A stretch of DNA of 64,000 bases from Flavobacteriaceae bacterium (lineage in GTDB: Bacteria > Bacteroidota > Bacteroidia > Flavobacteriales > Flavobacteriaceae). The stretch's first letter is position 1. The number at the start of each line of letters is the position of its first letter. The stretch is taken from positions 1 through 64,000 of the forward strand of contig CANGWK010000007.1 of assembly GCA_947457615.1 (NCBI GenBank), read 5' to 3'. Both the position numbers and the translations under genes were made by a program. Under the pieces are notes generated by a model that did not search any database, was not told the DNA's origin, and was given only the letters and a program-made list of their open reading frames with translations. This document shows, piece after piece, positions 1 through 64,000 of the stretch.

Positions 1-1300
1 GTAGTTGATTTTTGCCATTGGATACTTCCAACTGATGCTGTAACTAAAGATAAAGTAGAACTTGATCCAGTACAAATTGTTGCTGGACTTGCAGTAATAG
101 CTTTAGCTACCGCTGCTGGACTAACGGTTACTGAAACAACGTTTGAAGTTGCAGTACAAGCACCGCTAGTTGCTACCGCTCTATACCATGTTGTTGGTGT
201 AGCTGCTGCATAAGTTAAGTTTCCTGTAGCTAATGCAGTACTTGTTACTGTAGCAGATGCTGGAACTAATGTCCAAACTGCTGCTGCTGAAGTTGCATTT
301 ACATAATTTGTAGATTTATACCAAGCAACAGTCCCTGTTGAATCTCCTAAAGTAAGGGTAGTTCCTGTTTTAGTACAAATTGTAGAGGATGCAGTTGATA
401 ATTCTCCTACAGAAGAAGGTGTACTTACCGTAACTTTAACTGCTGCTGAATTTACAGAACATGCTCCATTGGTGAATACAATTCTAAACCAAGTATCTTG
501 TGTTAAGTTTCCTGTTTGCAATGTTGCTAATGCATTAGTCGCTGTAGTAGGAGCAATAACAGTTCCTACATTTTCAAATCCTATTGTATCTGAAGTAGTT
601 GATTTTTGCCATTGAATACTACCAACTGAAGCTGCTGCTAAAGTTAAAGTAGATCCCAAACCTGAACAAACTGTTGCTGGACTTGCAGTAATCGCTTTAG
701 CTACTGCTGCAGGACTAACGGTTACAGAAACAACGTTTGAAGTTGCAGTACAAGCGCCACTTGTCGCTACCGCTTTGTACCACGTTTTTGGTGTAACGGC
801 TGCATAAACTAAGTTTCCTGTAGCTAATGCAGTACTTGTTACTGTAGCAGATGCTGGAATTAATGTCCAAACTGCTGCTGCTGAAGTTGCATTTACATAA
901 TTTGTAGATTTATACCAGGAAACTGTTCCTGTTGAATCTCCTAAAGTAAGAGTAGTTCCTGTTGCAGTACAAACTGTAGCTGCTGCAGTTGAAAGTTGAC
1001 CTACAGCTGAAGCTGCACTTACCGTAACTTTAACTGCCGCTGATGTTGCTGTAGAGCAAGCACCGCTTGAAAAAACAACTCTGTACCAAGTATCTTGTGT
1101 TAAGTTTCCTGTTGTCAATGTTGCTAATGTATTAGTAGCTGTAGTTGGAGCAATAACAGATCCTACATTTTCAAATCCTGTTGTATCTGAAGTAGTTGAT
1201 TTTTGCCATTGTATACTTCCAACGGATGCTGCTGCTAAAGTTAAAGTTGAACCCGACCCAGTACAAATAGTTGCTGGACTTGCAGAAATAGCTTTAGCTA
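1..1300 (-). repeat. Long in-gene tandem super-repeat (~198 codons) of Ig-like domain pairs
   Basis: The same segment recurs with a period of 594-597 bp: GTAGTTGATTTTTGCCATTG begins at 1, and near-identical versions begin at 595 and 1192. Each period encodes two Ig-like units of about 99 residues, one with the motif SIQWQKSTTSD and one with a TVxWYKSTNYVNAT motif. The near-identity of the periods indicates recent duplication or gene-conversion homogenisation. The array continues past the left edge, so the copy number is unknown. Confidence 0.85.
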
Positions 1301-4300
1301 CTACGATAGGATTAACAGTTAAAGTAACCACGTTAGAAGTTACAGTACCACAGTATCCGTTAATTAAGGTAACTTTATATTTAGTTCCTGATAATAAAGT
1401 AGCTGCTTTTTTAATATTTAAAGTAGCTGAAGTGTAAGTAGTATATATTGCACCCGCATTTGCTGAAGTAATAGTAACCCAAGTATCTGGAAGAAGTGCA
1501 GTAGCATATTCCCATTTATAAGTTGGTGTTCCGCCATAAGAAACTACAGAAATACTTGCTGTAGAAGTTAAAGCTGTAGTACAAATATTTGTATCTATTG
1601 GTTGACTAGCAATTCCATTTGTAACCGTTACAGCAACCTCACTTCTAGTACTTTCACATGAATTTTGAGTTTGAGTAACGTAGTAGTTTCCTGAAGTTAA
1701 AATCACATCAGTAGCTAAAACACTTCCGTCAGTTGCAGCTGAATACCAAACTAGAGAACCTCCAGAAGCTACTAAACTTGCTATTGTAGCATTCGCAGAG
1801 GAACAGAATACCTGAGGTTCAACCGCTGGTGATAAAGTTACATTTACTGAAACTGAAACTGATGTTCTAGAACTCTCACAATCGTTTGCAGTTTGTGAAA
1901 CATAATAAGTTCCAGTTGATAATGCATTACTTGAAGCTAATAAATTTCCTCCAGCTGTAGCGTCATACCATTTTAATGCCGTACCTAATGCAACTAAATT
2001 AGCAACTGTAAGAGAATTATTAGTACTACAGAAAGTTTGAGACTCTGCAGAAGGAGCTGGTGTATTATTTCTAATTACTGAAACCATTGTTCTTAAACTT
2101 TCACAAGAATTTAATGTTTGAGAAACATAGTAGTTTCTAGTAATTAATACATTATCTGAAGCTAAAGCACTTCCGCCATTTAAAGCTACATACCATTTTA
2201 ATGCAGTTCCATTTGCCACTAAATCAGCAACTGTTCCTGTGTTACAGAAAGTTTGAGCTGAAGCAGCAGGAGCCGCTGTGTTATTTCTTATTACATCAAC
2301 AGAAGTTCTAGCACTTTCACAAGAATTTAATGTTTGGGAAACATAGTAGTTTCCAGAAGCTAATACAACGTCTGAAGCTAAAGCACTTCCGCCATTTAAA
2401 GCTACATGCCATTTTAATGAAGTTCCAGTTGCCACTAAATCAGCAACTGTTCCTGTGTTACAAAAAGTTTGAGCTGAAGCAGAAGGAGCTGCTGTATTAT
2501 TTCTAACTACAGCAACAGAAGTTCTTACACTTTCACATGAATTTAAAGTTTGAGAAACATAATAGTTTCCAGAAACTAATGCATCATTTGAAGCTAAAGC
2601 ACTTCCACCATTTAAAGCTACATACCATTTTAATGAAGTTCCAGTTGCCACTAAATCAGCAACTGTTCCTGTGTTACAAAAAGTTTGAGCTGAAGCAGAA
2701 GGAGCTGCTGTATTATTTCTAACTACAGCAACAGAAGTTCTAACACTTTCACATGAATTTAAAGTTTGTGAAACATAATAGTTTCCAGAAACTAATGCAT
2801 CATTTGAAGCTAAAGCACTTCCACCATTTAAAGCTACATACCATTTGATTGCCGTTCCTGTCGCAACTAAATCTGCAACCGTACCCGTATTACAAAAAGT
2901 TTGAGCTGATGCTGTTGGCGCAGCAGTTACATTTATAGTTATTGCTACTGATGCTCTTGAACTTTCAATATCATTTACAGTTTGGGATGCATAATATGTT
3001 CCTGAGGCTAATGCAGTAGCAGAAGTTAATGCAGAAGTACTTGCTTCAGTGCTATACCATTTTATTCCTGTTCCTGTTGCAACTAAATTTGCAACCGTTG
3101 CTGAATTGCAGAATGTTTGTGCTAATACTGTTGGAGCTTCTGTAACTGGGCCTCCTAAATAAGTTGGACCTACGTTTGTTACTACTAATGGACGATTTGT
3201 AGTTACACCCGTGGTAAATTCATCGCAACCAACATCTTTTAAAGTTGCAAGAGAAGGACGCGATTGACCGCTAACGTCATACAATAAACTAGCATCATCA
3301 TCTATATTTGGAATATGTAAAATTGCTGGATAGCTTGAACTTGACGCATCAATTGCTGGACTACCTGTAGTTAATCCATAATAATTATCAGAATTTAGTG
3401 TCAAGTTTGGATTCGTATTTGCCATACCTGAAGCTATAGTAATTCCTAAAGTTCCTTGATACATATTTCCTGCAAAAGTGGTTCCATTATTAGCATTCAT
3501 GAAAATATCTCCCGTTGTTTTTTTGAAGATATTGTTTGCCCAAGTATTATTTGTTGCACCAATTCCACCAAAATCTATATTCGCACAATTGTAAAAAGTA
3601 TTGTGAACAAAATTTATATTATTAAGAACTACTGGATAAGTAGACGTATCATATAAATAGGTTACAGCATTAGCACGGTTAGAAACGGCTGTATCAGTTG
3701 TTCCTGAGTTTTCGAAATAATTATTATAACAATAAATATTATTGGCTTCTTTCACTCTAATACCACCTGCGCCTATGAAAAAATTACTATAAGCCACGTT
3801 ATAATCTCCATTTCTAAAGGTTAAATGGGCGTTTTGTTGGTTAGTAAAAGTGCAAAAACGTATTGTATTTTCTTGGGATTTAATAGAAACCGATTCGCTA
3901 TCTCCAAGACCTGTATTGTTAAAATAACAATATTCAACTATCGATCTAGATTTATTAGCATTTTCTGTACTTAAACCAATTCTGATTGGCTCATTTCCAT
4001 AATCACCTCCTGCTCCCTCAAAATTTTGGAAAGAACAATATCTAATTTTATGATATCCTGGAGTGGTATAAGAAGAATGAATTTGAATAGCACAACCCAA
4101 TTGAGTCGCATCTGTATCTGATAACTTTTTGATATTAGAATACTCAACTGTATTATACTGAGAATTTGCTTGAATTACAATAAACTTTTTAGCGTTATAA
4201 CCATTAAAGTTTAATTGTGATAATGTGTTATGACTTCCAGAAACTTCAATTAAATAAAGTCCTCCAATATCACCATTAGTAAATTGAAAGCCATTAAATT

Positions 4301-7300
4301 TAACATAATTTCCATTAATATTAATATCATTTGCACCGTCTAAATAAACTCCACCATTTGTAGCTGCTTTAACAGTAATATTACTACTGTTTATATCTAA
4401 AGTAGTATTAGTATAATGACCATTAGCAAGGATAATAATATCACCACAATTAGAATTATCAACTGCAGTTTGTAACGCAGCAATGGAGTTAACATTAACT
4501 ATTCTTGAATTAGCATTAGCATTTACAGTAACCGAAACAGCTGTTCTTAAAGTTTCGCTGATTCCAGCAAATGAAAGTGAAACGTAATAGATACCTGTTG
4601 ATAATGCTGTAGAAGAAGCTAAAGCACTTCCGCCTGTAGCAGCTGAATACCATTTAAAAGAAGTTCCTGATGATGGTAATAAATCTGCAACGATAGCACT
4701 ACCACAAAAACTTTGATCTGAAGCAACTGGCGCAGCATTATTGCTTTGTCCAATTGCAAAACTTCCGAATCCTGTATTTCCTAATGCAGATATAGTTGTA
4801 TTAGTTGGTGTTCCTGTAGTTGTAAGAGCACTCCAAGTGCCATTATCAAACCTACGAACCACATAACTTGAAGCCGTTGTACTAGCATCATTTTCAGTAC
4901 TTGCATAATTGAATTTTGCTTCGTAAGTTCCAAAACCTGCCAAATTAGTATTTGTTAACGACCAATATCTATTTAATTTTTTAGTATTATCAATACCTGA
5001 ATCTGCTAAATTTGATAAAGCCATTGGATACGATTTAATAGCTAATTCTCCATTAGCAGTTGTGTTTCCTGAGAAAGTTAATGCTAAAGGGAAATAAGAA
5101 GTAGCATCTCCAATTGCAAAGTTAAAAGATGGAGAATTACCAGAAGATGTTGCTTTTTTCAAGTTACCAACAACCCAACCAGTGTTTGAGCTTGCTCCTG
5201 TTATAGTTCCTGAAGGACCAACATTCAATTTTAAAGCGCTAGTGTTTCCAGGTGTAATTACTAATGAAAGAACTGGATAATAACTAACTGAGTTTATTAC
5301 AACAGCTGGAACAGAGTTGGTAGCAACCGTTACATAATCACCAGTAAATAATTTACCAGAAACAAAATTTAATGTTCCATTTACAGTAATGTCATTTCCA
5401 CCTGTATAAGTAAGTGTAGTTACAAATCCCGAAGCATTTGTATTTGCAGTTCCTGTATATGTTGAAGCAAAATAAACGCCATAAGGGCAATCAATTGTCA
5501 TATTCTTAATACCTGTTGCAGGATTAATATCACCATTATAAAAAGAAGTTCCAATACTAATTGGATTCATTCCGTCATGTTTAGCGAAAACAAAGTTGAT
5601 TCCTGATTGAAAAGTACGAGCTGTAGATGTTCTTATATTCCCATCAGTTGTTCCTGAAATTCCTTTACTAGATGTAATTACTAGAGTACAATCGGATTTT
5701 GCAATAAACGAACCTGTACCTGTTAAATTATAGGTACCTGAATTATAGGTACCAGCAGCTAATGTTTCTGAAGCATCATTTCCATCTCCAAACAAAAGCT
5801 TTCCAGTACTTTCTACTGTTAAAATACCTGGTGTATTTAATTTAATAGATTGATTCATTGTTACACCTAAAGCATTAGAAACTGTAATGTTTCCTGTAAG
5901 TGTAGTAGTGTAGTTTTGACTTCCGTTAGCCGATGAAGTACTTAAAGTAGAACCTGGTAATCCACCAGTATGTTGTTCTACAGTTGTACCATCATAAAAA
6001 TAATTTGCTGCAGTTCCTAAAGTTTTAGATGTTGTAGTAATTGCAGATGCTAAAGATGTGTTATTCCCTAATTTCAAAGAAGCGCCTGAACTTAAAACAA
6101 AACTTCCAGACCCTGAGATGTTGTATCCTGCTAAATTAACAGTACCATTTATGGTCATGGTTTTTCCATTATTAACCGTAAAATCACTATCTAAAGTAAA
6201 TACATGACCTGAAGTAACAGTAATATTATTGTTACTTGAAGGTGGTGCTGAAGCTGTTAACCAGTTAAAACCATTGTTGTATTCCCAGTTGGTTGCGCTT
6301 GAAGATGTTACACTACCAATAGATCTGTAATCAGCAACAGCTTGTGGAGTCAAATATATATAAACCGCACTGATAAAATTAGAATGTAGAGAGGATACAT
6401 ATGCTGTAGAACTCGAACCAGGGTTAGCAACAACATCATAATAATATGTCCCACTGGTATTATTCATATTTGTAGAAGTAGATATTATATCGCCAATTGC
6501 TGGTGTGCCATTAACTGCAACAGTTACTGGATATCCTGAAATTAGATTATATGCCGATCCTTTGATGTAAATATTATCAATACGAGTTGATGAAGACGTA
6601 GTAACCATTTCATTGCCTGAAACATCTGTAAAATCAACTTGCATCCATCGAAGTGATAAGTTTGAAGTGTTTTCACATTCAGCAGGTAAAGCTAAGTCTG
6701 TTAAATTTACCCATACTCCACTTGAACAGGTAATTGCACCTCCAGTTACATCAAAAAAGGTTCCAGTTGGGCCAGTAATACTATATTGTAATTTAAAATT
6801 TCGAGCAGATGTAGTTGAATTAGCATAAATAGACGAGGATACTTTAATAGATTTATATCCTGTAGTATTTGCATCTACTTGAAACCATTTAACAGGAGTT
6901 GTAATAACTGCACCTGTAGTAGCATTTGTTGTATAGAAAGTAGCAGCACTTGCGGCATAACTAGTAACTCCATTTGCTGAAGAAAGAGTTCCTGTGCTAA
7001 GAGAAAATTGTTTAGCAGTGTTATTTGAATTAGCCAAGTCAGCAGTAATTGCAGAATTAGTAACCGTAGAAGGGAAAGTCCAACCTACAATATTACTTTG
7101 TACTTCTGGATTTGTATAAACATACAAACTGTAAGAAGAAGCATTATTAACATGTTGCCAATTAGCAGTAAAACCTGTATTGTTAACATTTGCTGTGGTG
7201 GCAATAGGTGTTGCAAGCAACGATCTTGTTTTAGCAGCAAATGGGCTATCAGATGAGGCTCCTGAATAATTTCGAACCAAATCATATGCATATACCTTAT

Positions 7301-8888
7301 AATAATATGTGCTTCCTGGTGTTAGGTTAGTATCTGTAAAAGTTAAATTTGGACCTGAATAAACTATAATTCCTGTTTTTGCACTTGTAGGTGGTGTTGT
7401 AACTGGTGGTGTTCCGGTTGTGTAAGTTGATCCTATTGCATAAGTTACGCCTTGAACTGGATCGGCACCTGTTTCTAAAGCTGGTGAATTTGAATAACGA
7501 ACCAATAAATAGCCTGTCAAATCTATTCCTGTTGTTGAAGATGAAGCCCATCCTAAATTTAAACTAGTGTCAGTTTTACTGATTAGTGTAAAAACACCTG
7601 GTGTATTTGGCGGAGTGACATCATTAAAAGGTGTTACACTACCACTACATGTCATAGATTTGCTTGTTGCGCCAATGGATGTTATATTAATAATTTTACT
7701 ATCATAACTGTTAATGGTCAAACCAGCTTTTAGCCTTACATTAATTGTTGTTGACGCAACTGTGCCACTAGACAATGTAATAGTGCTTCCGTAAGTTGTA
7801 TTAACAGCTGGGTTATTAATTTCAAAAACTGTAGGATCACCAACAGTTATGACAAGATTGTTGCTTAATGCAGAGCCTCCAATTGTAAAAGACTGAGCGG
7901 TTGAAGGACCTTGGCCGTCTTGATAAGTGAATCCGGTAAGTGAAGATGCCGAAGGATTTGAAATTGTTGGCGATAAAACAGTAACTCCTATTTTGAAATT
8001 ATCAAATTGTTGATTATTAGTTGTAGTTGTGGAAGTTTGCCCAGAAGCTAAAATTCCAAAATGAGTCATGGCAGTTCCAGTATAGGTAGCATCATTAGAA
8101 GTTCCAACACTAGTTAAAGAGCCTGATAATGGATCAACTGTTGCCCATGGAGTGGTTGTTGAATCCTCACGATAAAAGAATTCCCAAGGGTTTGCAGCAC
8201 CTGGCGTATAAACAACTTTAACACTTATATTATTTTGAATTCCTGTGCCTGTTACAGTTAGTGCAGGAGATTCAAGAAGTTTTGTAACTGAAGATCCTCC
8301 TGCCGAAGGGCCTATGCCATTTGCAAATTTTACTAAACGGACTGAGTTTTTGGTAGCGTCAATAGTACTTCTTTGTAATATTATCGCATAACCATTTGTT
8401 AAAGAGCCTGTTCCTCCTGCGAAAGTAGCATTAGTAGCACAAAGCACTACTGCGCCATAATAAGATCCATCAGCATAAGTAGCTGCAGCACTTGACATTA
8501 ATCTACCAGTTCTCATATTAAAAGACCAAGTGACAGGTGCAACATTATTAGATAATGTTGTGTTTAGACCGGAAGGAAGACTTGAGAAAGGATAAACAAT
8601 ATTTGGTCTTGCATAAACAGTTCCTGCAGCAGAACCCGTAAGTTGCAAAAAAGCATCTGTTCCGCTAGGTGGTAATACTGTTGAAACAACACCATTATTG
8701 GTATTAGTTGCATAAGTAATGTTTGAAGGAGTTGTTGATGTTCCTCCTGTGTACGTTGCATTTGCAGCATTTCCAAACGTTTCGTGAAAAACGGTCTGCC
8801 CCCAACTCACATTAAATCCTAACAGCAAAAATAAAATGCTGCAAATAAGATTTGTAAATCTTTTTTTGTTTGATAATAATTTGTTCAT
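1..8888 (-). CDS. Giant secreted multidomain protein with PL6-like beta-helix and tandem Ig-like domains (3' end outside window)
   Basis: The frame starting at the ATG at 8888 stays open to the left edge, about 2,962 codons, so the C-terminus is missing. Residues 1-29 form a signal peptide ending near SWGQ. Approximate order: an N-terminal beta-rich/LamG-like region (30-290), a beta-sandwich (300-420), two Fn3-type modules (430-660), a jelly-roll-like region (690-780), a repetitive beta-helix-like stretch (850-1150), an Ig-like unit (1385-1455), a PL6/chondroitinase-B-like right-handed beta-helix (1460-1905), then only Ig-like repeats. In the PL6-like part, SIKS (Lys1670) and LTFRNG (Arg1692) match the Lys/Arg pair used for catalysis by PL6 lyases. 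PL6 enzymes cleave alginate or dermatan sulfate; the substrate here is unknown. Export by T9SS is inferred, since the C-terminal sorting domain would lie outside the window. Confidence 0.85.
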   Translation of the reverse strand, partial: MNKLLSNKKRFTNLICSILFLLLGFNVSWGQTVFHETFGNAANATYTGGTSTTPSNITYATNTNNGVVSTVLPPSGTDAFLQLTGSAAGTVYARPNIVYPFSSLPSGLNTTLSNNVAPVTWSFNMRTGRLMSSAAATYADGSYYGAVVLCATNATFAGGTGSLTNGYAIILQRSTIDATKNSVRLVKFANGIGPSAGGSSVTKLLESPALTVTGTGIQNNISVKVVYTPGAANPWEFFYREDSTTTPWATVDPLSGSLTSVGTSNDATYTGTAMTHFGILASGQTSTTTTNNQQFDNFKIGVTVLSPTISNPSASSLTGFTYQDGQGPSTAQSFTIGGSALSNNLVITVGDPTVFEINNPAVNTTYGSTITLSSGTVASTTINVRLKAGLTINSYDSKIINITSIGATSKSMTCSGSVTPFNDVTPPNTPGVFTLISKTDTSLNLGWASSSTTGIDLTGYLLVRYSNSPALETGADPVQGVTYAIGSTYTTGTPPVTTPPTSAKTGIIVYSGPNLTFTDTNLTPGSTYYYKVYAYDLVRNYSGASSDSPFAAKTRSLLATPIATTANVNNTGFTANWQHVNNASSYSLYVYTNPEVQSNIVGWTFPSTVTNSAITADLANSNNTAKQFSLSTGTLSSANGVTSYAASAATFYTTNATTGAVITTPVKWFQVDANTTGYKSIKVSSSIYANSTTSARNFKLQYSITGPTGTFFDVTGGAITCSSGVWVNLTDLALPAECENTSNLSLRWMQVDFTDVSGNEMVTTSSSTRIDNIYIKGSAYNLISGYPVTVAVNGTPAIGDIISTSTNMNNTSGTYYYDVVANPGSSSTAYVSSLHSNFISAVYIYLTPQAVADYRSIGSVTSSSATNWEYNNGFNWLTASAPPSSNNNITVTSGHVFTLDSDFTVNNGKTMTINGTVNLAGYNISGSGSFVLSSGASLKLGNNTSLASAITTTSKTLGTAANYFYDGTTVEQHTGGLPGSTLSTSSANGSQNYTTTLTGNITVSNALGVTMNQSIKLNTPGILTVESTGKLLFGDGNDASETLAAGTYNSGTYNLTGTGSFIAKSDCTLVITSSKGISGTTDGNIRTSTARTFQSGINFVFAKHDGMNPISIGTSFYNGDINPATGIKNMTIDCPYGVYFASTYTGTANTNASGFVTTLTYTGGNDITVNGTLNFVSGKLFTGDYVTVATNSVPAVVINSVSYYPVLSLVITPGNTSALKLNVGPSGTITGASSNTGWVVGNLKKATSSGNSPSFNFAIGDATSYFPLALTFSGNTTANGELAIKSYPMALSNLADSGIDNTKKLNRYWSLTNTNLAGFGTYEAKFNYASTENDASTTASSYVVRRFDNGTWSALTTTGTPTNTTISALGNTGFGSFAIGQSNNAAPVASDQSFCGSAIVADLLPSSGTSFKWYSAATGGSALASSTALSTGIYYVSLSFAGISETLRTAVSVTVNANANSRIVNVNSIAALQTAVDNSNCGDIIILANGHYTNTTLDINSSNITVKAATNGGVYLDGANDININGNYVKFNGFQFTNGDIGGLYLIEVSGSHNTLSQLNFNGYNAKKFIVIQANSQYNTVEYSNIKKLSDTDATQLGCAIQIHSSYTTPGYHKIRYCSFQNFEGAGGDYGNEPIRIGLSTENANKSRSIVEYCYFNNTGLGDSESVSIKSQENTIRFCTFTNQQNAHLTFRNGDYNVAYSNFFIGAGGIRVKEANNIYCYNNYFENSGTTDTAVSNRANAVTYLYDTSTYPVVLNNINFVHNTFYNCANIDFGGIGATNNTWANNIFKKTTGDIFMNANNGTTFAGNMYQGTLGITIASGMANTNPNLTLNSDNYYGLTTGSPAIDASSSSYPAILHIPNIDDDASLLYDVSGQSRPSLATLKDVGCDEFTTGVTTNRPLVVTNVGPTYLGGPVTEAPTVLAQTFCNSATVANLVATGTGIKWYSTEASTSALTSATALASGTYYASQTVNDIESSRASVAITINVTAAPTASAQTFCNTGTVADLVATGTAIKWYVALNGGSALASNDALVSGNYYVSQTLNSCESVRTSVAVVRNNTAAPSASAQTFCNTGTVADLVATGTSLKWYVALNGGSALASNDALVSGNYYVSQTLNSCESVRTSVAVVRNNTAAPSASAQTFCNTGTVADLVATGTSLKWHVALNGGSALASDVVLASGNYYVSQTLNSCESARTSVDVIRNNTAAPAASAQTFCNTGTVADLVANGTALKWYVALNGGSALASDNVLITRNYYVSQTLNSCESLRTMVSVIRNNTPAPSAESQTFCSTNNSLTVANLVALGTALKWYDATAGGNLLASSNALSTGTYYVSQTANDCESSRTSVSVSVNVTLSPAVEPQVFCSSANATIASLVASGGSLVWYSAATDGSVLATDVILTSGNYYVTQTQNSCESTRSEVAVTVTNGIASQPIDTNICTTALTSTASISVVSYGGTPTYKWEYATALLPDTWVTITSANAGAIYTTYTSATLNIKKAATLLSGTKYKVTLINGYCGTVTSNVVTLTVNPIVVAKAISASPATICTGSGSTLTLAAASVGSIQWQKSTTSDTTGFENVGSVIAPTTATNTLATLTTGNLTQDTWYRVVFSSGACSTATSAAVKVTVSAASAVGQLSTAAATVCTATGTTLTLGDSTGTVSWYKSTNYVNATSAAAVWTLIPASATVTSTALATGNLVYAAVTPKTWYKAVATSGACTATSNVVSVTVSPAAVAKAITASPATVCSGLGSTLTLAAASVGSIQWQKSTTSDTIGFENVGTVIAPTTATNALATLQTGNLTQDTWFRIVFTNGACSVNSAAVKVTVSTPSSVGELSTASSTICTKTGTTLTLGDSTGTVAWYKSTNYVNATSAAAVWTLVPASATVTSTALATGNLTYAAATPTTWYRAVATSGACTATSNVVSVTVSPAAVAKAITASPATICTGSSSTLSLVTASVGSIQWQKST
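1625..3150 (-). repeat. Tandem 71-codon Ig-like repeats (Ig_7/CHU_C-associated type)
   Basis: About seven consecutive units are visible, each with the motif QTFCNTGTVADLVATGT followed by KWY and YYVSQT. The middle copies have an exact 213-bp period: the complement of the QTFC codons falls near 2256, 2469, 2682 and 2895. Neighbouring units around 2240-2880 are almost identical at DNA level, while the outer units diverge. These domains are stalk or spacer modules in large Bacteroidetes surface proteins. Confidence 0.85.
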
Positions 8889-8925
8889 AATGAATTTGGT
8901 TAAATTATTTGGTTAATTTTTTTAA

Positions 8926-8967
8926 AACGACTGAAACTATTTTGTAAACGAAATAATTTCAATCGTT
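8926..8967 (-). promoter_or_regulatory. Long hairpin in the 5' leader of the giant exoprotein gene
   Basis: The segment 8926-8945 (AACGACTGAAACTATTTTGT) is an inverted copy of 8948-8967, matching 17 of 20 positions with a 2-nt spacer. In the minus-strand transcript two of the three mismatches become G-U pairs. The hairpin ends 38 nt upstream of the ATG at 8888, between the putative promoter and the start codon. It could affect mRNA stability or translation; this role is inferred. Confidence 0.55.
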
Positions 8968-8975
8968 ATAGTCTA

Positions 8976-9004
8976 CAAATTAAATAAATGTTAAAATGTG
9001 CAAA
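8976..9004 (-). promoter_or_regulatory. Putative promoter of the giant exoprotein gene
   Basis: On the minus strand, TTTG (9004-9001) lies 18 nt upstream of TAATTTG (8982-8976). This resembles the Bacteroidetes -33 TTG / -7 TAnnTTTG pair, but with one base missing in the -7 spacer. The same TAATTTG variant occurs before the other giant gene near 15700. Confidence 0.35.
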
Positions 9005-9269
9005 GTCCTAAAATAGAGTAAAATCGTACAATAGTTTATTTTATTAGCCCTACAAGCAAAAATAACTTTGTGCTTTTGATGTCCATTTTTATTTTTTCTA
9101 AAATTAAATCTTCAATAACTTAATAATTTTTTTACAATTTATTCACCTTAAACATAAATTACAAGCATTGTTTTAATTTCTTTAGAAATTTTTTTCTAAT
9201 GTTTTTCATTTTAAACACCTATAATATTTATTGAAAATCAAAAACTTTTAAACTTTCAATTAATAAAAG

Positions 9270-9277
9270 TATATTTG
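9270..9277 (+). promoter_or_regulatory. Bacteroidetes -7 element of ychF
   Basis: TATATTTG matches TAnnTTTG exactly and lies 25 nt upstream of the ychF ATG at 9303. No clear -33 TTG is seen at normal spacing. Confidence 0.6.
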
Positions 9278-9302
9278 CACACTTTTAAAAACAACAACCA
9301 TA

Positions 9303-10397
9303 ATGAAAGCAGGAATTGTAGGATTGCCAAACGTAGGAAAATCAACATTATTTAATTGTTTGTCGAATGCAAAAGCGCAAAGTGCTAACTTTCCGTTTTG
9401 CACCATCGAACCTAATATTGGAGTAGTAAACGTTCCAGATCCTAGAACTGTGCGTCTAGAAGAATTGGTAAAACCTGAGCGAGTTCAAATGGCAACTGTA
9501 GATATTGTAGATATTGCTGGTTTAGTTAAAGGAGCAAGTAAAGGCGAAGGTTTAGGAAATCAATTCTTAGGAAACATTAGAGAATGTAATGCTATTATTC
9601 ACGTTTTGCGTTGTTTTGATAATGATAATATTGTACACGTTGACGGAAACGTTAATCCGGTTCGTGATAAAGAAACTATTGATATCGAGTTGCAGTTAAA
9701 AGATCTAGAAACAGTTGAAAAACGTTTAGAAAAAGTAAATCGTGCAGCCAAAACAGGAAATAAAGAAGCGCAAGTTGAAAAAGCGCTTTTAGATAGAATT
9801 CGAGAGAATTTACTTCAAGCCAAATCCGCAAGAACAGTTGAAGCACAAAATCAAGACGAAAAAGATTTATTAGAAGACTTTCAGTTAATTACCAACAAGC
9901 CAGTTTTATACGTTTGTAATGTTGACGAAAGTTCCGCAGTAAACGGAAACAAATATGTAGATCAAGTTCGCGAATTAGTAAAAGACGAACAAGCCGAAGT
10001 AATTATTCTTTCAGTAGGCGCAGAGGCAGATATCACCGAGTTAGAAAGCTACGAAGAGCGTCAAGTTTTTCTGGAAGACATGGGTTTAACTGAGCCAGGT
10101 TCCGCCGTTTTAATTCGTGCCGCATACCGACTTTTAAAACTGCAAACCTACTTCACCGCCGGAGTAAAAGAAGTTCGTGCTTGGACAATTAATATTGGTG
10201 ATTCCGCGCCTAAAGCGGCTGGAGTTATCCACACCGATTTTGAAAAAGGATTCATCCGTGCTGAGGTTATCGCTTACGAAGATTTCTCAAATTTTGGTTC
10301 GGAAGCCAAAGTTAAAGAAGCCGGAAAATTGCGAGTAGAAGGAAAAGAATACATTGTTAAAGACGGTGATGTAATGCACTTCCGTTTCAATGTATAG
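9303..10397 (+). CDS. ychF: Redox-regulated ATPase YchF (Obg-family)
   Basis: This 364-residue protein has the usual YchF length. The P-loop GLPNVGKS is at residues 7-14, DIAGLVKGAS is the switch II region, and NVDE (about residue 205) replaces the GTPase NKxD motif, which explains the ATP preference in this family. A coiled-coil insertion follows the G domain, and a C-terminal TGS domain runs from about residue 280 to the end. YchF binds the 70S ribosome and is linked to oxidative-stress responses. It has its own promoter and is followed by a clear terminator, so it is probably monocistronic. Confidence 0.97.
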   Translation: MKAGIVGLPNVGKSTLFNCLSNAKAQSANFPFCTIEPNIGVVNVPDPRTVRLEELVKPERVQMATVDIVDIAGLVKGASKGEGLGNQFLGNIRECNAIIHVLRCFDNDNIVHVDGNVNPVRDKETIDIELQLKDLETVEKRLEKVNRAAKTGNKEAQVEKALLDRIRENLLQAKSARTVEAQNQDEKDLLEDFQLITNKPVLYVCNVDESSAVNGNKYVDQVRELVKDEQAEVIILSVGAEADITELESYEERQVFLEDMGLTEPGSAVLIRAAYRLLKLQTYFTAGVKEVRAWTINIGDSAPKAAGVIHTDFEKGFIRAEVIAYEDFSNFGSEAKVKEAGKLRVEGKEYIVKDGDVMHFRFNV

Positions 10398-10432
10398 AGA
10401 AGAAGACAGAGAAAAAAATATATAAAATAGAT

Positions 10433-10462
10433 AAACCGCAACAGAAATTTTGCGGTTTTTTT
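10433..10462 (+). terminator. Rho-independent terminator of ychF
   Basis: AAACCGCAA (10433-10441) and TTGCGGTTT (10450-10458) form a 9-bp perfect stem with an 8-nt loop, followed by a run of T. It lies 36 nt after the ychF stop codon. Confidence 0.9.
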
Positions 10463-10470
10463 ATGTGCCT

Positions 10471-10606
10471 AATCCAGCTTTGCCTTCCAAGATTTTTTGT
10501 AAAACACTTTTTTTGTAAGCCCTAAAAAGAGCTTCCGTTGGTCGCTTTTTTAGCGCAACAAAAAATAGTGTTTTTCTGCAAAATGCTTTCCATTACAATC
10601 TGGGGC
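10471..10606. repeat. Dispersed 136-bp intergenic element, copy A
   Basis: This element aligns over its whole length with 41986-42121, also 136 bp. Shared blocks are AATCCAGCT at the left, TAAGCC, TGGTCGC, AAAAAATAG and GCTTTCCATT, and an ATCTGGG end. The terminal CCAG/CTGG blocks are inverted with respect to each other. Shorter relatives appear at 28915-28983 and 60550-60625. No coding capacity is conserved between copies. Confidence 0.7.
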
Positions 10607-10760
10607 AGAACAAAATTCGAATTAAAAAAACATAACCAACTTCCAACTCATAATTCACAATTCACAATTCAGAACTCTTTGAAATTGTCAAAAACATTCT
10701 TAATAACTTCTTTAAACCCTATTTTTAAACTCAATTCAATTCACTACATTAGCACATCAA

Positions 10761-10785
10761 TGGCTACTGTTAAAAGCAGTAGCCA
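10761..10785 (+). promoter_or_regulatory. Perfect hairpin in the parE leader
   Basis: TGGCTACTG (10761-10769) and CAGTAGCCA (10777-10785) form a 9-bp perfect stem with a 7-nt loop, 31 nt upstream of the parE ATG. No T-run follows, so it is not a standard terminator. A leader regulatory role is possible but unproven. Confidence 0.45.
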
Positions 10786-10816
10786 GACGCAATGCAGTTA
10801 ATTCGATTTTTTAAAA

Positions 10817-12673
10817 ATGGCAGACGAAACTAAATACGACGAAGACAATATTCGTTCACTCGATTGGAAAGAACACATCCGAATGCGTCCTGGAATGTAC
10901 ATTGGGAAACTCGGTGACGGTTCCTCCCCCGATGACGGTATCTATATTCTTCTAAAAGAAGTTATCGATAACTGCATCGATGAATTTGTTATGGGTGCCG
11001 GTAAAGTTATTGAAGTAACTATTAAAGATAAATTGGTTACCGTTCGCGATTATGGTCGTGGAATTCCTTTGGGAAAAGTAGTTGACGTAGTTTCCAAAAT
11101 GAATACAGGTGGTAAATACGATTCTAAAGCCTTTAAAAAATCGGTTGGATTAAACGGAGTTGGTACCAAAGCAGTAAATGCTTTGTCTAATTATTTTCGT
11201 GTTGAGTCTGTTCGAGACAACCAGCAAAAAGCAGCTGAATTCTCAGAAGGAAATTTAGTTTTAGAAGAGGAGGTTGCCGAATCTACCAAACGAAAAGGAA
11301 CAAAAGTAGCTTTCATTGCAGATGAGGCTATTTTTAAAAACTATAAATACCGTAATGAGTATATTATCAAAATGCTCAAAAATTACTGTTACTTAAATCG
11401 CGGATTATCGATTTATTATAATGGTGAAAAATACATTTCCGAATTTGGTTTAAAAGATTTATTAGAAGAAACCATCACCGAAGAAGATATGCAATATCCT
11501 ATCATTCACCTAGAAGGCGAAGATATAGAAATTGCATTAACGCATAGTAAATCACAATATTCTGAGGAGTACCATTCGTTCGTAAACGGACAAAATACCA
11601 CCCAAGGAGGAACGCACTTGAACGCTTTTAGAGAGGCAATAGTTAAAACCATCCGCGAGTATTACAACAAAGGTTTTGAAGCATCAGATATTCGTAAATC
11701 TATTGTTTCTGCTGTTTCGATAAAAGTGGAAGAACCTGTTTTTGAAAGTCAAACCAAAACCAAATTAGGGTCTAATGATATTGGTCCGAATGGTCCCACG
11801 GTTCGAACTTTCATTCACGATTTTATCACCACCAAACTTGACAATTTTTTACATAAAAATCCAGAAGTTGCTGATTTGCTTTTGCGAAAGATTTTGCAAG
11901 CCGAACGCGAAAGAAAAGAACTTTCTGGAATTCGAAAATTAGCCAAAGACAGAGCTAAAAAATCGAGTTTACACAATAAAAAACTGCGCGATTGCCGCGT
12001 GCATTTAACCGATGCTAAAAACCCACGAAGTCTAGAGAGTACGCTTTTTATTACTGAGGGAGATTCGGCTTCGGGTTCCATTACCAAAAGTCGGGATGTA
12101 AATACACAAGCCGTTTTTAGTTTACGCGGTAAGCCCCTGAATTCCTATGGAATGTCTAAGAAAATCGTCTATGAAAATGAAGAGTTTAATTTGCTTCAAG
12201 CAGCATTAGATATTGAAGAAAGCATTGAAGATTTGCGTTATAATAATATTGTAATCGCAACGGATGCCGATGTTGATGGGATGCACATTAGATTGTTATT
12301 GATTACCTTTTTCTTGCAATTTTTTCCTGAAATGATAAAAGAAGGACACCTATATATATTGCAAACGCCATTATTTAGGGTTCGAAATAAAAAAGAAACT
12401 ATCTATTGCTATTCGGATGAAGAACGAAGAGATGCTATTGAAAAACTAAAACCAAAACCAGAAATTACTCGATTTAAAGGATTGGGAGAAATTTCTCCAG
12501 ATGAGTTCAAGAATTTCATTGGAGAAAGTATACGCCTCGATCCTGTAATGTTAGATAAAGCGACTTCTATAGAAACATTGTTAGAATTCTATATGGGTAA
12601 AAATACTCCAGACCGACAGATTTTTATCATCAATAATTTGAAAGTAGATTTGGACGTGATTGAGAAAAATTAG
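10817..12673 (+). CDS. parE: DNA topoisomerase IV subunit B
   Basis: This 618-residue type IIA topoisomerase ATPase subunit has a GHKL ATPase domain with [10 protein letters not shown] (Mg/ATP-binding Asn), VRDYGRGIP, and the [14 protein letters not shown] loop. The central transducer domain follows. The TOPRIM domain has [10 protein letters not shown] and [10 protein letters not shown]. The length lacks the large GyrB insertion, and the gene sits 39 bp upstream of a ParC-type partner, so it is called ParE rather than GyrB. With ParC it decatenates daughter chromosomes. The gene is unrelated to the toxin ParE at 43992-44291. Confidence 0.95.
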
Positions 12674-12712
12674 AGATACCATTATAAAAAGATACTGAAA
12701 TATTCAGCATAA

Positions 12713-15436
12713 ATGAAAGACGAAGAAGAAGATAACATAATTCCAAACGACGACGAAACTAACGACGAGTTAAATGAGTCTGTCAATGAGGAAAAAAGTG
12801 AAGAAGGCTTTGAAGATTTAGTGTCTAGAGGTGGGAATCACTTTTATGAAAACGACGAAAATCCAGAAGATACTATTACCAAGGTTACAGGAATGTACAA
12901 AGATTGGTTTCTAGATTATGCTTCCTATGTGATTTTGGAGCGCGCCGTTCCAGCTATTGAAGACGGTTTTAAACCTGTTCAACGGCGTATTATGCACTCG
13001 CTGAAAGAGTTAGACGACGGTCGTTACAACAAAGTTGCCAATGTAGTTGGCCATACTATGCAGTACCACCCTCACGGTGACGCGAGTATTGGCGATGCAA
13101 TGGTGCAAATTGGTCAAAAAGAATTACTTATTGATTGCCAGGGAAACTGGGGAAATATTTTAACGGGTGATAGCGCAGCAGCTTCCAGATATATTGAAGC
13201 TCGTTTGTCAAAATTCGCTTTGGAGGTTTTATATTCTCCTAAAATTACAGATTGGGGAATGTCTTACGATGGTCGTCGTGCAGAACCAAACAACCTTCCA
13301 GTAAAATTTCCTTTGTTATTAGCTTCAGGAGCAGAAGGAATTGCAGTTGGACTTTCTACTAAAGTCTTGCCGCATAATTTTAATGAGTTAATTGATGCTT
13401 CGATTAAAATTCTAAAAGGGAAACCATTTACTTTATATCCTGATTTTCAAACTGCAGGAATTGCCGATGTTTCTAATTATAACGATGGTTTGCGTGGTGG
13501 ACGTGTTAGAGTTCGTGCCAAAATTGCTCAGTTGGATAAACAAACTTTGGTGATTACTCAAATTCCGTTTTCAACTAATACCTCTTCTTTAATAGATAGT
13601 ATTTTGAAAGCCAACGAAAAGGGTAAAATCAAAATCAAGAAAATTGAAGATAACACCGCTGCCGAAGTAGAGATATTAATTCATCTTTTTCCGGGTGTTT
13701 CTCCTGATAAATCCATTGATGCTTTATATGCTTTTACGGCTTGCGAAACCTCAGTAGCTCCTTTAGGTTGTGTTATTGAAGACAACAAACCGTTATTTAT
13801 TGGAGTCTCTGCCATGCTGAAAATTTCAACTGAAAGAACAGTGGAATTGTTGAAAGCAGAATTAGAAATCCAACTCGTAGAACTTAAAAATAAATGGCAT
13901 TTTTCTACTTTAGAAAAAATATTCATTCGCGAAGAAATGTATATTGATTTCAAATTGTATTCCGATAGAGAATCACTTTATGAATATATGTACAAACAAT
14001 TTGAGCCATTCAAAAAGTCATTCGTAAGAGAAATTGAAGACGATGACTTACAAAAATTGACTCAAATTCCGATGATTCGTATCACGCGTTTTGATTCAGA
14101 TAAAGCAGATGATTTTATTTCTAAGCTAGAAGATGAAATGAAAGAAGTGCAACATCATTTAGACAATCTAATTGATTTTGCTATTGATTATTTTGTTAAA
14201 CTAAAAGAAAAATACGGAAAAGGACGGGAACGCCAAACGGAGTTGCGAAGTTTTGAAAATATTGAAGCTACCAAAGTGGTTTTAAGAAACACAAAATTAT
14301 ATGTAAATAAGGAAGAAGGCTTTTTTGGAACGGGTTTGAAAAAAGACGAATACGTTGCCGATTGTTCGGATATTGATGACGTAATTGTTTTTCTGCGTGA
14401 TGGAAAAATTATGATTGCCAAAGTAGATGAAAAGAAATTTGTAGGCAAGGACATTATACATATTGCGGTTTTTGATAAAAATGACAAACGAACCATTTAT
14501 AACATGATTTATCGGGATGGAAAGAATGGGTCCACTTTCATAAAACGATTTAATGTTTCGGGAGTTACTCGCGATAAATTTTACGACTTAACACAAGAAA
14601 AAGTAGGATCTCAAGTGTTGTATTTTTCTGCAAATCCTAACGGTGAAGCTGAGGTTGTGACCATTTTATTGCGCCAAGTAGGAAGTGTGAAGAAACTAAA
14701 ATGGGATCTTGATTTTACCGATATTGCTATAAAAGGCCGTGCTTCTCGCGGCAACACGGTTACCAAATATCCAATAAAGAAAATAGAATTAAAAGAGAAA
14801 GGAATTTCTACTTTACGACCAAGAAAAGTGTGGTTTGATGATACGGTGCAACGTTTAAATGTGGATGGAAGAGGGGAGCTGTTGGGCGAATTTAGACCAA
14901 ATGACCGTTTGCTTATCATTAACCAATCTGGGAAATTGAAAACGATTATACCCGAGTTGACTACGCATTTTGAGGAAGACATGATAGTTCTGGAAAAATG
15001 GAATCCGAAGAAACCTATTTCTACTATTTATTATGATGGAGAAAAAGAACGTTATTTTATAAAACGTTTCTTGGTAGAAAATGAAAACAAAGAAGAAATT
15101 TTCATCACCGAACATGAAAAATCACAATTAGAAATTGTTTCTACCGATTGGCGACCAGTTGCCGACCTTGTATTTACAAAAGTAAAAGGCGTTCAAAAAG
15201 AAAATCAAACTATTGACTTAGAGCAATTTATTGCTGTAAAAGGAATTAAGGCTTTGGGAAATCAATTGACTGCCGATAAATTAAAACAAGTCAATTTACT
15301 AGAATCTTTGCCTTTTGAAGAGCCGATAGAAGAAACCCCTGAAGAAATAGAAGTTTCGGGAGACGATGGTTCTTATCCAGAAGATATTCAAACCGAATTA
15401 GATGGGGATGGTCAAATAACTTTGAGTTTAGAATAA
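12713..15436 (+). CDS. parC: DNA topoisomerase IV subunit A
   Basis: This 907-residue breakage-reunion subunit has the QRDR region YHPHGDASIGDAMV and the active-site tyrosine in ASRYIEARLS (Tyr160). Residues about 60-500 form the winged-helix/tower core, followed by a C-terminal beta-pinwheel-like region. Both ends carry acidic tails: residues 1-55 are rich in D/E, as are the last 50 residues. The QRDR positions matching E. coli ParC Ser80 and Glu84 are Ala and Asp, which seems usual in this phylum rather than a resistance mutation. It is co-transcribed with parE and ends at a strong terminator. Confidence 0.95.
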   Translation: MKDEEEDNIIPNDDETNDELNESVNEEKSEEGFEDLVSRGGNHFYENDENPEDTITKVTGMYKDWFLDYASYVILERAVPAIEDGFKPVQRRIMHSLKELDDGRYNKVANVVGHTMQYHPHGDASIGDAMVQIGQKELLIDCQGNWGNILTGDSAAASRYIEARLSKFALEVLYSPKITDWGMSYDGRRAEPNNLPVKFPLLLASGAEGIAVGLSTKVLPHNFNELIDASIKILKGKPFTLYPDFQTAGIADVSNYNDGLRGGRVRVRAKIAQLDKQTLVITQIPFSTNTSSLIDSILKANEKGKIKIKKIEDNTAAEVEILIHLFPGVSPDKSIDALYAFTACETSVAPLGCVIEDNKPLFIGVSAMLKISTERTVELLKAELEIQLVELKNKWHFSTLEKIFIREEMYIDFKLYSDRESLYEYMYKQFEPFKKSFVREIEDDDLQKLTQIPMIRITRFDSDKADDFISKLEDEMKEVQHHLDNLIDFAIDYFVKLKEKYGKGRERQTELRSFENIEATKVVLRNTKLYVNKEEGFFGTGLKKDEYVADCSDIDDVIVFLRDGKIMIAKVDEKKFVGKDIIHIAVFDKNDKRTIYNMIYRDGKNGSTFIKRFNVSGVTRDKFYDLTQEKVGSQVLYFSANPNGEAEVVTILLRQVGSVKKLKWDLDFTDIAIKGRASRGNTVTKYPIKKIELKEKGISTLRPRKVWFDDTVQRLNVDGRGELLGEFRPNDRLLIINQSGKLKTIIPELTTHFEEDMIVLEKWNPKKPISTIYYDGEKERYFIKRFLVENENKEEIFITEHEKSQLEIVSTDWRPVADLVFTKVKGVQKENQTIDLEQFIAVKGIKALGNQLTADKLKQVNLLESLPFEEPIEETPEEIEVSGDDGSYPEDIQTELDGDGQITLSLE

Positions 15437-15513
15437 TACCTTTATTCAAGTATTAATTTCATGTTGTGAGTTTATAATTATAGTTTAAACTGAATTGATT
15501 TTTTATTACACCT

Positions 15514-15547
15514 AAACCTTTTCAAGAAATTGAGGAGGTTTTTTTAT
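15514..15547 (+). terminator. Rho-independent terminator of parE-parC
   Basis: AAACCTTTTCAA (15514-15525) pairs with TTGAGGAGGTTT (15530-15541) in a 12-bp stem with two G-U pairs and a GAAA tetraloop, followed by a T run. The rest of the 291-bp spacer up to 15727 is AT-rich with no other feature except a weak promoter-like TAATTTG at 15700-15706. Confidence 0.85.
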
Positions 15548-15727
15548 AGAAAAATCTTAAATAATTTTTAAATTTTTAATTATAAATTATATTTATGTTA
15601 AAAATAGTAACCTTTTCTTTATTTTTTGTAAATAATTAAGAATATAATTGGTAATAAGAAGTCAAAATCATTTTTTTTTATTATAATAAAAAAAAATTGT
15701 AATTTGTACCCCTCAAATTATACCATT

Positions 15728-18700
15728 ATGAGTCAAATACTATATACAGGGTTTAAAAATAAACTTAACATTTCTATTAAAACAAGTCTTTTTCTTGTTT
15801 TGCTATTTACTTTATTTAGTAAAACCAATACAAACGCACAGTGTATTGGGCCTTACGCGCGTTTTGAGAGTGTTACTGCTGCAGGAACTACGCCTCCAAC
15901 AGGTTTCACTACTTCGTTTGTTACTACATTATTTTCAAGCCCAGTATTTACTAATTCTGGGAGCACAGCAAGGTCAGGAGCTTTTTTTATGTTAAGTACT
16001 AAACAAAATACTTGGGTGAAAACACCAAATATTAGTTGTCCTAAAACGTTTTCATTTTATGTTAAAACTACAGCAATTACTGGATCATTTTCATTGTTGG
16101 TTGAATATTCTACAGATGGTTTTGTTAATGCAATAAATACAGTAAATATTAATACTATACCTGGTGCTATAATTCCCGTAATTAACAATACCTATCAATT
16201 GGTTTCTGTAACGTTACCATCAAACACGAACCCAAATGTTCAATTTAGAATTACAGATACAACAAATCGAGTTACTTCACCGGGGAACTTGATTTTTGAT
16301 GATTTTTCATGGGATACCTATAAAAGTGACGGAACGCTGAGTAGTGGTTATCCAGAAAACACAGTTATAGCGGCTGTACAAACAGGAAATGGAACTTCTA
16401 TAGCAAATTGCTCAGGAGGGATTATTAATGTTGATTCAAATGCTATTTATAATTTTTATGATAATGGAGGTACAGATCAATATAATTTAAATCAAACTAA
16501 TCAAGTTACTTTTAAACCAACAGGTGCTGGTTATACTGCTGGGGATAGGGTAAGGATTCAGTTTATTACCTATACTGGTGCTGCTTCAGACAAGATTGAG
16601 GTTTGGGATGATAATGGTTCAAGCCTTACTGCAGCTACTAATCTTTTAACGCACACACTTACTGCTATTCCAGTAGTAACAACTTATATTTCTACAATTT
16701 CAGCAGATGGTTCAATAACTATAAAATTTACCTCAGATGCGGCAACTAACGCAGCTGGTTTTAATATTAAGGTAGATTGTGTTCGTTGTCCAACTCCAAC
16801 AGGCTTAATACCAACGCTTGTTGGTGTTTCAAGTGCTTCTTTAGCATGGACTGCTACAAGTGCTGCTAATTATGATGTTTATTACAGTACAAGTAGTATT
16901 CCTCCTACAGGAACAACCGCACCTACTGTTTTCAATATTGCAACGAATTCTTATGATATGACAGGTTTAACTGCGGGATTGACTTATTATGTTTGGGTTA
17001 GATCAAAATGCGGAAGTTTGCCAGATAGTTATAGTCCTTGGTCTTCCTCAATAAATTTTATAACCACAAGTTGTACATTTGTTTTATCCTCTTCCCCGTC
17101 TAATACGGTTCAAAGTTTATGTCAAAACGCTACAAATGCAACGGTTTTAAGTGCATCTGCATCTGGAGGAACAGTCAGTACCTACCAATGGTATAGTAAT
17201 ACAGCAGCCTCTACAACAACAGGAAGTATTTTAGCAGTAGGAACAAATAGTTCTAACTTTACTCCGATTACCACAAACTTAGGAACATTATATTACTTCT
17301 GTGTAATTACGAGTACTTTGGGCTGTTCTGTAACATCTACTGTTTCTGGGGCTGTAATTGTAACTGCTACATCAGCTTTTCCTTCTGCAACAGCTGCAAC
17401 ACTTCCAACAACTTCCTCTTTTTCTGCTAACTGGAATGCAATAGCTGGAGTCACTGCATTTTTTCTTGATGTTTCCACAAACAGTGCCTTTTCATCGTTT
17501 GTCACTGGATACAATAACTTGGCTGTTGGTAATGTTGTAACTTATCCTATTACAGGCTTGAGTGCAGGTACAACTTATTATTACAGAGTTAGTACTAATA
17601 ACAATTCTTGCGGTAGTTCCTACTCAAGTACAATTTCTCAAACAACGGTTAGCGTAACTTATTGTATTCCAAATACACCGACAAGTGTTACTTCTTTTGT
17701 AAATAGTTTTTCAACAAATGCTGGGATTACAAACATTACAAATAATATTACGGGATTTACAGCAGGTGGTTATGCAAATTACACCACCCAATCGTGTTCA
17801 CAATATCCATCATCTTTAATTAATTATTCTATTACTAGTCGAAGAACAGATTCAACCGATCAAACTTTTTTCTATTATATTTGGATTGATTGGAATCAAG
17901 ATGGAGACTTCGCTGATGTTGGGGAAACTATTTTAGCTACAACAACTTATCTAGGAGGACCATTCACTGGAGCATTTGCAATTCCTAACGGACAAACACC
18001 CGGTAATTACCGAATGCGTGTTTCCACAAGTTGGGTAGGAGCTAATACTCCTTGTACTTTGACAAATCTTGCTGAAATGGAAGATTATACCCTTGTAGTA
18101 GTTCCTGTTCCACCTTGTGCTCCAAGTACGCCATCGGCATTGACAACTGCAAGTGTTACAGGGACAAGTGCAATAATTACGTGGACAGATCCTGCTTTAA
18201 CTCCAAATAGTGTCTATAATTACTATTACAGTACTTCGCCAACTCCACCAACACCTTCAACTACTCCTTCCGGAACAGTTACAGGCGCTAATTCAGTTAC
18301 ATTGTCGGGTTTAACGGTAAATGCAAACTATTACTTTTGGGTACGTTCCAATTGTGGGACACCAAATCCATGGGTAGGCACTGGAAATTTCATTACAATT
18401 CCTCAAGATGTCGTTAACATGGCGAATGGCAATTTCACTTCTTGTAATGTAAGATTTTATGATAGTGCTGGACCATTGATCAATTATGTCAACAATGAAA
18501 CTTACACCTATACTTTTTATCCTTCAACCCCAAACTCAAAATTGAAAGTTATATTTAATTCTTTTAGAACTGAAAATAGTTGGGACGGACTATCAATTTA
18601 TAATGGAAATACTATTGCTGCCCCACTATTTTCTTCAGGTTTGCCAGCGGGATTTAATGCTACAACCTGTCCTGCAGGTTCTTTTTATGGAACAAATTCT

Positions 18701-21700
18701 CCAGGAACTTTAATTTCAACTGCCGCCGATGGATCTTTGACTTTTAAATATACTACAGATACTTCGGTTACTTATGCTGGATGGGATGCAACAATTATAT
18801 GTGTTACAGTTCCTAAGATAATTAGTTTTACTCCTACAAGCGCTTGCGTTGGTGCAACTCCAACTGTAATCATTACAGGAAGTAATTTTACTAATGCTAC
18901 TTCAGTTAAATTTAATGGAGTTGATGCAGTTCCATTTACGGTAAATTCAAGTACGTCTATAACAGTAACTTTACCAGCTTTAGCAACTACTGGATTTATT
19001 ACAGTTTCCAATGCACAAGCTACTGGAACAAGTTCTACACTATTTACTGTAAACCCAATTCCAAGTATTCCTAATGCAGGAATTTCTAGCACAATTTGTT
19101 CAGGAACTTCCATTGCTATAGGAGGGTCTGCATTGGGATTCCCAACTACAGTTTTAAGTCAAGATTTTAATACAGGTACTTGGCCGTCAACTTGGACAAG
19201 AACATTAAACGGTGGGAGAAGTCCAGGAGATTTCCGAACTTCCTTTGAGGCTGCGTCAGCAGGAAACACATGGGTGGGTGCAGGTCATACAGGATATTGC
19301 AGTTATTTTTACTCTTTCTTGATAGGAAGTGGTGTAGGTGGTGATATGATTTCTCCAGCAATGGATTTGACAACTTATACGGCTTCTACACTAACTTTTT
19401 GGATATATAATTCAACAGGTACCGACAACTTAATGGTTTATGCAAATAATAATGGGGGTACCTATTCTCAATTGGGATCTACTTATGCTTATTATGGTTC
19501 ATGGACTCAAATAACGATAAATTTAAACAGTTTTGTAGGAATTGGTTTTAACGGAGTAAGAATTAAATTTACTGGAACAAGTGATGGAATTGGCTCTTCA
19601 GATATTGGAGTAGATGATATAGTTATTACAGGATATACCAATCCTATTCTTAGTTGGTCTCCTTCGACTGGATTGAGTGCAACCAATATTTTGAATCCAG
19701 ATGCAAGTCCAACTGTACAAACGAGCTATATATTGACATCAACTTTTGGTAATGGTTGTTCTTCTTCAAGCCCACCAGTAACAATTTCAGTAGATCCTAG
19801 GCCAACAATATCTTTTTCTGCTTCTTCTGCTCTTACAACACTTTGTTATAGTGACAATAGTCAAACATTGCAATTACCTTACAGTGCCGTTAGTAGTTCA
19901 ATAAATAGTGCAGTTCCAAATTATGATATTATTGCTTATAGTACAACTTCAAATGATGCATCACTCGGATTTGTACCTGTTGATGGAGATCCATTAACAC
20001 CTTCAACAATTTCAATTTCTATTCCTGCAAGTACGCCAGGAGGAACCTATACGGGCAGTCTAATAATTACAAATATAAATGGTTGTGAAAGTATACCATT
20101 TAATTTTACAATTATAATAAAGCCTAAATTATCAATAACGACTGCTCCATCAGTACAATCAATTTGTGGAAGTTCCTCTCAAATAATACGGCCTTTAATA
20201 TATACTGCCACAACTGGAAATCCAGATACTTATAGCATCACCTGGAATACAACTCCAGTAAATATTTTTACCCCTGTTACTAACGTTCCTTTAGTATCAA
20301 GCCCAATTAACATTACCGTTCCAGGTGGAACTATGGGGGGGGTGTATACTGGATTTGTTACAGTTCAAAATAATGGTTGCGAAAGTTCGGGTGCTCCATT
20401 TACAGTTACAATAAATCAACAACCAACTGTTAACTTAGATGCTGCAGCTACTTCATTATGCATTAGTAGTACAGCTCAAACAACAACCTTAAGTTATAGT
20501 AATCCAATTGGTTCTCCAGATAAATATAAAATAATTTGGAATCAACCCGCTTTAGATTCAGGATTTATTAATGTTCCCCTTACAAGTCCATTAACAAATC
20601 CAATTGTATTTAATGTTCCAGCAGGCGTAGCAAGTGGAATTTACACAGGAAATTTAACGCTAACAAATACAGGATGTTATGGTTCTTCAATGCCTTTTAC
20701 AATAAGCATTGGAAAGTTTTGGACTGGTGTAACATCTTCAGATTGGTCTACAGATTCCAACTGGACTCCAATTGGTATTCCAACAATTGGAGATTGTGTT
20801 GCTATCTCATCAGGAACACCTAATAGTCCTATCATTAATGCAAATGCTTTTTCAAATAATTTAACAATTAATACAGGCGCAACATTAATTGTAAATTCTG
20901 GCTTCACTCTTAAAGTTATAGATGTGGTTAAAAATTATGGGACTTTAACTTTCATGGACGGTTCAAGTTTGCTACAACCTAATGATGTTTCTAATGGATT
21001 GGGTGTTTATAATGGTGGAAATATCGGTAATATTACCTACAATAGAATCACAAAGCCAATAAATAGATATGATTATAATTATTGGTCAACTCCAGTAAGT
21101 CCCCAAACTTTATTTAATCTGTCCCCACTTACATTGGATGATAAATACTTTTATTATGATACCACTTTAGATAATTGGGCAAATATTAATAAAAATAGTA
21201 CAATGACTCCAGGAAAAGGATACATAATTAGAGGGCCACAAACGTATAGCTTAACATTAAGACAAACATTTACAGGCAGCTTTATTGGTGTTCCTAACAA
21301 TGGAACTATTTCTACCCCGATTACTTCTAGCAAATATAATCTTATTGGGAATCCTTACCCAAGTGCAATTAATGCCGACTTATTTTTATCGAATACATCA
21401 AACTCAATAACTGTTGAAGGAACTATTTATTTATGGACGCACAACACTCCTGTTACTAATCTTCAATACAACTCTAATGATTATGCCGTTTATAATTATT
21501 TGGGTGGGACAGGAACTATTTCAGCACCATCAAATGGTTTTAATACAAATATTCCAAATGGCAAAATAGCATCAGGGGCATCCTTTTTTATTAAAGGAAT
21601 AAATACAGGCGGGACAGCTACTTTTTTAAATTCAATGCGTGTATCCAACAATAATGATCAGTTTTTTAAAAATAACTCTATCACAAATAACACAATTCTA

Positions 21701-22375
21701 GAAGAAAAAAATAGAATTTGGATTGGAGTTAGCGATGCTCAAGGGGGTTACAAACAATTACTATTGGGGTATTCTTCGGCAGCAACTTTGGGGTTAGATA
21801 GAGGTTATGATGGCGCGTTGTTTGCTAAAACTCCAGTTTGCTTATATACCTTGTCAGGAATCACACCTCTTTCCATTCAAGGCAGACCGATGCCGTTTCA
21901 AGATTCTGATAAAGTGTCTGTAGGATTTCATACTGATAATGCCGGTACTTTTACTATTAGTTTAGATGATTTTGACGGCTTTTTTACAGATCAAGATATT
22001 TATTTGGAAGATAAATTATTAAACATTACTCAGAACTTAAAAACTAGCAACTATAGTTTTGTTTCAGATTCAGGAACTTTTGAAGATCGTTTTATCTTGA
22101 AATATACTAATTCTGCTTTGAACACGAATTCTAATATGCTATCTGAAGAATCGGTTATTGTTTATAAAAACAATCAAAATATAATGATAAGTGCCAATAA
22201 TACAATTATTAAATCGATTGAAATTTTTGATATTAGAGGCCGAGAACTTTTTCAACAAAAAGATATTAATTCGTCTCAATTTGAAGTAACAAATTTTATT
22301 TCTTCACAACAAGTAGTTCTTGTAAAAGTAACTTCAGAAGATGGAAGAATTGTTACTAAGAAAATTATTTATTAA
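15728..22375 (+). CDS. Giant T9SS-exported multidomain surface protein
   Basis: This predicted exoprotein has 2,215 residues from the ATG at 15728. A TTG 24 nt upstream extends the frame but overlaps a promoter-like TAATTTG, so the ATG is preferred. A signal peptide ends near NTNAQ (about 38). Approximate domain order: beta-sandwich (40-235), CUB-like (237-350), Fn3 (354-450), Ig-like (450-545), Fn3 (550-645), GEVED-type domain with DWNQDGDF (650-795), Fn3 (796-890), CUB-like (894-1024), IPT/TIG (1028-1110), MAM/choice-of-anchor-like (1138-1304), three Ig-like repeats (1357-1660), beta-rich region (1661-2130). The last ~80 residues, with EIFDIRGREL and a VTKKIIY end, are a type A T9SS sorting domain. 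No enzyme domain was recognised. An adhesive or structural role is inferred. Confidence 0.88.
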   Translation: MSQILYTGFKNKLNISIKTSLFLVLLFTLFSKTNTNAQCIGPYARFESVTAAGTTPPTGFTTSFVTTLFSSPVFTNSGSTARSGAFFMLSTKQNTWVKTPNISCPKTFSFYVKTTAITGSFSLLVEYSTDGFVNAINTVNINTIPGAIIPVINNTYQLVSVTLPSNTNPNVQFRITDTTNRVTSPGNLIFDDFSWDTYKSDGTLSSGYPENTVIAAVQTGNGTSIANCSGGIINVDSNAIYNFYDNGGTDQYNLNQTNQVTFKPTGAGYTAGDRVRIQFITYTGAASDKIEVWDDNGSSLTAATNLLTHTLTAIPVVTTYISTISADGSITIKFTSDAATNAAGFNIKVDCVRCPTPTGLIPTLVGVSSASLAWTATSAANYDVYYSTSSIPPTGTTAPTVFNIATNSYDMTGLTAGLTYYVWVRSKCGSLPDSYSPWSSSINFITTSCTFVLSSSPSNTVQSLCQNATNATVLSASASGGTVSTYQWYSNTAASTTTGSILAVGTNSSNFTPITTNLGTLYYFCVITSTLGCSVTSTVSGAVIVTATSAFPSATAATLPTTSSFSANWNAIAGVTAFFLDVSTNSAFSSFVTGYNNLAVGNVVTYPITGLSAGTTYYYRVSTNNNSCGSSYSSTISQTTVSVTYCIPNTPTSVTSFVNSFSTNAGITNITNNITGFTAGGYANYTTQSCSQYPSSLINYSITSRRTDSTDQTFFYYIWIDWNQDGDFADVGETILATTTYLGGPFTGAFAIPNGQTPGNYRMRVSTSWVGANTPCTLTNLAEMEDYTLVVVPVPPCAPSTPSALTTASVTGTSAIITWTDPALTPNSVYNYYYSTSPTPPTPSTTPSGTVTGANSVTLSGLTVNANYYFWVRSNCGTPNPWVGTGNFITIPQDVVNMANGNFTSCNVRFYDSAGPLINYVNNETYTYTFYPSTPNSKLKVIFNSFRTENSWDGLSIYNGNTIAAPLFSSGLPAGFNATTCPAGSFYGTNSPGTLISTAADGSLTFKYTTDTSVTYAGWDATIICVTVPKIISFTPTSACVGATPTVIITGSNFTNATSVKFNGVDAVPFTVNSSTSITVTLPALATTGFITVSNAQATGTSSTLFTVNPIPSIPNAGISSTICSGTSIAIGGSALGFPTTVLSQDFNTGTWPSTWTRTLNGGRSPGDFRTSFEAASAGNTWVGAGHTGYCSYFYSFLIGSGVGGDMISPAMDLTTYTASTLTFWIYNSTGTDNLMVYANNNGGTYSQLGSTYAYYGSWTQITINLNSFVGIGFNGVRIKFTGTSDGIGSSDIGVDDIVITGYTNPILSWSPSTGLSATNILNPDASPTVQTSYILTSTFGNGCSSSSPPVTISVDPRPTISFSASSALTTLCYSDNSQTLQLPYSAVSSSINSAVPNYDIIAYSTTSNDASLGFVPVDGDPLTPSTISISIPASTPGGTYTGSLIITNINGCESIPFNFTIIIKPKLSITTAPSVQSICGSSSQIIRPLIYTATTGNPDTYSITWNTTPVNIFTPVTNVPLVSSPINITVPGGTMGGVYTGFVTVQNNGCESSGAPFTVTINQQPTVNLDAAATSLCISSTAQTTTLSYSNPIGSPDKYKIIWNQPALDSGFINVPLTSPLTNPIVFNVPAGVASGIYTGNLTLTNTGCYGSSMPFTISIGKFWTGVTSSDWSTDSNWTPIGIPTIGDCVAISSGTPNSPIINANAFSNNLTINTGATLIVNSGFTLKVIDVVKNYGTLTFMDGSSLLQPNDVSNGLGVYNGGNIGNITYNRITKPINRYDYNYWSTPVSPQTLFNLSPLTLDDKYFYYDTTLDNWANINKNSTMTPGKGYIIRGPQTYSLTLRQTFTGSFIGVPNNGTISTPITSSKYNLIGNPYPSAINADLFLSNTSNSITVEGTIYLWTHNTPVTNLQYNSNDYAVYNYLGGTGTISAPSNGFNTNIPNGKIASGASFFIKGINTGGTATFLNSMRVSNNNDQFFKNNSITNNTILEEKNRIWIGVSDAQGGYKQLLLGYSSAATLGLDRGYDGALFAKTPVCLYTLSGITPLSIQGRPMPFQDSDKVSVGFHTDNAGTFTISLDDFDGFFTDQDIYLEDKLLNITQNLKTSNYSFVSDSGTFEDRFILKYTNSALNTNSNMLSEESVIVYKNNQNIMISANNTIIKSIEIFDIRGRELFQQKDINSSQFEVTNFISSQQVVLVKVTSEDGRIVTKKIIY

Positions 22376-22399
22376 TTATATAGGTTTTAATTTTAAAAA

Positions 22400-22434
22400 A
22401 AAACTCGTTTAGAAATTCTAAACGAGTTTTTTTA
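22400..22434 (+). terminator. Terminator of the giant T9SS gene
   Basis: AAACTCGTTTAG (22401-22412) and CTAAACGAGTTT (22418-22429) form a perfect 12-bp stem with a 5-nt loop, flanked by A and T runs. The same hairpin sequence is used again at 25405-25440. Confidence 0.92.
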
Positions 22435-22521
22435 TAATGTAAATGTTAAAGTGCATTGGGAAGCCTATCAATAAACAATAATATAAGAGCTGTAGCGTTT
22501 TTATAAAATCAAAAAACATTT

Positions 22522-25302
22522 ATGTCAAAAGTTTATACCTGTCTTTTAGTAATTTTTATTTGCTCCTTATCTTATTCTCAAAATGTAGTTTCCATAAAAG
22601 GTAAAGTAGTAGTAGAGACCTCCAAAACTGCAATTCAATCGGCTACGGTTTATCTTTCTAATATCAAAGATTCTACTGTGGTAGATTATACAATTACTGA
22701 TAAAAATGGAAAATTTGAATTCAAAATAAAAAAAATAAACCAACCTGTATTTCTAAAAGTTTCGTTTATATCTTATCAAGATTTTAAATTGCCGTTGAAA
22801 AGTATTGAGGCAGATAAAGATTTTGGAAACATAGAATTAAAAGATGCTATGAAATCATTAAACGAGGTAGTCGTTAAAGGTCAAGCACCTCCAATTCGAA
22901 TTAAAAAAGATACCTTAGAATTTAATGTTTCCTCTTTTAAAGTCCGTCCAGATGCCAATGTAGAAACATTATTAAAACAATTACCCGGTGTTGAAATTGA
23001 TGCCGATGGAAAAATTACGGTAAACGGAAAAGAAGTTAACCAAATATTAGTTAATGGTAAACCATTTTTTGATAAAGATGGTAAAGTTGCTCTGCAAAAT
23101 CTCCCTTCAGATATAGTAAATAAAGTGCAAATTACGGATACAAAAACCAAAAAAGAAGAAAAAACAGGCGCTGCAGCAAGTTCTAATTCAGCGAGTATTA
23201 ACCTAACTATAGATGAAGAAAAAAACAAAGGTATTTTCGGAAAAGCAATTGTTGGTAAAGGTTCCGGTGGGCGATATGAAAGCAGTGCTCTCATAAACTA
23301 TTTTAAAAACAAAAGAAAAATTAGCGTTCTTGCTTCTTCCAACAACATCAATTCTATTGGATTTTCAATGGACGAGGTTTTTGACAATATGGGAGGTGGA
23401 AGATCAAGAAGTATGAACACTTATAACGATGGTTCTTTTAGTATAAATGGTAGGCGTTACGGCAACGGAAGTGGCATTACACAATCTAACTTAGTTGGAA
23501 TTAATTATTCGGATGAATGGACAAAAAATAGCGAATCGTCTTTGAGTTATTTCTATTCGGATGCAAATACCAAAAACGATAATAAAACCAGTCAAATTAA
23601 CTTCTTACCTTCTGGAAATTATACAACAAACTCCAATTCTAGCTCCAATGAAGACCGATATACGCACAATGTAAGTTCCGTATTTGAATATAAATTAGAT
23701 TCGTTAACTTCTATCGTGATTGAGCCTAATTTTACCAAATCCAATTCTAAAAATAGAAATATAGCAGTCCAATCTTCTTTTGATGCTACTAATGCAATGC
23801 TAAATTCGAGTACCTCAAATACTAATAATGAGAACGACACCAATACGTTTAATAATACCTTATCCTTTACAAAATCGTTCAAAAAGAAAAATAAATATTT
23901 GAGTTTGGTTTTTGAAAACGAAAACGGAACAACTACTGAAAACGATTACCTTCAGTCTAATACAACTTTTTATCAAGGAACCGTAACTCAGGATAATAGA
24001 AATCAGTTTAATAAATCGAAAACTTTAAATGCAAATTACCGAACGGAGTTTGAGTTTACTCAGCCCATTACCGATTCACTACAAATAAAAGTTGGTTTGG
24101 AATATAAATTTAACAAAAATATAGACAGTAGAAATTCCTTTGATTATGATCCTGCGAATCAATCGTATTCTAATGAAAATGAATTATTAACGAATGCTTT
24201 TAATTCTATCGAAAAAACATTTACACCAAATACAGGAATAATTTTTAGCAGAAATAAATACAATTTAAATGCAAATTTAGGTACCAATATTATTAATTTC
24301 AATAACGACGCTACTTATTTAAATGTAAATTCTACTCTTAATAAACAATTTATCCTACCTTATATTAGTGCTTACGGAAATTATAGATTTACCAAAACTA
24401 AAAATTTATGGATAAATTATAATTATTCCTATGATCTTCCAACTGCTCGTCAACTACTTCCTATTGAAGATTTAGCTAATCCATTGAATACTTATATTGG
24501 TAATCCTAATTTGGATTTGGATAAATATCATGGAGTTTACTTTTCTTTTAGAGATTATGATTACGCTATTAAATCTGGATATGGTACGTATATGGGAGGA
24601 AATTTTTATGATAATAAAATAGTTTCTTCGGTTACCTATGATGAGAATAGAAAAAGAACCACTACTTATGCTAATGTTTCTGGAACTTACAACTCATGGT
24701 TTACAGTATATTGGAATAAAACCATAAAAAAAGATGCTAATAAATACCGATTTGAATTACGGCTGAATAACAATTTCGGACTTTCTAAAGGATACACCGA
24801 TGGTGAAATGTACCTAGCAAAAACCTATAGTTTTTCTCCAAGAATAAATTTCACATACGATTATGGCGAATTATTAACCATAAATCCTTCCTATAATTAT
24901 TCTTATAACACCACTAATTATACTAATTATGTGATAGGTTCAGCTTCTAATTTTACGCATAAATTCAATTTACAAGTAACCAACTACTATACCAAAAATT
25001 GGATTTTCGGAAACGATTTTGGCTATACTTATAATTCTAATATTGCAGACGGCTTCAAAAAAGATTTCTTTTTATGGAATACCAGTTTATCTTATGGTTT
25101 CTTTGAAAAGAAGTTATTGGCTAAGATAAAAGTGTACGATTTATTAAATCAAAATCTGAGCGCTATTAGAACCATAACACCTACCACTATTAGGGATGAA
25201 GAAAATACAGTTTTAAAACGATATGTAATGTTTTCTTTAACTTATAAATTAGAAAAATTTGCAGGAAAAGAGAAAAAATCAAGTGGCAGATTTAATTGGT
25301 AA
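22522..25302 (+). CDS. Outer-membrane beta-barrel, TonB-dependent-receptor-like protein
   Basis: This 926-residue protein starts with a signal peptide ending near LSYSQ (about 20). A CarboxypepD_reg-like beta-sandwich covers residues 22-110, with the typical IKGKVV and TDKNGKFEF stretches. A plug-like region follows, with LPGVEIDADGKITVNGKEV (about 150-175) and ILVNGKPFF. The rest is a predicted beta-barrel rich in aromatic and Asn residues, of the OMP_b-brl_3 type. No SusD gene follows, so it is not a classical SusC/SusD pair. The ligand is unknown. A leader region and terminators on both sides make it a single-gene unit. Confidence 0.88.
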   Translation: MSKVYTCLLVIFICSLSYSQNVVSIKGKVVVETSKTAIQSATVYLSNIKDSTVVDYTITDKNGKFEFKIKKINQPVFLKVSFISYQDFKLPLKSIEADKDFGNIELKDAMKSLNEVVVKGQAPPIRIKKDTLEFNVSSFKVRPDANVETLLKQLPGVEIDADGKITVNGKEVNQILVNGKPFFDKDGKVALQNLPSDIVNKVQITDTKTKKEEKTGAAASSNSASINLTIDEEKNKGIFGKAIVGKGSGGRYESSALINYFKNKRKISVLASSNNINSIGFSMDEVFDNMGGGRSRSMNTYNDGSFSINGRRYGNGSGITQSNLVGINYSDEWTKNSESSLSYFYSDANTKNDNKTSQINFLPSGNYTTNSNSSSNEDRYTHNVSSVFEYKLDSLTSIVIEPNFTKSNSKNRNIAVQSSFDATNAMLNSSTSNTNNENDTNTFNNTLSFTKSFKKKNKYLSLVFENENGTTTENDYLQSNTTFYQGTVTQDNRNQFNKSKTLNANYRTEFEFTQPITDSLQIKVGLEYKFNKNIDSRNSFDYDPANQSYSNENELLTNAFNSIEKTFTPNTGIIFSRNKYNLNANLGTNIINFNNDATYLNVNSTLNKQFILPYISAYGNYRFTKTKNLWINYNYSYDLPTARQLLPIEDLANPLNTYIGNPNLDLDKYHGVYFSFRDYDYAIKSGYGTYMGGNFYDNKIVSSVTYDENRKRTTTYANVSGTYNSWFTVYWNKTIKKDANKYRFELRLNNNFGLSKGYTDGEMYLAKTYSFSPRINFTYDYGELLTINPSYNYSYNTTNYTNYVIGSASNFTHKFNLQVTNYYTKNWIFGNDFGYTYNSNIADGFKKDFFLWNTSLSYGFFEKKLLAKIKVYDLLNQNLSAIRTITPTTIRDEENTVLKRYVMFSLTYKLEKFAGKEKKSSGRFNW

Positions 25303-25323
25303 AAAGAGAGTAATAAATTTATC

Positions 25324-25359
25324 GTCACCCCTCTCCTTTAGAGAGGGGCCGGGGGTGAG
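25324..25359. repeat. CCCCTCTCC palindromic intergenic repeat
   Basis: CCCCTCTCCTTTAGAGAGGGG forms a hairpin followed by CCGGGGGTGAGG. This G+C-rich block stands out in an AT-rich spacer. A decayed relative (TTCTCCTTTTGAGAAAGTTGG, then ACGAGGT) lies at about 63459-63489. Confidence 0.55.
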
Positions 25360-25404
25360 GTTTAATAATTGGATTATATTTTATTTGTGTTTATGAAAAA
25401 ACCA

Positions 25405-25440
25405 AAAAACTCGTTTAGAAATTTCTAAACGAGTTTTTTT
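25405..25440. terminator. Bidirectional terminator between convergent genes
   Basis: The hairpin ACTCGTTTAG AAATTT CTAAACGAGT is flanked by A and T runs, so it can act on both strands. It lies between the 22522-25302 gene and the convergent TPM gene ending at 25473. Its stem is identical to the one at 22401-22429. Confidence 0.9.
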
Positions 25441-25472
25441 ATGTGTTTTTATTTTCAAAGTAATTAAGAATT

Positions 25473-26270
25473 TTACCAGCCTCCACTAGCGCCACCTCCA
25501 GAAAATCCTCCGCCACCAAAACCGCCACCGAAGCCGCCACCACCACCAGAAGAACCTCCAAAACCACCGCTACCAAAACTTCCGCCGCCACTACTTCCCA
25601 AACTGCTTAAAATAAGGATGTCTATTAAATTCGGCCCTCTACCAAGTCCGGAGCCTGGTCCATTCCCCTTGTTTCTAGAAATTATAATCATTACAACTAC
25701 AAAAAGAACTAAGAAAATTACTAATGGTAAACTTCCGTTTTTATTGTTGTGCTTCCTAGTGCCTTTGTATTTTCCTTTAACTACTTCAATAATAGAGTCA
25801 GCCCCTTTATCAAGACCATTAAAATAACTTCCAGCTTTAAATTCGGGAACAATTACATTCCGAATTATTTCACCACAAATTCCTGCTACCAATCGATCTT
25901 CCAATCCATATCCCGGACGTATACTTACTTTTCGGTCGTCTTTGGCAACCAATATCATTACGCCATTATCTTCCTTAGCTTGACCAATTCCCCATTTTTG
26001 TGCCCAATTAGTTGAAAGCACATCAATATCTTCATTTTTAAGACTTTCAATGGTTACAACCACTATTTGTGTACTCGTAGAATCGGAATAACGAACTAGT
26101 TTTTCTTCTAATTGCTGTTTTTCAGAATCGCTTAATAATTTGGCGAAATCATAAACCGAAGTTTGAAAATCTGGTTTTTCCGGAATGGTAAACTGCGAAA
26201 ATCCAATTTGAGAAGTGAAACAAATTGCCAGTATCCAAAGACTTTTCTGAAATTTATTTAAAATCTTCAT
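25473..26270 (-). CDS. Secreted/membrane TPM-domain protein (YgcG-like)
   Basis: This 265-residue protein has an N-terminal signal segment (1-25, ending near IGFSQ), then a TPM domain (about 35-170) containing VYDFAKLLSDSEKQQLEEKL and IVVVTIESL. A single membrane helix lies at about 183-200 (LVIFLVLFVVVMI), and a Gly/Ser-rich tail (residues 230-265, GGGGFGGGFGGGG) ends in GASGGW. TPM proteins include the photosystem II repair factor TLP18.3; the bacterial role is unclear but is linked to LemA. Its ATG overlaps the stop of the upstream TPM gene by 4 nt, indicating translational coupling. Confidence 0.9.
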   Translation of the reverse strand: MKILNKFQKSLWILAICFTSQIGFSQFTIPEKPDFQTSVYDFAKLLSDSEKQQLEEKLVRYSDSTSTQIVVVTIESLKNEDIDVLSTNWAQKWGIGQAKEDNGVMILVAKDDRKVSIRPGYGLEDRLVAGICGEIIRNVIVPEFKAGSYFNGLDKGADSIIEVVKGKYKGTRKHNNKNGSLPLVIFLVLFVVVMIIISRNKGNGPGSGLGRGPNLIDILILSSLGSSGGGSFGSGGFGGSSGGGGGFGGGFGGGGFSGGGASGGW

Positions 26271-26710
26271 AGTTCTCCTTTAGATATTTCGTTAGAAAGT
26301 TCATTGACATCTTCCTTTTGGTAAGGAAAATAGCTCTTTAATTGTTCTCCTGCTTTACTAATACCTTCTACTAAAGCTTGCTTATTGTTGCCATTTTTAA
26401 AATTCTGCAACATAATATCTTTAGTGCTATCCCAAAATGCATCGGTTACTTTGTCATGAATTCCTTGATCTCCACAAATTGCAAATTGCTTACTTAAGGT
26501 AGCTACATAAATTAATACGCCATTGCGTTCTTGAGTATTTTCCATTTTTAGCAAATGGAAAACTTCCACAGCTCGATCTATAGGAGCAATGGAAGTTTCT
26601 TTTTCTATATGTACTCGAATCTCTCCAGATGTATTTTGTTCTGCCAAACGAATGGCTTCTACTACTTCTAGCTCTTCTTCTTTGGATAAAAATGATTTTA
26701 CTTCAGACAT
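26267..26710 (-). CDS. TPM-domain protein without signal peptide
   Basis: This 147-residue protein is a second TPM-type protein. SGEIRVHIEKE, ERNGVLIYVA and FAICGDQGIHDKV match the core of the family. No signal peptide or membrane helix is seen, unlike its downstream partner. It lies 1 nt after lemA and overlaps the next TPM gene by 4 nt, so the three genes are one operon. The function is inferred to be in cell-envelope maintenance with LemA. Confidence 0.85.
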   Translation of the reverse strand: MSEVKSFLSKEEELEVVEAIRLAEQNTSGEIRVHIEKETSIAPIDRAVEVFHLLKMENTQERNGVLIYVATLSKQFAICGDQGIHDKVTDAFWDSTKDIMLQNFKNGNNKQALVEGISKAGEQLKSYFPYQKEDVNELSNEISKGEL

Positions 26711-26711
26711 G

Positions 26712-27299
26712 TTAAAATTTAACTTCTACAGGTTTATCAGCGCCAGCAACCGATTGGAAGTAAGATTTTTCCTTGTAGTTTCCTAAAAACCAACTTTGTG
26801 GCATTGCTAAAACATAGCCATTATAATTTTGAACACTTTCATTAAATCTTGTTCTCGCAGTTAAAATTTGATTCTCAGTACTAGCCAATTCGTCTTGTAG
26901 TTTTAAGAAATTCTCATTCGATTTTAACTCCGGGTATTTCTCTACCGAAACTAATAATCTGGATAAAGAACTACTTACGCCACTTTGCGCTTGATTAAAT
27001 TGTGCTAATTGCTCTGCAGATACGTTTGTAGGATCAATGGTAATTGAAGTTGCTTTTGCTCTTGCTTCAATAACCGCAGTTAAAGTACTTTTTTCAAAAT
27101 CAGCAGCACCCTTAACAGTATTTACCAAATTTCCGATAAGGTCATTTCTTCTCTGGTAGGAAGTTTGAACATTTCCCCATTCTTTTTCTGTTGCCTGGCT
27201 GAATCTCAACCCGCTATTTTTAACACCCATAACCCAAAAAGCAATTACTAAAATCGCTCCTATTCCAATAATCCAAGGTAAAATTTTTTTAAAATCCAT
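26712..27299 (-). CDS. LemA family protein
   Basis: This 195-residue protein has an N-terminal membrane helix (about residues 8-24, LPWIIGIGAILVIAFWVMG) and a long helical LemA domain with NDLIGNLVNTVKG, FNQAQSGVSSSLSRLL and YNGYVLAMP. LemA proteins are membrane-anchored coiled-coil bundles, often encoded with TPM proteins, of uncertain function. It is the first gene of the LemA-TPM-TPM operon and lies 55 nt after the merR-like gene. Confidence 0.93.
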   Translation of the reverse strand: MDFKKILPWIIGIGAILVIAFWVMGVKNSGLRFSQATEKEWGNVQTSYQRRNDLIGNLVNTVKGAADFEKSTLTAVIEARAKATSITIDPTNVSAEQLAQFNQAQSGVSSSLSRLLVSVEKYPELKSNENFLKLQDELASTENQILTARTRFNESVQNYNGYVLAMPQSWFLGNYKEKSYFQSVAGADKPVEVKF

Positions 27300-27354
27300 T
27301 TTTAATTTTTTTAAAGTTTATTTATTATTTGTAAATCTTATACAAAAATCATTC

Positions 27355-27687
27355 CTAAAGTTGATTTTTAATATTTGTCAGTTCGGCCTTAATTCCTTCC
27401 AACTTTGAAATGATTTCAAATTTATCTAAAGTTTTTTTCTGACCTTCTTTCAAATGGATTTTCGCTCCATCCAAAGTAAAGCCGCGTTCTTTTACTAAAT
27501 GATAAATCAATTGTAAATTTTTCACATCTTCTTGAGTGAACATTCGATTTCCTTTAGCATTTTTTTTTGGTTTCAGAATATCAAATTCCTTATCCCAAAA
27601 GCGAATAAGCGATGCGTTAACTCCAAAAGCATCTGCAACTTCACCAATGCTAAAATATAATTTGTCTTTTGATAATTCTATCTGCAT
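27355..27687 (-). CDS. MerR-family transcriptional regulator
   Basis: This short 110-residue regulator has a MerR winged-helix DNA-binding domain at residues 10-80: YFSIGEVADAFGVNASLIRFWDKEF is helix-turn-helix 1, and NRMFTQEDVKNLQLIYHLVKERG the second wing/helix. A short C-terminal helix suits dimerisation. There is no ligand domain and no clustered Cys. It sits directly upstream of lemA on the same strand, so it may be co-transcribed with that operon. The target genes are unknown. Confidence 0.88.
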   Translation of the reverse strand: MQIELSKDKLYFSIGEVADAFGVNASLIRFWDKEFDILKPKKNAKGNRMFTQEDVKNLQLIYHLVKERGFTLDGAKIHLKEGQKKTLDKFEIISKLEGIKAELTNIKNQL

Positions 27688-27719
27688 TTTTATTTTTTAT
27701 TTAATAATAAATTAATTTT

Positions 27720-27803
27720 AAACACTAAACACTAAACACTAAACACTAAACACTAAACACTAAACACTAAACACTAAACACTAAACCCTAAACCCTAAAC
27801 CCT
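27720..27803. repeat. Telomere-like heptamer array (CACTAAA)9(CCCTAAA)2
   Basis: Nine perfect CACTAAA units (27723-27785) are followed by two CCCTAAA units (27786-27799) and a partial unit. The array fills the spacer between the M23 peptidase stop and the merR-like gene. Related but decayed heptamers are found at 38500-38531, 39414-39466 and 61426-61490. Confidence 0.95.
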
Positions 27804-27808
27804 GTATC

Positions 27809-28786
27809 CTAATCCAATGACTGATTTTCTTGATTTGCAATTTTTGAAATAGCAACATATTCTGCTGCCGAAATGTTTCCGTAATAAAAATTTAAAGGGT
27901 TCACTACTTTTCCATCTTTATGAACTTCATAATGACAATGTGGCCCTTGGCTTCTTCCGGTACTGCCCACATATCCAATTACATCTCCCCGCTTCACAGA
28001 TTGTCCTGCACGAACATTGTATTTGCTTAAATGTCCGTACAAAGTCAAATACCCAAAGCCATGATTAATCTCAATATGATTTCCATACCCCGATTTCGAA
28101 TCGTCCGCATTTTCAATAATTCCATCTCCTGTAGCATAAATTGGAGTACCAGTTACGGCCGTAAAGTCCATCCCTTGATGCATTTTTCTGGCCTTAGTAA
28201 AGGGATCACTTCGATACCCAAAACCAGAAGCCATTCTTTTCAAATCTTCATTTTTAACAGGCTGAATTGCAGGTATTGAACCCAGTAATTTCTCTTTTGC
28301 CTTTGCTAATTTCAAAATTTCATCCAACGATTTCGATTGTATCACCAATGCATTTGCAATTTTATCTACTTTTCCAGATGTATTTATCACCAATTCCGAA
28401 TTGTCAAATCCTTCCAATTCTTGGTATCTTTTTTTATTAATTATACCTCTGCGTTTTTCCTTTGAAATAGTATCCGCATTAAAATAAACACGATATAAAT
28501 TGTTATCTCGGTCCTCTAAATCCGATGCAACTTGATCTATAGCAGCTATTTTTTTATTTAAAATAGCATAGTTAAGCTTTAAATTTTCAATTTCTCGCGC
28601 TTGCATCTTCACCTTCGGCGTTTCAAAGTAAGATGTACTCATCAAAATAACGAAACATAAAAAACCAAATAACGCCGATGCCAATAAAAAAAGTGCTGGA
28701 TAACCGTATTTTTTTCGCTTTTGAGGGCTAATTATTCGGTAAGCCAAACTTTCAGGATCGTAATAATACTTAACTTTCTTCGACAT
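27809..28786 (-). CDS. Membrane-anchored M23 family metallopeptidase
   Basis: This 325-residue protein has a membrane helix at about residues 29-50 (PALFLLASALFGFLCFVIL) and a coiled-coil region (about 60-100). The C-terminal LytM/M23 domain (about 185-300) has the Zn ligands and catalytic residues in HQGMDF (HxxxD), YGHLS and HCHYEV (HxH). Residue patterns of an active endopeptidase are complete, unlike the degenerate EnvC/NlpD activators. It probably cleaves peptidoglycan cross-links in the periplasm. It is divergent from alaS. Confidence 0.94.
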   Translation of the reverse strand: MSKKVKYYYDPESLAYRIISPQKRKKYGYPALFLLASALFGFLCFVILMSTSYFETPKVKMQAREIENLKLNYAILNKKIAAIDQVASDLEDRDNNLYRVYFNADTISKEKRRGIINKKRYQELEGFDNSELVINTSGKVDKIANALVIQSKSLDEILKLAKAKEKLLGSIPAIQPVKNEDLKRMASGFGYRSDPFTKARKMHQGMDFTAVTGTPIYATGDGIIENADDSKSGYGNHIEINHGFGYLTLYGHLSKYNVRAGQSVKRGDVIGYVGSTGRSQGPHCHYEVHKDGKVVNPLNFYYGNISAAEYVAISKIANQENQSLD

Positions 28787-28914
28787 TTCTTAAATTATTC
28801 TATTTTTGTAATCGTTTTAAGAAAAACAATAGTTCCAAGAACAAATTTAAGAAATGTTTTCTTCTAAATCTATTTTTTGTTTTTTAGGAGCCAAACATTC
28901 GGCATTTTAATAAA

Positions 28915-28983
28915 AGCAATTCCCGCTTTCACCTTTATTCTCGTTCCGTTCCTCCACGAGAGATATCGGTTCAATCGGGGCTA
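28915..28983. repeat. Dispersed intergenic element, short copy B
   Basis: AGCAATTCCCGCT at the left and TCAATCGGGGCT at the right are inverted, imperfectly complementary ends around a pyrimidine-rich core. This is the short form of the element family seen at 10471-10606, 41986-42121 and 60550-60625. It lies in the M23/alaS divergent spacer. Confidence 0.5.
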
Positions 28984-29042
28984 AAAAGCACTCTAATTGT
29001 ATAAAATTAAAATTGAAAACAACTATTGTAAAAATAAAATAA

Positions 29043-29050
29043 TAACTTTG
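29043..29050 (+). promoter_or_regulatory. -7 element of alaS
   Basis: TAACTTTG matches TAnnTTTG, 30 nt upstream of the alaS ATG at 29081. A TTG at 29026-29028 is only 14 nt upstream, closer than usual for a -33 box. Confidence 0.5.
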
Positions 29051-29080
29051 TGACTTAGCGCCTTTAGGGCAAAATAACAT

Positions 29081-31717
29081 ATGAAATCAAAAGACATCCG
29101 CAAGCAATTTCTTCAATTCTTTGAAACCAAAGGACATTTAATAGTTCCATCAGCACCAATAGTTTTAAAAGACGATCCAACCCTAATGTTTAACAACTCT
29201 GGAATGGCGCAATTCAAAGAATATTTTTTAGGAAACGGAATTCCTAAAAGCAAGCGAATAGCCGACACCCAAAAATGCCTTCGCGTTTCCGGAAAACACA
29301 ACGATTTAGAAGATGTGGGTTTTGATACTTACCACCACACCATGTTCGAAATGCTAGGGAATTGGTCTTTTGGAGATTATTTTAAGAAAGAAGCCATCAA
29401 TTGGGCATGGGAATTATTAACCGAAGTATATAAAATTCAAAAAGAAAATCTATACGTTTCTGTTTTTGAAGGAAGCCCCGAAGAAAATGTTCCTTTTGAT
29501 CAAGAAGCTTGGGATATTTGGAAAGAGCTTATAGACGAAGATCGAATCATCTTAGGAAACAAAAAAGACAATTTCTGGGAAATGGGCGATCAAGGTCCGT
29601 GTGGACCATGTTCTGAAATCCATGTTGATTTACGTACCGCCAAAGAAAAAGCACTAGTTTCAGGAAAAAGTTTAGTTAATAACGACCACCCACAAGTTGT
29701 TGAAATCTGGAACAATGTGTTCATGGAATTCAACCGTAAAGCCGATGGTTCACTAGAAAAACTTCCTGCACAACACGTAGATACCGGAATGGGATTTGAG
29801 CGTTTGTGTATGGCTTTACAAAACAAAACATCCAATTACGACACAGATGTTTTTACACCACTTATTGAAAAAGTAGAACAAATTACAGGATTAAGATATA
29901 CTCCAAACGAAATTAACAATATATCCGAGGAACAAAACAAAACCAATATTGCCATTCGTGTGGTTGTAGATCACGTTCGAGCTGTAGCATTTGCTATTGC
30001 CGATGGTCAATTACCGTCCAATACTGGTGCGGGTTATGTAATTCGTAGAATTTTACGTCGTGCCATCCGTTACGGATTTACCTTTTTAGATACCAAAGAA
30101 CCATTTATTAATAAATTAGTGGAAGTTTTGGCAAATCAAATGGGTGAATTCTTCCCAGAAATTAAAGCACAACAACAATTGGTTACTAATGTAATTCGTG
30201 AAGAAGAAGCATCATTCTTAAGAACTTTAGAACAAGGATTACAATTGCTAGACAAAGTGATTTCGGAATCTAACGGAAAAATAATCCAAGGAGAAAAAGC
30301 CTTCGAATTGTACGATACTTTTGGTTTTCCAATTGATTTAACCGCGCTAATCTTAAGAGAAAAAGGATTCGAACTAGACGAAGCCGGATTTACAGCTGCT
30401 ATGCAAGAACAAAAGAATCGATCTCGTGCTGCATCTGAAGTATCAACCGAAGATTGGTCGGTTTTAATTCCTGGAAATGTAGAAACTTTTGTTGGTTACG
30501 ACCAAACCGAAAAAGAAGTAAAAATTACTCGCATCCGAAAAGTAGATTCTAAAAAGGACGGAGTTTTATACCAAATAGTTTTAGATAACACGCCTTTCTA
30601 TCCAGAAGGTGGGGGGCAAGTAGGCGATAAAGGAATCTTAGTTTCTGCTAACGAAACCATTGAAATTATCGACACCAAAAAAGAAAATAACTTAATTCTG
30701 CATTTTGCAAAACAACTTCCAGAGAATGTTTCAACTAGTTTTGAAGCCAAAGTAAACACCGATTTAAGAACGTCGACTTCTAAAAACCACTCGGCTACCC
30801 ACTTGATGCACCAAGCTTTGCGCTCCATTTTAGGTACGCATGTAGAACAAAAAGGTTCCTTAGTAAATCCAGAGCGATTACGTTTCGACTTTTCGCATTT
30901 TGCAAAAGTTACCGACGAAGAAATTAAGCAAGTACAAGATTTCGTAAATGCAAGAATTGAAGAGCAATTGCCTTTAATAGAACGAAGAAGTATCCCGATT
31001 CAGCAAGCATTAGACGAAGGTGCGATGGCTTTATTTGGAGAAAAATATGGTGATAGTGTTCGTGCAATTAAGTTTGGAGAAAGCATGGAACTTTGTGGTG
31101 GAATTCATGTAAAAAACACTGCTGAAATTTGGCATTTCAAAATAGTTTCTGAGGGTGCTGTTGCAGCAGGAATTAGACGAATTGAAGCCATTACAGGTGC
31201 TGCTGTGAAGAATTTCTATACCAATCAAGAAAACATTTTAGCAGAAATTGCTACCACTTTAAAAAATCCTCAAGACACCATTAAAGCGTTAGTTTCTTTG
31301 CAAGAGGATAATGCAAAATTGAAAAAGCAACTAGAGCAATTATTGAAAGAAAAGATAGATGGATTGAAAAATGTTTTGTCTGCCGATTTTCAAGAAATAA
31401 ATGGAATTAACTTTTTAGCAAAACAAGTCGATTTGAATATGAGTGCTACTAAAGATTTAGCTCAAGCAATAGGAAGTTCCCAGCCAAATTCGTTTGTGGT
31501 TTTGGCTTCAATAGAAGATAACACACCAAACATCCATTGCTATATTGCCAAAGAATTGGTTACTGCTAAAAGTTTAAATGCAAATGCAGTCATTAAAGAA
31601 TTAGGAAAATACATTGAAGGTAATGGTGGTGGACAACCATTTTTCGCGTCTGGAAAAGGGAAAAATGTTGCTGGAATTCAAGAAGCATTGTCTAAAGCAG
31701 TTGATTTTGTGAAGTAA
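29081..31717 (+). CDS. alaS: Alanine--tRNA ligase
   Basis: This 878-residue class II synthetase has the standard AlaRS length. The catalytic core shows motif 1 and 2 stretches [15 protein letters not shown] and [14 protein letters not shown]. The tRNA recognition region follows. The editing domain has the Zn-binding [11 protein letters not shown] and CGGIHVKNT motifs. The C-terminal C-Ala domain ends with [12 protein letters not shown]. It charges tRNA-Ala and edits mis-charged Ser/Gly. It has its own promoter; the ATG at 29081 matches the usual N-terminus ([12 protein letters not shown]). Confidence 0.98.
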
Positions 31718-31786
31718 ATTCCGTATATTTATACTCGCTAAACATCTCAAAGTGTATATTTTGCATAGTTTTTCAAAACCAATAAA

Positions 31787-32050
31787 ATGACAAGAGACCA
31801 ATTCATAACTAAAAATTCCCATCTTTTTTGGTACATCAAGAAAGAGGCAATTCCCAACATCAGTAATGAGGTGTTAGTGGAGTTTGTTTTTAATTATGGT
31901 ACTTGGCAAGATGTAAAAGACCTCATAAAAATCATTGGTTTCCAAGAGTTAAAGCGAGTTTATGAAGATGTAACCGATAGAAAAGTTGGGAACTATCTTC
32001 CGGAAATGTTAAGTTTAATGGGGCGAATTAGCGATAAATATGCATCTTGA
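31787..32050 (+). CDS. DUF6922-type protein, probable antitoxin of an AbiEii-like pair
   Basis: This 87-residue protein has FLFWYIKKEA-like and NYGTWQDVKDLIKIIG stretches, typical of small proteins encoded just before AbiEii/AbiGii nucleotidyltransferase toxins in Bacteroidetes (DUF6922, from memory). Its last 11 nt overlap the start of the downstream toxin-like frame at 32040. The frame is intact, whereas the partner is broken. The antitoxin role is inferred from context. Confidence 0.7.
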   Translation: MTRDQFITKNSHLFWYIKKEAIPNISNEVLVEFVFNYGTWQDVKDLIKIIGFQELKRVYEDVTDRKVGNYLPEMLSLMGRISDKYAS

Positions 32051-32658
32051 AATATTAAGCCCAGAGCAAAAGGAATTACTTCCAATAATTTCTCAATTTA
32101 AAAGAGAGTATTATTTGGTTGTCGGTATACTGCTATTGCTTTGCATATTGGTCATAGAGAGTCTATAGATTTTGACTTGTTTAAAGAAAAAGATATTCGT
32201 AAGAAAGTTGTTTTTTCAAAACTTAAAAATATTGATTATAAAGTTTCCTTTTCAGATTATAATCAAATTAATATGCTTTCGATTGGTGTTAAAATCACTT
32301 TTTTTTCTTTTCCCTATAATTTTCCTGTAAATTCAGAATTGGAAAAATTTATAAAAATGCCTGATTTGCTAACTCTTGCCGCAATGAAAGCCTTTGCTTT
32401 AGGCAGACGAGCAAAATGGAAAGACTATGTAGACTTGTATTTTATTTAAAATATCATTTTTCATTTCAAGAAATTTCTAATAAAGCAAAAATGATTTTCA
32501 AAGACGAATTCATTGAGAAACAATTCATTGCGCAATTGGGTTATTTTAATGGAATTTCCTATGAAGAGGCAGTAACCTATGTTATTCCAAATCCACCATC
32601 GGAAGAGGAAATCAAATTATTTCTTACCGATATTAGTATTTCGGGATTATCCGAATAA
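32040..32658 (+). pseudogene. Frameshifted AbiEii/AbiGii-type nucleotidyltransferase toxin
   Basis: Three frames together encode one protein. Frame 1 starts at ATG 32040 (MHLEILSPEQKELLPIISQF). Frame 2 gives TAIALHIGHRESIDFDLF up to VDLYFI* at 32449. Frame 3 continues LKYHFSFQEIS to 32658. The first shift is near 32126-32130 (GGTATACT where GGTACT is expected, a 2-nt gain), inside the GG-x-DxD nucleotidyltransferase motif. The second is a lost T near 32440-32447. Correcting both gives 206 codons including the stop. AbiEii toxins are NTP transferases that modify tRNA; this copy should be inactive. Confidence 0.82.
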
Positions 32659-32665
32659 TTAAAAA

Positions 32666-34411
32666 TTATTTTCGTTCCCCAATTTGCTGTCTCCACATGG
32701 CATAATACAAGCCTTTTTCTAGCAACAAATCGTAGTGTTTTCCTTGCTCGATAATTTTTCCTTGTTCCAATACAAATATTTTGTCGGCATGCATAATGGT
32801 AGATAATCGATGGGCAATTAGAACCGTAATTCGATTACTGTCGGAAATATTTCGGATGGTGGCATTAATTTCCTCTTCAGTTATTGAATCTAATGCCGAT
32901 GTAGCTTCGTCAAAAATCAACAAATTCGGATTTCGCAATATAGCACGCGCTATAGATAAACGTTGTTTTTCTCCACCTGAAATTTTCATTCCGCCTTCGC
33001 CAATAGTCGAGTTCAATCCGTCTTCGGCACGTTTTAGTAAACTTTCACAACTAGCTTTTTTTAGTACTTCATTAAGTTCTTCGTCCGTTGCGGTTGATTT
33101 AACAAACAATAAATTTTCTCTAATCGTTCCTGAAAAAAGTTGTGCGTCTTGGGTTACAAATCCCAATTGTTTTCTTAATTCCAATAAATCAATTTTTGTC
33201 GAATCAATTCCATTATAAAGAACCTTTCCTTGTTCAGGTGGATACAATCCAACCAATAATTTTACTAAAGTTGTTTTCCCAGCACCTGATGGCCCTACAA
33301 ATGCAACGGTTTCTCCTTGTTTGATTTCAAAATTTATACTTTCAACCGCTTTATAATTTGCAGTTTTATGTTGAAAACTCACATTTGAAAATAGTAAGGA
33401 ATGAATAGCGCCAACGTGTTCTGGATTTTTAGGACGGAATTCTTTAGGAGCACTCAATAGAATTTTGAAGTTTTCCATGGAAACTTTTGTCTCATTAAGT
33501 GCAATAATAAAATTGCCTAATTCTTGTAAAGGGCCAAATATATAAAAAGTAAAAAACACCATTGTTAGTAAATCTCCAACAATAATTTTACCACCAAATA
33601 AGAAATAATACAAAGTAAAAACCACAGAAGTTCTTAAAAAATGAACCGTTGTTCCTTGGATAAAACTTAGACTTCTAATAAATCGAATTTTTTCTAATTC
33701 AAGTTGTAGAATTTTGAAAGTATTCAAATTCAAACGTTTCTCTTCTTGATACGTTAAACCTAAACTTTTAACCAGTTCAATGTTTCTTAAACTTTCCGTT
33801 GTTGAACCTGCCAAAGAATTAGTTTGATTGACAATTTTTCTAGAAACTACTTTTATTTTTTTACCCAAATAAGAACTTACTAAGGCAATTATTGGTGCTG
33901 TAATTAGAAAAATTAACGAAATTCTGGAATCAATTCGGGAGACATATATTATTACAAAAATGAATCCAATTACGGTTTGAAAAATCAATGAAATTGAAAA
34001 GGTAATCAGCTTTTCAGAATCAGAACGCACTTTGGTTAATTTGCTTAATGTTTCGCCACTACGTTGGTCTTCAAAATCTTCAAATGGTAAGTCTAGCGAT
34101 TTTTTTATCCCGTCAGTATACATTTGAGCACCAGTACGCTGAATAACAATATTGGTAAAATAATCTTGAAAGTTTTTAGTAATTCTCGAAATCATTGCTG
34201 CACCAAGCGAAAGTCCTAACCAAAAACTTAAGACTTTGATAAATGCAATTTTATCCCCTTTAAAACTTCCAATTTCAACACCACAATGCTGCATTAATTT
34301 TCCTGTAATAATGGAATCAGATAAACTGAAACAAATATTAATTGCTGCCATAAGTAGGGCAAAAAATAGTAAAACTTTGTGTTTAATTATATAGGAATAG
34401 AGAAGTTTCAT
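32666..34411 (-). CDS. ABC exporter, fused permease and ATPase (MsbA-like)
   Basis: This 581-residue half-transporter has a six-helix membrane domain (about 1-310) and an ATPase domain (340-575). The ATPase shows Walker A GPSGAGKTT, Q-loop (VTQD), signature SGGEKQRLSIAR, Walker B LLIFDEATSALD and H-loop AHRLST. All catalytic residues are present. It should work as a homodimer in the inner membrane. The substrate is not evident; lipids, peptides or drugs are all possible. It stands alone, convergent with the broken toxin gene. Confidence 0.93.
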   Translation of the reverse strand: MKLLYSYIIKHKVLLFFALLMAAINICFSLSDSIITGKLMQHCGVEIGSFKGDKIAFIKVLSFWLGLSLGAAMISRITKNFQDYFTNIVIQRTGAQMYTDGIKKSLDLPFEDFEDQRSGETLSKLTKVRSDSEKLITFSISLIFQTVIGFIFVIIYVSRIDSRISLIFLITAPIIALVSSYLGKKIKVVSRKIVNQTNSLAGSTTESLRNIELVKSLGLTYQEEKRLNLNTFKILQLELEKIRFIRSLSFIQGTTVHFLRTSVVFTLYYFLFGGKIIVGDLLTMVFFTFYIFGPLQELGNFIIALNETKVSMENFKILLSAPKEFRPKNPEHVGAIHSLLFSNVSFQHKTANYKAVESINFEIKQGETVAFVGPSGAGKTTLVKLLVGLYPPEQGKVLYNGIDSTKIDLLELRKQLGFVTQDAQLFSGTIRENLLFVKSTATDEELNEVLKKASCESLLKRAEDGLNSTIGEGGMKISGGEKQRLSIARAILRNPNLLIFDEATSALDSITEEEINATIRNISDSNRITVLIAHRLSTIMHADKIFVLEQGKIIEQGKHYDLLLEKGLYYAMWRQQIGERK

Positions 34412-34583
34412 AGGAACCTTTTTTTAAAAGAAGTGCATAAGTAATGAATAGATTTGCATTTGTAAGCAACATAGGGAAAAGGTTGGGAAGACCTATTGAT
34501 TATTTTTTCAAATAGAAAAATTTGTGCAAATTCGTGCTTAACTTTTGTTGTTTTAATAAATTATAGAGTTTTATTTTTTTCTA

Positions 34584-35144
34584 TTACCCAATCGGGATTG
34601 CAATATGTATTGCTCCCTGTGGAACCGAAGGAACTCTTATTTCTTGAATTATTTCTTTGCTCAAGGCAAAATTCACATCTTTACCTTCCCCTTGTAGAAA
34701 AAGGTTGGTTAATTCTTTTTCGGTTAGTTTAGAGTGCGTACTCATTGTTTGTGCAATTCGATTTTCCATACCTTCCAGTCTGCTAAGTGCTTCTTTAATT
34801 GCAGTTCTAGTTTGTGGTCCGCCAAAATTCATAGAAACACCATGGAATAGAAAAGCTGCATTTGGTGCGGCATATCGGTTTTGACCACTAGCAAAAATTA
34901 CATTGGCAATAGAATCTATTGTACCCGTATTGTGCATAGTAACGGCTATTTTACCTTGAAGTGAAATTAGATAATTATACAATACAAATCCCGAGTCTAC
35001 ATCGCCACCATTGGAAGAAATAAAAAAATAAAGTTCTGTAGGATTATGTTTTTGGATAGCATCCGAAGTAAATTGAATAAACTTGGATACTTTGACTGGG
35101 TCAATAGCATCAAAAAAATTAATGTATATGATTTTGTTTTCCAT
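34584..35144 (-). CDS. ClpP-like serine protease
   Basis: This 186-residue ClpP/crotonase-fold protein has SSNGGDVDSG (oxyanion-binding strand), TIDSIANVIFASG (nucleophile Ser in the GxxAS position), FLFHGVS (His of the triad) and GEGKDVNF (Asp), so a Ser-His-Asp triad is plausible. It is divergent from housekeeping ClpP. No Clp ATPase gene is nearby. It follows tpiA by 17 nt and may be the last gene of that operon. The substrate is unknown. Confidence 0.75.
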   Translation of the reverse strand: MENKIIYINFFDAIDPVKVSKFIQFTSDAIQKHNPTELYFFISSNGGDVDSGFVLYNYLISLQGKIAVTMHNTGTIDSIANVIFASGQNRYAAPNAAFLFHGVSMNFGGPQTRTAIKEALSRLEGMENRIAQTMSTHSKLTEKELTNLFLQGEGKDVNFALSKEIIQEIRVPSVPQGAIHIAIPIG

Positions 35145-35161
35145 CAGGAATAGTTTTTTTA

Positions 35162-35914
35162 TTATATTGCGTTTACAATAGCAACAAAATCATCGGCTTT
35201 CAATGCTGCACCACCAATTAATCCACCGTCCACATCTGGTTTTCCAAATATCTCTTTGGCATTGTCTGGTTTTACACTTCCACCATAAAGGATGGAAACA
35301 TCTTCCGCAATAGCACTTCCATAAGTATGTCGCACAGTTTCTCTTATGAATGCATGCATTTGTTGTGCTTGTTCGGGGCTAGCTGTTTCACCTGTGCCTA
35401 TTGCCCAGACTGGTTCGTAAGCAAGTATGATGTCTTGCCAAGCATCTTTTTCTAAATGAAATAAACCATCGCGCAATTGGTTTTCAACCACATTAAAATG
35501 TTGGTTATTTTGACGGTCTTTCAACTCTTCTCCAAAGCAAAAAATAACAGTCATGTCATTTTTTAAAGCAGTGTCTACTTTGTTTGCAATCATCGCATCT
35601 GACTCATGAAAAATTGCACGACGTTCAGAATGTCCAAGAATTACTGTATTTACACCTACACTTTTCAGCATATCTGCAGATATTTCTCCAGTATATGCTC
35701 CGCTTTCTGCTTGGTGCATATTTTGAGCAGCAACACTAATATTGGTATATTCTAAATGGTCTACTGCAGAGGCTAAGTTTATAAATGTTGGAGCGACCAC
35801 GATTTGAACTTCTTTATCCAACGGTAATTTATCAATTAATTCGTTCAATAAATCTTCCGTTTCTTCGGCATTTTTATTCATCTTCCAGTTGCCAGCAACA
35901 ATCTTTGTTCTCAT
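35162..35914 (-). CDS. tpiA: Triose-phosphate isomerase
   Basis: This 250-residue TIM-barrel enzyme has GNWKMNK (Asn/Lys of the active site), GHSERR (electrophilic His), AYEPVWAIGTG (catalytic Glu and loop 6) and YGGSVKPDNA (phosphate binding). It interconverts dihydroxyacetone phosphate and glyceraldehyde 3-phosphate in glycolysis. It lies 1 nt after the TlpA-like gene in an operon with envelope redox proteins. Confidence 0.98.
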   Translation of the reverse strand: MRTKIVAGNWKMNKNAEETEDLLNELIDKLPLDKEVQIVVAPTFINLASAVDHLEYTNISVAAQNMHQAESGAYTGEISADMLKSVGVNTVILGHSERRAIFHESDAMIANKVDTALKNDMTVIFCFGEELKDRQNNQHFNVVENQLRDGLFHLEKDAWQDIILAYEPVWAIGTGETASPEQAQQMHAFIRETVRHTYGSAIAEDVSILYGGSVKPDNAKEIFGKPDVDGGLIGGAALKADDFVAIVNAI

Positions 35915-35915
35915 T

Positions 35916-36416
35916 TTATAATGTTTTTAGAGTAGTATTTATTTTGTCAAAATCAGTTTCGATGGCTCGATAAATTTCAATTGCACCATTTTTATTAATT
36001 ACCATATACCTCGGAATCCAATCTAAATCAATAGATTTTCCGAATGCACCTTTCATTCCATCAACATCATTCACCCAATAGTGATCGCCTGTGATCTGGT
36101 GTTTTTCAATTCCTGCTTTCCATTTGTCAAACGTTTTGTCCAAAGAAATAAACACGTAAGCGACCTCTTCGTTATTTGCTTGCAGTTCTTTTACTTTAGG
36201 CATTGCTCCAACACAATCCCCGCACCAAGAAGCCCAAACTTCAATAACTAAGGTTTTGCCTTTGTACTTTTTTAAAACCTCTTTGAAAGTAATTTCTTTG
36301 TTGTCGGTATTAGTTAATTTTCCTTTTAACGCAACTTTAGAAAATTCATTTTTTTGTGCATTGCTGCAAGAGATGCAAGCCATAGTTATAACTATTAATA
36401 ATACTATTTTTTTCAT
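35916..36416 (-). CDS. TlpA-like thioredoxin-fold lipoprotein
   Basis: This 166-residue protein has a lipoprotein signal with a lipobox ending CISC at about residue 17, so it is probably membrane-anchored in the envelope. The thioredoxin fold has the active-site CxxC motif WASWCGDCVGAMP at about residue 65. TlpA/ResA proteins reduce or resolve disulfides of exported proteins or cytochromes. It lies between the MauE operon genes and tpiA; the partner for electron supply may be the MauE-like protein upstream. Confidence 0.88.
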   Translation of the reverse strand: MKKIVLLIVITMACISCSNAQKNEFSKVALKGKLTNTDNKEITFKEVLKKYKGKTLVIEVWASWCGDCVGAMPKVKELQANNEEVAYVFISLDKTFDKWKAGIEKHQITGDHYWVNDVDGMKGAFGKSIDLDWIPRYMVINKNGAIEIYRAIETDFDKINTTLKTL

Positions 36417-36437
36417 GTTTTTTTAAAGTTTAATGAT

Positions 36438-36665
36438 TTAATTTTTTATGGGATTGTAAAAACGGCCAATCCATTTTAATAATAGTACTAAATTTACTAC
36501 ACTAGCCAAAATTCCTATTGTTGGATATAATGGTAAATCGAATATTTTTAAATTGCTTTTAATCAGTATTAGGTAGATTCCAATCTTAATAAATAAAACA
36601 CTAATTACAATATTGTAAATTGCAATGGCTTTTCTATTGACAACTATTTTAAATGTATTTAGCAT
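36438..36665 (-). CDS. Small two-helix membrane protein
   Basis: This 75-residue hydrophobic protein has two predicted membrane helices (about 14-35, IAIYNIVISVLFIKIGIYLILI, and 46-66, LYPTIGILASVVNLVLLLKWI). No family was recognised. Its start codon directly abuts the stop of the MauE-like gene, so it is translationally coupled to it. It may be an accessory subunit of the redox system. Confidence 0.7.
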   Translation of the reverse strand: MLNTFKIVVNRKAIAIYNIVISVLFIKIGIYLILIKSNLKIFDLPLYPTIGILASVVNLVLLLKWIGRFYNPIKN

Positions 36666-37769
36666 TTATTTGTTTAAATCTATAAATGATTTATGAAGGT
36701 ACACATTTAAATCGGAACCATTAAATTTACCCTCCTTTATTCCCCAATAGTATTTAATTTCGTTTCCATTCCAAAGGTATTTCACTCCTGGAGTGTCTTT
36801 ACCTTTTCCTAAAATATTCCAAAACGGAATAACTTCTATAATTGTATAGGGATAAGTTGCACCTGCTTCTTTAAAGAAATCGGGAATTAATTCGGCTTCT
36901 TCGTTCATGAAAATAACAGAAAGTGGAGGCAGAGAAGCATCTTTTTTTCTCATTTCAGTTAATTCTTTTGCAGCAGTGCGACAATGATCACAACCTGGAA
37001 CGAAATAACATAATATTTTTTTGCCTTTGTCAATACTAGGAAAAAACTTAGCATTCCCTGATTTTATTTTCTTCGGTTCACTTACATTTTCAACTTCTAC
37101 CTTCTTAATGGTGTCTTTTTTAACGTCAGTAATTGGAGTATCTTTTTTTATAGTATCTACTGGAACAACTGCCTCCGATATTGTGTCTTGTGGCGTTTCC
37201 ATCATTGGAGAAACTGTAAAATTCGTTGCTGGTGGCTGAATAGGTGCCAACATGTAAATCCCTAAAATAGTTGCAAAAAGAACCGTTGTTAAAATCCAGA
37301 AGTTTCCATCGTTAGCTGTTTTTGGTAGTAATTTATATAAATAAACGAGCATTCCAACCGCTACAATATTTTTAATGATTGCCTCAATAGGTGTCATCGG
37401 CAACAATTCACCAAAGCAACCACAGTTTCCAGAGTTACCGCCGCTTAAATAAGTAACATAGGTTAAATGCCCTATGAATACTGCTAACATTGTTATAGTA
37501 ACTGGAACTAAAAATTTACGTAGCCAATTATTTTGCAATAGCAATAATCCTAAAGCCAATTCAATTCCGATAAGGGTTCGTGAAAAATAAGGCGCAAAAC
37601 CTTCAGAAAATCCAATCGTATAAAGTTGTTTTACTTCAAATGTTGAAATAGCAAAATAAGGAGAATCTAATAAATGTCCCTTAGAAAGTTTTGCCAATGC
37701 TGAAAGAATGAACAATGCCGAGACAATAATCCGGAGGCTCCAAGCGGTATAGTTTTTTTTAGTTACCAT
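36666..37769 (-). CDS. MauE/DoxX membrane protein fused to a thioredoxin-like domain (BT_3928-type)
   Basis: This 367-residue protein has four membrane helices within residues 8-150 with the motif GNCGCFGE (about 115), typical of MauE/DoxX redox carriers. A fifth helix lies at about 158-175. A Thr/Pro/Lys-rich linker (185-235) leads to a periplasmic thioredoxin-like domain with CDHC (YFVPGCDHCRTAAKEL, about 250). The architecture suggests that electrons pass from the membrane to an envelope thioredoxin fold. The gene has its own promoter and heads the run to tpiA. In Bacteroides a similar gene adjoins DUF1599 and tpiA genes (from memory). Confidence 0.85.
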   Translation of the reverse strand: MVTKKNYTAWSLRIIVSALFILSALAKLSKGHLLDSPYFAISTFEVKQLYTIGFSEGFAPYFSRTLIGIELALGLLLLQNNWLRKFLVPVTITMLAVFIGHLTYVTYLSGGNSGNCGCFGELLPMTPIEAIIKNIVAVGMLVYLYKLLPKTANDGNFWILTTVLFATILGIYMLAPIQPPATNFTVSPMMETPQDTISEAVVPVDTIKKDTPITDVKKDTIKKVEVENVSEPKKIKSGNAKFFPSIDKGKKILCYFVPGCDHCRTAAKELTEMRKKDASLPPLSVIFMNEEAELIPDFFKEAGATYPYTIIEVIPFWNILGKGKDTPGVKYLWNGNEIKYYWGIKEGKFNGSDLNVYLHKSFIDLNK

Positions 37770-37783
37770 ATTGTAGGTTTTTA

Positions 37784-37791
37784 CAAAGATA
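37784..37791 (-). promoter_or_regulatory. -7 element of the MauE-tpiA operon
   Basis: On the minus strand TATCTTTG (37791-37784) matches TAnnTTTG and lies 15 nt upstream of the ATG at 37769, giving a very short leader. Confidence 0.55.
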
Positions 37792-37825
37792 GAAATGCTT
37801 TAATTAGTATATTGTTAACGAATTG

Positions 37826-38368
37826 TTATTGTCCAAATTTCATCAAAATCAATGCAAACACAGAATAGTTGATCATGTCTTGATAATTAGCATCAATACC
37901 TTCTGAAACTATAGTTATCCCTTGATTATCTTCTATTTGCTTTACGCGAAGTAGTTTTTGTAGGATCAAATCCGTTAAGGAACTAACTCGCATTTCGCGC
38001 CAAGCTTCACCATAATCATGATTTTTATCTTCCATCAGTTGCTTGGTAATCGCAATTTTCATATCGTAATTTTTCACAGCTTCATGTACTCCTAAATCTG
38101 GCTGTTCTACAACACCCATTTCCAATTGAATAAGAGCCATAATGCAATAATTTATAATACCAATAAATTCTCCAGTTTCATCTTCATCTACTTTTCTAAC
38201 GGCATTTTGTTGCAAACTTCTTATGCGTTGCGCTTTGATGTAAATTTGATCTGTTAAAGATGGCAGTCGTAAAATGCGCCAAGCACTTCCGTAATCAGTC
38301 ATTTTTTTTTCAAATAAATCTCGGCAAATGCCAATAACTTTATCGTATTCTTGTGAAGTATTCTTCAT
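37826..38368 (-). CDS. DUF1599 protein with two tandem copies of the domain
   Basis: This 180-residue protein has two copies of one motif: KMTDYGSAWRILRLPSLTDQI and KNHDYGEAWREMRVSSLTDLI. Each is followed by a helical stretch with INYCIMALIQLE or INYSVFALILMK. This tandem form is typical of DUF1599 proteins in Bacteroidetes, a family linked to nucleotide modification (Nmad1). The frame extends to a TTG at 38431, but that overlaps the TACATTTG promoter element at 38436-38429, so ATG 38368 (MKNTSQEYD) is preferred. An ATG at 38416 is a further option. It is divergent from folP. Confidence 0.85.
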   Translation of the reverse strand: MKNTSQEYDKVIGICRDLFEKKMTDYGSAWRILRLPSLTDQIYIKAQRIRSLQQNAVRKVDEDETGEFIGIINYCIMALIQLEMGVVEQPDLGVHEAVKNYDMKIAITKQLMEDKNHDYGEAWREMRVSSLTDLILQKLLRVKQIEDNQGITIVSEGIDANYQDMINYSVFALILMKFGQ

Positions 38369-38374
38369 TAATGG

Positions 38375-38382
38375 TATCTTTG
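38375..38382 (+). promoter_or_regulatory. Possible promoter element of folP
   Basis: TATCTTTG on the plus strand matches TAnnTTTG and lies just outside the preferred DUF1599 start. It would give folP a leader of about 145 nt that includes the heptamer-like repeat at 38500-38531. Confidence 0.35.
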
Positions 38383-38428
38383 TATGAAATTCTTTTTGCT
38401 TTGTGAAAATGTACATAATGTCTAGCGT

Positions 38429-38436
38429 CAAATGTA
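38429..38436 (-). promoter_or_regulatory. -7 element of the DUF1599 gene
   Basis: On the minus strand TACATTTG (38436-38429) matches TAnnTTTG. It lies 60 nt upstream of the preferred ATG at 38368 and overlaps the alternative TTG start. Confidence 0.5.
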
Positions 38437-38534
38437 AATAATATAGAATTAAGATGAAAATAAATCACAAATATTTTGAAATAAGGGATTAATTCTTTTA
38501 AATACTGAATACTTAGCACTGAACACTAAAATAA

Positions 38535-39359
38535 ATGACTATAAATTGTAACGGTAAACTTATCGATTTAGATTCTCCAAAAGTTATGGGAATCCTTAAT
38601 ATAACTCCCAATTCTTTTTTTGATGGAGGTAAACATGCCAATGAAAAAGCGATTTTAACTCAGGTAGAAAAAATGCTTCAAGAAGGAGCTACATTTATAG
38701 ACATTGGTGGATATTCTAGCAAACCAAATGCCGAATTTGTTTCGGAGGAAGAAGAGTTAAATCGGTTAATTCCGGTAATTCAGAATGTTGTTAAAGAATT
38801 TCCAGAAATAATTATTTCTGTGGACACTTTTCGAAGTAATGTTGCTAAAGAATCTATTGAAAATGGAGCTGCCATTATTAACGATATTTCTGCTGGAAAT
38901 TTAGATGCTAAAATGATGGAAACCGTTGCCAAATTACAAGTTCCTTACATTATGATGCACATGAAAGGAACACCACAAACCATGCAGTCTTTAGCGCAAT
39001 ATGAAAATATTGGAAAAGAAATTTTGTTTTATTTTTCTCAAAAAATTGCTCAAGCTAGAAGTTTAGGAATTAACGATTTAATTTTAGATCCTGGTTTTGG
39101 ATTTGCAAAAACATTGGAACAAAATTTTGAAGTTCTAAAAAAATTAGAATTGTTTCAAATGACGGAATTACCTATTTTAGCTGGACTTTCTAGAAAATCA
39201 ATGGTATATAAAACTTTAGAAACCACAGCGGAATTTGCTTTAAACGGAACTACTTCATTAAACACAATTTCTTTACTAAAAGGAGCTAAAATTTTACGCG
39301 TTCACGATGTAAAAGAAGCGGTGGAATGCATACAGTTATTCAATCAATTAAAGAGTTAA
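38535..39359 (+). CDS. folP: Dihydropteroate synthase
   Basis: This 274-residue TIM-barrel enzyme has MGILNITPNSFFDGG (first DHPS signature), DIGGYSSKP (pABA/pterin loop 2), INDISAG, and LILDPGFGFAKT and GLSRKS (phosphate-binding Lys/Ser-Arg). It joins 6-hydroxymethyl-dihydropterin pyrophosphate and p-aminobenzoate in folate synthesis and is the sulfonamide target. Length and motifs are standard. Confidence 0.97.
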   Translation: MTINCNGKLIDLDSPKVMGILNITPNSFFDGGKHANEKAILTQVEKMLQEGATFIDIGGYSSKPNAEFVSEEEELNRLIPVIQNVVKEFPEIIISVDTFRSNVAKESIENGAAIINDISAGNLDAKMMETVAKLQVPYIMMHMKGTPQTMQSLAQYENIGKEILFYFSQKIAQARSLGINDLILDPGFGFAKTLEQNFEVLKKLELFQMTELPILAGLSRKSMVYKTLETTAEFALNGTTSLNTISLLKGAKILRVHDVKEAVECIQLFNQLKS

Positions 39360-39413
39360 AATTAAATGCTATTTAGTATTATTTTTTTATAATAAAAGAA
39401 ATTGTTTTAATCC

Positions 39414-39466
39414 AAAACCCTTAATCTTAAACCCTAAACCTAAGACCCTAAACCCTGAACCCAAGA
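39414..39466. repeat. Decayed CCCTAAA heptamer array
   Basis: The stretch contains AAACCCTAAACC, AGACCCTAAACCC and similar units between the convergent folP and rlmH genes. It is related to the perfect array at 27723-27799 but has accumulated changes. Confidence 0.75.
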
Positions 39467-39470
39467 ATCC

Positions 39471-39944
39471 CTACTGATGGTGATAAGGTTCATTCTTTAA
39501 TATTGTAAACCCACGGTACAACTGTTCAATAACAAAAAGTCGAACCATTTGATGCGAAAAAGTCATTGCCGAAAGCGAGATTTTTCCTTGTGCTTTTTTA
39601 TAAACTTCTTCACTAAATCCGTAAGGGCCACCAATTACAAAAACTAGCGTTTTAATTCCGGCATTCATTTTCTTTTGCAAATATTCTGAAAATGCCACGC
39701 TTGAAAAAGCACTTCCGTTTTCGTCCAATAAAATCAACTGATCTGTAGGTGTTAATTTTGCTAAAATCAATTCGCCTTCTTTTTCTTTTTGCTGTGCTTC
39801 CGATAAATTCTTCCCGTTTTTAATATCTGGAATTACCTCCAAATCAAATTTAATATAAAACGAAAGGCGTTTTGTATAATCATCAATCAAAGTTTGCAGT
39901 GATTTATTGTCGGTTTTACCTATTGCCAAAAGACGTATGTTCAT
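39471..39944 (-). CDS. rlmH: 23S rRNA (pseudouridine1915-N3)-methyltransferase
   Basis: This 157-residue SPOUT enzyme has LDENG (about 73), the SAM-binding trefoil knot FVIGGPYGFSEEV and the C-terminal HQMVRLFVIEQLYRGFTILKNEPYHH, which is diagnostic of RlmH. It methylates Psi1915 in helix 69 of 23S rRNA. It is transcribed from TAAATTTG just upstream and is divergent from pyrD. Confidence 0.97.
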   Translation of the reverse strand: MNIRLLAIGKTDNKSLQTLIDDYTKRLSFYIKFDLEVIPDIKNGKNLSEAQQKEKEGELILAKLTPTDQLILLDENGSAFSSVAFSEYLQKKMNAGIKTLVFVIGGPYGFSEEVYKKAQGKISLSAMTFSHQMVRLFVIEQLYRGFTILKNEPYHHQ

Positions 39945-39964
39945 TTGAATTTGAAATTAAGGCA

Positions 39965-39972
39965 CAAATTTA
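39965..39972 (-). promoter_or_regulatory. -7 element of rlmH
   Basis: On the minus strand TAAATTTG (39972-39965) matches TAnnTTTG, 20 nt upstream of the rlmH ATG at 39944. Confidence 0.5.
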
Positions 39973-40026
39973 CAAATTGATTTCTATTTTATTCTAACAT
40001 TCCACATCCAACTCCAAACAATTTTC

Positions 40027-40034
40027 TATTTTTG
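40027..40034 (+). promoter_or_regulatory. -7 element of pyrD
   Basis: TATTTTTG matches TAnnTTTG and lies 20 nt upstream of the pyrD ATG at 40055. Confidence 0.6.
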
Positions 40035-40054
40035 TAGCACACAACTAAAACGCT

Positions 40055-41080
40055 ATGTACAAATTACTAATCCGTAAGTTTCTTTTTCTTTTTGACCCTG
40101 AAGAAGTACATTATTTCACCTTTTCTTTAATTCGATTTTCATCAAAAATTCCCGGTTTTTCATCCCTTTTCAGAGGATTATATTTAGTAAATGATAAACG
40201 ATTGGAAACGGAAGTTTTCGGATTAAAATTCAAAAATCCCGTCGGACTTGCTGCAGGTTTTGATAAAGATGCCAAGTTGTACAGCGAACTTTCTGATTTT
40301 GGTTTCGGATTTATTGAAATCGGAACATTAACTCCTGTAGGCCAAGACGGAAATCCCAAAAAGCGTTTGTTTCGTTTAAAAGAAGATTCGGCAATCATTA
40401 ACAGAATGGGATTTAATAACGGGGGAGTTCAAGAAGCAGTCACTCGTTTAAAGAAAAATAAAAACGTTCTAATAGGTGGAAACATTGGAAAAAATAAGCT
40501 TACGCCAAATGAAAATGCCACCCAAGATTATGAAATTTGCTTTGAAGCACTTTTTGATTATGTCGATTATTTTGTGGTAAATGTAAGCTCACCTAATACT
40601 CCAAACCTTCGTGAACTTCAAGATAGAAAACCCTTAACGGAACTTTTGCAAACACTTCAAAATAAAAATTTAGCTAAGCAGAAGCAAAAACCAATTCTTT
40701 TAAAAATCGCTCCCGATTTAACTGATCCCCAACTTTTAGACATTATAGACATAGTAAACGAAACTAAAATTGCTGGTGTAATTGCTACTAATACCACGTT
40801 GTCAAGGGAAGGTTTACATTCAGAAAATAAAGATGAAGCTGGCGGACTATCAGGTAAACCATTAACCAATCGTTCTACTGAAGTCATTCGTTTTTTATCA
40901 GATAAAAGTAATAAATCGTTTCCTATTATTGGAGTTGGCGGAATCCATTCTGCACAAGATGCAATTGATAAATTAAATGCTGGTGCCAGTTTAATTCAAT
41001 TGTACACCGGATTTATTTATGAAGGACCAAAGTTAGTTAGAGACATCAATAAAGAAATATTGAAAAAGTTAAAACAATAA
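40055..41080 (+). CDS. pyrD: Dihydroorotate dehydrogenase (quinone), class 2
   Basis: This 341-residue enzyme has the N-terminal amphipathic helices (1-40) that define class 2 membrane-associated enzymes. The FMN barrel shows [31 protein letters not shown] (catalytic Ser), [12 protein letters not shown] and GVGGI. It oxidises dihydroorotate with quinone as acceptor in pyrimidine synthesis. The downstream HMG-CoA lyase gene begins 36 nt after the stop, with its own promoter. Confidence 0.97.
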
Positions 41081-41102
41081 ACTTTTAAAGTTTAAACTTT
41101 TC

Positions 41103-41110
41103 TATCTTTG
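41103..41110 (+). promoter_or_regulatory. -7 element of the HMG-CoA lyase gene, very close to the ATG
   Basis: TATCTTTG (41103-41110) matches TAnnTTTG and ends only 6 nt before the ATG at 41117. Transcription starting at the usual distance would begin at or next to the A of the ATG, giving a leaderless message. Confidence 0.5.
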
Positions 41111-41116
41111 ACTTCA

Positions 41117-41980
41117 ATGAACAAAATCAAAATTATAGAATGTCCACGTGATGCCATGCAAGGCATAAAACCTTTCATTCCCACCGAACGAAAAGTGGAT
41201 TATATTCAATCCTTGCTTCGTGTAGGTTTTGACACTATTGATTTTGGAAGTTTCGTTTCGCCCAAAGCAATTCCCCAAATGGTGGACACTGCTCAGGTAC
41301 TTGCGCGAATAGATTTATCCCAAACTACCAGTAAATTATTGGCAATTATAGCCAACACACAAGGTGCTGAAATGGCTTCAGTTCATAAAGAAATTCAGTA
41401 TTTAGGATTTCCTTTTTCGATTTCCGAGAATTTCCAAATGCGAAATACTCACAAAACAATTGCCGAAAGTTTAATCACCTTACAAGAGATTTTGAATATT
41501 GCCGACAAGACCAATAAAGAAGTCGTTACGTATATTTCTATGGGCTTTGGCAATCCTTATGGCGACCCGTGGAACGTAGATGTAGTAGGAGAGTGGACAG
41601 AGAAATTAGCCAATATGGGAGTGAAAATTTTATCACTTTCCGACACTATCGGAAGTTCTACGCCAGAGGTAATTAGTTATTTGTTCTCCAATTTAATTAC
41701 AAAATACCCAAACATCGAATTTGGCGCTCATTTACATACTACTCCCGATAAATGGTTTGAAAAAATCGATGCCGCTTACCAAGCAGGTTGCCTTCGTTAT
41801 GATGGCGCTATTCAAGGTTTTGGAGGCTGTCCGATGGCAAAAGACGACTTAACCGGCAACATGCCAACCGAAAAAATGTTGTCTTATTTCACCCAACACA
41901 AGGCCGATACCAACACAAGCCCAATGAGTTTTGAAAGCGCTTACAACGTCGCCTCCCGATTGTTTGGAGAGTTTCATTAG
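41117..41980 (+). CDS. Hydroxymethylglutaryl-CoA lyase-like protein
   Basis: This 287-residue protein is a DRE-TIM barrel enzyme. ECPRDAMQG carries the catalytic Arg-Asp pair, FGAHLHTTP gives metal-binding His residues, and GFGGCPMAKDDLTGN carries the active-site Cys loop. It should split HMG-CoA to acetoacetate and acetyl-CoA, the last step of leucine breakdown. The start at ATG 41117 is chosen over an in-frame TTG at 41108, which lies inside the promoter element. Confidence 0.9.
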   Translation: MNKIKIIECPRDAMQGIKPFIPTERKVDYIQSLLRVGFDTIDFGSFVSPKAIPQMVDTAQVLARIDLSQTTSKLLAIIANTQGAEMASVHKEIQYLGFPFSISENFQMRNTHKTIAESLITLQEILNIADKTNKEVVTYISMGFGNPYGDPWNVDVVGEWTEKLANMGVKILSLSDTIGSSTPEVISYLFSNLITKYPNIEFGAHLHTTPDKWFEKIDAAYQAGCLRYDGAIQGFGGCPMAKDDLTGNMPTEKMLSYFTQHKADTNTSPMSFESAYNVASRLFGEFH

Positions 41981-41985
41981 AAGCC

Positions 41986-42121
41986 AATCCAGCTATACAT
42001 TACAAGTTTGCTAGTTAAAATCTTTTTTTCTAAGCCTAAAAACGTGCTCCTATGGTCGCAGTTTTAAGCCAAGAAAAAATAGCTTTTCCCTACGCAAAGC
42101 TTTCCATTTCTATCTGGGCTA
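41986..42121. repeat. Dispersed 136-bp intergenic element, copy C
   Basis: The element matches copy A (10471-10606) in length and in ordered sequence blocks, from AATCCAGCT at the left through TGGTCGC to the TTTCCATT/ATCTGGG end. It begins 6 nt after the HMG-CoA lyase stop codon. Confidence 0.7.
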
Positions 42122-42331
42122 GTTTAGCAGTTCTCAGTGTTCAGTTAGAGATATTCTGCATTCATTAATTCGTGTAATTTCAATCCACATTAATTTGTGC
42201 AAATTCGTGTAATTCGTGTCAAAAAAAATAATTCATTTTTAAATCCTATTTACTTAAACCCTAAATTAACTATATAATTCAGATTAAGAAAAAAACTTAC
42301 TGCAATTAACCTCTAATTTCCAACTTTTTAC

Positions 42332-42339
42332 TATATTTG
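42332..42339 (+). promoter_or_regulatory. -7 element of guaB
   Basis: TATATTTG matches TAnnTTTG, 30 nt upstream of the ATG at 42370. Confidence 0.6.
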
Positions 42340-42369
42340 CTCGCAATTTAACTACAACTACAAATTGCA

Positions 42370-43842
42370 ATGAAAGCACACAACTCTAAAATCATTGGCG
42401 AAGGTCTTACTTACGATGATGTATTGCTTATTCCAAATTATTCCGAAGTTTTACCGCGCGAAGTTAGCATCCAATCCAAGTTTTCTAGAAACATTACGTT
42501 AAACGTTCCTATAGTTTCTGCAGCGATGGATACCGTTACCGAAAGTTCTATGGCAATTGCTATGGCGCAAGAAGGTGGAATAGGTGTTTTACATAAAAAC
42601 ATGACTATTGAGCAGCAAGCTGCAAAAGTTAAAAAAGTAAAACGTGCCGAAGCCGGAATGATTATCGATCCTGTTACATTGCCTTTAAACGCAACTGTTG
42701 GCGATGCCAAGCAAGCCATGAAAGAATTTGGTATTGGTGGAATTCCTGTGGTGGACGAAAACGGAACCCTAAAAGGTATTGCTACTAACCGTGATTTGAG
42801 ATTTGAAAAAATTAATTCCCGATCCATACTTGAAGTAATGACTTCTAAAAATTTAGTAACTGCTGCGGTAGGAACTACGTTACAAGAAGCAGAAGGGATT
42901 TTGCAACAAAATAAAATTGAAAAGCTTCCTGTTGTGGATGCAGATTATAAATTAGTTGGGTTAATTACGTTTAGAGATATTACTAAACTAACACAAAAAC
43001 CTATTGCAAATAAAGATAAGTTTGGTCGTTTACGTGTTGCTGCTGCTCTAGGAGTAACAGCCGACGTCCTTGAAAGAGCAACTGCTTTAGTTAATGCTGG
43101 CGTAGATGCCGTAATTATAGATACTGCTCACGGGCATACGCAGGGAGTAGTGACAGTTTTAAAACAAGTAAAAGAAAAATTTCCTAATTTGGATGTAGTA
43201 GTAGGAAATATTGCTACTCCCGAAGCTGCATTGTATTTAGTTGCTAATGGTGCCGATGCCGTAAAAGTTGGAATTGGCCCCGGATCTATTTGTACTACTA
43301 GAGTAGTTGCTGGAGTTGGTTTTCCTCAATTTTCTGCAGTATTAGAAGTTGCTGCGGCATTAAAAGGCACAGGTGTTCCTGTAATTGCAGATGGTGGAAT
43401 TCGTTACACAGGAGATATACCTAAAGCTATTGCCGCTGGAGCCGATTGTGTAATGTTAGGATCTTTATTAGCAGGAACTAAAGAATCTCCTGGAGAAACT
43501 ATTATTTTTGAAGGAAGAAAATTCAAGTCCTACCGCGGAATGGGCTCTATTGAAGCAATGGAAGATGGATCGAAAGATCGTTATTTTCAAGATGTGGAAG
43601 ATGATATTAAAAAATTAGTTCCCGAAGGAATTGTAGGGCGCGTTCCTTACAAAGGCGAATTAAACGAAAGCATGCAACAATTTGTAGGCGGTCTTCGTGC
43701 CGGAATGGGATATTGCGGAGCTAAAGACGTTCCGACTCTTCAAGAAACAGGTCGTTTTGTAAGAATTACTGCCAGCGGAATTGGCGAAAGTCACCCACAT
43801 AATGTGACCATTACTAAAGAAGCACCAAATTATTCGAGATAG
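42370..43842 (+). CDS. guaB: Inosine-5'-monophosphate dehydrogenase
   Basis: This 490-residue enzyme has the split TIM barrel with two CBS domains inserted at about 95-215. [10 protein letters not shown] starts the barrel. [11 protein letters not shown] contains the catalytic Cys. YRGMGS and a flap with GRVPYKG follow. It converts IMP to XMP, the committed step of GMP synthesis. It is monocistronic, and its 3' side borders the cassette-like region starting at 43857. Confidence 0.98.
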
Positions 43843-43856
43843 AATTAAATAGATTT

Positions 43857-43986
43857 TAACGTCTGGCTGTTTCAAGAAGTGGCGTATTAAGGAGGTATTT
43901 ACTTTTACCTTAGCACTTAACTTTAATCGAAAACTAAATGTTTAATTTAGTAATAAACTCGCCATTTCTGCAAACCGCTGATGTTG
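43857..43986 (-). other. attC-like recombination site 2 (downstream of parDE)
   Basis: TAAC (43857-43860) and GTTG (43983-43986) bound an imperfect inverted repeat. The left arm CTGGCTGTTTCAAGAAGTGGCG (ending 43884) and the right arm CGCCATTTCTGCAAACCGCTG (43960-43980) pair at about 16 of 21 positions, with GTGGCG/CGCCA next to a 75-nt AT-rich centre. The layout matches site 1 at 44616-44741: same length class, same orientation, same TTAACGT left end. The parDE pair lies directly beside it. Confidence 0.55.
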
Positions 43987-43991
43987 TAATT

Positions 43992-44291
43992 TTATTCTTT
44001 AATTCTGTTTTTTAAATCCATTCTAGAGTGCAAAAATCTAGTAATTTCAATTTCGTTTTCGCTAAATATTCTGAAGAATATTATGTGTTGCCCAGATTTA
44101 AAACCAAAAATATCATTATTAATCTCTGTATAATTTTTTCCTAAGTTTTTATTTTCAGCCAATACTTGACAATCTTCAAGAAGTTCAAAATAATATTTGT
44201 CAGCTTGACTTTCAGACCAAACTTCGTAGGTATAATCCCAAATCTTTGATAAATCTTCTACTGCTTTGTTTGTTAATTTGTATTTAGCCAT
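43992..44291 (-). CDS. ParE/RelE-family toxin
   Basis: This 99-residue protein has the ParE fold: LTNKAVEDLSKIWDYTYEVWSESQADKYY at the N-terminus, then GFKSGQHIIFFRIFSENEIEITRFLHSRMD. ParE toxins inhibit gyrase. The Arg/His-rich C-terminal strand is kept, so it looks active. It overlaps its antitoxin gene by 8 nt. Confidence 0.93.
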   Translation of the reverse strand: MAKYKLTNKAVEDLSKIWDYTYEVWSESQADKYYFELLEDCQVLAENKNLGKNYTEINNDIFGFKSGQHIIFFRIFSENEIEITRFLHSRMDLKNRIKE

Positions 44292-44532
44292 TTCTCTTTT
44301 TGGCTTTTAACGATTCAAGATGTTTTTTTGGATCAAAGTCATTTGCGATTCCACTTTCAATCCCTTCATGGATAGCTATTTTAAGAGCAATAATTTTGCT
44401 TTCTTCCTCTTCCAACAATCTTAATCCAGCACGAATGACTTCGCTAGCGTTTTTAAATCTTCCTTCTGAAACTCTGTTGTCGACAAAGTTTTCAAAATAG
44501 TCCCCAAGAGAAACAGATGTATTTCGTCCCAT
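44284..44532 (-). CDS. ParD-family antitoxin
   Basis: This 82-residue protein has an N-terminal ribbon-helix-helix domain: NTSVSLGDYFENFVDNRVSEGRFKNASEVIRAGLRLLEEEE is characteristic of ParD. The charged C-terminal tail (KKHLESLKAKKRNG) would wrap the toxin. It should repress its own promoter together with the toxin; a matching 17-bp palindrome covers the promoter at 44555-44571. Confidence 0.94.
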   Translation of the reverse strand: MGRNTSVSLGDYFENFVDNRVSEGRFKNASEVIRAGLRLLEEEESKIIALKIAIHEGIESGIANDFDPKKHLESLKAKKRNG

Positions 44533-44549
44533 AATTTTCTTATTTTCAA

Positions 44550-44571
44550 CAAAGTTACCAAAATTTGGTAA
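44550..44571 (-). promoter_or_regulatory. parDE promoter with overlapping 17-bp operator palindrome
   Basis: On the minus strand TAACTTTG (44557-44550) matches the -7 consensus and lies 17 nt before the ATG at 44532. The perfect palindrome TTACCAAAATTTGGTAA (44555-44571, arms of 8 nt around one base) shares three bases with the -7 element. Bound ParD or ParDE would block RNA polymerase. Confidence 0.6.
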
Positions 44572-44615
44572 TTATTAAAGAGAAAATTGATTTTTCTCTG
44601 ATGAAAAATTACAGT

Positions 44616-44741
44616 TAACGTTTTGCAGCTACCCGAAGGTGGCGATTTTTACCACAAATGTTGATGCGGAGAACCAATGTTTGATTAACAACAAATGTGT
44701 CTGCGGAGCACTGAACCGCCACTTTTGGGTAGGTGCTGTTA
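44616..44741 (-). other. attC-like recombination site 1
   Basis: TAAC (44616-44619) and GTTA (44738-44741) bound the site. The inner arms are GCAGCTACCCGAAGGTGGCG (44625-44644) and CGCCACTTTTGGGTAGGTGC (44717-44736), complementary at 17 of 20 positions. The 72-nt centre carries a direct duplication of an 18-mer (44654-44671 and 44691-44708, 3 differences). In cassette orientation (minus strand) the site runs from GTGCCATAAC to GTTAAC. This is the layout of integron attC sites: simple-site ends, unequal stem and variable central loop. Confidence 0.65.
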
Positions 44742-44751
44742 TGGCACGTTA

Positions 44752-45588
44752 TTATTCCCATCCGTCAAATGTTGTTGTCGTGTTAGTCAAGAGGTCAGAT
44801 ACTGATACTCCAATAATTTGTCCAACAGTCGTGAGGTCTATTTTCTGCAAACCTTCATCCCAAACTTTTTTCATTGATGTTTTTAAAGCTACGTCTTTCA
44901 TTTTTTCAAAGTCGTATGAAAGTTTGTCTTTTTTGAACATATCATTTAAGCCACGTCCAATAAATGTGTTTACTTTCAAACAAGACAATGACTCTAAATG
45001 TGTAATATCAATGGGTCTAAAAGTAATATTTTGATACGGCTTAAGTCTTATGATTAACCAGTTGTCTAACCAATCTTGGAAATTTGTTTCGTTCACACCT
45101 AACGGTGGATAAGGATTTGGTCGCACACCATAAAAGTTAACCGCCAATCCCAAAATCATTAATTGATTTACAGTTGCGTATGATATTGCATCACACGCCA
45201 TTTTTGAGCCTAAAGCAAGTATAGATTCTGGTTCTGTTTTTAATCTTTCAGAAACTAGCCTAGCTAATATAATGTGTTTGTCCTTATTGTCTGTTTGTGC
45301 CGATGTAAGTAGTGCTTTTTGCAAAAGGGCAGAAAAGTCAGGGTGGTCTTGTGCTGAATTAATTTTTTCTTGAGAAATCTGTTTTGATTCTTCAAGTTGT
45401 TTAACTTTTTGTGCTAATTCATTCAAAAAGTCCAACGTGTTTTCTGTTGCTTTTTGTTGAGCAACTTCTTTGTGGTCTTTGAAAAATGTTTGAATCCATT
45501 TTTCTCCTGAGTCCCAAGCTTTTTCTACAAACTTTCCAGCGGCTCCACCAACTGCTGCTCCAATTGCTATTATTGATAATGGGTCCAT
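44752..45588 (-). CDS. Cassette-borne protein of unknown function
   Basis: This 278-residue protein has no confident family match. Residues 1-20 form a Gly/Ala-rich, mildly hydrophobic segment (LSIIAIGAAVGGAAGKF), and residues 45-80 form a helical, charged region. A central block (HPDFSALLQKALLTSAQTDNKDKHIILARLVSERL) resembles, from loose recall, hypothetical proteins of the LPO_1073/Vpar_1526 type. No catalytic motif was found. The gene is enclosed by GTTATGGCAC ends with an attC-like site after its stop. This is the expected setting of a single integron cassette, and its cargo is usually of unknown or defence-like function. Confidence 0.8.
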   Translation of the reverse strand: MDPLSIIAIGAAVGGAAGKFVEKAWDSGEKWIQTFFKDHKEVAQQKATENTLDFLNELAQKVKQLEESKQISQEKINSAQDHPDFSALLQKALLTSAQTDNKDKHIILARLVSERLKTEPESILALGSKMACDAISYATVNQLMILGLAVNFYGVRPNPYPPLGVNETNFQDWLDNWLIIRLKPYQNITFRPIDITHLESLSCLKVNTFIGRGLNDMFKKDKLSYDFEKMKDVALKTSMKKVWDEGLQKIDLTTVGQIIGVSVSDLLTNTTTTFDGWE

Positions 45589-45621
45589 AATTTATTCAGT
45601 GTTTATCTGTCGTTTTATAAT

Positions 45622-45631
45622 GTGCCATAAC
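45622..45631 (-). other. Cassette 5' junction
   Basis: GTGCCATAAC here is the exact inverse of GTTATGGCAC at 44738-44747. In cassette orientation the unit therefore begins GTTATGGCAC and its attC-like site begins GTGCCATAAC. This self-complementarity is expected between the start of an integron cassette and the R'' end of its own attC. Confidence 0.55.
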
Positions 45632-45755
45632 TAGTATATACGCGCTACAAAGTATCGCATATACGCCTATATTTGGGTGGATTATCGCTATTTTAGTGCT
45701 ATCTATATTAAATATACAATAAAATTTTATATACAGTAACTATTTTTAATGCTAA
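45632..45755. other. Region upstream of the first cassette, possible degenerate attC or attachment site
   Basis: The sequence CTAGTATATACGCGCTAC is followed by repeats of ATATACGC (45638-45645 and 45659-45666). Near 45744 TATATACAGTAAC partly mirrors the left end. The inverted structure is weak. It may be the remains of a third site in which the first cassette was inserted. Confidence 0.25.
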
Positions 45756-45780
45756 TAAGTATTTGAGAAGTTATTAAAAC

Positions 45781-45816
45781 CAAAAGCCCAATAGAATGGC
45801 TTCTATTGGGCTTTTG
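45781..45816. terminator. Terminator of purB
   Basis: CAAAAGCCCAATAGAA (45781-45796) and TTCTATTGGGCTTTTG (45801-45816) form a perfect 16-bp stem with a TGGC loop. It follows the purB stop on the minus strand and can work in both directions, separating purB from the cassette region. Confidence 0.93.
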
Positions 45817-45834
45817 TATGGTTTTATTTATGTT

Positions 45835-47178
45835 CTAAATTCCTACAAAATTACTTGGGGTAATTTGCATTAATTCCGTTTTAATTGCATCCGAAACGTC
45901 TAGGGTTTGAATGAAATTATGAATGGCATTTTTATCAATGGCTTCGTTGGTTCTTGTTAAACCTTTCAAAGCTTCGTAAGGATTTGGGTAGCCTTCTCTT
46001 CTTAATATGGTTTGAATTGCCTCAGCTACTACAGCCCAGTTTTTTTCTAAATCTTCGTGAAATTTGGGCTCGTTCAATAATAATTTGTTCAACCCTTTTA
46101 AAGTCGATTCAAATGCAATTAAGGTATGTCCCATAGGTACGCCAATATTTCTTAAAACGGTGCTGTCTGTTAAATCACGCTGCAATCTAGAAAGCGGTAA
46201 TTTTGCCGAAAGGTGCTCAAAAACAGCATTGGCAATTCCAAGATTCCCTTCGCTATTTTCAAAATCAATAGGGTTCACTTTATGTGGCATGGCCGAAGAC
46301 CCAATTTCGCCTGCTTTGATTTTTTGTTTGAAATAATCCATAGAAACATACGTCCAAATATCGCGATCCAAATCCATTATTATGGTATTGATTCGCTTTA
46401 AAGCATCGAAAAAAGCAGCAAAATGATCGTAGTGTTCTATTTGAGTAGTCGGAAAAGAGTGGTGTAAACCTAAAGTAGATTCAACAAAGTCAGTTCCAAA
46501 TTTCTTCCAATCGGTATTTGGGTATGCTACGTGGTGGGCATTGTAATTTCCGGTAGCACCGCCAAATTTAGCTGCAAACGGAATATTGAATAACAAACGC
46601 ATTTGCTCTTCTAATCGTTCTACAAAAACTAAAATTTCTTTTCCTAATCGGGTAGGAGAGGCAGGTTGCCCATGGGTTCTAGCAAGCATCGGAATTGCTG
46701 CCCATTCGATGGATAATTCTTTTAACTTAGCAATTACCGAAATCAATCCAGGTAAATATACTTTTTCAAAAGCCTCTTTGGTAGATAATGGAATGGCCGT
46801 GTTATTGATGTCTTGGGAAGTCAATCCGAAGTGGATGAATTCCTTAAATTGTTCTAATCCTAAGGCTTCAAATTTACTTTTGATAAAATATTCTACCGCT
46901 TTCACATCGTGGTTCGTAGTTTTTTCGGTTTCTTTTATCCAAAGAGCATCTTCAGTAGAAAAGGTGGTATAAATTTTACGTAAATCCTCAAAAACAGATT
47001 TGCTAACGCCAGAAAGTTGCGGTAATTGGGCTTCGCAAAGCGCAATAAAATATTCGATTTCTACTAAAACTCGATATTTAATAAGCGCTTCCTCTGAAAA
47101 GAAAGCCGATAGGGAAACAGTTTTGCTTCTATATCTTCCGTCAATTGGTGAAATAGCGTTTAATTCAGTTAATTGCAT
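45835..47178 (-). CDS. purB: Adenylosuccinate lyase
   Basis: This 447-residue fumarase/aspartase superfamily enzyme has the signature GSSAMPHKVNPIDFEN. FGLTSQDINNTA contributes the active-site Ser/His region, and RTHGQPASPTRLGKE is another conserved block. It acts twice in purine synthesis: SAICAR to AICAR, and adenylosuccinate to AMP. The promoter is TACTTTTG at 47211-47204. Confidence 0.97.
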   Translation of the reverse strand: MQLTELNAISPIDGRYRSKTVSLSAFFSEEALIKYRVLVEIEYFIALCEAQLPQLSGVSKSVFEDLRKIYTTFSTEDALWIKETEKTTNHDVKAVEYFIKSKFEALGLEQFKEFIHFGLTSQDINNTAIPLSTKEAFEKVYLPGLISVIAKLKELSIEWAAIPMLARTHGQPASPTRLGKEILVFVERLEEQMRLLFNIPFAAKFGGATGNYNAHHVAYPNTDWKKFGTDFVESTLGLHHSFPTTQIEHYDHFAAFFDALKRINTIIMDLDRDIWTYVSMDYFKQKIKAGEIGSSAMPHKVNPIDFENSEGNLGIANAVFEHLSAKLPLSRLQRDLTDSTVLRNIGVPMGHTLIAFESTLKGLNKLLLNEPKFHEDLEKNWAVVAEAIQTILRREGYPNPYEALKGLTRTNEAIDKNAIHNFIQTLDVSDAIKTELMQITPSNFVGI

Positions 47179-47203
47179 GTTGTTGTGTTGTTATTTAAAG
47201 ATG

Positions 47204-47211
47204 CAAAAGTA
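47204..47211 (-). promoter_or_regulatory. -7 element of purB
   Basis: On the minus strand TACTTTTG (47211-47204) matches TAnnTTTG, 25 nt upstream of the ATG at 47178. Confidence 0.55.
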
Positions 47212-47353
47212 AGCAATAGTGTTCAGTGTTTTGTAATCAAATTTCAGTTTTTTATCTGTTTTAAGTTTAATAAAATAAAATAATTTGTATGATTCCTCAT
47301 TTAATATCTTTTACCTTCCTTTTTTTATTTGATTGAATACCTTCCAATTTTAC

Positions 47354-47361
47354 TATTTTTG
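47354..47361 (+). promoter_or_regulatory. -7 element of the TrmH-family gene
   Basis: TATTTTTG matches TAnnTTTG, 20 nt upstream of the ATG at 47382. Confidence 0.55.
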
Positions 47362-47381
47362 CTAACAATTAATATTTCCAA

Positions 47382-48044
47382 ATGGTCGATTTAGAATACC
47401 TTGCCTTTTTAGAAAATATCCTTACTGAAAATAGAAAGGAACGATTCCAACAAGTTTTGGCAAAAAGAACCAATCATTTTACAATTTGTATGGAGGATAT
47501 TTTTCAATTACACAACACAAGTGCGGTGATGCGGAGTTGCGAAGTATTTGGCATCCAACAACTAAATGTAATTGAAGAACGGTATACCAAATCTATAGAT
47601 AAAGAAATTGCTATGGGAGCTCAAAAATGGGTAGATGTTAATCGGTTTGATAGTATTTCGGGATGTATTTCGGATATGAAAAGTAAAGGGTATCAAATTA
47701 TTGCCACCACGCCCCACGAAAAAGATTGTGAATTGGATGATTTTGATATTTCAAAACCAAGTGCTCTTTTTTTCGGAACCGAAAGAGATGGCTTATCTGC
47801 AGAAGTGCTTCAAAATGCTGACGGATTTCTAAAAATTCCAATGGCAGGATTTACTGAGAGTTTGAATATATCTGTTTCGGCTGCAATTATCATTCAAAAT
47901 TTAATGAGTCGTTTACATAAATCGGATATCAATTGGCAATTATCAGAAAAAGAAATTTTAGAAAAAAGATTGCAATGGGCTAAAAATACCATCAAGGATA
48001 TTAAGCGAATCGAAGCTCGGTATAACGCGGAACATACTATTTAG
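47382..48044 (+). CDS. TrmH-family RNA 2'-O-methyltransferase
   Basis: This 220-residue SPOUT enzyme has motif 1 NTSAVMRSCEVFGIQ (catalytic Arg), motif 2 FGTERDGLS and motif 3 IPMAGFTESLNISVSAAI. The length and the C-terminal helical extension fit TrmH (tRNA Gm18 methyltransferase) better than RlmB. The target is likely tRNA but is not proven. The next gene starts 5 nt later, so the two are an operon. Confidence 0.88.
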   Translation: MVDLEYLAFLENILTENRKERFQQVLAKRTNHFTICMEDIFQLHNTSAVMRSCEVFGIQQLNVIEERYTKSIDKEIAMGAQKWVDVNRFDSISGCISDMKSKGYQIIATTPHEKDCELDDFDISKPSALFFGTERDGLSAEVLQNADGFLKIPMAGFTESLNISVSAAIIIQNLMSRLHKSDINWQLSEKEILEKRLQWAKNTIKDIKRIEARYNAEHTI

Positions 48045-48049
48045 AAAAT

Positions 48050-49000
48050 ATGGATTTCACAACTAAAATTCCAATCGCAAAATCCAATGCTCCAATAGAT
48101 TATTCTTCTAAAATAGTTTCAATTGGCTCTTGTTTTGCAGATAACATAGGCGAAAAATTTGATTTTTTTAAGTTTCAAACTACCTCAAATCCTTTCGGAA
48201 TTATATTCAATCCTGTTTCTATAGAAAAGATTGTCGATAGAGCAATCAATCTAATTTATTTCACCGACGGCGATCTTTTTTTTCATAACGAATTATGGCA
48301 TTGTTATGAGGTGCATTCCGATTTGAGTAGCGAAAATAAAGAAGAATTTCTGTCTAATTTAAATCAAATACTTAAAGAAACGAACCAGCAATTAACTACT
48401 GCCACTCATTTAATTATCACTTACGGAACTTCCTGGGTTTATAAATTAAAACCATCAGGAACAGTTGTCGCTAATTGCCATAAAGTAGCACAAAATCAAT
48501 TTGATAAAGAAATTTTATCTGTTGAAGAGATAGAGAAATCCATACGAAATAGTATAGATTTAATTCGAAAAGCAAATCCAAACTGCAATTTAATTTTCAC
48601 CATTTCACCAGTACGACATCTTAAAGATGGCTTTATTGAAAACCAACTAAGCAAAGCACATTTGATTACGGCTGTTCAAAAAATCAGCAATCACCAATTA
48701 TCCAATATCCATTATTTTCCTTCTTACGAAATTGTAATGGATGAACTTCGTGATTATCGGTTTTATGCCCAAGATATGTTGCATCCCAACTCAATTGCTA
48801 TAGATTACATCTGGGAACGCTTTTGCGAAAGTACTATTGTTGAAGAAGCAAATTCAATTATGCAAGAAGTGGAAAGCATCCAAAAAGGAATGGCTCATCG
48901 ACCGTTTCATCCACAGTCGATAAGCCATATTAAATTTCTTCAAAGTCTTAACGAAAAAGCAGCTCTACTCGAAGCGCAATTTCCATTTATGAAATTCTAA
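48050..49000 (+). CDS. GSCFA-domain protein
   Basis: This 316-residue protein has the family-defining SIGSCFADNIGEKF at residues 26-39, followed by TSNPFGIIFNPVSI. HPNSIAIDYIWERF lies near the C-terminus. The GSCFA domain resembles SGNH-type hydrolases, with the GSC motif as possible nucleophile block and DMLHPN as Asp-His block. The substrate is unknown. It is co-transcribed with the TrmH-family gene. Confidence 0.88.
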   Translation: MDFTTKIPIAKSNAPIDYSSKIVSIGSCFADNIGEKFDFFKFQTTSNPFGIIFNPVSIEKIVDRAINLIYFTDGDLFFHNELWHCYEVHSDLSSENKEEFLSNLNQILKETNQQLTTATHLIITYGTSWVYKLKPSGTVVANCHKVAQNQFDKEILSVEEIEKSIRNSIDLIRKANPNCNLIFTISPVRHLKDGFIENQLSKAHLITAVQKISNHQLSNIHYFPSYEIVMDELRDYRFYAQDMLHPNSIAIDYIWERFCESTIVEEANSIMQEVESIQKGMAHRPFHPQSISHIKFLQSLNEKAALLEAQFPFMKF

Positions 49001-49011
49001 ATTAATATCAT

Positions 49012-49319
49012 TTACAATTTATTTTGCAAACTACTCCATCCGCCACCATTCATAGCATCCACGGCATTATTTTTTAAAATTGAAGTTGCCTGAGCACTGC
49101 GCATGCCACTAGCGCAACAAGCAATAACAGGTTTATCCCATTTTTTATTTCTTCCATTTTGTCTGAGATAACGTTCAACGGAATATTTTTCGACCCTTTT
49201 ATATGTCCTCCTTGGTATTCCCCCGGAGTTCTCACATCAACAATTACAGCTCCTTTAGCCATAAATTCGGAAATACTTTCCGATTTTCCACCTAAACCTA
49301 ACATGCTTAATAATCCCAT
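49012..49319 (-). pseudogene. Rhodanese-like protein, broken by a single-base frameshift
   Basis: The frame starting at 49319 gives MGLLSMLGLGG and a rhodanese start (VIVDVRTPGEYQGGHIKGSKNIPL). It leaves frame after EEIK and ends at 49074. From the A6 run at 49141-49146 (minus strand) another frame continues KWDKPVIACCASGMRSAQATS, then NGGGWSSLQNKL, with a stop at 49012-49014. The active-site loop CCASGMRS lies only in this second frame. Adding one A gives a normal 102-residue protein. It is a real recent mutation or a homopolymer sequencing error. Confidence 0.85.
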
Positions 49320-49429
49320 ATTTTTATTTTTTTAAGATTAGTATTCTTCAAAATTTGATTCTTCAAAACAACTAAAAAATCAATCCGATGGCAAAACTAA
49401 ATCATTTTGTTCAGCAATTTTGTAACAAA

Positions 49430-49460
49430 GGTTACGAAAGCCAAAATATTCTTATATTTG
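49430..49460 (+). promoter_or_regulatory. Promoter and operator of the TetR regulator gene
   Basis: TTG (49430-49432) and TATATTTG (49453-49460) form a -33/-7 pair with a 20-nt spacer. Between them lies the inverted repeat GTAAC-AAAG-GTTAC (49432-49445). The -7 ends 7 nt before the ATG at 49468, so the message has almost no leader. The inverted repeat shares TAAC-N4-GTTA with the paa promoter at 50135-50150. Confidence 0.65.
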
Positions 49461-49467
49461 AAATCGC

Positions 49468-50037
49468 ATGAAGATTACCGACAGAAAAACCGAAATAATA
49501 AATGTAGCTGCTAAACTTTTCAAAGAGAAAGGATATAGCGCCGTTACCGTGCGTGATATAGCTCAGGCCATGGATATTAAAGCTGCAAGCTTGTACAATC
49601 ATATAAAATCAAAGCAAGAAATTTTAGTTTTAATTGTTATCGAAATTGCCGAAGAGTTTACCAATATCATGGATGAGGTTTTAAATTCTGATGCATCAAC
49701 GATTGACAAATTAGAACGAATTATTCAGTTGCATATTGATATAACCCTACGAAATCCAGATGCTTTGGCTTGCTTAAATAACGATTGGATGCATTTAACA
49801 GATACTAAATTGGATCATTTCATTAAAATGCGAAAAGATTATGAAAATAATTTTAAAATAATTGTAAAAACTGGAATCGAAAACGGAGAAATAAAAAATT
49901 ATAATATTGATGTAATTATTTTTTCCATACTTTCCACATTGCGAACATTGTATATTTGGTACAACAAAACTAACAAATTAAGTTCTAAATCATTAACGGA
50001 CAATATGATTAAAGTGCTGCTTAACGGAATTGCTTAA
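49468..50037 (+). CDS. TetR/AcrR-family regulator of the paa cluster
   Basis: This 189-residue protein has a TetR DNA-binding domain at residues 8-55: EIINVAAKLFKEKGYSAVTVRDIAQAMDIKAASLYNHIKSKQEIL. The C-terminal part is an all-helical ligand and dimerisation domain. It lies directly upstream of paaE in the same direction. TetR-type PaaR repressors that respond to phenylacetyl-CoA control paa genes in several phyla, so the same role is inferred. The two nearby inverted repeats with TAAC-N4-GTTA fit autoregulation and paa repression. Confidence 0.88.
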   Translation: MKITDRKTEIINVAAKLFKEKGYSAVTVRDIAQAMDIKAASLYNHIKSKQEILVLIVIEIAEEFTNIMDEVLNSDASTIDKLERIIQLHIDITLRNPDALACLNNDWMHLTDTKLDHFIKMRKDYENNFKIIVKTGIENGEIKNYNIDVIIFSILSTLRTLYIWYNKTNKLSSKSLTDNMIKVLLNGIA

Positions 50038-50118
50038 TTTTTACGGGACCTTTAACTTGTATAAATATATGTTCTTGAAAAAAAATACATCGTTTTCGTA
50101 ATATATTAAAAAATTCAG

Positions 50119-50152
50119 TAAATTTGCATTGTAAACTAACAGTTGTTAGTTT
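50119..50152 (+). promoter_or_regulatory. Promoter and operator of the paa operon
   Basis: TAAATTTG (50119-50126) matches the -7 consensus. The inverted repeat AAACTAAC-AGTT-GTTAGTTT (50133-50152) with 8-bp arms starts where transcription should begin. Its core TAAC-N4-GTTA is shared with the tetR promoter. The paaE ATG follows at 50170. No -33 TTG is clear. Confidence 0.65.
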
Positions 50153-50169
50153 AATTAAATATAATTTTC

Positions 50170-51243
50170 ATGTCCAAATTTCATAGCATTCAAGTTACGG
50201 ATATTTATAAAGAAACCAGGGATTGTTCGGTTGTCACTTTTGGTATTCCTGAAAATTTAAAATCTGATTTTGCATACAATTCAGGACAATATCTTACAAT
50301 AAAAGCAACCATTAATGGTAATGAAGTAAGACGTTCTTACTCCCTATGTTCTAGTCCATCCGAAAATAGATGGCAAGTTGCAGTTAAAAAAATCGATTCT
50401 GGGTTATTTTCAACTTTTGTAAATAACCAATTAAAAAAAGATGATTTTCTAGAAGTTATGCCACCTAATGGCACTTTTTTCACCCAAATAAATCCAAGTT
50501 TAGAAAAAAACTATCTAGCATTTGCTGCAGGAAGTGGAATCACGCCAATTCTTTCTATCATTAAAAATCATTTGGCAAGTGAGCCAAACAGTACGTTTCA
50601 GCTTTTTTATTTAAATAGAACGGTTAAATCCATTATCTTTAAAGAAGAATTGGAACAACTTAAGAATGAATATTTCAATCGTTTAGAAATTTTTCATTTC
50701 CTAACCAAAGAACACCGTGCGTCCGAATTATTTAATGGCCGTTTTACCCAAGAAAAATTACAGGTTTTAACCGAAAAAATAATAAATATTCCTACTACAA
50801 ATGAATGTTTTATCTGTGGTCCTGAGCAAATGATATTCTTAATTAGAGACGAATTAATTGCCGCAGGGTTAGATAAAGATAAAATCCATTACGAACTATT
50901 TACATCAGGAATTACTGAAGATGATAAGGCGCGAATGGCAAAAATTGTAGAGAAAAAAGTTGAAGGAACCGATGTCACAATCATCGATGGAGGAAAAGAA
51001 TTCCATTTCGTTATGGATGATGATTTCGATAATATTCTGGATGGTGCACTGGCCGCTGGTGCTGATTTACCATACGCATGTAAAGGTGGTGTTTGTAGTA
51101 CTTGCAAGTGCAAAGTTGTATCCGGAACTGTAGAAATGAAAATTAATTACGCATTAGACGAAAATGAGGTGGCAAAAGGATTGGTGTTAAGCTGTCAAGC
51201 CGTGCCTACCTCTGAAAAAGTTGTAGTAGATTTTGGAGTATAA
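50170..51243 (+). CDS. paaE: Phenylacetyl-CoA epoxidase reductase subunit PaaE
   Basis: This 357-residue reductase has an N-terminal FAD domain with RRSYSLCSSP (about 58), an NAD(P)H domain with AAGSGITPILSII and CFICGPEQMI, and a C-terminal plant-type 2Fe-2S ferredoxin domain with CKGGVCSTCKCKV and a final Cys (LSCQA). It passes electrons from NADPH to the PaaAC oxygenase. Here paaE comes first in the operon, whereas in E. coli it follows paaABCD. Confidence 0.96.
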   Translation: MSKFHSIQVTDIYKETRDCSVVTFGIPENLKSDFAYNSGQYLTIKATINGNEVRRSYSLCSSPSENRWQVAVKKIDSGLFSTFVNNQLKKDDFLEVMPPNGTFFTQINPSLEKNYLAFAAGSGITPILSIIKNHLASEPNSTFQLFYLNRTVKSIIFKEELEQLKNEYFNRLEIFHFLTKEHRASELFNGRFTQEKLQVLTEKIINIPTTNECFICGPEQMIFLIRDELIAAGLDKDKIHYELFTSGITEDDKARMAKIVEKKVEGTDVTIIDGGKEFHFVMDDDFDNILDGALAAGADLPYACKGGVCSTCKCKVVSGTVEMKINYALDENEVAKGLVLSCQAVPTSEKVVVDFGV

Positions 51244-51266
51244 ATCAATAATAAATTGAAAAAATT

Positions 51267-52223
51267 ATGTCTGAACACGAAGTAAAAAACCTAGAAGCAA
51301 TATTCGATGCACGAATAGCACGCGACGAAAAAATCGAGCCCAAAGAATGGATGCCTGAAAAGTACCGCCTAACTCATATTCGTCAAATTTCGCAACATGC
51401 CCATTCCGAAATTGTAGGAATGCTTCCAGAAGCTAATTGGATAACACGTGCACCTTCTTTAAAAAGAAAAGTAGCGCTGTTAGCCAAAATTCAAGATGAA
51501 GCTGGCCATGGTTTATATTTATATTCTGCTTGCGAAACACTCGGGATTTCTCGAGAAGAATTATACGAACAACTCCATTCTGGAAAAGCAAAATATTCTA
51601 GTATTTTTAATTATCCAACACTTACATGGGCTGATATGGGTGCAATTGGTTGGCTTGTTGACGGTGCTGCAATTATCAATCAAGTTCCATTAACAACCAC
51701 TTCTTTTGGACCTTATGCACGTGCTATGGTTCGTGTTTGTAAGGAAGAAAGTTTCCACCAACGCCAAGGTTTTCAAATCATGATGACACTGGCCGAAGGA
51801 ACTCCTGAGCAAAAAGAAATGGCGCAAGATGCTTTAAACCGATGGTGGTTTCCAGCTTTGATGATGTTAGGGCCAACAGATGATGCATCGGTTCATACCG
51901 AGCAATCTATGAAATGGAAATTAAAGCGCAAAACCAATGACGAATTGCGTCAACAATTTGTAGATCAAACCGTTCCACAAGCACATATGATTGGATTGAC
52001 GATTCCAGATACAACGTTAAAGTTCAACGAAGAAACCAAGCATTACGAATTTGGAGAACTTGATTGGAACGAATTTTGGCAAGTTGTAAAAGGCCATGGT
52101 CCTTGCAACAAAGAACGAATTTCAGCTCGAAAAAATGCTTGGGAAAATGGAAAATGGGTGCGTGATGCTGCAATGGCTTACGCCGAAAAACAAGCTACTA
52201 AAGAAATAAAAGAAGCAATATAA
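51267..52223 (+). CDS. paaA: Phenylacetyl-CoA epoxidase catalytic subunit PaaA
   Basis: This 318-residue subunit is a ferritin-like diiron oxygenase. [28 protein letters not shown] (EXXH-type metal ligands) and [10 protein letters not shown] (second EXXH) give the diiron site. It inserts one oxygen atom into the ring of phenylacetyl-CoA, giving the 1,2-epoxide. The start follows PaaE by 23 nt. Confidence 0.97.
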
Positions 52224-52286
52224 TCTTACGAATTATTAATTACGATTTTTTTCTAATTTATAATTCATAATTTAAAATTCAAATTT

Positions 52287-52568
52287 ATGAAGAACTGGCC
52301 ACTTTGGGAAGTATTTATAAGAAGTAAAAACGGATTAGAACACCGCCACTGCGGAAGCCTCCATGCAAGCGATGCGATTATGGCACTTGAAAATGCTCGT
52401 GATGTATACACTCGCAGAATGGAAGGAGTAAGCATTTGGGTAGTACCCTCTGCTCAAATTACAGCTTCCAATCCAGAAAATAACGGAGAAACTTTCGAAC
52501 CAGCAATGGATAAAGCTTACCGTCATCCAACGTTTTATGAACTTCCAGACGAATTAAAACACATGTAA
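52287..52568 (+). CDS. paaB: Phenylacetyl-CoA epoxidase subunit PaaB
   Basis: This 93-residue protein has WEVFIRSKNGLEHRHCGSLHASDAIMALENARDVYTRR, typical of PaaB. VWVVPS and an acidic NPENNGETFEPAMDKAYRHP segment follow. It bridges PaaAC heterodimers in the epoxidase. The spacers on both sides (63 and 83 nt) are AT-rich and contain short inverted repeats. Confidence 0.96.
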   Translation: MKNWPLWEVFIRSKNGLEHRHCGSLHASDAIMALENARDVYTRRMEGVSIWVVPSAQITASNPENNGETFEPAMDKAYRHPTFYELPDELKHM

Positions 52569-52651
52569 ATTAATTAAGAGTTATGAGTTATTAATTTGTG
52601 GTCTCTCAATCTGTCTAATACTAATAACTCAAAACTTAAAACTCAAAACTA

Positions 52652-53401
52652 ATGAACAATTTAATTCAATATATCTACGGAATTGCAGACAATTCTCTAA
52701 TTCTTGGTCAACGACTCGGTGAATTATGTGGTCACGGTCCAAGTCTAGAAACCGACATTGCAATGACGAATATTTCACTTGATTTATTCGGTCAAGTAAG
52801 AAGTTATTACCAATACGCTGCTAAACTAATTGGCGGAGATGCTACAGAGGACACTATCGCATTTTTAAGAAAAGAAAGAGATTATAAAAATGTTTTGTTG
52901 GTAGAACAACCCAATCAAGATTTCGCATATTCAATAACTAAACAATTTCTATTTGATATTTTTCATTTGGCTTTATTGGAAGAATTACAAAATAGTAACG
53001 ACGAAACATTGTCGGCTATAGCCAAAAAAAGCATTAAAGAAGTGATGTACCATTCTCGTTTTTCTTCTGATTGGATACGACGATTAGGCGATGGAACCGA
53101 AGAAAGTCATAATAGAGTTCAAAAAGCAATTAATGATTTATGGATTTTTACAGATGAATTATTTCACCAGAACGATTTTGATAAAGCAATGGTTTCTGAA
53201 GGAATAGGAGTAGATACAACACTTTTGAAATCAAATTATTATAAGAAAATAGGTAGTATTTTAGAAGAAGCTGCATTGCAAACACCTTCCATTGAATACT
53301 ACCAAAAAGGCGGAAAACAAGGAATTCATAGTGAGCACATGGGATATATTTTAACTGAATTACAATACATGCAACGCACGTTTCCAAACATGACTTGGTA
53401 A
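52652..53401 (+). CDS. paaC: Phenylacetyl-CoA epoxidase structural subunit PaaC
   Basis: This 249-residue ferritin-like protein resembles PaaA in fold but is non-catalytic. LILGQRLGELCGHGPSLETDIAMTNISLDLFGQ at the N-terminus and HSRFSSDWIRRLGDGTEESH are family blocks. It forms the PaaAC core with PaaA. Confidence 0.96.
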   Translation: MNNLIQYIYGIADNSLILGQRLGELCGHGPSLETDIAMTNISLDLFGQVRSYYQYAAKLIGGDATEDTIAFLRKERDYKNVLLVEQPNQDFAYSITKQFLFDIFHLALLEELQNSNDETLSAIAKKSIKEVMYHSRFSSDWIRRLGDGTEESHNRVQKAINDLWIFTDELFHQNDFDKAMVSEGIGVDTTLLKSNYYKKIGSILEEAALQTPSIEYYQKGGKQGIHSEHMGYILTELQYMQRTFPNMTW

Positions 53402-53426
53402 ACAATAAGCAATCAGATAAATCTGT

Positions 53427-53927
53427 ATGACACAACAACTACCATATATTGATCAACAACTATTCGAAATTTTGGAAAAAGTATCCGATCCAGAAATTCC
53501 GGTTTTGTCCATAATGGAAATGGGGGTAGTGCGCTCAGCCGAGATAAGAAATGGAATAGTTGAAATAGAAATCACTCCTACTTATAGTGGTTGCCCTGCA
53601 ATGGATGTTATTGAGGACGATATAAAATTAGCATTTAAAAAAGAAGGATACGAAGCCAAAGTAGAATTAATACTTGCGCCAGCTTGGACAACTGATTGGA
53701 TTACTCCAAAAGGCAGATTAGCATTAGAAAAATATGGAATTGCATCCCCATTATCTGCAGAAGCAGATAAAGAAGCGCTTCTAGGAAATAAAAAACTAGT
53801 TAAATGTCCGCAATGCGGTTCATTAAATACTAAATTAATAAGTCAATTTGGTTCCACAGCTTGCAAAGCATTTTTTCAATGCGAGGAGTGCTTAGAACCA
53901 TTTGATTATTTTAAATGTTTGAAATAA
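53427..53927 (+). CDS. paaD: PaaD, iron-sulfur/MIP18-type assembly factor
   Basis: This 166-residue protein has an N-terminal MIP18/DUF59 domain with VSDPEIPVLSIMEMGVVR and TYSGCPAMD (conserved Cys). The C-terminal zinc ribbon has CPQCGSLNTKL and CEECLEPFDYFKC. It is needed to mature the epoxidase. It lies 25 nt after paaC. Confidence 0.95.
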   Translation: MTQQLPYIDQQLFEILEKVSDPEIPVLSIMEMGVVRSAEIRNGIVEIEITPTYSGCPAMDVIEDDIKLAFKKEGYEAKVELILAPAWTTDWITPKGRLALEKYGIASPLSAEADKEALLGNKKLVKCPQCGSLNTKLISQFGSTACKAFFQCEECLEPFDYFKCLK

Positions 53928-53934
53928 AATAGGT

Positions 53935-54720
53935 ATGAGCAGTAGTTTTATAGAAGTTAAAATTGATAATAATGTTGCTTGGATTTCACTCAACAGACCT
54001 GAAGTTTTTAATAGTTTCAATCGCGAAATGGCTTTGCAATTGCAAACGACACTAGACGATTGTAATTCCAATGCCAACGTTCGTGCTCTTGTAATTACCG
54101 GAAACGGAAAAGCTTTTTGTGCCGGACAAGATTTAAAAGAAGTAACCGATCCAGAACTTAATCCCGGTTTCAGAAAAATTTTAGAAGAACATTATAATCC
54201 AATAATTAAAAAAATTAGAAACATTGAGAAGCCTATTATTGCAGCAGTAAATGGAGTGGCTGCAGGTGCAGGTGCCAATATTGCTTTGGCTTGCGATATT
54301 GTGGTAGCTACAGAACAGGCAAGTTTTATTCAGGCTTTTAGTAAAATTGGATTAGTTCCCGATAGTGCTGGAACCTTCTTTTTACCTAGATTAATTGGAT
54401 TTCAAAAAGCCTCTGCGTTAATGATGTTGGGCGAAAAAGTTACAGCTTCAGAAGCACTAGCTTTGGGTATGATTTATAAAATAGTTCCAACAGAATTATT
54501 TGATGAAGAGGTGAGAAACTTAGCAAATAATTTAGCTCAAATGCCAACAAAAGCAATTGGATTGACAAAAAGATTATTAAATCAATCCATGAATAATAAT
54601 TTAGAACAACAATTAAAGCTTGAATCAGATTTGCAAATTGAGGCTAGTTCCTCCAATGATTATAACGAAGGAGTAACCGCATTTGTAGAAAAAAGAAAAC
54701 CCAAATTTAAAGGTAATTAA
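53935..54720 (+). CDS. paaG: PaaG, ring-1,2-epoxyphenylacetyl-CoA isomerase
   Basis: This 261-residue crotonase-family enzyme has LNRPEVFNSFNREM, FCAGQDLKEV (oxyanion hole) and VNGVAAGAGANIALACDIVVA. VPDSAGTFFLPRL carries the Asp that replaces one crotonase Glu in PaaG. Unlike the next hydratase (60674-61423) it fits PaaG closely. It converts the ring epoxide to oxepin-CoA. It starts 7 nt after paaD. Confidence 0.92.
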   Translation: MSSSFIEVKIDNNVAWISLNRPEVFNSFNREMALQLQTTLDDCNSNANVRALVITGNGKAFCAGQDLKEVTDPELNPGFRKILEEHYNPIIKKIRNIEKPIIAAVNGVAAGAGANIALACDIVVATEQASFIQAFSKIGLVPDSAGTFFLPRLIGFQKASALMMLGEKVTASEALALGMIYKIVPTELFDEEVRNLANNLAQMPTKAIGLTKRLLNQSMNNNLEQQLKLESDLQIEASSSNDYNEGVTAFVEKRKPKFKGN

Positions 54721-54721
54721 T

Positions 54722-55873
54722 ATGAATGTTTCAGTAATAGGTTCCGGAACAATGGGAAGTGGTATTGCACAAGTTGCTGCAACTTCTGGTTGTGAAGTAA
54801 AATTATTCGATTTAAATCAGGAGGCTTTATCCAAAAGCAAAAATGATTTGGAAGTTTCTTTAGCTAAATTAGTTGAAAAAGGAAAGATAGATTCAGCTGA
54901 TAAAATCCGAATTCAAAATAGTATTTCTTATGTAAGTTCCATGAAGGAATTAGCAGATTCCGATTTAGTAATTGAAGCAATTGTTGAAAATCTCGAAGTC
55001 AAGCGAAAAGTTTTCTCCGAATTGGAAGAACTAGTTTCTAGGAATACTATTTTAGCATCCAACACGTCTTCACTTTCTGTAGCTTCCATTGCTGCTTCCT
55101 GTAAAATTCCGGATCGCGTCATTGGAATTCACTTTTTTAATCCAGCTCCATTAATGCAGTTGGTAGAAGTAATTCCTGCAGTCCAAACCAGTAACGAAGT
55201 AGTAGAAAAAGTAGTAAAGATTATTTCCGATTGGAAAAAAGTTGTGGCTGTTGCTAAAGATACTCCGGGATTTATTGTAAACCGCGTTGCCCGTTCCTTT
55301 TATAGCGAAAGTATACGAATTTATGAAGAGGGCATGGCTGATTTTGCTACAATTGATTGGGCTTTAAAAACAATTGGAGGTTTCCGAATGGGACCTTTTG
55401 AATTAATGGATTTCATAGGACATGATGTAAATTATACGGTAACCGAAACCGTTTTTACCGCATTTTATTTTGATCCAAAGTTCAAACCTTCTTTTACTCA
55501 AAAGCGATTGGTAGAAGCAGGATTTTTAGGCAGAAAATCGGGTAAAGGTTTTTATGATTATTCGAAAGAATTGCAAAAACCTATTGAAGATAATGTACTT
55601 GCAAAAGCTATTTTTGAACGAGTTATTGTAATGCTGATTAATGAAGCTGCGGACACCTTGTTTTTGAATATTGCTTCCGCAAACGACATCGATAATGCAA
55701 TGACTAAAGGAGTAAATTACCCAAAAGGATTATTAGCTTGGGCCGATGAACTCGGAATAAATTGGTGTGTAGAAAAACTAGACGCTCTTTATAACGAATA
55801 CCACGAAGACCGATACCGTTGCAGTCCGATATTACGGAGAATGGCAATAGAAAACGAGAGGTTTTTTAATTAA
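54722..55873 (+). CDS. paaH: 3-hydroxyacyl-CoA dehydrogenase PaaH
   Basis: This 383-residue enzyme has the NAD-binding GSGTMGSGIAQVAATSG at residues 7-23, the catalytic His/Glu region IGIHFFNPAPLMQLVEVI, and DTPGFIVNRVARSF. The C-terminal all-helical domain is of HCDH type, here with a tandem half. It oxidises 3-hydroxyadipyl-CoA to 3-oxoadipyl-CoA. It begins 1 nt after paaG, so it is coupled to it. Confidence 0.94.
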   Translation: MNVSVIGSGTMGSGIAQVAATSGCEVKLFDLNQEALSKSKNDLEVSLAKLVEKGKIDSADKIRIQNSISYVSSMKELADSDLVIEAIVENLEVKRKVFSELEELVSRNTILASNTSSLSVASIAASCKIPDRVIGIHFFNPAPLMQLVEVIPAVQTSNEVVEKVVKIISDWKKVVAVAKDTPGFIVNRVARSFYSESIRIYEEGMADFATIDWALKTIGGFRMGPFELMDFIGHDVNYTVTETVFTAFYFDPKFKPSFTQKRLVEAGFLGRKSGKGFYDYSKELQKPIEDNVLAKAIFERVIVMLINEAADTLFLNIASANDIDNAMTKGVNYPKGLLAWADELGINWCVEKLDALYNEYHEDRYRCSPILRRMAIENERFFN

Positions 55874-55958
55874 CGATTGAATATTAACGATGTTTTATTT
55901 TAGAAATTTACAAAATTCAGCAATCAAAAATCGTTGATCAACAATCAGATAAATCAAT

Positions 55959-56363
55959 ATGGAAGGAACAAAAATACCTTATAAAATGTTAAGTCAAGAC
56001 CATTATAGTCAATGGTTGGGAATAGAAATTTTAGAATGCGAAATCGGACGTTGCAGAGTTGCTTTGACCGTTCGTAAGGAAATGCTGAACAGTATGAATA
56101 AAGCACATGGAGGCATAACTTATTCACTGGCAGATACTGCTTTCGGATTTGCTGCTAACACCCATGGAAAATTTGCTGTTTCAATTGAAACTTCCATAAA
56201 TCATATTGAAGCAGTTAATGAAGGCGATTATTTAGTTGCCGAATCAGTAATTGAAAAGGTAAACAATAAACTAGGTTTCAATATCATTGAAGTAAAAAGG
56301 GGTGATGAAATGGTAGCGCTTTTTAAAGGAGTGGTCTATCGCACTCAAAAGGAATGGGAATAA
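55959..56363 (+). CDS. paaI: Hotdog-fold acyl-CoA thioesterase PaaI
   Basis: This 134-residue protein has LNSMNKAHGGITYSLADTAFGFAAN, with the HGG(I/M)xxxLAD motif of PaaI. It hydrolyses dead-end hydroxyphenylacetyl-CoA to relieve CoA trapping. The start follows an 85-nt spacer with a short inverted repeat (ATCGTTGATCAACAA). The stop overlaps the left 18-bp inverted repeat of the next unit. Confidence 0.93.
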   Translation: MEGTKIPYKMLSQDHYSQWLGIEILECEIGRCRVALTVRKEMLNSMNKAHGGITYSLADTAFGFAANTHGKFAVSIETSINHIEAVNEGDYLVAESVIEKVNNKLGFNIIEVKRGDEMVALFKGVVYRTQKEWE

Positions 56364-56380
56364 ATAATTATGAATTATTA
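56363..56380. repeat. 18-bp perfect inverted repeat, left arm
   Basis: AATAATTATGAATTATTA is the exact reverse complement of 56765-56782. Between the arms lies only the four-helix-bundle gene. The similarity extends inward as GTTATGA (56388-56394) and TCATAAC (56758-56764), with a 7-nt insertion on the left. Confidence 0.85.
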
Positions 56381-56390
56381 ATCAGGAGTT

Positions 56391-56756
56391 ATGAGTGAAA
56401 GTATTATAAAAGTTAAGAGTTTTGAATTAGCTATTTCAGGAGTTAATTTTTATAAATATTTAGTAACCGAAAAGAAGGAATTTGTTATGAGTAAACAATT
56501 TTTAAGATCTATAACTTCAGTTGGAGCTAATGTTAGAGAAGCTGTAAATGCTCAAAGCAAACTAGATTTTATTCACAAATTGGCTATTGCTCAAAAAGAA
56601 TGTGATGAATCATTATATTGGCTTGAATTATTAAATGCAACAAAATATGTTGATGAGAAAGATTTTAATCCAATCTATATACGAGCAACAGAAGTATTAA
56701 AAATAATTAAAAGTATAATTATTACAACAAAGAAAAATATACAAGTTAAGAATTAA
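56391..56756 (+). CDS. Four-helix-bundle protein (S23/rRNA intervening-sequence type)
   Basis: This 121-residue all-helical protein has KSFELAISGVNFYKYL, QFLRSITSVGANVREA and FIHKLAIAQKECDESLYWLELL. These match the small four-helix-bundle proteins first seen as products of 23S rRNA intervening sequences and related to Avd. It forms pentamers in known cases. It splits the paa operon between paaI and the thiolase gene and is framed by an 18-bp inverted repeat. A role in phenylacetate breakdown is unlikely. Confidence 0.93.
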   Translation: MSESIIKVKSFELAISGVNFYKYLVTEKKEFVMSKQFLRSITSVGANVREAVNAQSKLDFIHKLAIAQKECDESLYWLELLNATKYVDEKDFNPIYIRATEVLKIIKSIIITTKKNIQVKN

Positions 56757-56764
56757 TTCATAAC

Positions 56765-56782
56765 TAATAATTCATAATTATT
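56765..56782. repeat. 18-bp perfect inverted repeat, right arm
   Basis: TAATAATTCATAATTATT is the exact reverse complement of 56363-56380. The outer span of the two arms is 420 bp. It ends 3 nt before the thiolase ATG. Confidence 0.85.
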
Positions 56783-56785
56783 GAA

Positions 56786-57988
56786 ATGGAAGCATATATT
56801 ATAGACGGAGTTCGAACTCCAATTGGAAGTTATCAAGGATCGTTAGCACCAGTTCGAGCTGATGATTTAGGGTCTTTGGTAATTAAAACCGTAGTAGAAA
56901 ATAATCCTGGCATTCCAAAAGATGCTTATGATGATGTGATTCTTGGGTGCGCCAATCAAGCGGGTGACGATAACAGAAATGTGGCTCGTATGTCTTTGCT
57001 TTTAGCAGGTCTGCCTTACAGCGTTCCTGGCGAAACTGTGAACCGGTTATGTAGCTCCGGTTTGTCTGCAATTATTCATGCAAATCGAGCTATAAAAGCT
57101 GGCGACGGACATGTTTTTATTGCTGGTGGGGTAGAGAATATGACTCGTGGTCCATTAGTTGTTTCCAAACCCTCTTCTGCCTATGGAACCGATTCTAAAA
57201 TGTACGACTCTAGTTTTGGATGGCGTTTTGTGAATCCTAAAATGCAAACAATGTATGGCACAGATGCCATGGGAGAAACCGCCGAAAATTTAGTTGAAAA
57301 ATATAAAATTACAAGAGAAGATCAGGATTCTTTTGCTTTTCATAGCCAACAAAAAGCAGTTGCAGCTCAGGATTCAGGAAGACTAGCTAAAGAAATTGTT
57401 TCTGTCGAAATTCCGCAAAGAAAAGGCGATGCACTAATTTTTTCTAAAGACGAATTTCTTAAACCAACTACTTCTATGTTAGGTTTATCCAAATTGCGTG
57501 CTGCTTTCAAAATAGACGGAAGCGTAACTGCTGGAAATTCTTCTGGATTGAATGATGGAGCGGCAGCAACTATAATTGCATCTGCAGAGGCGGTACAAAA
57601 ATACAACTTGAAACCTTTGGCACGAATAGTAAGTTCGGCTGTAGTGGGAGTAGAACCGAGAATAATGGGAATAGGACCTGTAGAAGCAACCAAAAAAGCA
57701 TTAGCGAAAGCGGGTTTAACTTTAGATCAAATTGACATTATCGAATTAAATGAAGCTTTTGCTGCACAAAGCATTGCTTGCATTCGTGAGTTAGGATTAC
57801 AAGACAACGATTCACGAATAAATCCAAATGGAGGCGCTATTGCAATCGGGCATCCACTTGGAGTAACAGGCGCAAGAATTTTATATTCAGCCGCTTTAGA
57901 ATTGCAATTAACACAAAAAAGATATGCCTTGATTACTATGTGTATTGGTGTTGGGCAAGGTTATGCAGTAATTATTGAAAGAGAATAG
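56786..57988 (+). CDS. paaJ: 3-oxoadipyl-CoA/3-oxo-5,6-dehydrosuberyl-CoA thiolase
   Basis: This 400-residue thiolase has [19 protein letters not shown] (nucleophile Cys about 91), [23 protein letters not shown] and the C-terminal [13 protein letters not shown]. The length and residue pattern fit PaaJ/PcaF thiolases, which split 3-oxoadipyl-CoA to succinyl-CoA and acetyl-CoA, the last step of the pathway. It is called PaaJ from its position in the paa operon. Confidence 0.9.
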
Positions 57989-58041
57989 ATTAATGAATTT
58001 TGAATTTCATAAATCGTTAATCATTAATCAAATTAATCGTT

Positions 58042-60537
58042 ATGAATAAAACACAACATTACGTACTTGGAAAATGGACTTCTGCAACAGGCGAAGGAAA
58101 AGCGTCTTACGATGCTGTGACTGGCGAATTCATTGCAGAAACTTCGGTGGAAGGATTGGATATTCCTGCTATTTTGCACTACGGAAGAACAATTGGTGGT
58201 GAAAAATTGCGTAAAATGACTTTCCAAGAACGTGGAAATATGCTTAAAAGTTTGGCGATGTATTTAACCAAACGCAAAGAAACGTTCTACGAAATTAGCT
58301 ATAAAACTGGAGCTACTCGTGTAGATTCATGGATTGATATTGAGGGTGGATTCGGAAATTTATATGCCAACGCCTCATTAAGGAAGCTATTTCCTAACCA
58401 ACCGTATCACGTTGAAGGTGACCCAATTGATTTGTCTAAAGGAGGTCGGTTCATGGCGCATCATATTTTGGTTCCCAAAAAAGGAGTAGCGATTCACATC
58501 AACGCCTTTAATTTTCCTATTTGGGGAATGTTGGAGAAATGTGCAGTGAACTGGATGGCCGGAATGCCAGCCGTAGTATTACCAGCACCCGTTACAGCTT
58601 ATTTAACAGAAGCTGTGGTTAAAGAAATTATAGCATCTAATATTTTGCCAAATGGGGCTTTGCAATTAATCTCAGGCACTGCCAAAAATATATTGGACAC
58701 CGTTGAAAGTCAAGATGTAATTACGTTTACAGGTTCGGCAACAACCGGAAGAATATTGAAAGCCCATCCAAGAATCATCCAAGAGTCGGTGCCGTTTACT
58801 ATGGAAGCCGATTCTTTAAATGCTTCCATTTTAGGCGAAGATGCGGTACCTGGAACACCCGAATTTGATTTATTTATCAATCAGGCAAGAAGTGAAATCA
58901 CCGTAAAAGCAGGTCAGAAATGTACTGCTATTCGTAGAATTATCGTTCCAGAAAAGCTTATGGATGCCGTGCAAAATGCCCTTTCTAAATCTTTAGATAA
59001 AGTCACACTTGGCGATCCACGATTGAAAGAGGTACGAATGGGAGCATTGGTGAGTAAAAATCAAGTAGAGGTTTTAAAAAATAGAGTTGCTGAATTGGCT
59101 AAAACATCCAAAATTGTTTACGGTGATTTAGAAAAAGTGAATCTAATAGGTGCCGATTCTAAAGGTGCTTTTGTGAGTCCGATTTTACTTCGTGAGGATA
59201 ATCCGTTTACTAATTTAGCGGTGCATGAAACGGAGGCCTTCGGACCAGTTTCTACAATAATGCCTTATAAAAATTTAGAGCAAGCTATTGAGATAGCCCA
59301 AATGGGTAAAGGTTCTTTGGTTTCTTCAATTGTAACAAATTCCGATACTATTGCTAAAGAATATGTGGTAAATGCCGCTTCCCATCACGGAAGAATTTTA
59401 GTTTTAAATCGTGAAAATGCGAAACAAAGCACTGGACACGGTTCGCCATTGCCATTATTAGTTCACGGCGGTCCTGGTAGAGCTGGTGGTGGAGAAGAGA
59501 TGGGTGGAGTTCGCGGAATTACCCATTACATGCAACGCTGCGCTATTCAAGGATCACCAACAACCTTAACCGAAATCACTGGAATTTATCAAGCAAATTC
59601 AGCTTACAAAGAAATTACGCAGCATCCGTTTCAATACCATTGGGAAGATATCCAACCCGGAATGTCATTACGCACCCACAATCGAACGGTTACCGATACC
59701 GATATTATCAATTTTGCCAATTTAACTTGGGATCACTTTTATGCCCATACTGATATTACTTCTTTGGACGGCAGTATTTTCAAGAAAAGAACAGCCCACG
59801 GCTACTTCATTTTGGCAGCCGCAGCTGGGTTATTTGTTTATCCAAATAAAGGTCCAGTGGCAGCAAATTATGGATTAGAAGAATGTCGTTTCTTACGCCC
59901 AATTTACCACAATGACACTGTTTATGTGCGTTTAACATGCAAACAAAAAGTAGATAGAGATGTTGCTTCTGCCGAACATCCGAGCGGTATTGTTAAATGG
60001 TTTGTTGAGGTTTTTGACACCAACGATGAGTTGGTTGCAGTAGCTACTATTTTGACTATGGTGCAGAAAAAACAAGAAGTTTTTGTGGAAATGACCGATG
60101 AAAAAATAGCGGAATGCCTAAATAAATTAACCGAAAATTCTAAGCCTCATTGGGGAATTTTAACCCCGCAACATTTGTTAGAACATTTGGAGCACGGATA
60201 CAAAATAATGGCTGGTGAAATTCAAGATTTTGAAATTGCAACTCCCGAAAAGATTTTGGATAAAGTGCACAATTCGTTATATAATTACGATAAATTTCCA
60301 ATGGGGACTAATTTCCCAACAATGAAAAAAGGCGAATTAGAGGAATTAGTTCATGCTGATTTAGAGATAGCAAAAACTAAATTTCACGAAGCAAGAGAAC
60401 AATATAAAACCTTTTTCAAAGAAAATCCAGAAGCCATAATGAAGAACATGGTTTTTGGAGAATTAAATAGATACGAATCCTATTTGTTGGAACGAAAACA
60501 TTTGAACCATCATTTTGAACAGTTCAATATTTTGTAA
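58042..60537 (+). CDS. paaZ: PaaZ aldehyde dehydrogenase/oxepin-CoA hydrolase with extra C-terminal DinB/DUF1569-like domain
   Basis: This 831-residue protein is about 150 residues longer than E. coli PaaZ (681). Residues about 1-520 are the aldehyde dehydrogenase domain, with the catalytic Cys294 in GQKCTAIRR and INAFNFPIWG upstream. Residues 530-680 are the MaoC-type hotdog hydrolase, with NLTWDHFYAHTD carrying the Asp/His pair. Residues 684-831 (HWGILTPQHLLEHLEHG, LVHADLEIAK, then YLLERKHLNHHFEQF) look like a DUF1569/DinB-like four-helix bundle rich in conserved His. PaaZ opens the oxepin-CoA ring and oxidises the resulting aldehyde. The role of the added domain is unknown. Confidence 0.9.
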   Translation: MNKTQHYVLGKWTSATGEGKASYDAVTGEFIAETSVEGLDIPAILHYGRTIGGEKLRKMTFQERGNMLKSLAMYLTKRKETFYEISYKTGATRVDSWIDIEGGFGNLYANASLRKLFPNQPYHVEGDPIDLSKGGRFMAHHILVPKKGVAIHINAFNFPIWGMLEKCAVNWMAGMPAVVLPAPVTAYLTEAVVKEIIASNILPNGALQLISGTAKNILDTVESQDVITFTGSATTGRILKAHPRIIQESVPFTMEADSLNASILGEDAVPGTPEFDLFINQARSEITVKAGQKCTAIRRIIVPEKLMDAVQNALSKSLDKVTLGDPRLKEVRMGALVSKNQVEVLKNRVAELAKTSKIVYGDLEKVNLIGADSKGAFVSPILLREDNPFTNLAVHETEAFGPVSTIMPYKNLEQAIEIAQMGKGSLVSSIVTNSDTIAKEYVVNAASHHGRILVLNRENAKQSTGHGSPLPLLVHGGPGRAGGGEEMGGVRGITHYMQRCAIQGSPTTLTEITGIYQANSAYKEITQHPFQYHWEDIQPGMSLRTHNRTVTDTDIINFANLTWDHFYAHTDITSLDGSIFKKRTAHGYFILAAAAGLFVYPNKGPVAANYGLEECRFLRPIYHNDTVYVRLTCKQKVDRDVASAEHPSGIVKWFVEVFDTNDELVAVATILTMVQKKQEVFVEMTDEKIAECLNKLTENSKPHWGILTPQHLLEHLEHGYKIMAGEIQDFEIATPEKILDKVHNSLYNYDKFPMGTNFPTMKKGELEELVHADLEIAKTKFHEAREQYKTFFKENPEAIMKNMVFGELNRYESYLLERKHLNHHFEQFNIL

Positions 60538-60549
60538 AATTAGGATTAG

Positions 60550-60625
60550 AAGCTAATCCTGCTATTCGCTTAATCTTTTACTTTTTAAAGAAAAAAGAAA
60601 AAGGATGCCGCTACTATCAGGGCTA
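60550..60625. repeat. Dispersed intergenic element, short copy D
   Basis: GCTAATCCTGCTATTCGC (60552-60569) and GCCGCTACTATCAGGGCTA (60607-60625) are inverted, partly complementary ends around an A/T-rich core (CTTTTTAAAGAAAAAAG). The family also includes 10471-10606, 28915-28983 and 41986-42121. An ATG inside it (60605) is an unlikely start of the next gene. Confidence 0.55.
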
Positions 60626-60673
60626 AAAATAAAAAATATTAAATCTTATTTTTTTAAAAACTTTAAACATAAA

Positions 60674-61423
60674 ATGGACGCATACGTAAAACATAATATA
60701 GAAAACCACATTGCCACGATTGAGTTTTTCCATCCGGAGCAAAATTCGTTGCCGGGAACTATTTTGTCGCAATTAGCGGATACGATTACCGAAGTAGGAA
60801 ACCTTTCTGATGTAAAAGTCATCATCCTAAAAAGTGGCGGAGACAGAACTTTTTGTGCTGGGGCAAGTTTTCAAGAATTAATTTCTATAAACGATGCCGC
60901 AGTAGGAAAAATATTTTTCTCAGGCTTTGCTAATGTAATTAACGTTATGCGGAAATGTCCGAAGTTCATAATCGGACGCATTCAAGGGAAAACTGTTGGT
61001 GGTGGATTAGGAATTGCCGCAGCAACCGATTATTGTATGGCTACGAAATTTGCAGCCATAAAATTATCAGAATTAAATGTCGGAATTGGACCTTTTGTAG
61101 TGTCGCCCGCTATCGAAAGAAAAATGGGACTTTCTTCAATGTCACAAATTGCAATTGATGCTAATTCTTTTTACGAAGCATCTTGGGCAAAAGAAAAAGG
61201 ATTATTTGCAAGCGTCTACGAAAGTATAGAAGAATTGGATGAAGAAGTTCAGAAATTTGCTCAACATTTATGCACTTATAATCCAGAAGCCATGCTCGAA
61301 ATGAAAAAAGTTTTTTGGCGCGGTACTGAAGATTGGGATAATTTATTAGCTGAAAGAGCTGCAATAAGTGGAAGATTAGTTTTATCTAATTTTACAAAAG
61401 AAACATTGAAGAAATTTAAATAG
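60674..61423 (+). CDS. Enoyl-CoA hydratase/isomerase-family protein
   Basis: This 249-residue crotonase-family protein starts at ATG 60674 (MDAYVKHNIENHIATIEFFHP). The upstream in-frame ATG at 60605 lies inside repeat D and adds 23 residues of low-complexity sequence. FCAGASFQEL gives the oxyanion-hole region and GKTVGGGLGIAAATDYCMAT the second. The first catalytic Glu of crotonases (GGGCE) is replaced by GGGLG, while the second position has SELNVG. It may act as the PaaF hydratase, or it may have a different reaction. Confidence 0.7.
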   Translation: MDAYVKHNIENHIATIEFFHPEQNSLPGTILSQLADTITEVGNLSDVKVIILKSGGDRTFCAGASFQELISINDAAVGKIFFSGFANVINVMRKCPKFIIGRIQGKTVGGGLGIAAATDYCMATKFAAIKLSELNVGIGPFVVSPAIERKMGLSSMSQIAIDANSFYEASWAKEKGLFASVYESIEELDEEVQKFAQHLCTYNPEAMLEMKKVFWRGTEDWDNLLAERAAISGRLVLSNFTKETLKKFK

Positions 61424-61425
61424 GG

Positions 61426-61490
61426 TATTAGGTTTGGGGTGTTAGGTAGGAGTGAAAACCTAAAACCCAAAACCTAAAACCAAAATCTAA
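61426..61490. repeat. Inverted telomere-like repeats before paaY
   Basis: TTAGGTTTGGGGTGTTAGGT is followed by AACCTAAAACCCAAAACCTAAAACC. The two halves are inverted copies of TTAGGTTTTGGG-type units, relatives of the heptamers at 27723-27799. They fill the spacer to paaY. Confidence 0.7.
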
Positions 61491-61494
61491 AATA

Positions 61495-62103
61495 ATGATT
61501 TACGAATTCAAAGGGTTCATCCCAGTCATACACGAAAGTAGTTTTATCCATCCGCAAGCCGCGGTTACGGGTAATGTAATTATTGGAAAAAACGTATATG
61601 TCGGTCCAGGCGCGGCTATTAGAGGTGATTGGGGTGAAATCATTATTGAAGATGGTTGCAATGTGCAGGAAAATTGTACCATTCACATGTTTCCTGGAAA
61701 GACTATGGTTTTAAAACCCGGAGCACATATAGGTCACGGAGCGATTATTCACGGAGCCAACATTGGAGCAAATTCCCTTATCGGAATGAATGCCGTAATT
61801 ATGGACGATGTAACTGTTGGTGATGAATGTATTGTTGGCGCCTTAAGTTTTATCAAAGCCGGAATGCAAATTCCGAACCGTAAAATGGTGGTTGGAAATC
61901 CAGCAACAATAATAAAAGACGTTTCCGATGAAATGATTGATTGGAAAACCAAAGGAACTGCCTTGTACCAACAATTGCCGAATGAATGTTACGAAACATT
62001 AAAAGTAGTTGAGCCATTGCGAGAAATCCCTGAAAATCGTCCGACGCAAGAAGCGTTTTATAAAACATTAGAAGAATTTAAATTAAATGAAAATAGAAAA
62101 TAG
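61495..62103 (+). CDS. paaY: PaaY, gamma-carbonic-anhydrase-like hexapeptide-repeat protein
   Basis: This 202-residue left-handed beta-helix protein has the hexapeptide repeat pattern in GNVIIGKNVYVGPGAAIRGD and GAHIGHGAIIHGANIGANSLIGM. The His residues HIGHGAIIHG fit the metal site of gamma carbonic anhydrases. The C-terminal WKTKGTALYQQLP and VEPLREIPENRP match PaaY. PaaY is a thioesterase that removes stray CoA adducts in the pathway. Confidence 0.94.
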   Translation: MIYEFKGFIPVIHESSFIHPQAAVTGNVIIGKNVYVGPGAAIRGDWGEIIIEDGCNVQENCTIHMFPGKTMVLKPGAHIGHGAIIHGANIGANSLIGMNAVIMDDVTVGDECIVGALSFIKAGMQIPNRKMVVGNPATIIKDVSDEMIDWKTKGTALYQQLPNECYETLKVVEPLREIPENRPTQEAFYKTLEEFKLNENRK

Positions 62104-62145
62104 ACAAAAGAATATAGACCATTAAAAAATCTATTTTCTATTCTC
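62089..62145. repeat. 16-bp inverted repeat between paaY and the E2 gene
   Basis: GAAAATAGAAAATAGA (62089-62104) and TCTATTTTCTATTCTC (62130-62145) match inversely at 15 of 16 positions, with a 25-nt loop. No T run follows, so it is a weak terminator at best. It is one of several A/T-rich inverted repeats in this gene cluster. Confidence 0.55.
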
Positions 62146-62161
62146 TTTCATCTCAAAAAAA

Positions 62162-63445
62162 ATGATAATAGAATTCAAAATGCCCAAAATGGGTGAAAGT
62201 ATATCCGAAGCTACAATAATCAGTTGGTTGAAAAACGTTGGCGATTATGTGGAAGACGAAGAAACAATTTTAGAAGTTGCTACCGATAAAGTGGATAGTG
62301 AAGTTCCTGCGCCAGTTTCCGGAGTGATTACTGAAATTCGTTTTCACAAAGATACCGTTGTTGAGGTAGGAACCGTTTTGGCATTTATTGATTCTGAAGG
62401 AATACAAGAAGCAAGAGACGAGAGACAAGAAGTTTCTATAAAAGAAAGAGCCGCATCAATAGCAGTTGATTCGCCAAAACCGGCAACCGAAAATCGACAG
62501 CTAAAAGTTAATCCGGATGCATTTATTTCGCCTTTAATAATTTCAATTGCTCAAAAAGAAAACCTTTCTATAGAGGAATTACAAACTATACCAGGATCAG
62601 GGGCGGAGGGGCGTTTGCAAAAAAGCGATGTTTTCAATTATTTAAAAAACCGTAAATTTCCTATTCAAAGTAAGCCAATAAGCAACAGCCAACCAACATC
62701 TTCTTACCCAAAACCAAAAATTAACTTTGTTGACGGTAAAGACCGAATTGTAGAAATGGATCGCATGCGCAAAATGATTGCCGATCACATGGTTTATTCC
62801 AAACAAACATCGCCTCATGTAACTTCTTATATCGAAGTGGATGTTACGAATTTAGTGAATTGGAGAAATGAAAATAAAGATAAATTTCAAGAAAAATACA
62901 ACGAGAAATTGACGTTTACCCCAATTTTTGTTCAAGCTGTAGCAAAAGCAATTGTAGATTTTCCAATGATTAATGTTTCTGTGGATGGCAAAAATATTAT
63001 CGTACATAATGACATAAATATCGGAATGGCAACCTCATTACCTAACGGAAATTTAATTGTTCCGGTTGTTAGAAATGCTAACGAAAAAGATTTAGTAGCC
63101 TTAGCAAAAGATGTTAATTATTTGGCAGATGCTTCTAGAAATAATAAACTAAAACCAGAAGAAATTCAAGGTAGTACTTTTACAATTTCTAATGTAGGAA
63201 CCTTTGGAAGTTTGATGGGAACTCCAATTATTAACCAACCCGAAGTGGCTATTATAGCACTCGGAATTATAAAAAAACGTCCAGAAGTGATAACTACTGA
63301 AAAAGGAGATGAAATTGCAATTAGAAGCATGATGTATCTTTCTTTATCTTTTGACCACAGGGTAGTAGATGGGTATTTAGCAGGCTCTTTTTTAAGAAAA
63401 ATTGGAGATTATTTAGAAAGATTTGAAACTAATAGAAAAATTTAA
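62162..63445 (+). CDS. 2-oxo acid dehydrogenase E2 component (dihydrolipoyl acyltransferase)
   Basis: This 427-residue E2 protein has one lipoyl domain at residues 1-76, with the lipoyl Lys in EVATDKVDSEV (about 43), then a linker. An E3/E1-binding domain at about 120-155 (SPLIISIAQKENLSIEELQ) and a catalytic acyltransferase domain (200-425) with LSFDHRVVDG (active His and Asp) follow. The single lipoyl domain and the position before a branched-chain aminotransferase gene suggest the branched-chain 2-oxo acid complex, but other 2-oxo acids cannot be excluded. It follows paaY by 58 nt. Confidence 0.85.
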   Translation: MIIEFKMPKMGESISEATIISWLKNVGDYVEDEETILEVATDKVDSEVPAPVSGVITEIRFHKDTVVEVGTVLAFIDSEGIQEARDERQEVSIKERAASIAVDSPKPATENRQLKVNPDAFISPLIISIAQKENLSIEELQTIPGSGAEGRLQKSDVFNYLKNRKFPIQSKPISNSQPTSSYPKPKINFVDGKDRIVEMDRMRKMIADHMVYSKQTSPHVTSYIEVDVTNLVNWRNENKDKFQEKYNEKLTFTPIFVQAVAKAIVDFPMINVSVDGKNIIVHNDINIGMATSLPNGNLIVPVVRNANEKDLVALAKDVNYLADASRNNKLKPEEIQGSTFTISNVGTFGSLMGTPIINQPEVAIIALGIIKKRPEVITTEKGDEIAIRSMMYLSLSFDHRVVDGYLAGSFLRKIGDYLERFETNRKI

Positions 63446-63502
63446 CTCCTCTTTTCTGCTTCTCCTTTTGAGAAAGTTGGAACGAGGTCAACGCTATAAA
63501 TT

Positions 63503-64000
63503 ATGAATGAGATTAAGATATTTGACATTAAAACAACTAGAGTTGAACATTCAAAAGTTAACGAAATAGATTTAGATAACGTGACCATGGGTTTCAATTT
63601 TACCGATCACATGTTTATTTGTGATTATGAAAATGGACAATGGCAAAATCCACGAATTGAGCCGCTAGAATTAATTCCTACCCATCCTGCGGCAATGGCT
63701 TTACATTACGGACAAGCCATTTTTGAGGGAATGAAGGCCACTTTGGGTAAAAACGGGAATGCGTTATTATTTCGTCCTGATGAGAATGCAAAGAGGTTGA
63801 ATCATAGTGCCGATAGAATGGGAATGCCACTTTTCCCCGAGGATTTGTTTGTTGAGGCTTTAAAACAATTTACAGCCTTAGAAAAAAACTGGATTCCGAG
63901 TAAAGTAGGAAGCGCCTTGTATTTAAGACCGTTTATGTATGCTGATGAGCCTTTTATTGGGATGCGTGCCGCAACAAGTTACAAATTTATTGTAATGGCA
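63503..64000 (+). CDS. ilvE: Branched-chain amino acid aminotransferase (5' part)
   Basis: The frame is open to the right edge: 166 codons from ATG 63503. FNFTDHMFICDYENGQW, ALHYGQAIFEGMKATLG and LFRPDENAKRLNHSADRM are typical of the fold-type IV PLP transaminase BCAT group, class II (longer form). LYLRPFMYADEPFIGMR follows. The PLP lysine lies outside the window. It would aminate or deaminate Leu, Ile and Val. It follows the E2 gene by 57 nt. Confidence 0.92.
   Translation, partial: MNEIKIFDIKTTRVEHSKVNEIDLDNVTMGFNFTDHMFICDYENGQWQNPRIEPLELIPTHPAAMALHYGQAIFEGMKATLGKNGNALLFRPDENAKRLNHSADRMGMPLFPEDLFVEALKQFTALEKNWIPSKVGSALYLRPFMYADEPFIGMRAATSYKFIVMA

Follow-up and report, generated by a model that had tools for sequence, protein, structure and literature searches.

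The analysed window, a 64,000-nt stretch of a contig from a Flavobacteriaceae bacterium, contained between guaB and purB a two-cassette array without an integrase. With a probability of about 0.8 we assign this array to an integron-like system that occurs throughout the Bacteroidota; the likely agent of cassette insertion is an IntI-related tyrosine recombinase lacking I2, the ~40-residue IntI-specific region. Each cassette comprised one gene or operon and a 126-130-nt hairpin site, the ends of family cassettes were mostly complementary, and arrays began at an attI-like stretch beside the I2-less gene. The initial annotation had already read the locus as integron cassettes lacking an integrase nearby, and this reading was borne out by a covariance model of the sites, complementary ends, gene layout, an attI-like stretch and cassette-free guaB-purB intervals in relatives. 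Its meaning has shifted, in that the sites form a phylum-wide family and the partner integrase is not canonical IntI.

Both window sites, attC-A and attC-B (Table 1), had exactly the ends claimed for them when read from the sequence: TAAC at 43857-43860 and GTTG at 43983-43986 for the former, TAAC at 44616-44619 and GTTA at 44738-44741 for the latter. The covariance model R1, built from 43 copies from other genomes with no window row, found attC-A at 44.8 bits (E 1.2e-8, span 43857-43983) and attC-B at 97.1 bits (E 1.2e-21, 44616-44741), well beyond chance and in agreement with the proposal that both are attC-like; an Rfam search gave one sub-threshold match, taken as chance. The gap from the guaB stop codon to attC-A was 14 nt, and parD, parE and the 278-aa ORF all lay on the minus strand, matching the ParDE unit and one-gene unit of common direction described earlier. 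Folding of the bottom strand had been suggested as a check, and at both sites the plus strand, which is the bottom strand with respect to the genes, indeed folded more stably than the minus strand (-16.7 vs -14.9 kcal/mol at attC-A; -25.1 vs -19.4 kcal/mol at attC-B, with a plus-strand z of -3.4). Cassette 1 was closed by TAAC at 45628-45631, which makes its right edge at 45631 exact. Fourteen of its last 15 nt were complementary to the flank of its own attC, a match equalled by none of 3000 Markov-resampled sequences anywhere in 1.7 kb, and such ends are as in a unit that would once have been a circle. Ends of the parDE cassette were complementary out of register only (8 nt, offset 4; 1/6 in register). 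DNA akin to this cassette (68-69% over 393-395 nt) was found in L022 and G041 (L169 and L195 being the same G041 place). The 278-aa protein had no match in Pfam, and none of 16 stretches returned from viral contigs was confirmed as a related locus.

Table 1. Features of the guaB-purB interval, in window positions.
Feature	Position	Strand	Remarks
guaB (IMP dehydrogenase)	42370..43842	+	Left flank; Pfam IMPDH E 2.5e-160
attC-A, attC-like site of parDE cassette	43857..43986	+	TAAC...GTTG; hairpin written on bottom strand
Cassette 2 (parDE)	43860..44618	-	Predicted crossover points between AA and C; edges placed by the integron rule
parE, toxin of toxin-antitoxin pair, 99 aa	43992..44291	-	Pfam PF05016 E 4.1e-16
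parD, antitoxin, 82 aa	44284..44532	-	Pfam PF03693 E 3.3e-25
attC-B, attC-like site of cassette 1	44616..44741	+	Conserved 126-bp family; TAAC...GTTA
Cassette 1	44619..45630	-	Predicted crossover points between AA and C; termini complementary 14/15 nt
Cassette 1 terminal repeat, attC side	44738..44752	+	GTTATGGCACGTTAT
278-aa protein, LPO_1073/Vpar_1526 family (function unknown)	44752..45588	-	NCBIfam NF045477 E 6.5e-58
Cassette 1 terminal repeat, start side	45617..45631	+	ATAATGTGCCATAAC
attI-like stretch beside first cassette	45628..45724		BLAST and alignment
purB (adenylosuccinate lyase)	45835..47178	-	Right flank; Pfam Lyase_1 and ASL_C

As had been noted, no integrase was visible between guaB and purB; a degraded copy lay elsewhere in the genome. 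This was the sole integrase-family match at E <= 1e-60, and it carried four in-frame TAA codons and an altered HxxR motif. The window's attI-like stretch had BLAST matches in its own genome (C8:80699-80792, 74%, E 5.8e-10; C42:1106-1171, 79%, E 2e-9; C13:53700-53763, 75%, E 5e-4), and it was resembled by the contig 8 stretch between the integrase relic and its cassettes, where R1 missed the attC nearest the relic. Since the one family integrase found in this genome is degraded, the window array is probably inert at present. It is rather probable, and compatible with assignment to the integron-like system, that the array is a plain relic whose cassettes were captured once, became fixed and immobile, and were kept for parDE; the broken integrase and the out-of-register ends of cassette 2 both point this way. 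Against this, the nearest relative sampled had guaB adjoining purB with no cassettes between them, which on that scale makes the insertion look recent. In addition, an intact integrase copy could be missing because the assembly is 94.7% complete. A comparison of this interval had been proposed, with the same gene order in all relatives named as the result that would count against cassettes; among 29 relatives of the genus checked the order was not shared by all. Four relatives, including the nearest sampled, had a cassette-free interval.

Across the family, the site was a 126-130-nt hairpin with AAC/GTT crossover boxes. Of 69 distinct copies whose end was standard, 43 became the rows of R1; 23 more copies had no standard end. 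The stem covaries as a paired structure, with two-sided changes at 20 of 23 pairs in the R1 sites of integrase regions and a covariation of 0.688 vs 0.179 when shuffled and 0.07-0.11 when slid; bulged bases were absent from 36 of 42 modelled stems (sites from regions chosen by their integrase), and the alignment underlying both counts was fitted to the model. The covariation set kept four reverse-strand images that were dropped for the 42-site geometry count (46 hits to 42). Extrahelical bases on the bottom strand, by which canonical sites are recognised, were mostly lacking in the stems as modelled, and the sole asymmetry was a 5:1-nt spacer loop beside the crossover box, present in 40 of 42 sites. 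In the closed form the bottom strand was the more stable in 107 of 118 stretches and equal in 2, stretches with N or a missing box having been left out. A second set, of 96 loci, was found with a pattern chosen from attC-B, and the conservation of the 5' arm in those loci is therefore partly built in; covariation and bulge counts rest on the R1 hits in integrase regions.

The site family is spread over the Bacteroidota phylum. In the window's class, R1 sites were found in 187 of 295 sampled genomes (with at most 11 candidates scored per genome, and some genomes having supplied R1 copies) and the I2-less integrase in 150 (E <= 1e-60), where "I2-less" stands, as in the 12-kb count below, for an unbroken match to A3 rather than for inspection of each protein. 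Both occurred in 125 genomes and neither in 83, counts that are not corrected for kinship, which inflates the test; against the main reading, 62 of the 187 attC genomes had no integrase hit and 25 of the 150 integrase genomes had no attC hit. Canonical IntI passed its cut-off in 105 of 395 genomes of the phylum, and R1 sites occurred in 19 of 40 IntI-matching genomes (the first 40 listed outside the window's class, 39 of them over the cut-off and G112 below it). These two counts would suit a canonical IntI that acts in trans from other cells or from another class of the phylum, with the I2-less integrase a bystander. We regard this as improbable, given that only 1 of the 295 genomes of the window's class had an IntI over the cut-off and that, of the 54 R1 sites in the IntI-bearing genomes, 14 had an I2-less integrase no more than 12 kb away, 1 had a partial IntI at such a distance and 39 had neither nearby. 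Moreover, the attI-like boundary adjoins the I2-less gene, and the stems as modelled are mostly bulge-free. On the first two of these counts canonical IntI was also rejected as the local partner; of 21 canonical IntI genes, 2 had weak R1 matches next to them.

Arrays lay in a fixed position relative to the I2-less gene. An integrase match was present at 13 loci, namely contig 8 and 12 of the 96 found by pattern, and in all 13 the sites were at the 3' end of the integrase, which was broken or cut in five (L021, L034, L047, L074, L115). A script placed the start of the first cassette 13-102 nt from the integrase stop in nine of these loci and ~1.46 kb away in two, and did not find it in two; by position, the stretch in between would correspond to an attI beside the integrase from which the cassettes start. 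In 20 integrase regions, all 42 attC sites, found in 12 regions, had the array geometry, and the other 8 regions had 98-2630 bp of contig left. These regions were picked from the 31 best integrase hits when the attC list of the genomes was already known; five were left out for having <0.7 kb of contig downstream (G430, G516, G049, G465, G515) and six without a rule (G194, G625:C2, G573, G412, G409, G421), of which G194, G412 and G421 have attC on the same contig. Exceptions to the layout among linked pairs were integrases directed away from the array (G038, G019) or on the wrong side of it (G066).

Aligned members of the integrase family lacked I2, with a KDR-to-LRH spacing of 60-61 residues in nearly all rows vs 102 in five IntI (the spacing was unusable for L088 and the 2a3v row). 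In a tree with protein from 28 of 30 integrase loci, I2-less integrases and IntI grouped together with 99/99 support, vs four Xer and two XerA rows; this is a small tree, whose long branches drew a warning from the program. Whether the I2-less proteins are sister to IntI or a grade was not separated (AU p 0.56), and as the grade seen in another tree was not upheld against one clade, we do not derive IntI from the I2-less family. Many family integrases had an extra N-terminal domain, pieces of which were obtained from 23 of 33 loci tried. PDB sequence and fold searches with this domain gave no match at E <= 0.001; since the Pfam hints were weak (DUF5710 in 8/23, HARP in 5/23), we leave it unnamed. 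The tree placement bears on whether the hairpins might be substrates of host XerC/XerD, as is the case for phages with a folded dif-like site, the arrays then being Xer-exploiting elements. Bulge-free stems would resemble double-stranded DNA, a mimicry that the Discussion of PMC4792948 describes for CTXphi. We nevertheless rejected host Xer, as very unlikely, on array geometry and tree placement: arrays head at the integrase gene with fixed geometry at 42/42 sites, and, in the trees built, the family, whose arrays carry this IntI-clade integrase as a recombinase of their own, clusters with IntI rather than with the XerC/D or XerA proteins.

The cassette ends were evaluated in 227 sites from 93 of the 96 pattern loci, the window, L115 and L116, comprising the 150 best R1 matches, 73 further among the matches listed, and 4 from the window, L115 and L116; reverse-strand images and cut-off or short hits were left out of the 73, and the lowest 50 rows were not in the set. 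Across the 124 stretches that separate neighbouring sites, a stretch's own two ends matched at 5.54 of 8 scored positions vs 2.70 for other pairings, a value reached in 0 of 10000 shuffles, and 24 of 118 stretches had fewer than 4/6 end matches. Sites had one orientation per locus once reverse-strand images were dropped. Of 130 stretches, 121 had their longest ORF running with the array, 8 had it running against the array and 1 had no ORF; the stop lay a median of 26 nt before attC. Family cassettes pair one gene with one attC in the same direction. A reading of the 126-bp hairpin as a dispersed repeat of MITE or REP type that borders genes by chance is hardly credible and was rejected by the cassette-ends test: the hairpin sequence is conserved phylum-wide, as a repeat's would be, but the DNA between copies has complementary ends, and the copies show a single orientation per locus, one-gene spacing and a constant placement with respect to one integrase family.

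Canonical integrons are held to depend on I2, which reads extrahelical attC bases. In the mechanism we propose, the I2-less integrase would recombine folded bottom-strand attC with attI between AA and C, cassettes entering beside attI and leaving as circles. The strand would be chosen through G-T wobbles, which become C-A mismatches on the top strand, and the asymmetric 5:1-nt loop next to the crossover box may also serve this choice in place of extrahelical bases. We give even odds to a broader reading, in which this is a second, I2-independent integron mode, Bacteroidota-wide, that uses bulge-less single-stranded attC hairpins, reads the strand by wobbles and asymmetric loop, and preserves or re-creates the state from which canonical integrons arose. 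If the mechanism is true, the window's class has a large cassette pool of its own (the 187 site-bearing genomes), IntI-based searches miss its integrase, and the origin of I2 and attC becomes testable in living systems. If I2 independence holds, the chicken-and-egg problem that the literature sees in I2 and attC would be dissolved, and the system would illustrate how an integron can function, or how integrons first arose, in the absence of I2.

Our literature search found no report of such an I2-less integron-like system, and site sequence strings were not found in papers. In the passages cited, the origin of the I2/attC pair is called a chicken-egg paradox (PMC4792948, Discussion), a lack of intermediates is mentioned (PMC7790495) and only integrases with the additional domain are retained (PMC2426708), so that the I2-less family would have been passed over in the last. 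An insertion not fully conserved among the integron-like subgroup of tyrosine recombinases is described in PMC8138268, the available part of which, unlike our analysis, ties no cassette arrays to members without it.

XerA and XerC/XerD resemble the family in fold, catalytic motifs and lack of I2, and archaeal XerA was the top PDB match by sequence (215 and 207 bits), with IntI 2a3v close behind at 206 bits in two stretches; for the own-genome copy, NCBIfam likewise placed XerA_Arch first (170 bits) and integron integrase after it (154), neither reaching its cut-off. They differ in lying outside the clade of IntI and I2-less integrases, and by fold the best PDB match was IntI 2a3v. Neither XerA nor XerC/XerD is known to head cassette arrays. 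Like a CALIN, the window has two sites <4 kb apart and no integrase beside them, although they were detected by the new model R1, whereas a CALIN is defined by IntegronFinder attC calls. With canonical integrons the system shares one-gene cassettes in one direction, an AAC/GTT hairpin site, an attI-like head, an IntI-clade recombinase and complementary cassette ends. It differs from them in an integrase without the additional domain, usually directed towards the array and in many cases extended at its N terminus, in modelled stems mostly without bulges, and in a terminal complementarity that reaches ~15 nt.

The initial annotation had placed two attC-like repeats between guaB and purB, and these positions held, with parE, parD and the 278-aa ORF all on the minus strand. 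The 278-aa protein of cassette 1 matched the LPO_1073/Vpar_1526 family (E = 6.5e-58). Both attC-A (parDE cassette) and attC-B (cassette 1) folded better on the plus strand, the bottom strand relative to the genes. A 29-nt search pattern taken from attC-B and run on public genomes matched 96 stretches (pattern loci), labelled in their records as Bacteroidota (89), Balneolota (2), Pseudomonadota (2), Ignavibacteriota (1), Chlorobiota (1) or unplaced (1); the matches L029 and L064 lay in metagenome bins labelled Alphaproteobacteria. R1, a covariance model built on 43 copies, all from pattern-locus genomes and none from the window, recognised both sites, with scores of 97.1 bits for attC-B and 44.8 bits for attC-A. 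The ends of cassette 1 were complementary at 14 of 15 positions, equalled in 0 of 3,000 resampled sequences, and those of the parDE cassette matched out of register only.

The wider set held 227 sites in 96 loci (93 pattern loci, the window and own-genome loci L115 and L116), 58 of which had at least two sites and none, reverse-strand images excluded, mixed orientation. In 121 of 130 stretches the longest ORF pointed the same way as the array, and the median distance between stop codon and attC was 26 nt. For 124 stretches between neighbouring sites, own ends were complementary at 5.54 of 8 scored positions versus 2.70 for other pairings (0 of 10,000 shuffles); complementarity extended ~15 nt with one G-T position nearly fixed, as expected if the ends once adjoined, as in a circle closed at AA|C. 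An alignment of 46 hits from integrase-chosen regions (four of them reverse images), fitted to the model and biased towards its structure, had 95.1% paired cells, two-sided changes at 20 of 23 pairs and a covariation score of 0.688 versus 0.179 when shuffled and 0.07-0.11 when slid. With reverse images removed, the stem was bulge-free in 36 of 42 sites and a 5:1-nt spacer loop was present in 40. G-T wobbles were polar: the G stood on the 5' arm in 71 and on the 3' arm in six, alongside 18 C-A appositions among 798 cells, and in closed form the bottom strand was more stable in 107 of 118 cases and equal in two.

Adjoining cassettes on contig 8 of the window's genome lay a degraded tyrosine recombinase, with four in-frame TAA codons and Leu for Arg in its HxxR motif. 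Twelve of the 96 pattern loci held relatives of it, and in all 13 loci (these 12 and contig 8) sites lay at the integrase 3' end with cassettes co-directional with the integrase. Five of the 13 genes (L021, L034, L047, L074, L115) were incomplete, either broken or running off the end of the locus. The first cassette began 13-102 nt from the integrase stop in nine loci and ~1.46 kb from it in two; the script detected none in two. Twenty regions were picked from among the 31 best integrase hits. Sites were present in 12 of them, 42 in all and every one with the same geometry; the eight site-less regions had just 98-2630 bp of contig remaining. In the IntI-matching genomes described below, the layout exceptions were G038, G019 and G066; at G038:C33 and G019:C33, I2-less integrases faced away from the array, as in classical integrons. 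Several contigs stopped no more than a few hundred bases from the integrase, for example at L181, L194, L196, L197 and L199. Breakage of assemblies at attC repeats would give this pattern, and the number of arrays is probably an underestimate. Three intact integrases within the genus (G057, G068, G084) were mutually alignable, and the stretches compared around them shared no further DNA longer than 100 nt.

Eight aligned family members, all matching PF13495 and PF00589, had the two catalytic Arg, the Tyr and the second His without exception; the first His was replaced by Lys in L019. The KDR-LRH spacing was 60-61 residues in nearly all measured proteins lacking I2, the ~40-residue IntI-specific region, versus 102 in five IntI; outliers were one value of 64 and two of 164, the latter artefacts of the search pattern. 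A 48-protein tree, for which the program warned of long branches, joined I2-less integrases and IntI (99/99) separately from two XerA and four Xer, with IntI a single clade (100/100). A single I2-less clade was not rejected (AU p = 0.56), so a sister group and a grade are both compatible with the tree; a smaller tree gave a grade with weak support. In PDB sequence searches two XerA chains (215 and 207 bits) scored slightly above the Vibrio IntI 2a3v (206 bits), and 2a3v was the closest fold to an AlphaFold model (pLDDT 88.5, pTM 0.59). An N-terminal domain, recovered at 23 of 33 loci, may bind DNA; Pfam and PDB sequence and fold searches returned no firm relative. This conserved alpha/beta domain of ~65-100 aa had weak HARP and DUF5710 matches and a fairly good AlphaFold prediction.

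In a sample of 295 genomes from the class to which the window belongs (taken, from the hosts of the family, to be Bacteroidia), the attC family occurred in 187, the I2-less integrase (E <= 1e-60) in 150 and canonical IntI above cut-off in one (L200). Sites and I2-less integrase coincided in 125 genomes; 62 had sites without the integrase, 25 the integrase without sites and 83 neither (odds ratio 6.7, kinship ignored). Canonical IntI exceeded the cut-off in 105 of 395 genomes of the phylum sample. Forty genomes matching IntI, 39 of them above cut-off, were examined for family sites, which occurred in 19 of them, 54 sites in all. An I2-less integrase lay no more than 12 kb from 14 of these sites and a partial IntI from one, and the remaining 39 had neither nearby. 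At the one site near a partial IntI, in G112, an I2-less gene was present in fragments that lay closer still.

Related cassettes recurred in differing arrays. Algoriphagus algorifonticola and Lunatibacter salilacus had two in common (90% and 77%), which lie side by side in L. salilacus and 4.1 kb apart in A. algorifonticola; versions of another in the assemblies L044, L082 and L107 were 73-85% alike, and the parDE DNA of the window was 68-69% alike in L022 and G041. Where a pattern locus and a sampled genome paired at 100%, the two were counted as one record. We also compared the guaB-purB interval, as the initial annotation had proposed. guaB was located in 58 of 61 genus genomes, and 30 loci with up to 1.5 kb past the gene were compared, one being the window's own. 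purB followed guaB in seven of the other 29 and did not follow within the available stretch in 22. The interval was cassette-free in the nearest of these relatives (L202, guaB 97%), L211, L222 and L227, where the 81-109 bp before purB left no space for cassettes; other gaps were 229 bp (L209), 578 bp (L207) and 1061 bp (L220). R1 gave a single weak match in the 29 relatives (L227, 21.9 bits). On this comparison, the cassettes and attI-like stretch look inserted in the window genome.

Scattered stretches resembling the attI-like one of the window, with adjoining cassettes, were seen in the own genome, just one beside a family integrase. That on contig 13 was marginal on BLAST alone, yet a cassette start adjoins it.

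Coordinates of sites, attI-like stretches and integrase features
Feature	Location	Remark
attC-A	window 43857-43986	parDE cassette
attC-B	window 44616-44741	cassette 1
attI-like stretch	window 45628-45724	
attI-like stretch	C8:80699-80792	own genome
attI-like stretch	C42:1106-1171	own genome
attI-like stretch	C13:53700-53763	own genome
attI-like stretch, contig 2	L116, near 4060-4171	adjoins YfiT cassette; recognised by eye
Repeat around gaaatcctgg after attI-like stretches	L231:1270-1430; L232:3360-3500; L115 end	by eye
Own-genome family integrase	L115:10799-11452 (G000:C8:80801-81643)	degraded
Integrase N-terminal domain (example)	L109:7554-7847	
Sole canonical IntI of the class sample	G037:C40:3592-4530	L200

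PMC9024848 credits Bacteroidetes earlier with just In0 and later with one complete integron, in Salinibacter, and Bacteroidota are among the integron-bearing phyla in PMC8618304 and PMC9668308. Integrases in PMC2426708, some from the Bacteroidetes/Chlorobi group, were selected via the additional domain or patch; according to PMC8138268 the insertion is not fully conserved within the integron-like subgroup. None of the 11 attC models described in PMC8352920 carries a Bacteroidetes name, and PMC7790495 speaks of a lack of intermediates. Our literature search, made largely in open-access papers, found no description of such a cassette system, which may be known elsewhere. At the sequence level, the evidence establishes a cassette system that combines sites resembling attC, heads resembling attI and an integrase of the IntI clade lacking I2. 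That this integrase moves the cassettes is inferred, as is the way in which it picks the strand. The system appears to work like an integron. Extrahelical bases are linked to I2 in the Discussion of PMC4792948, and this system lacks both together; by the absence of these two defining features it falls outside the canonical integrons.
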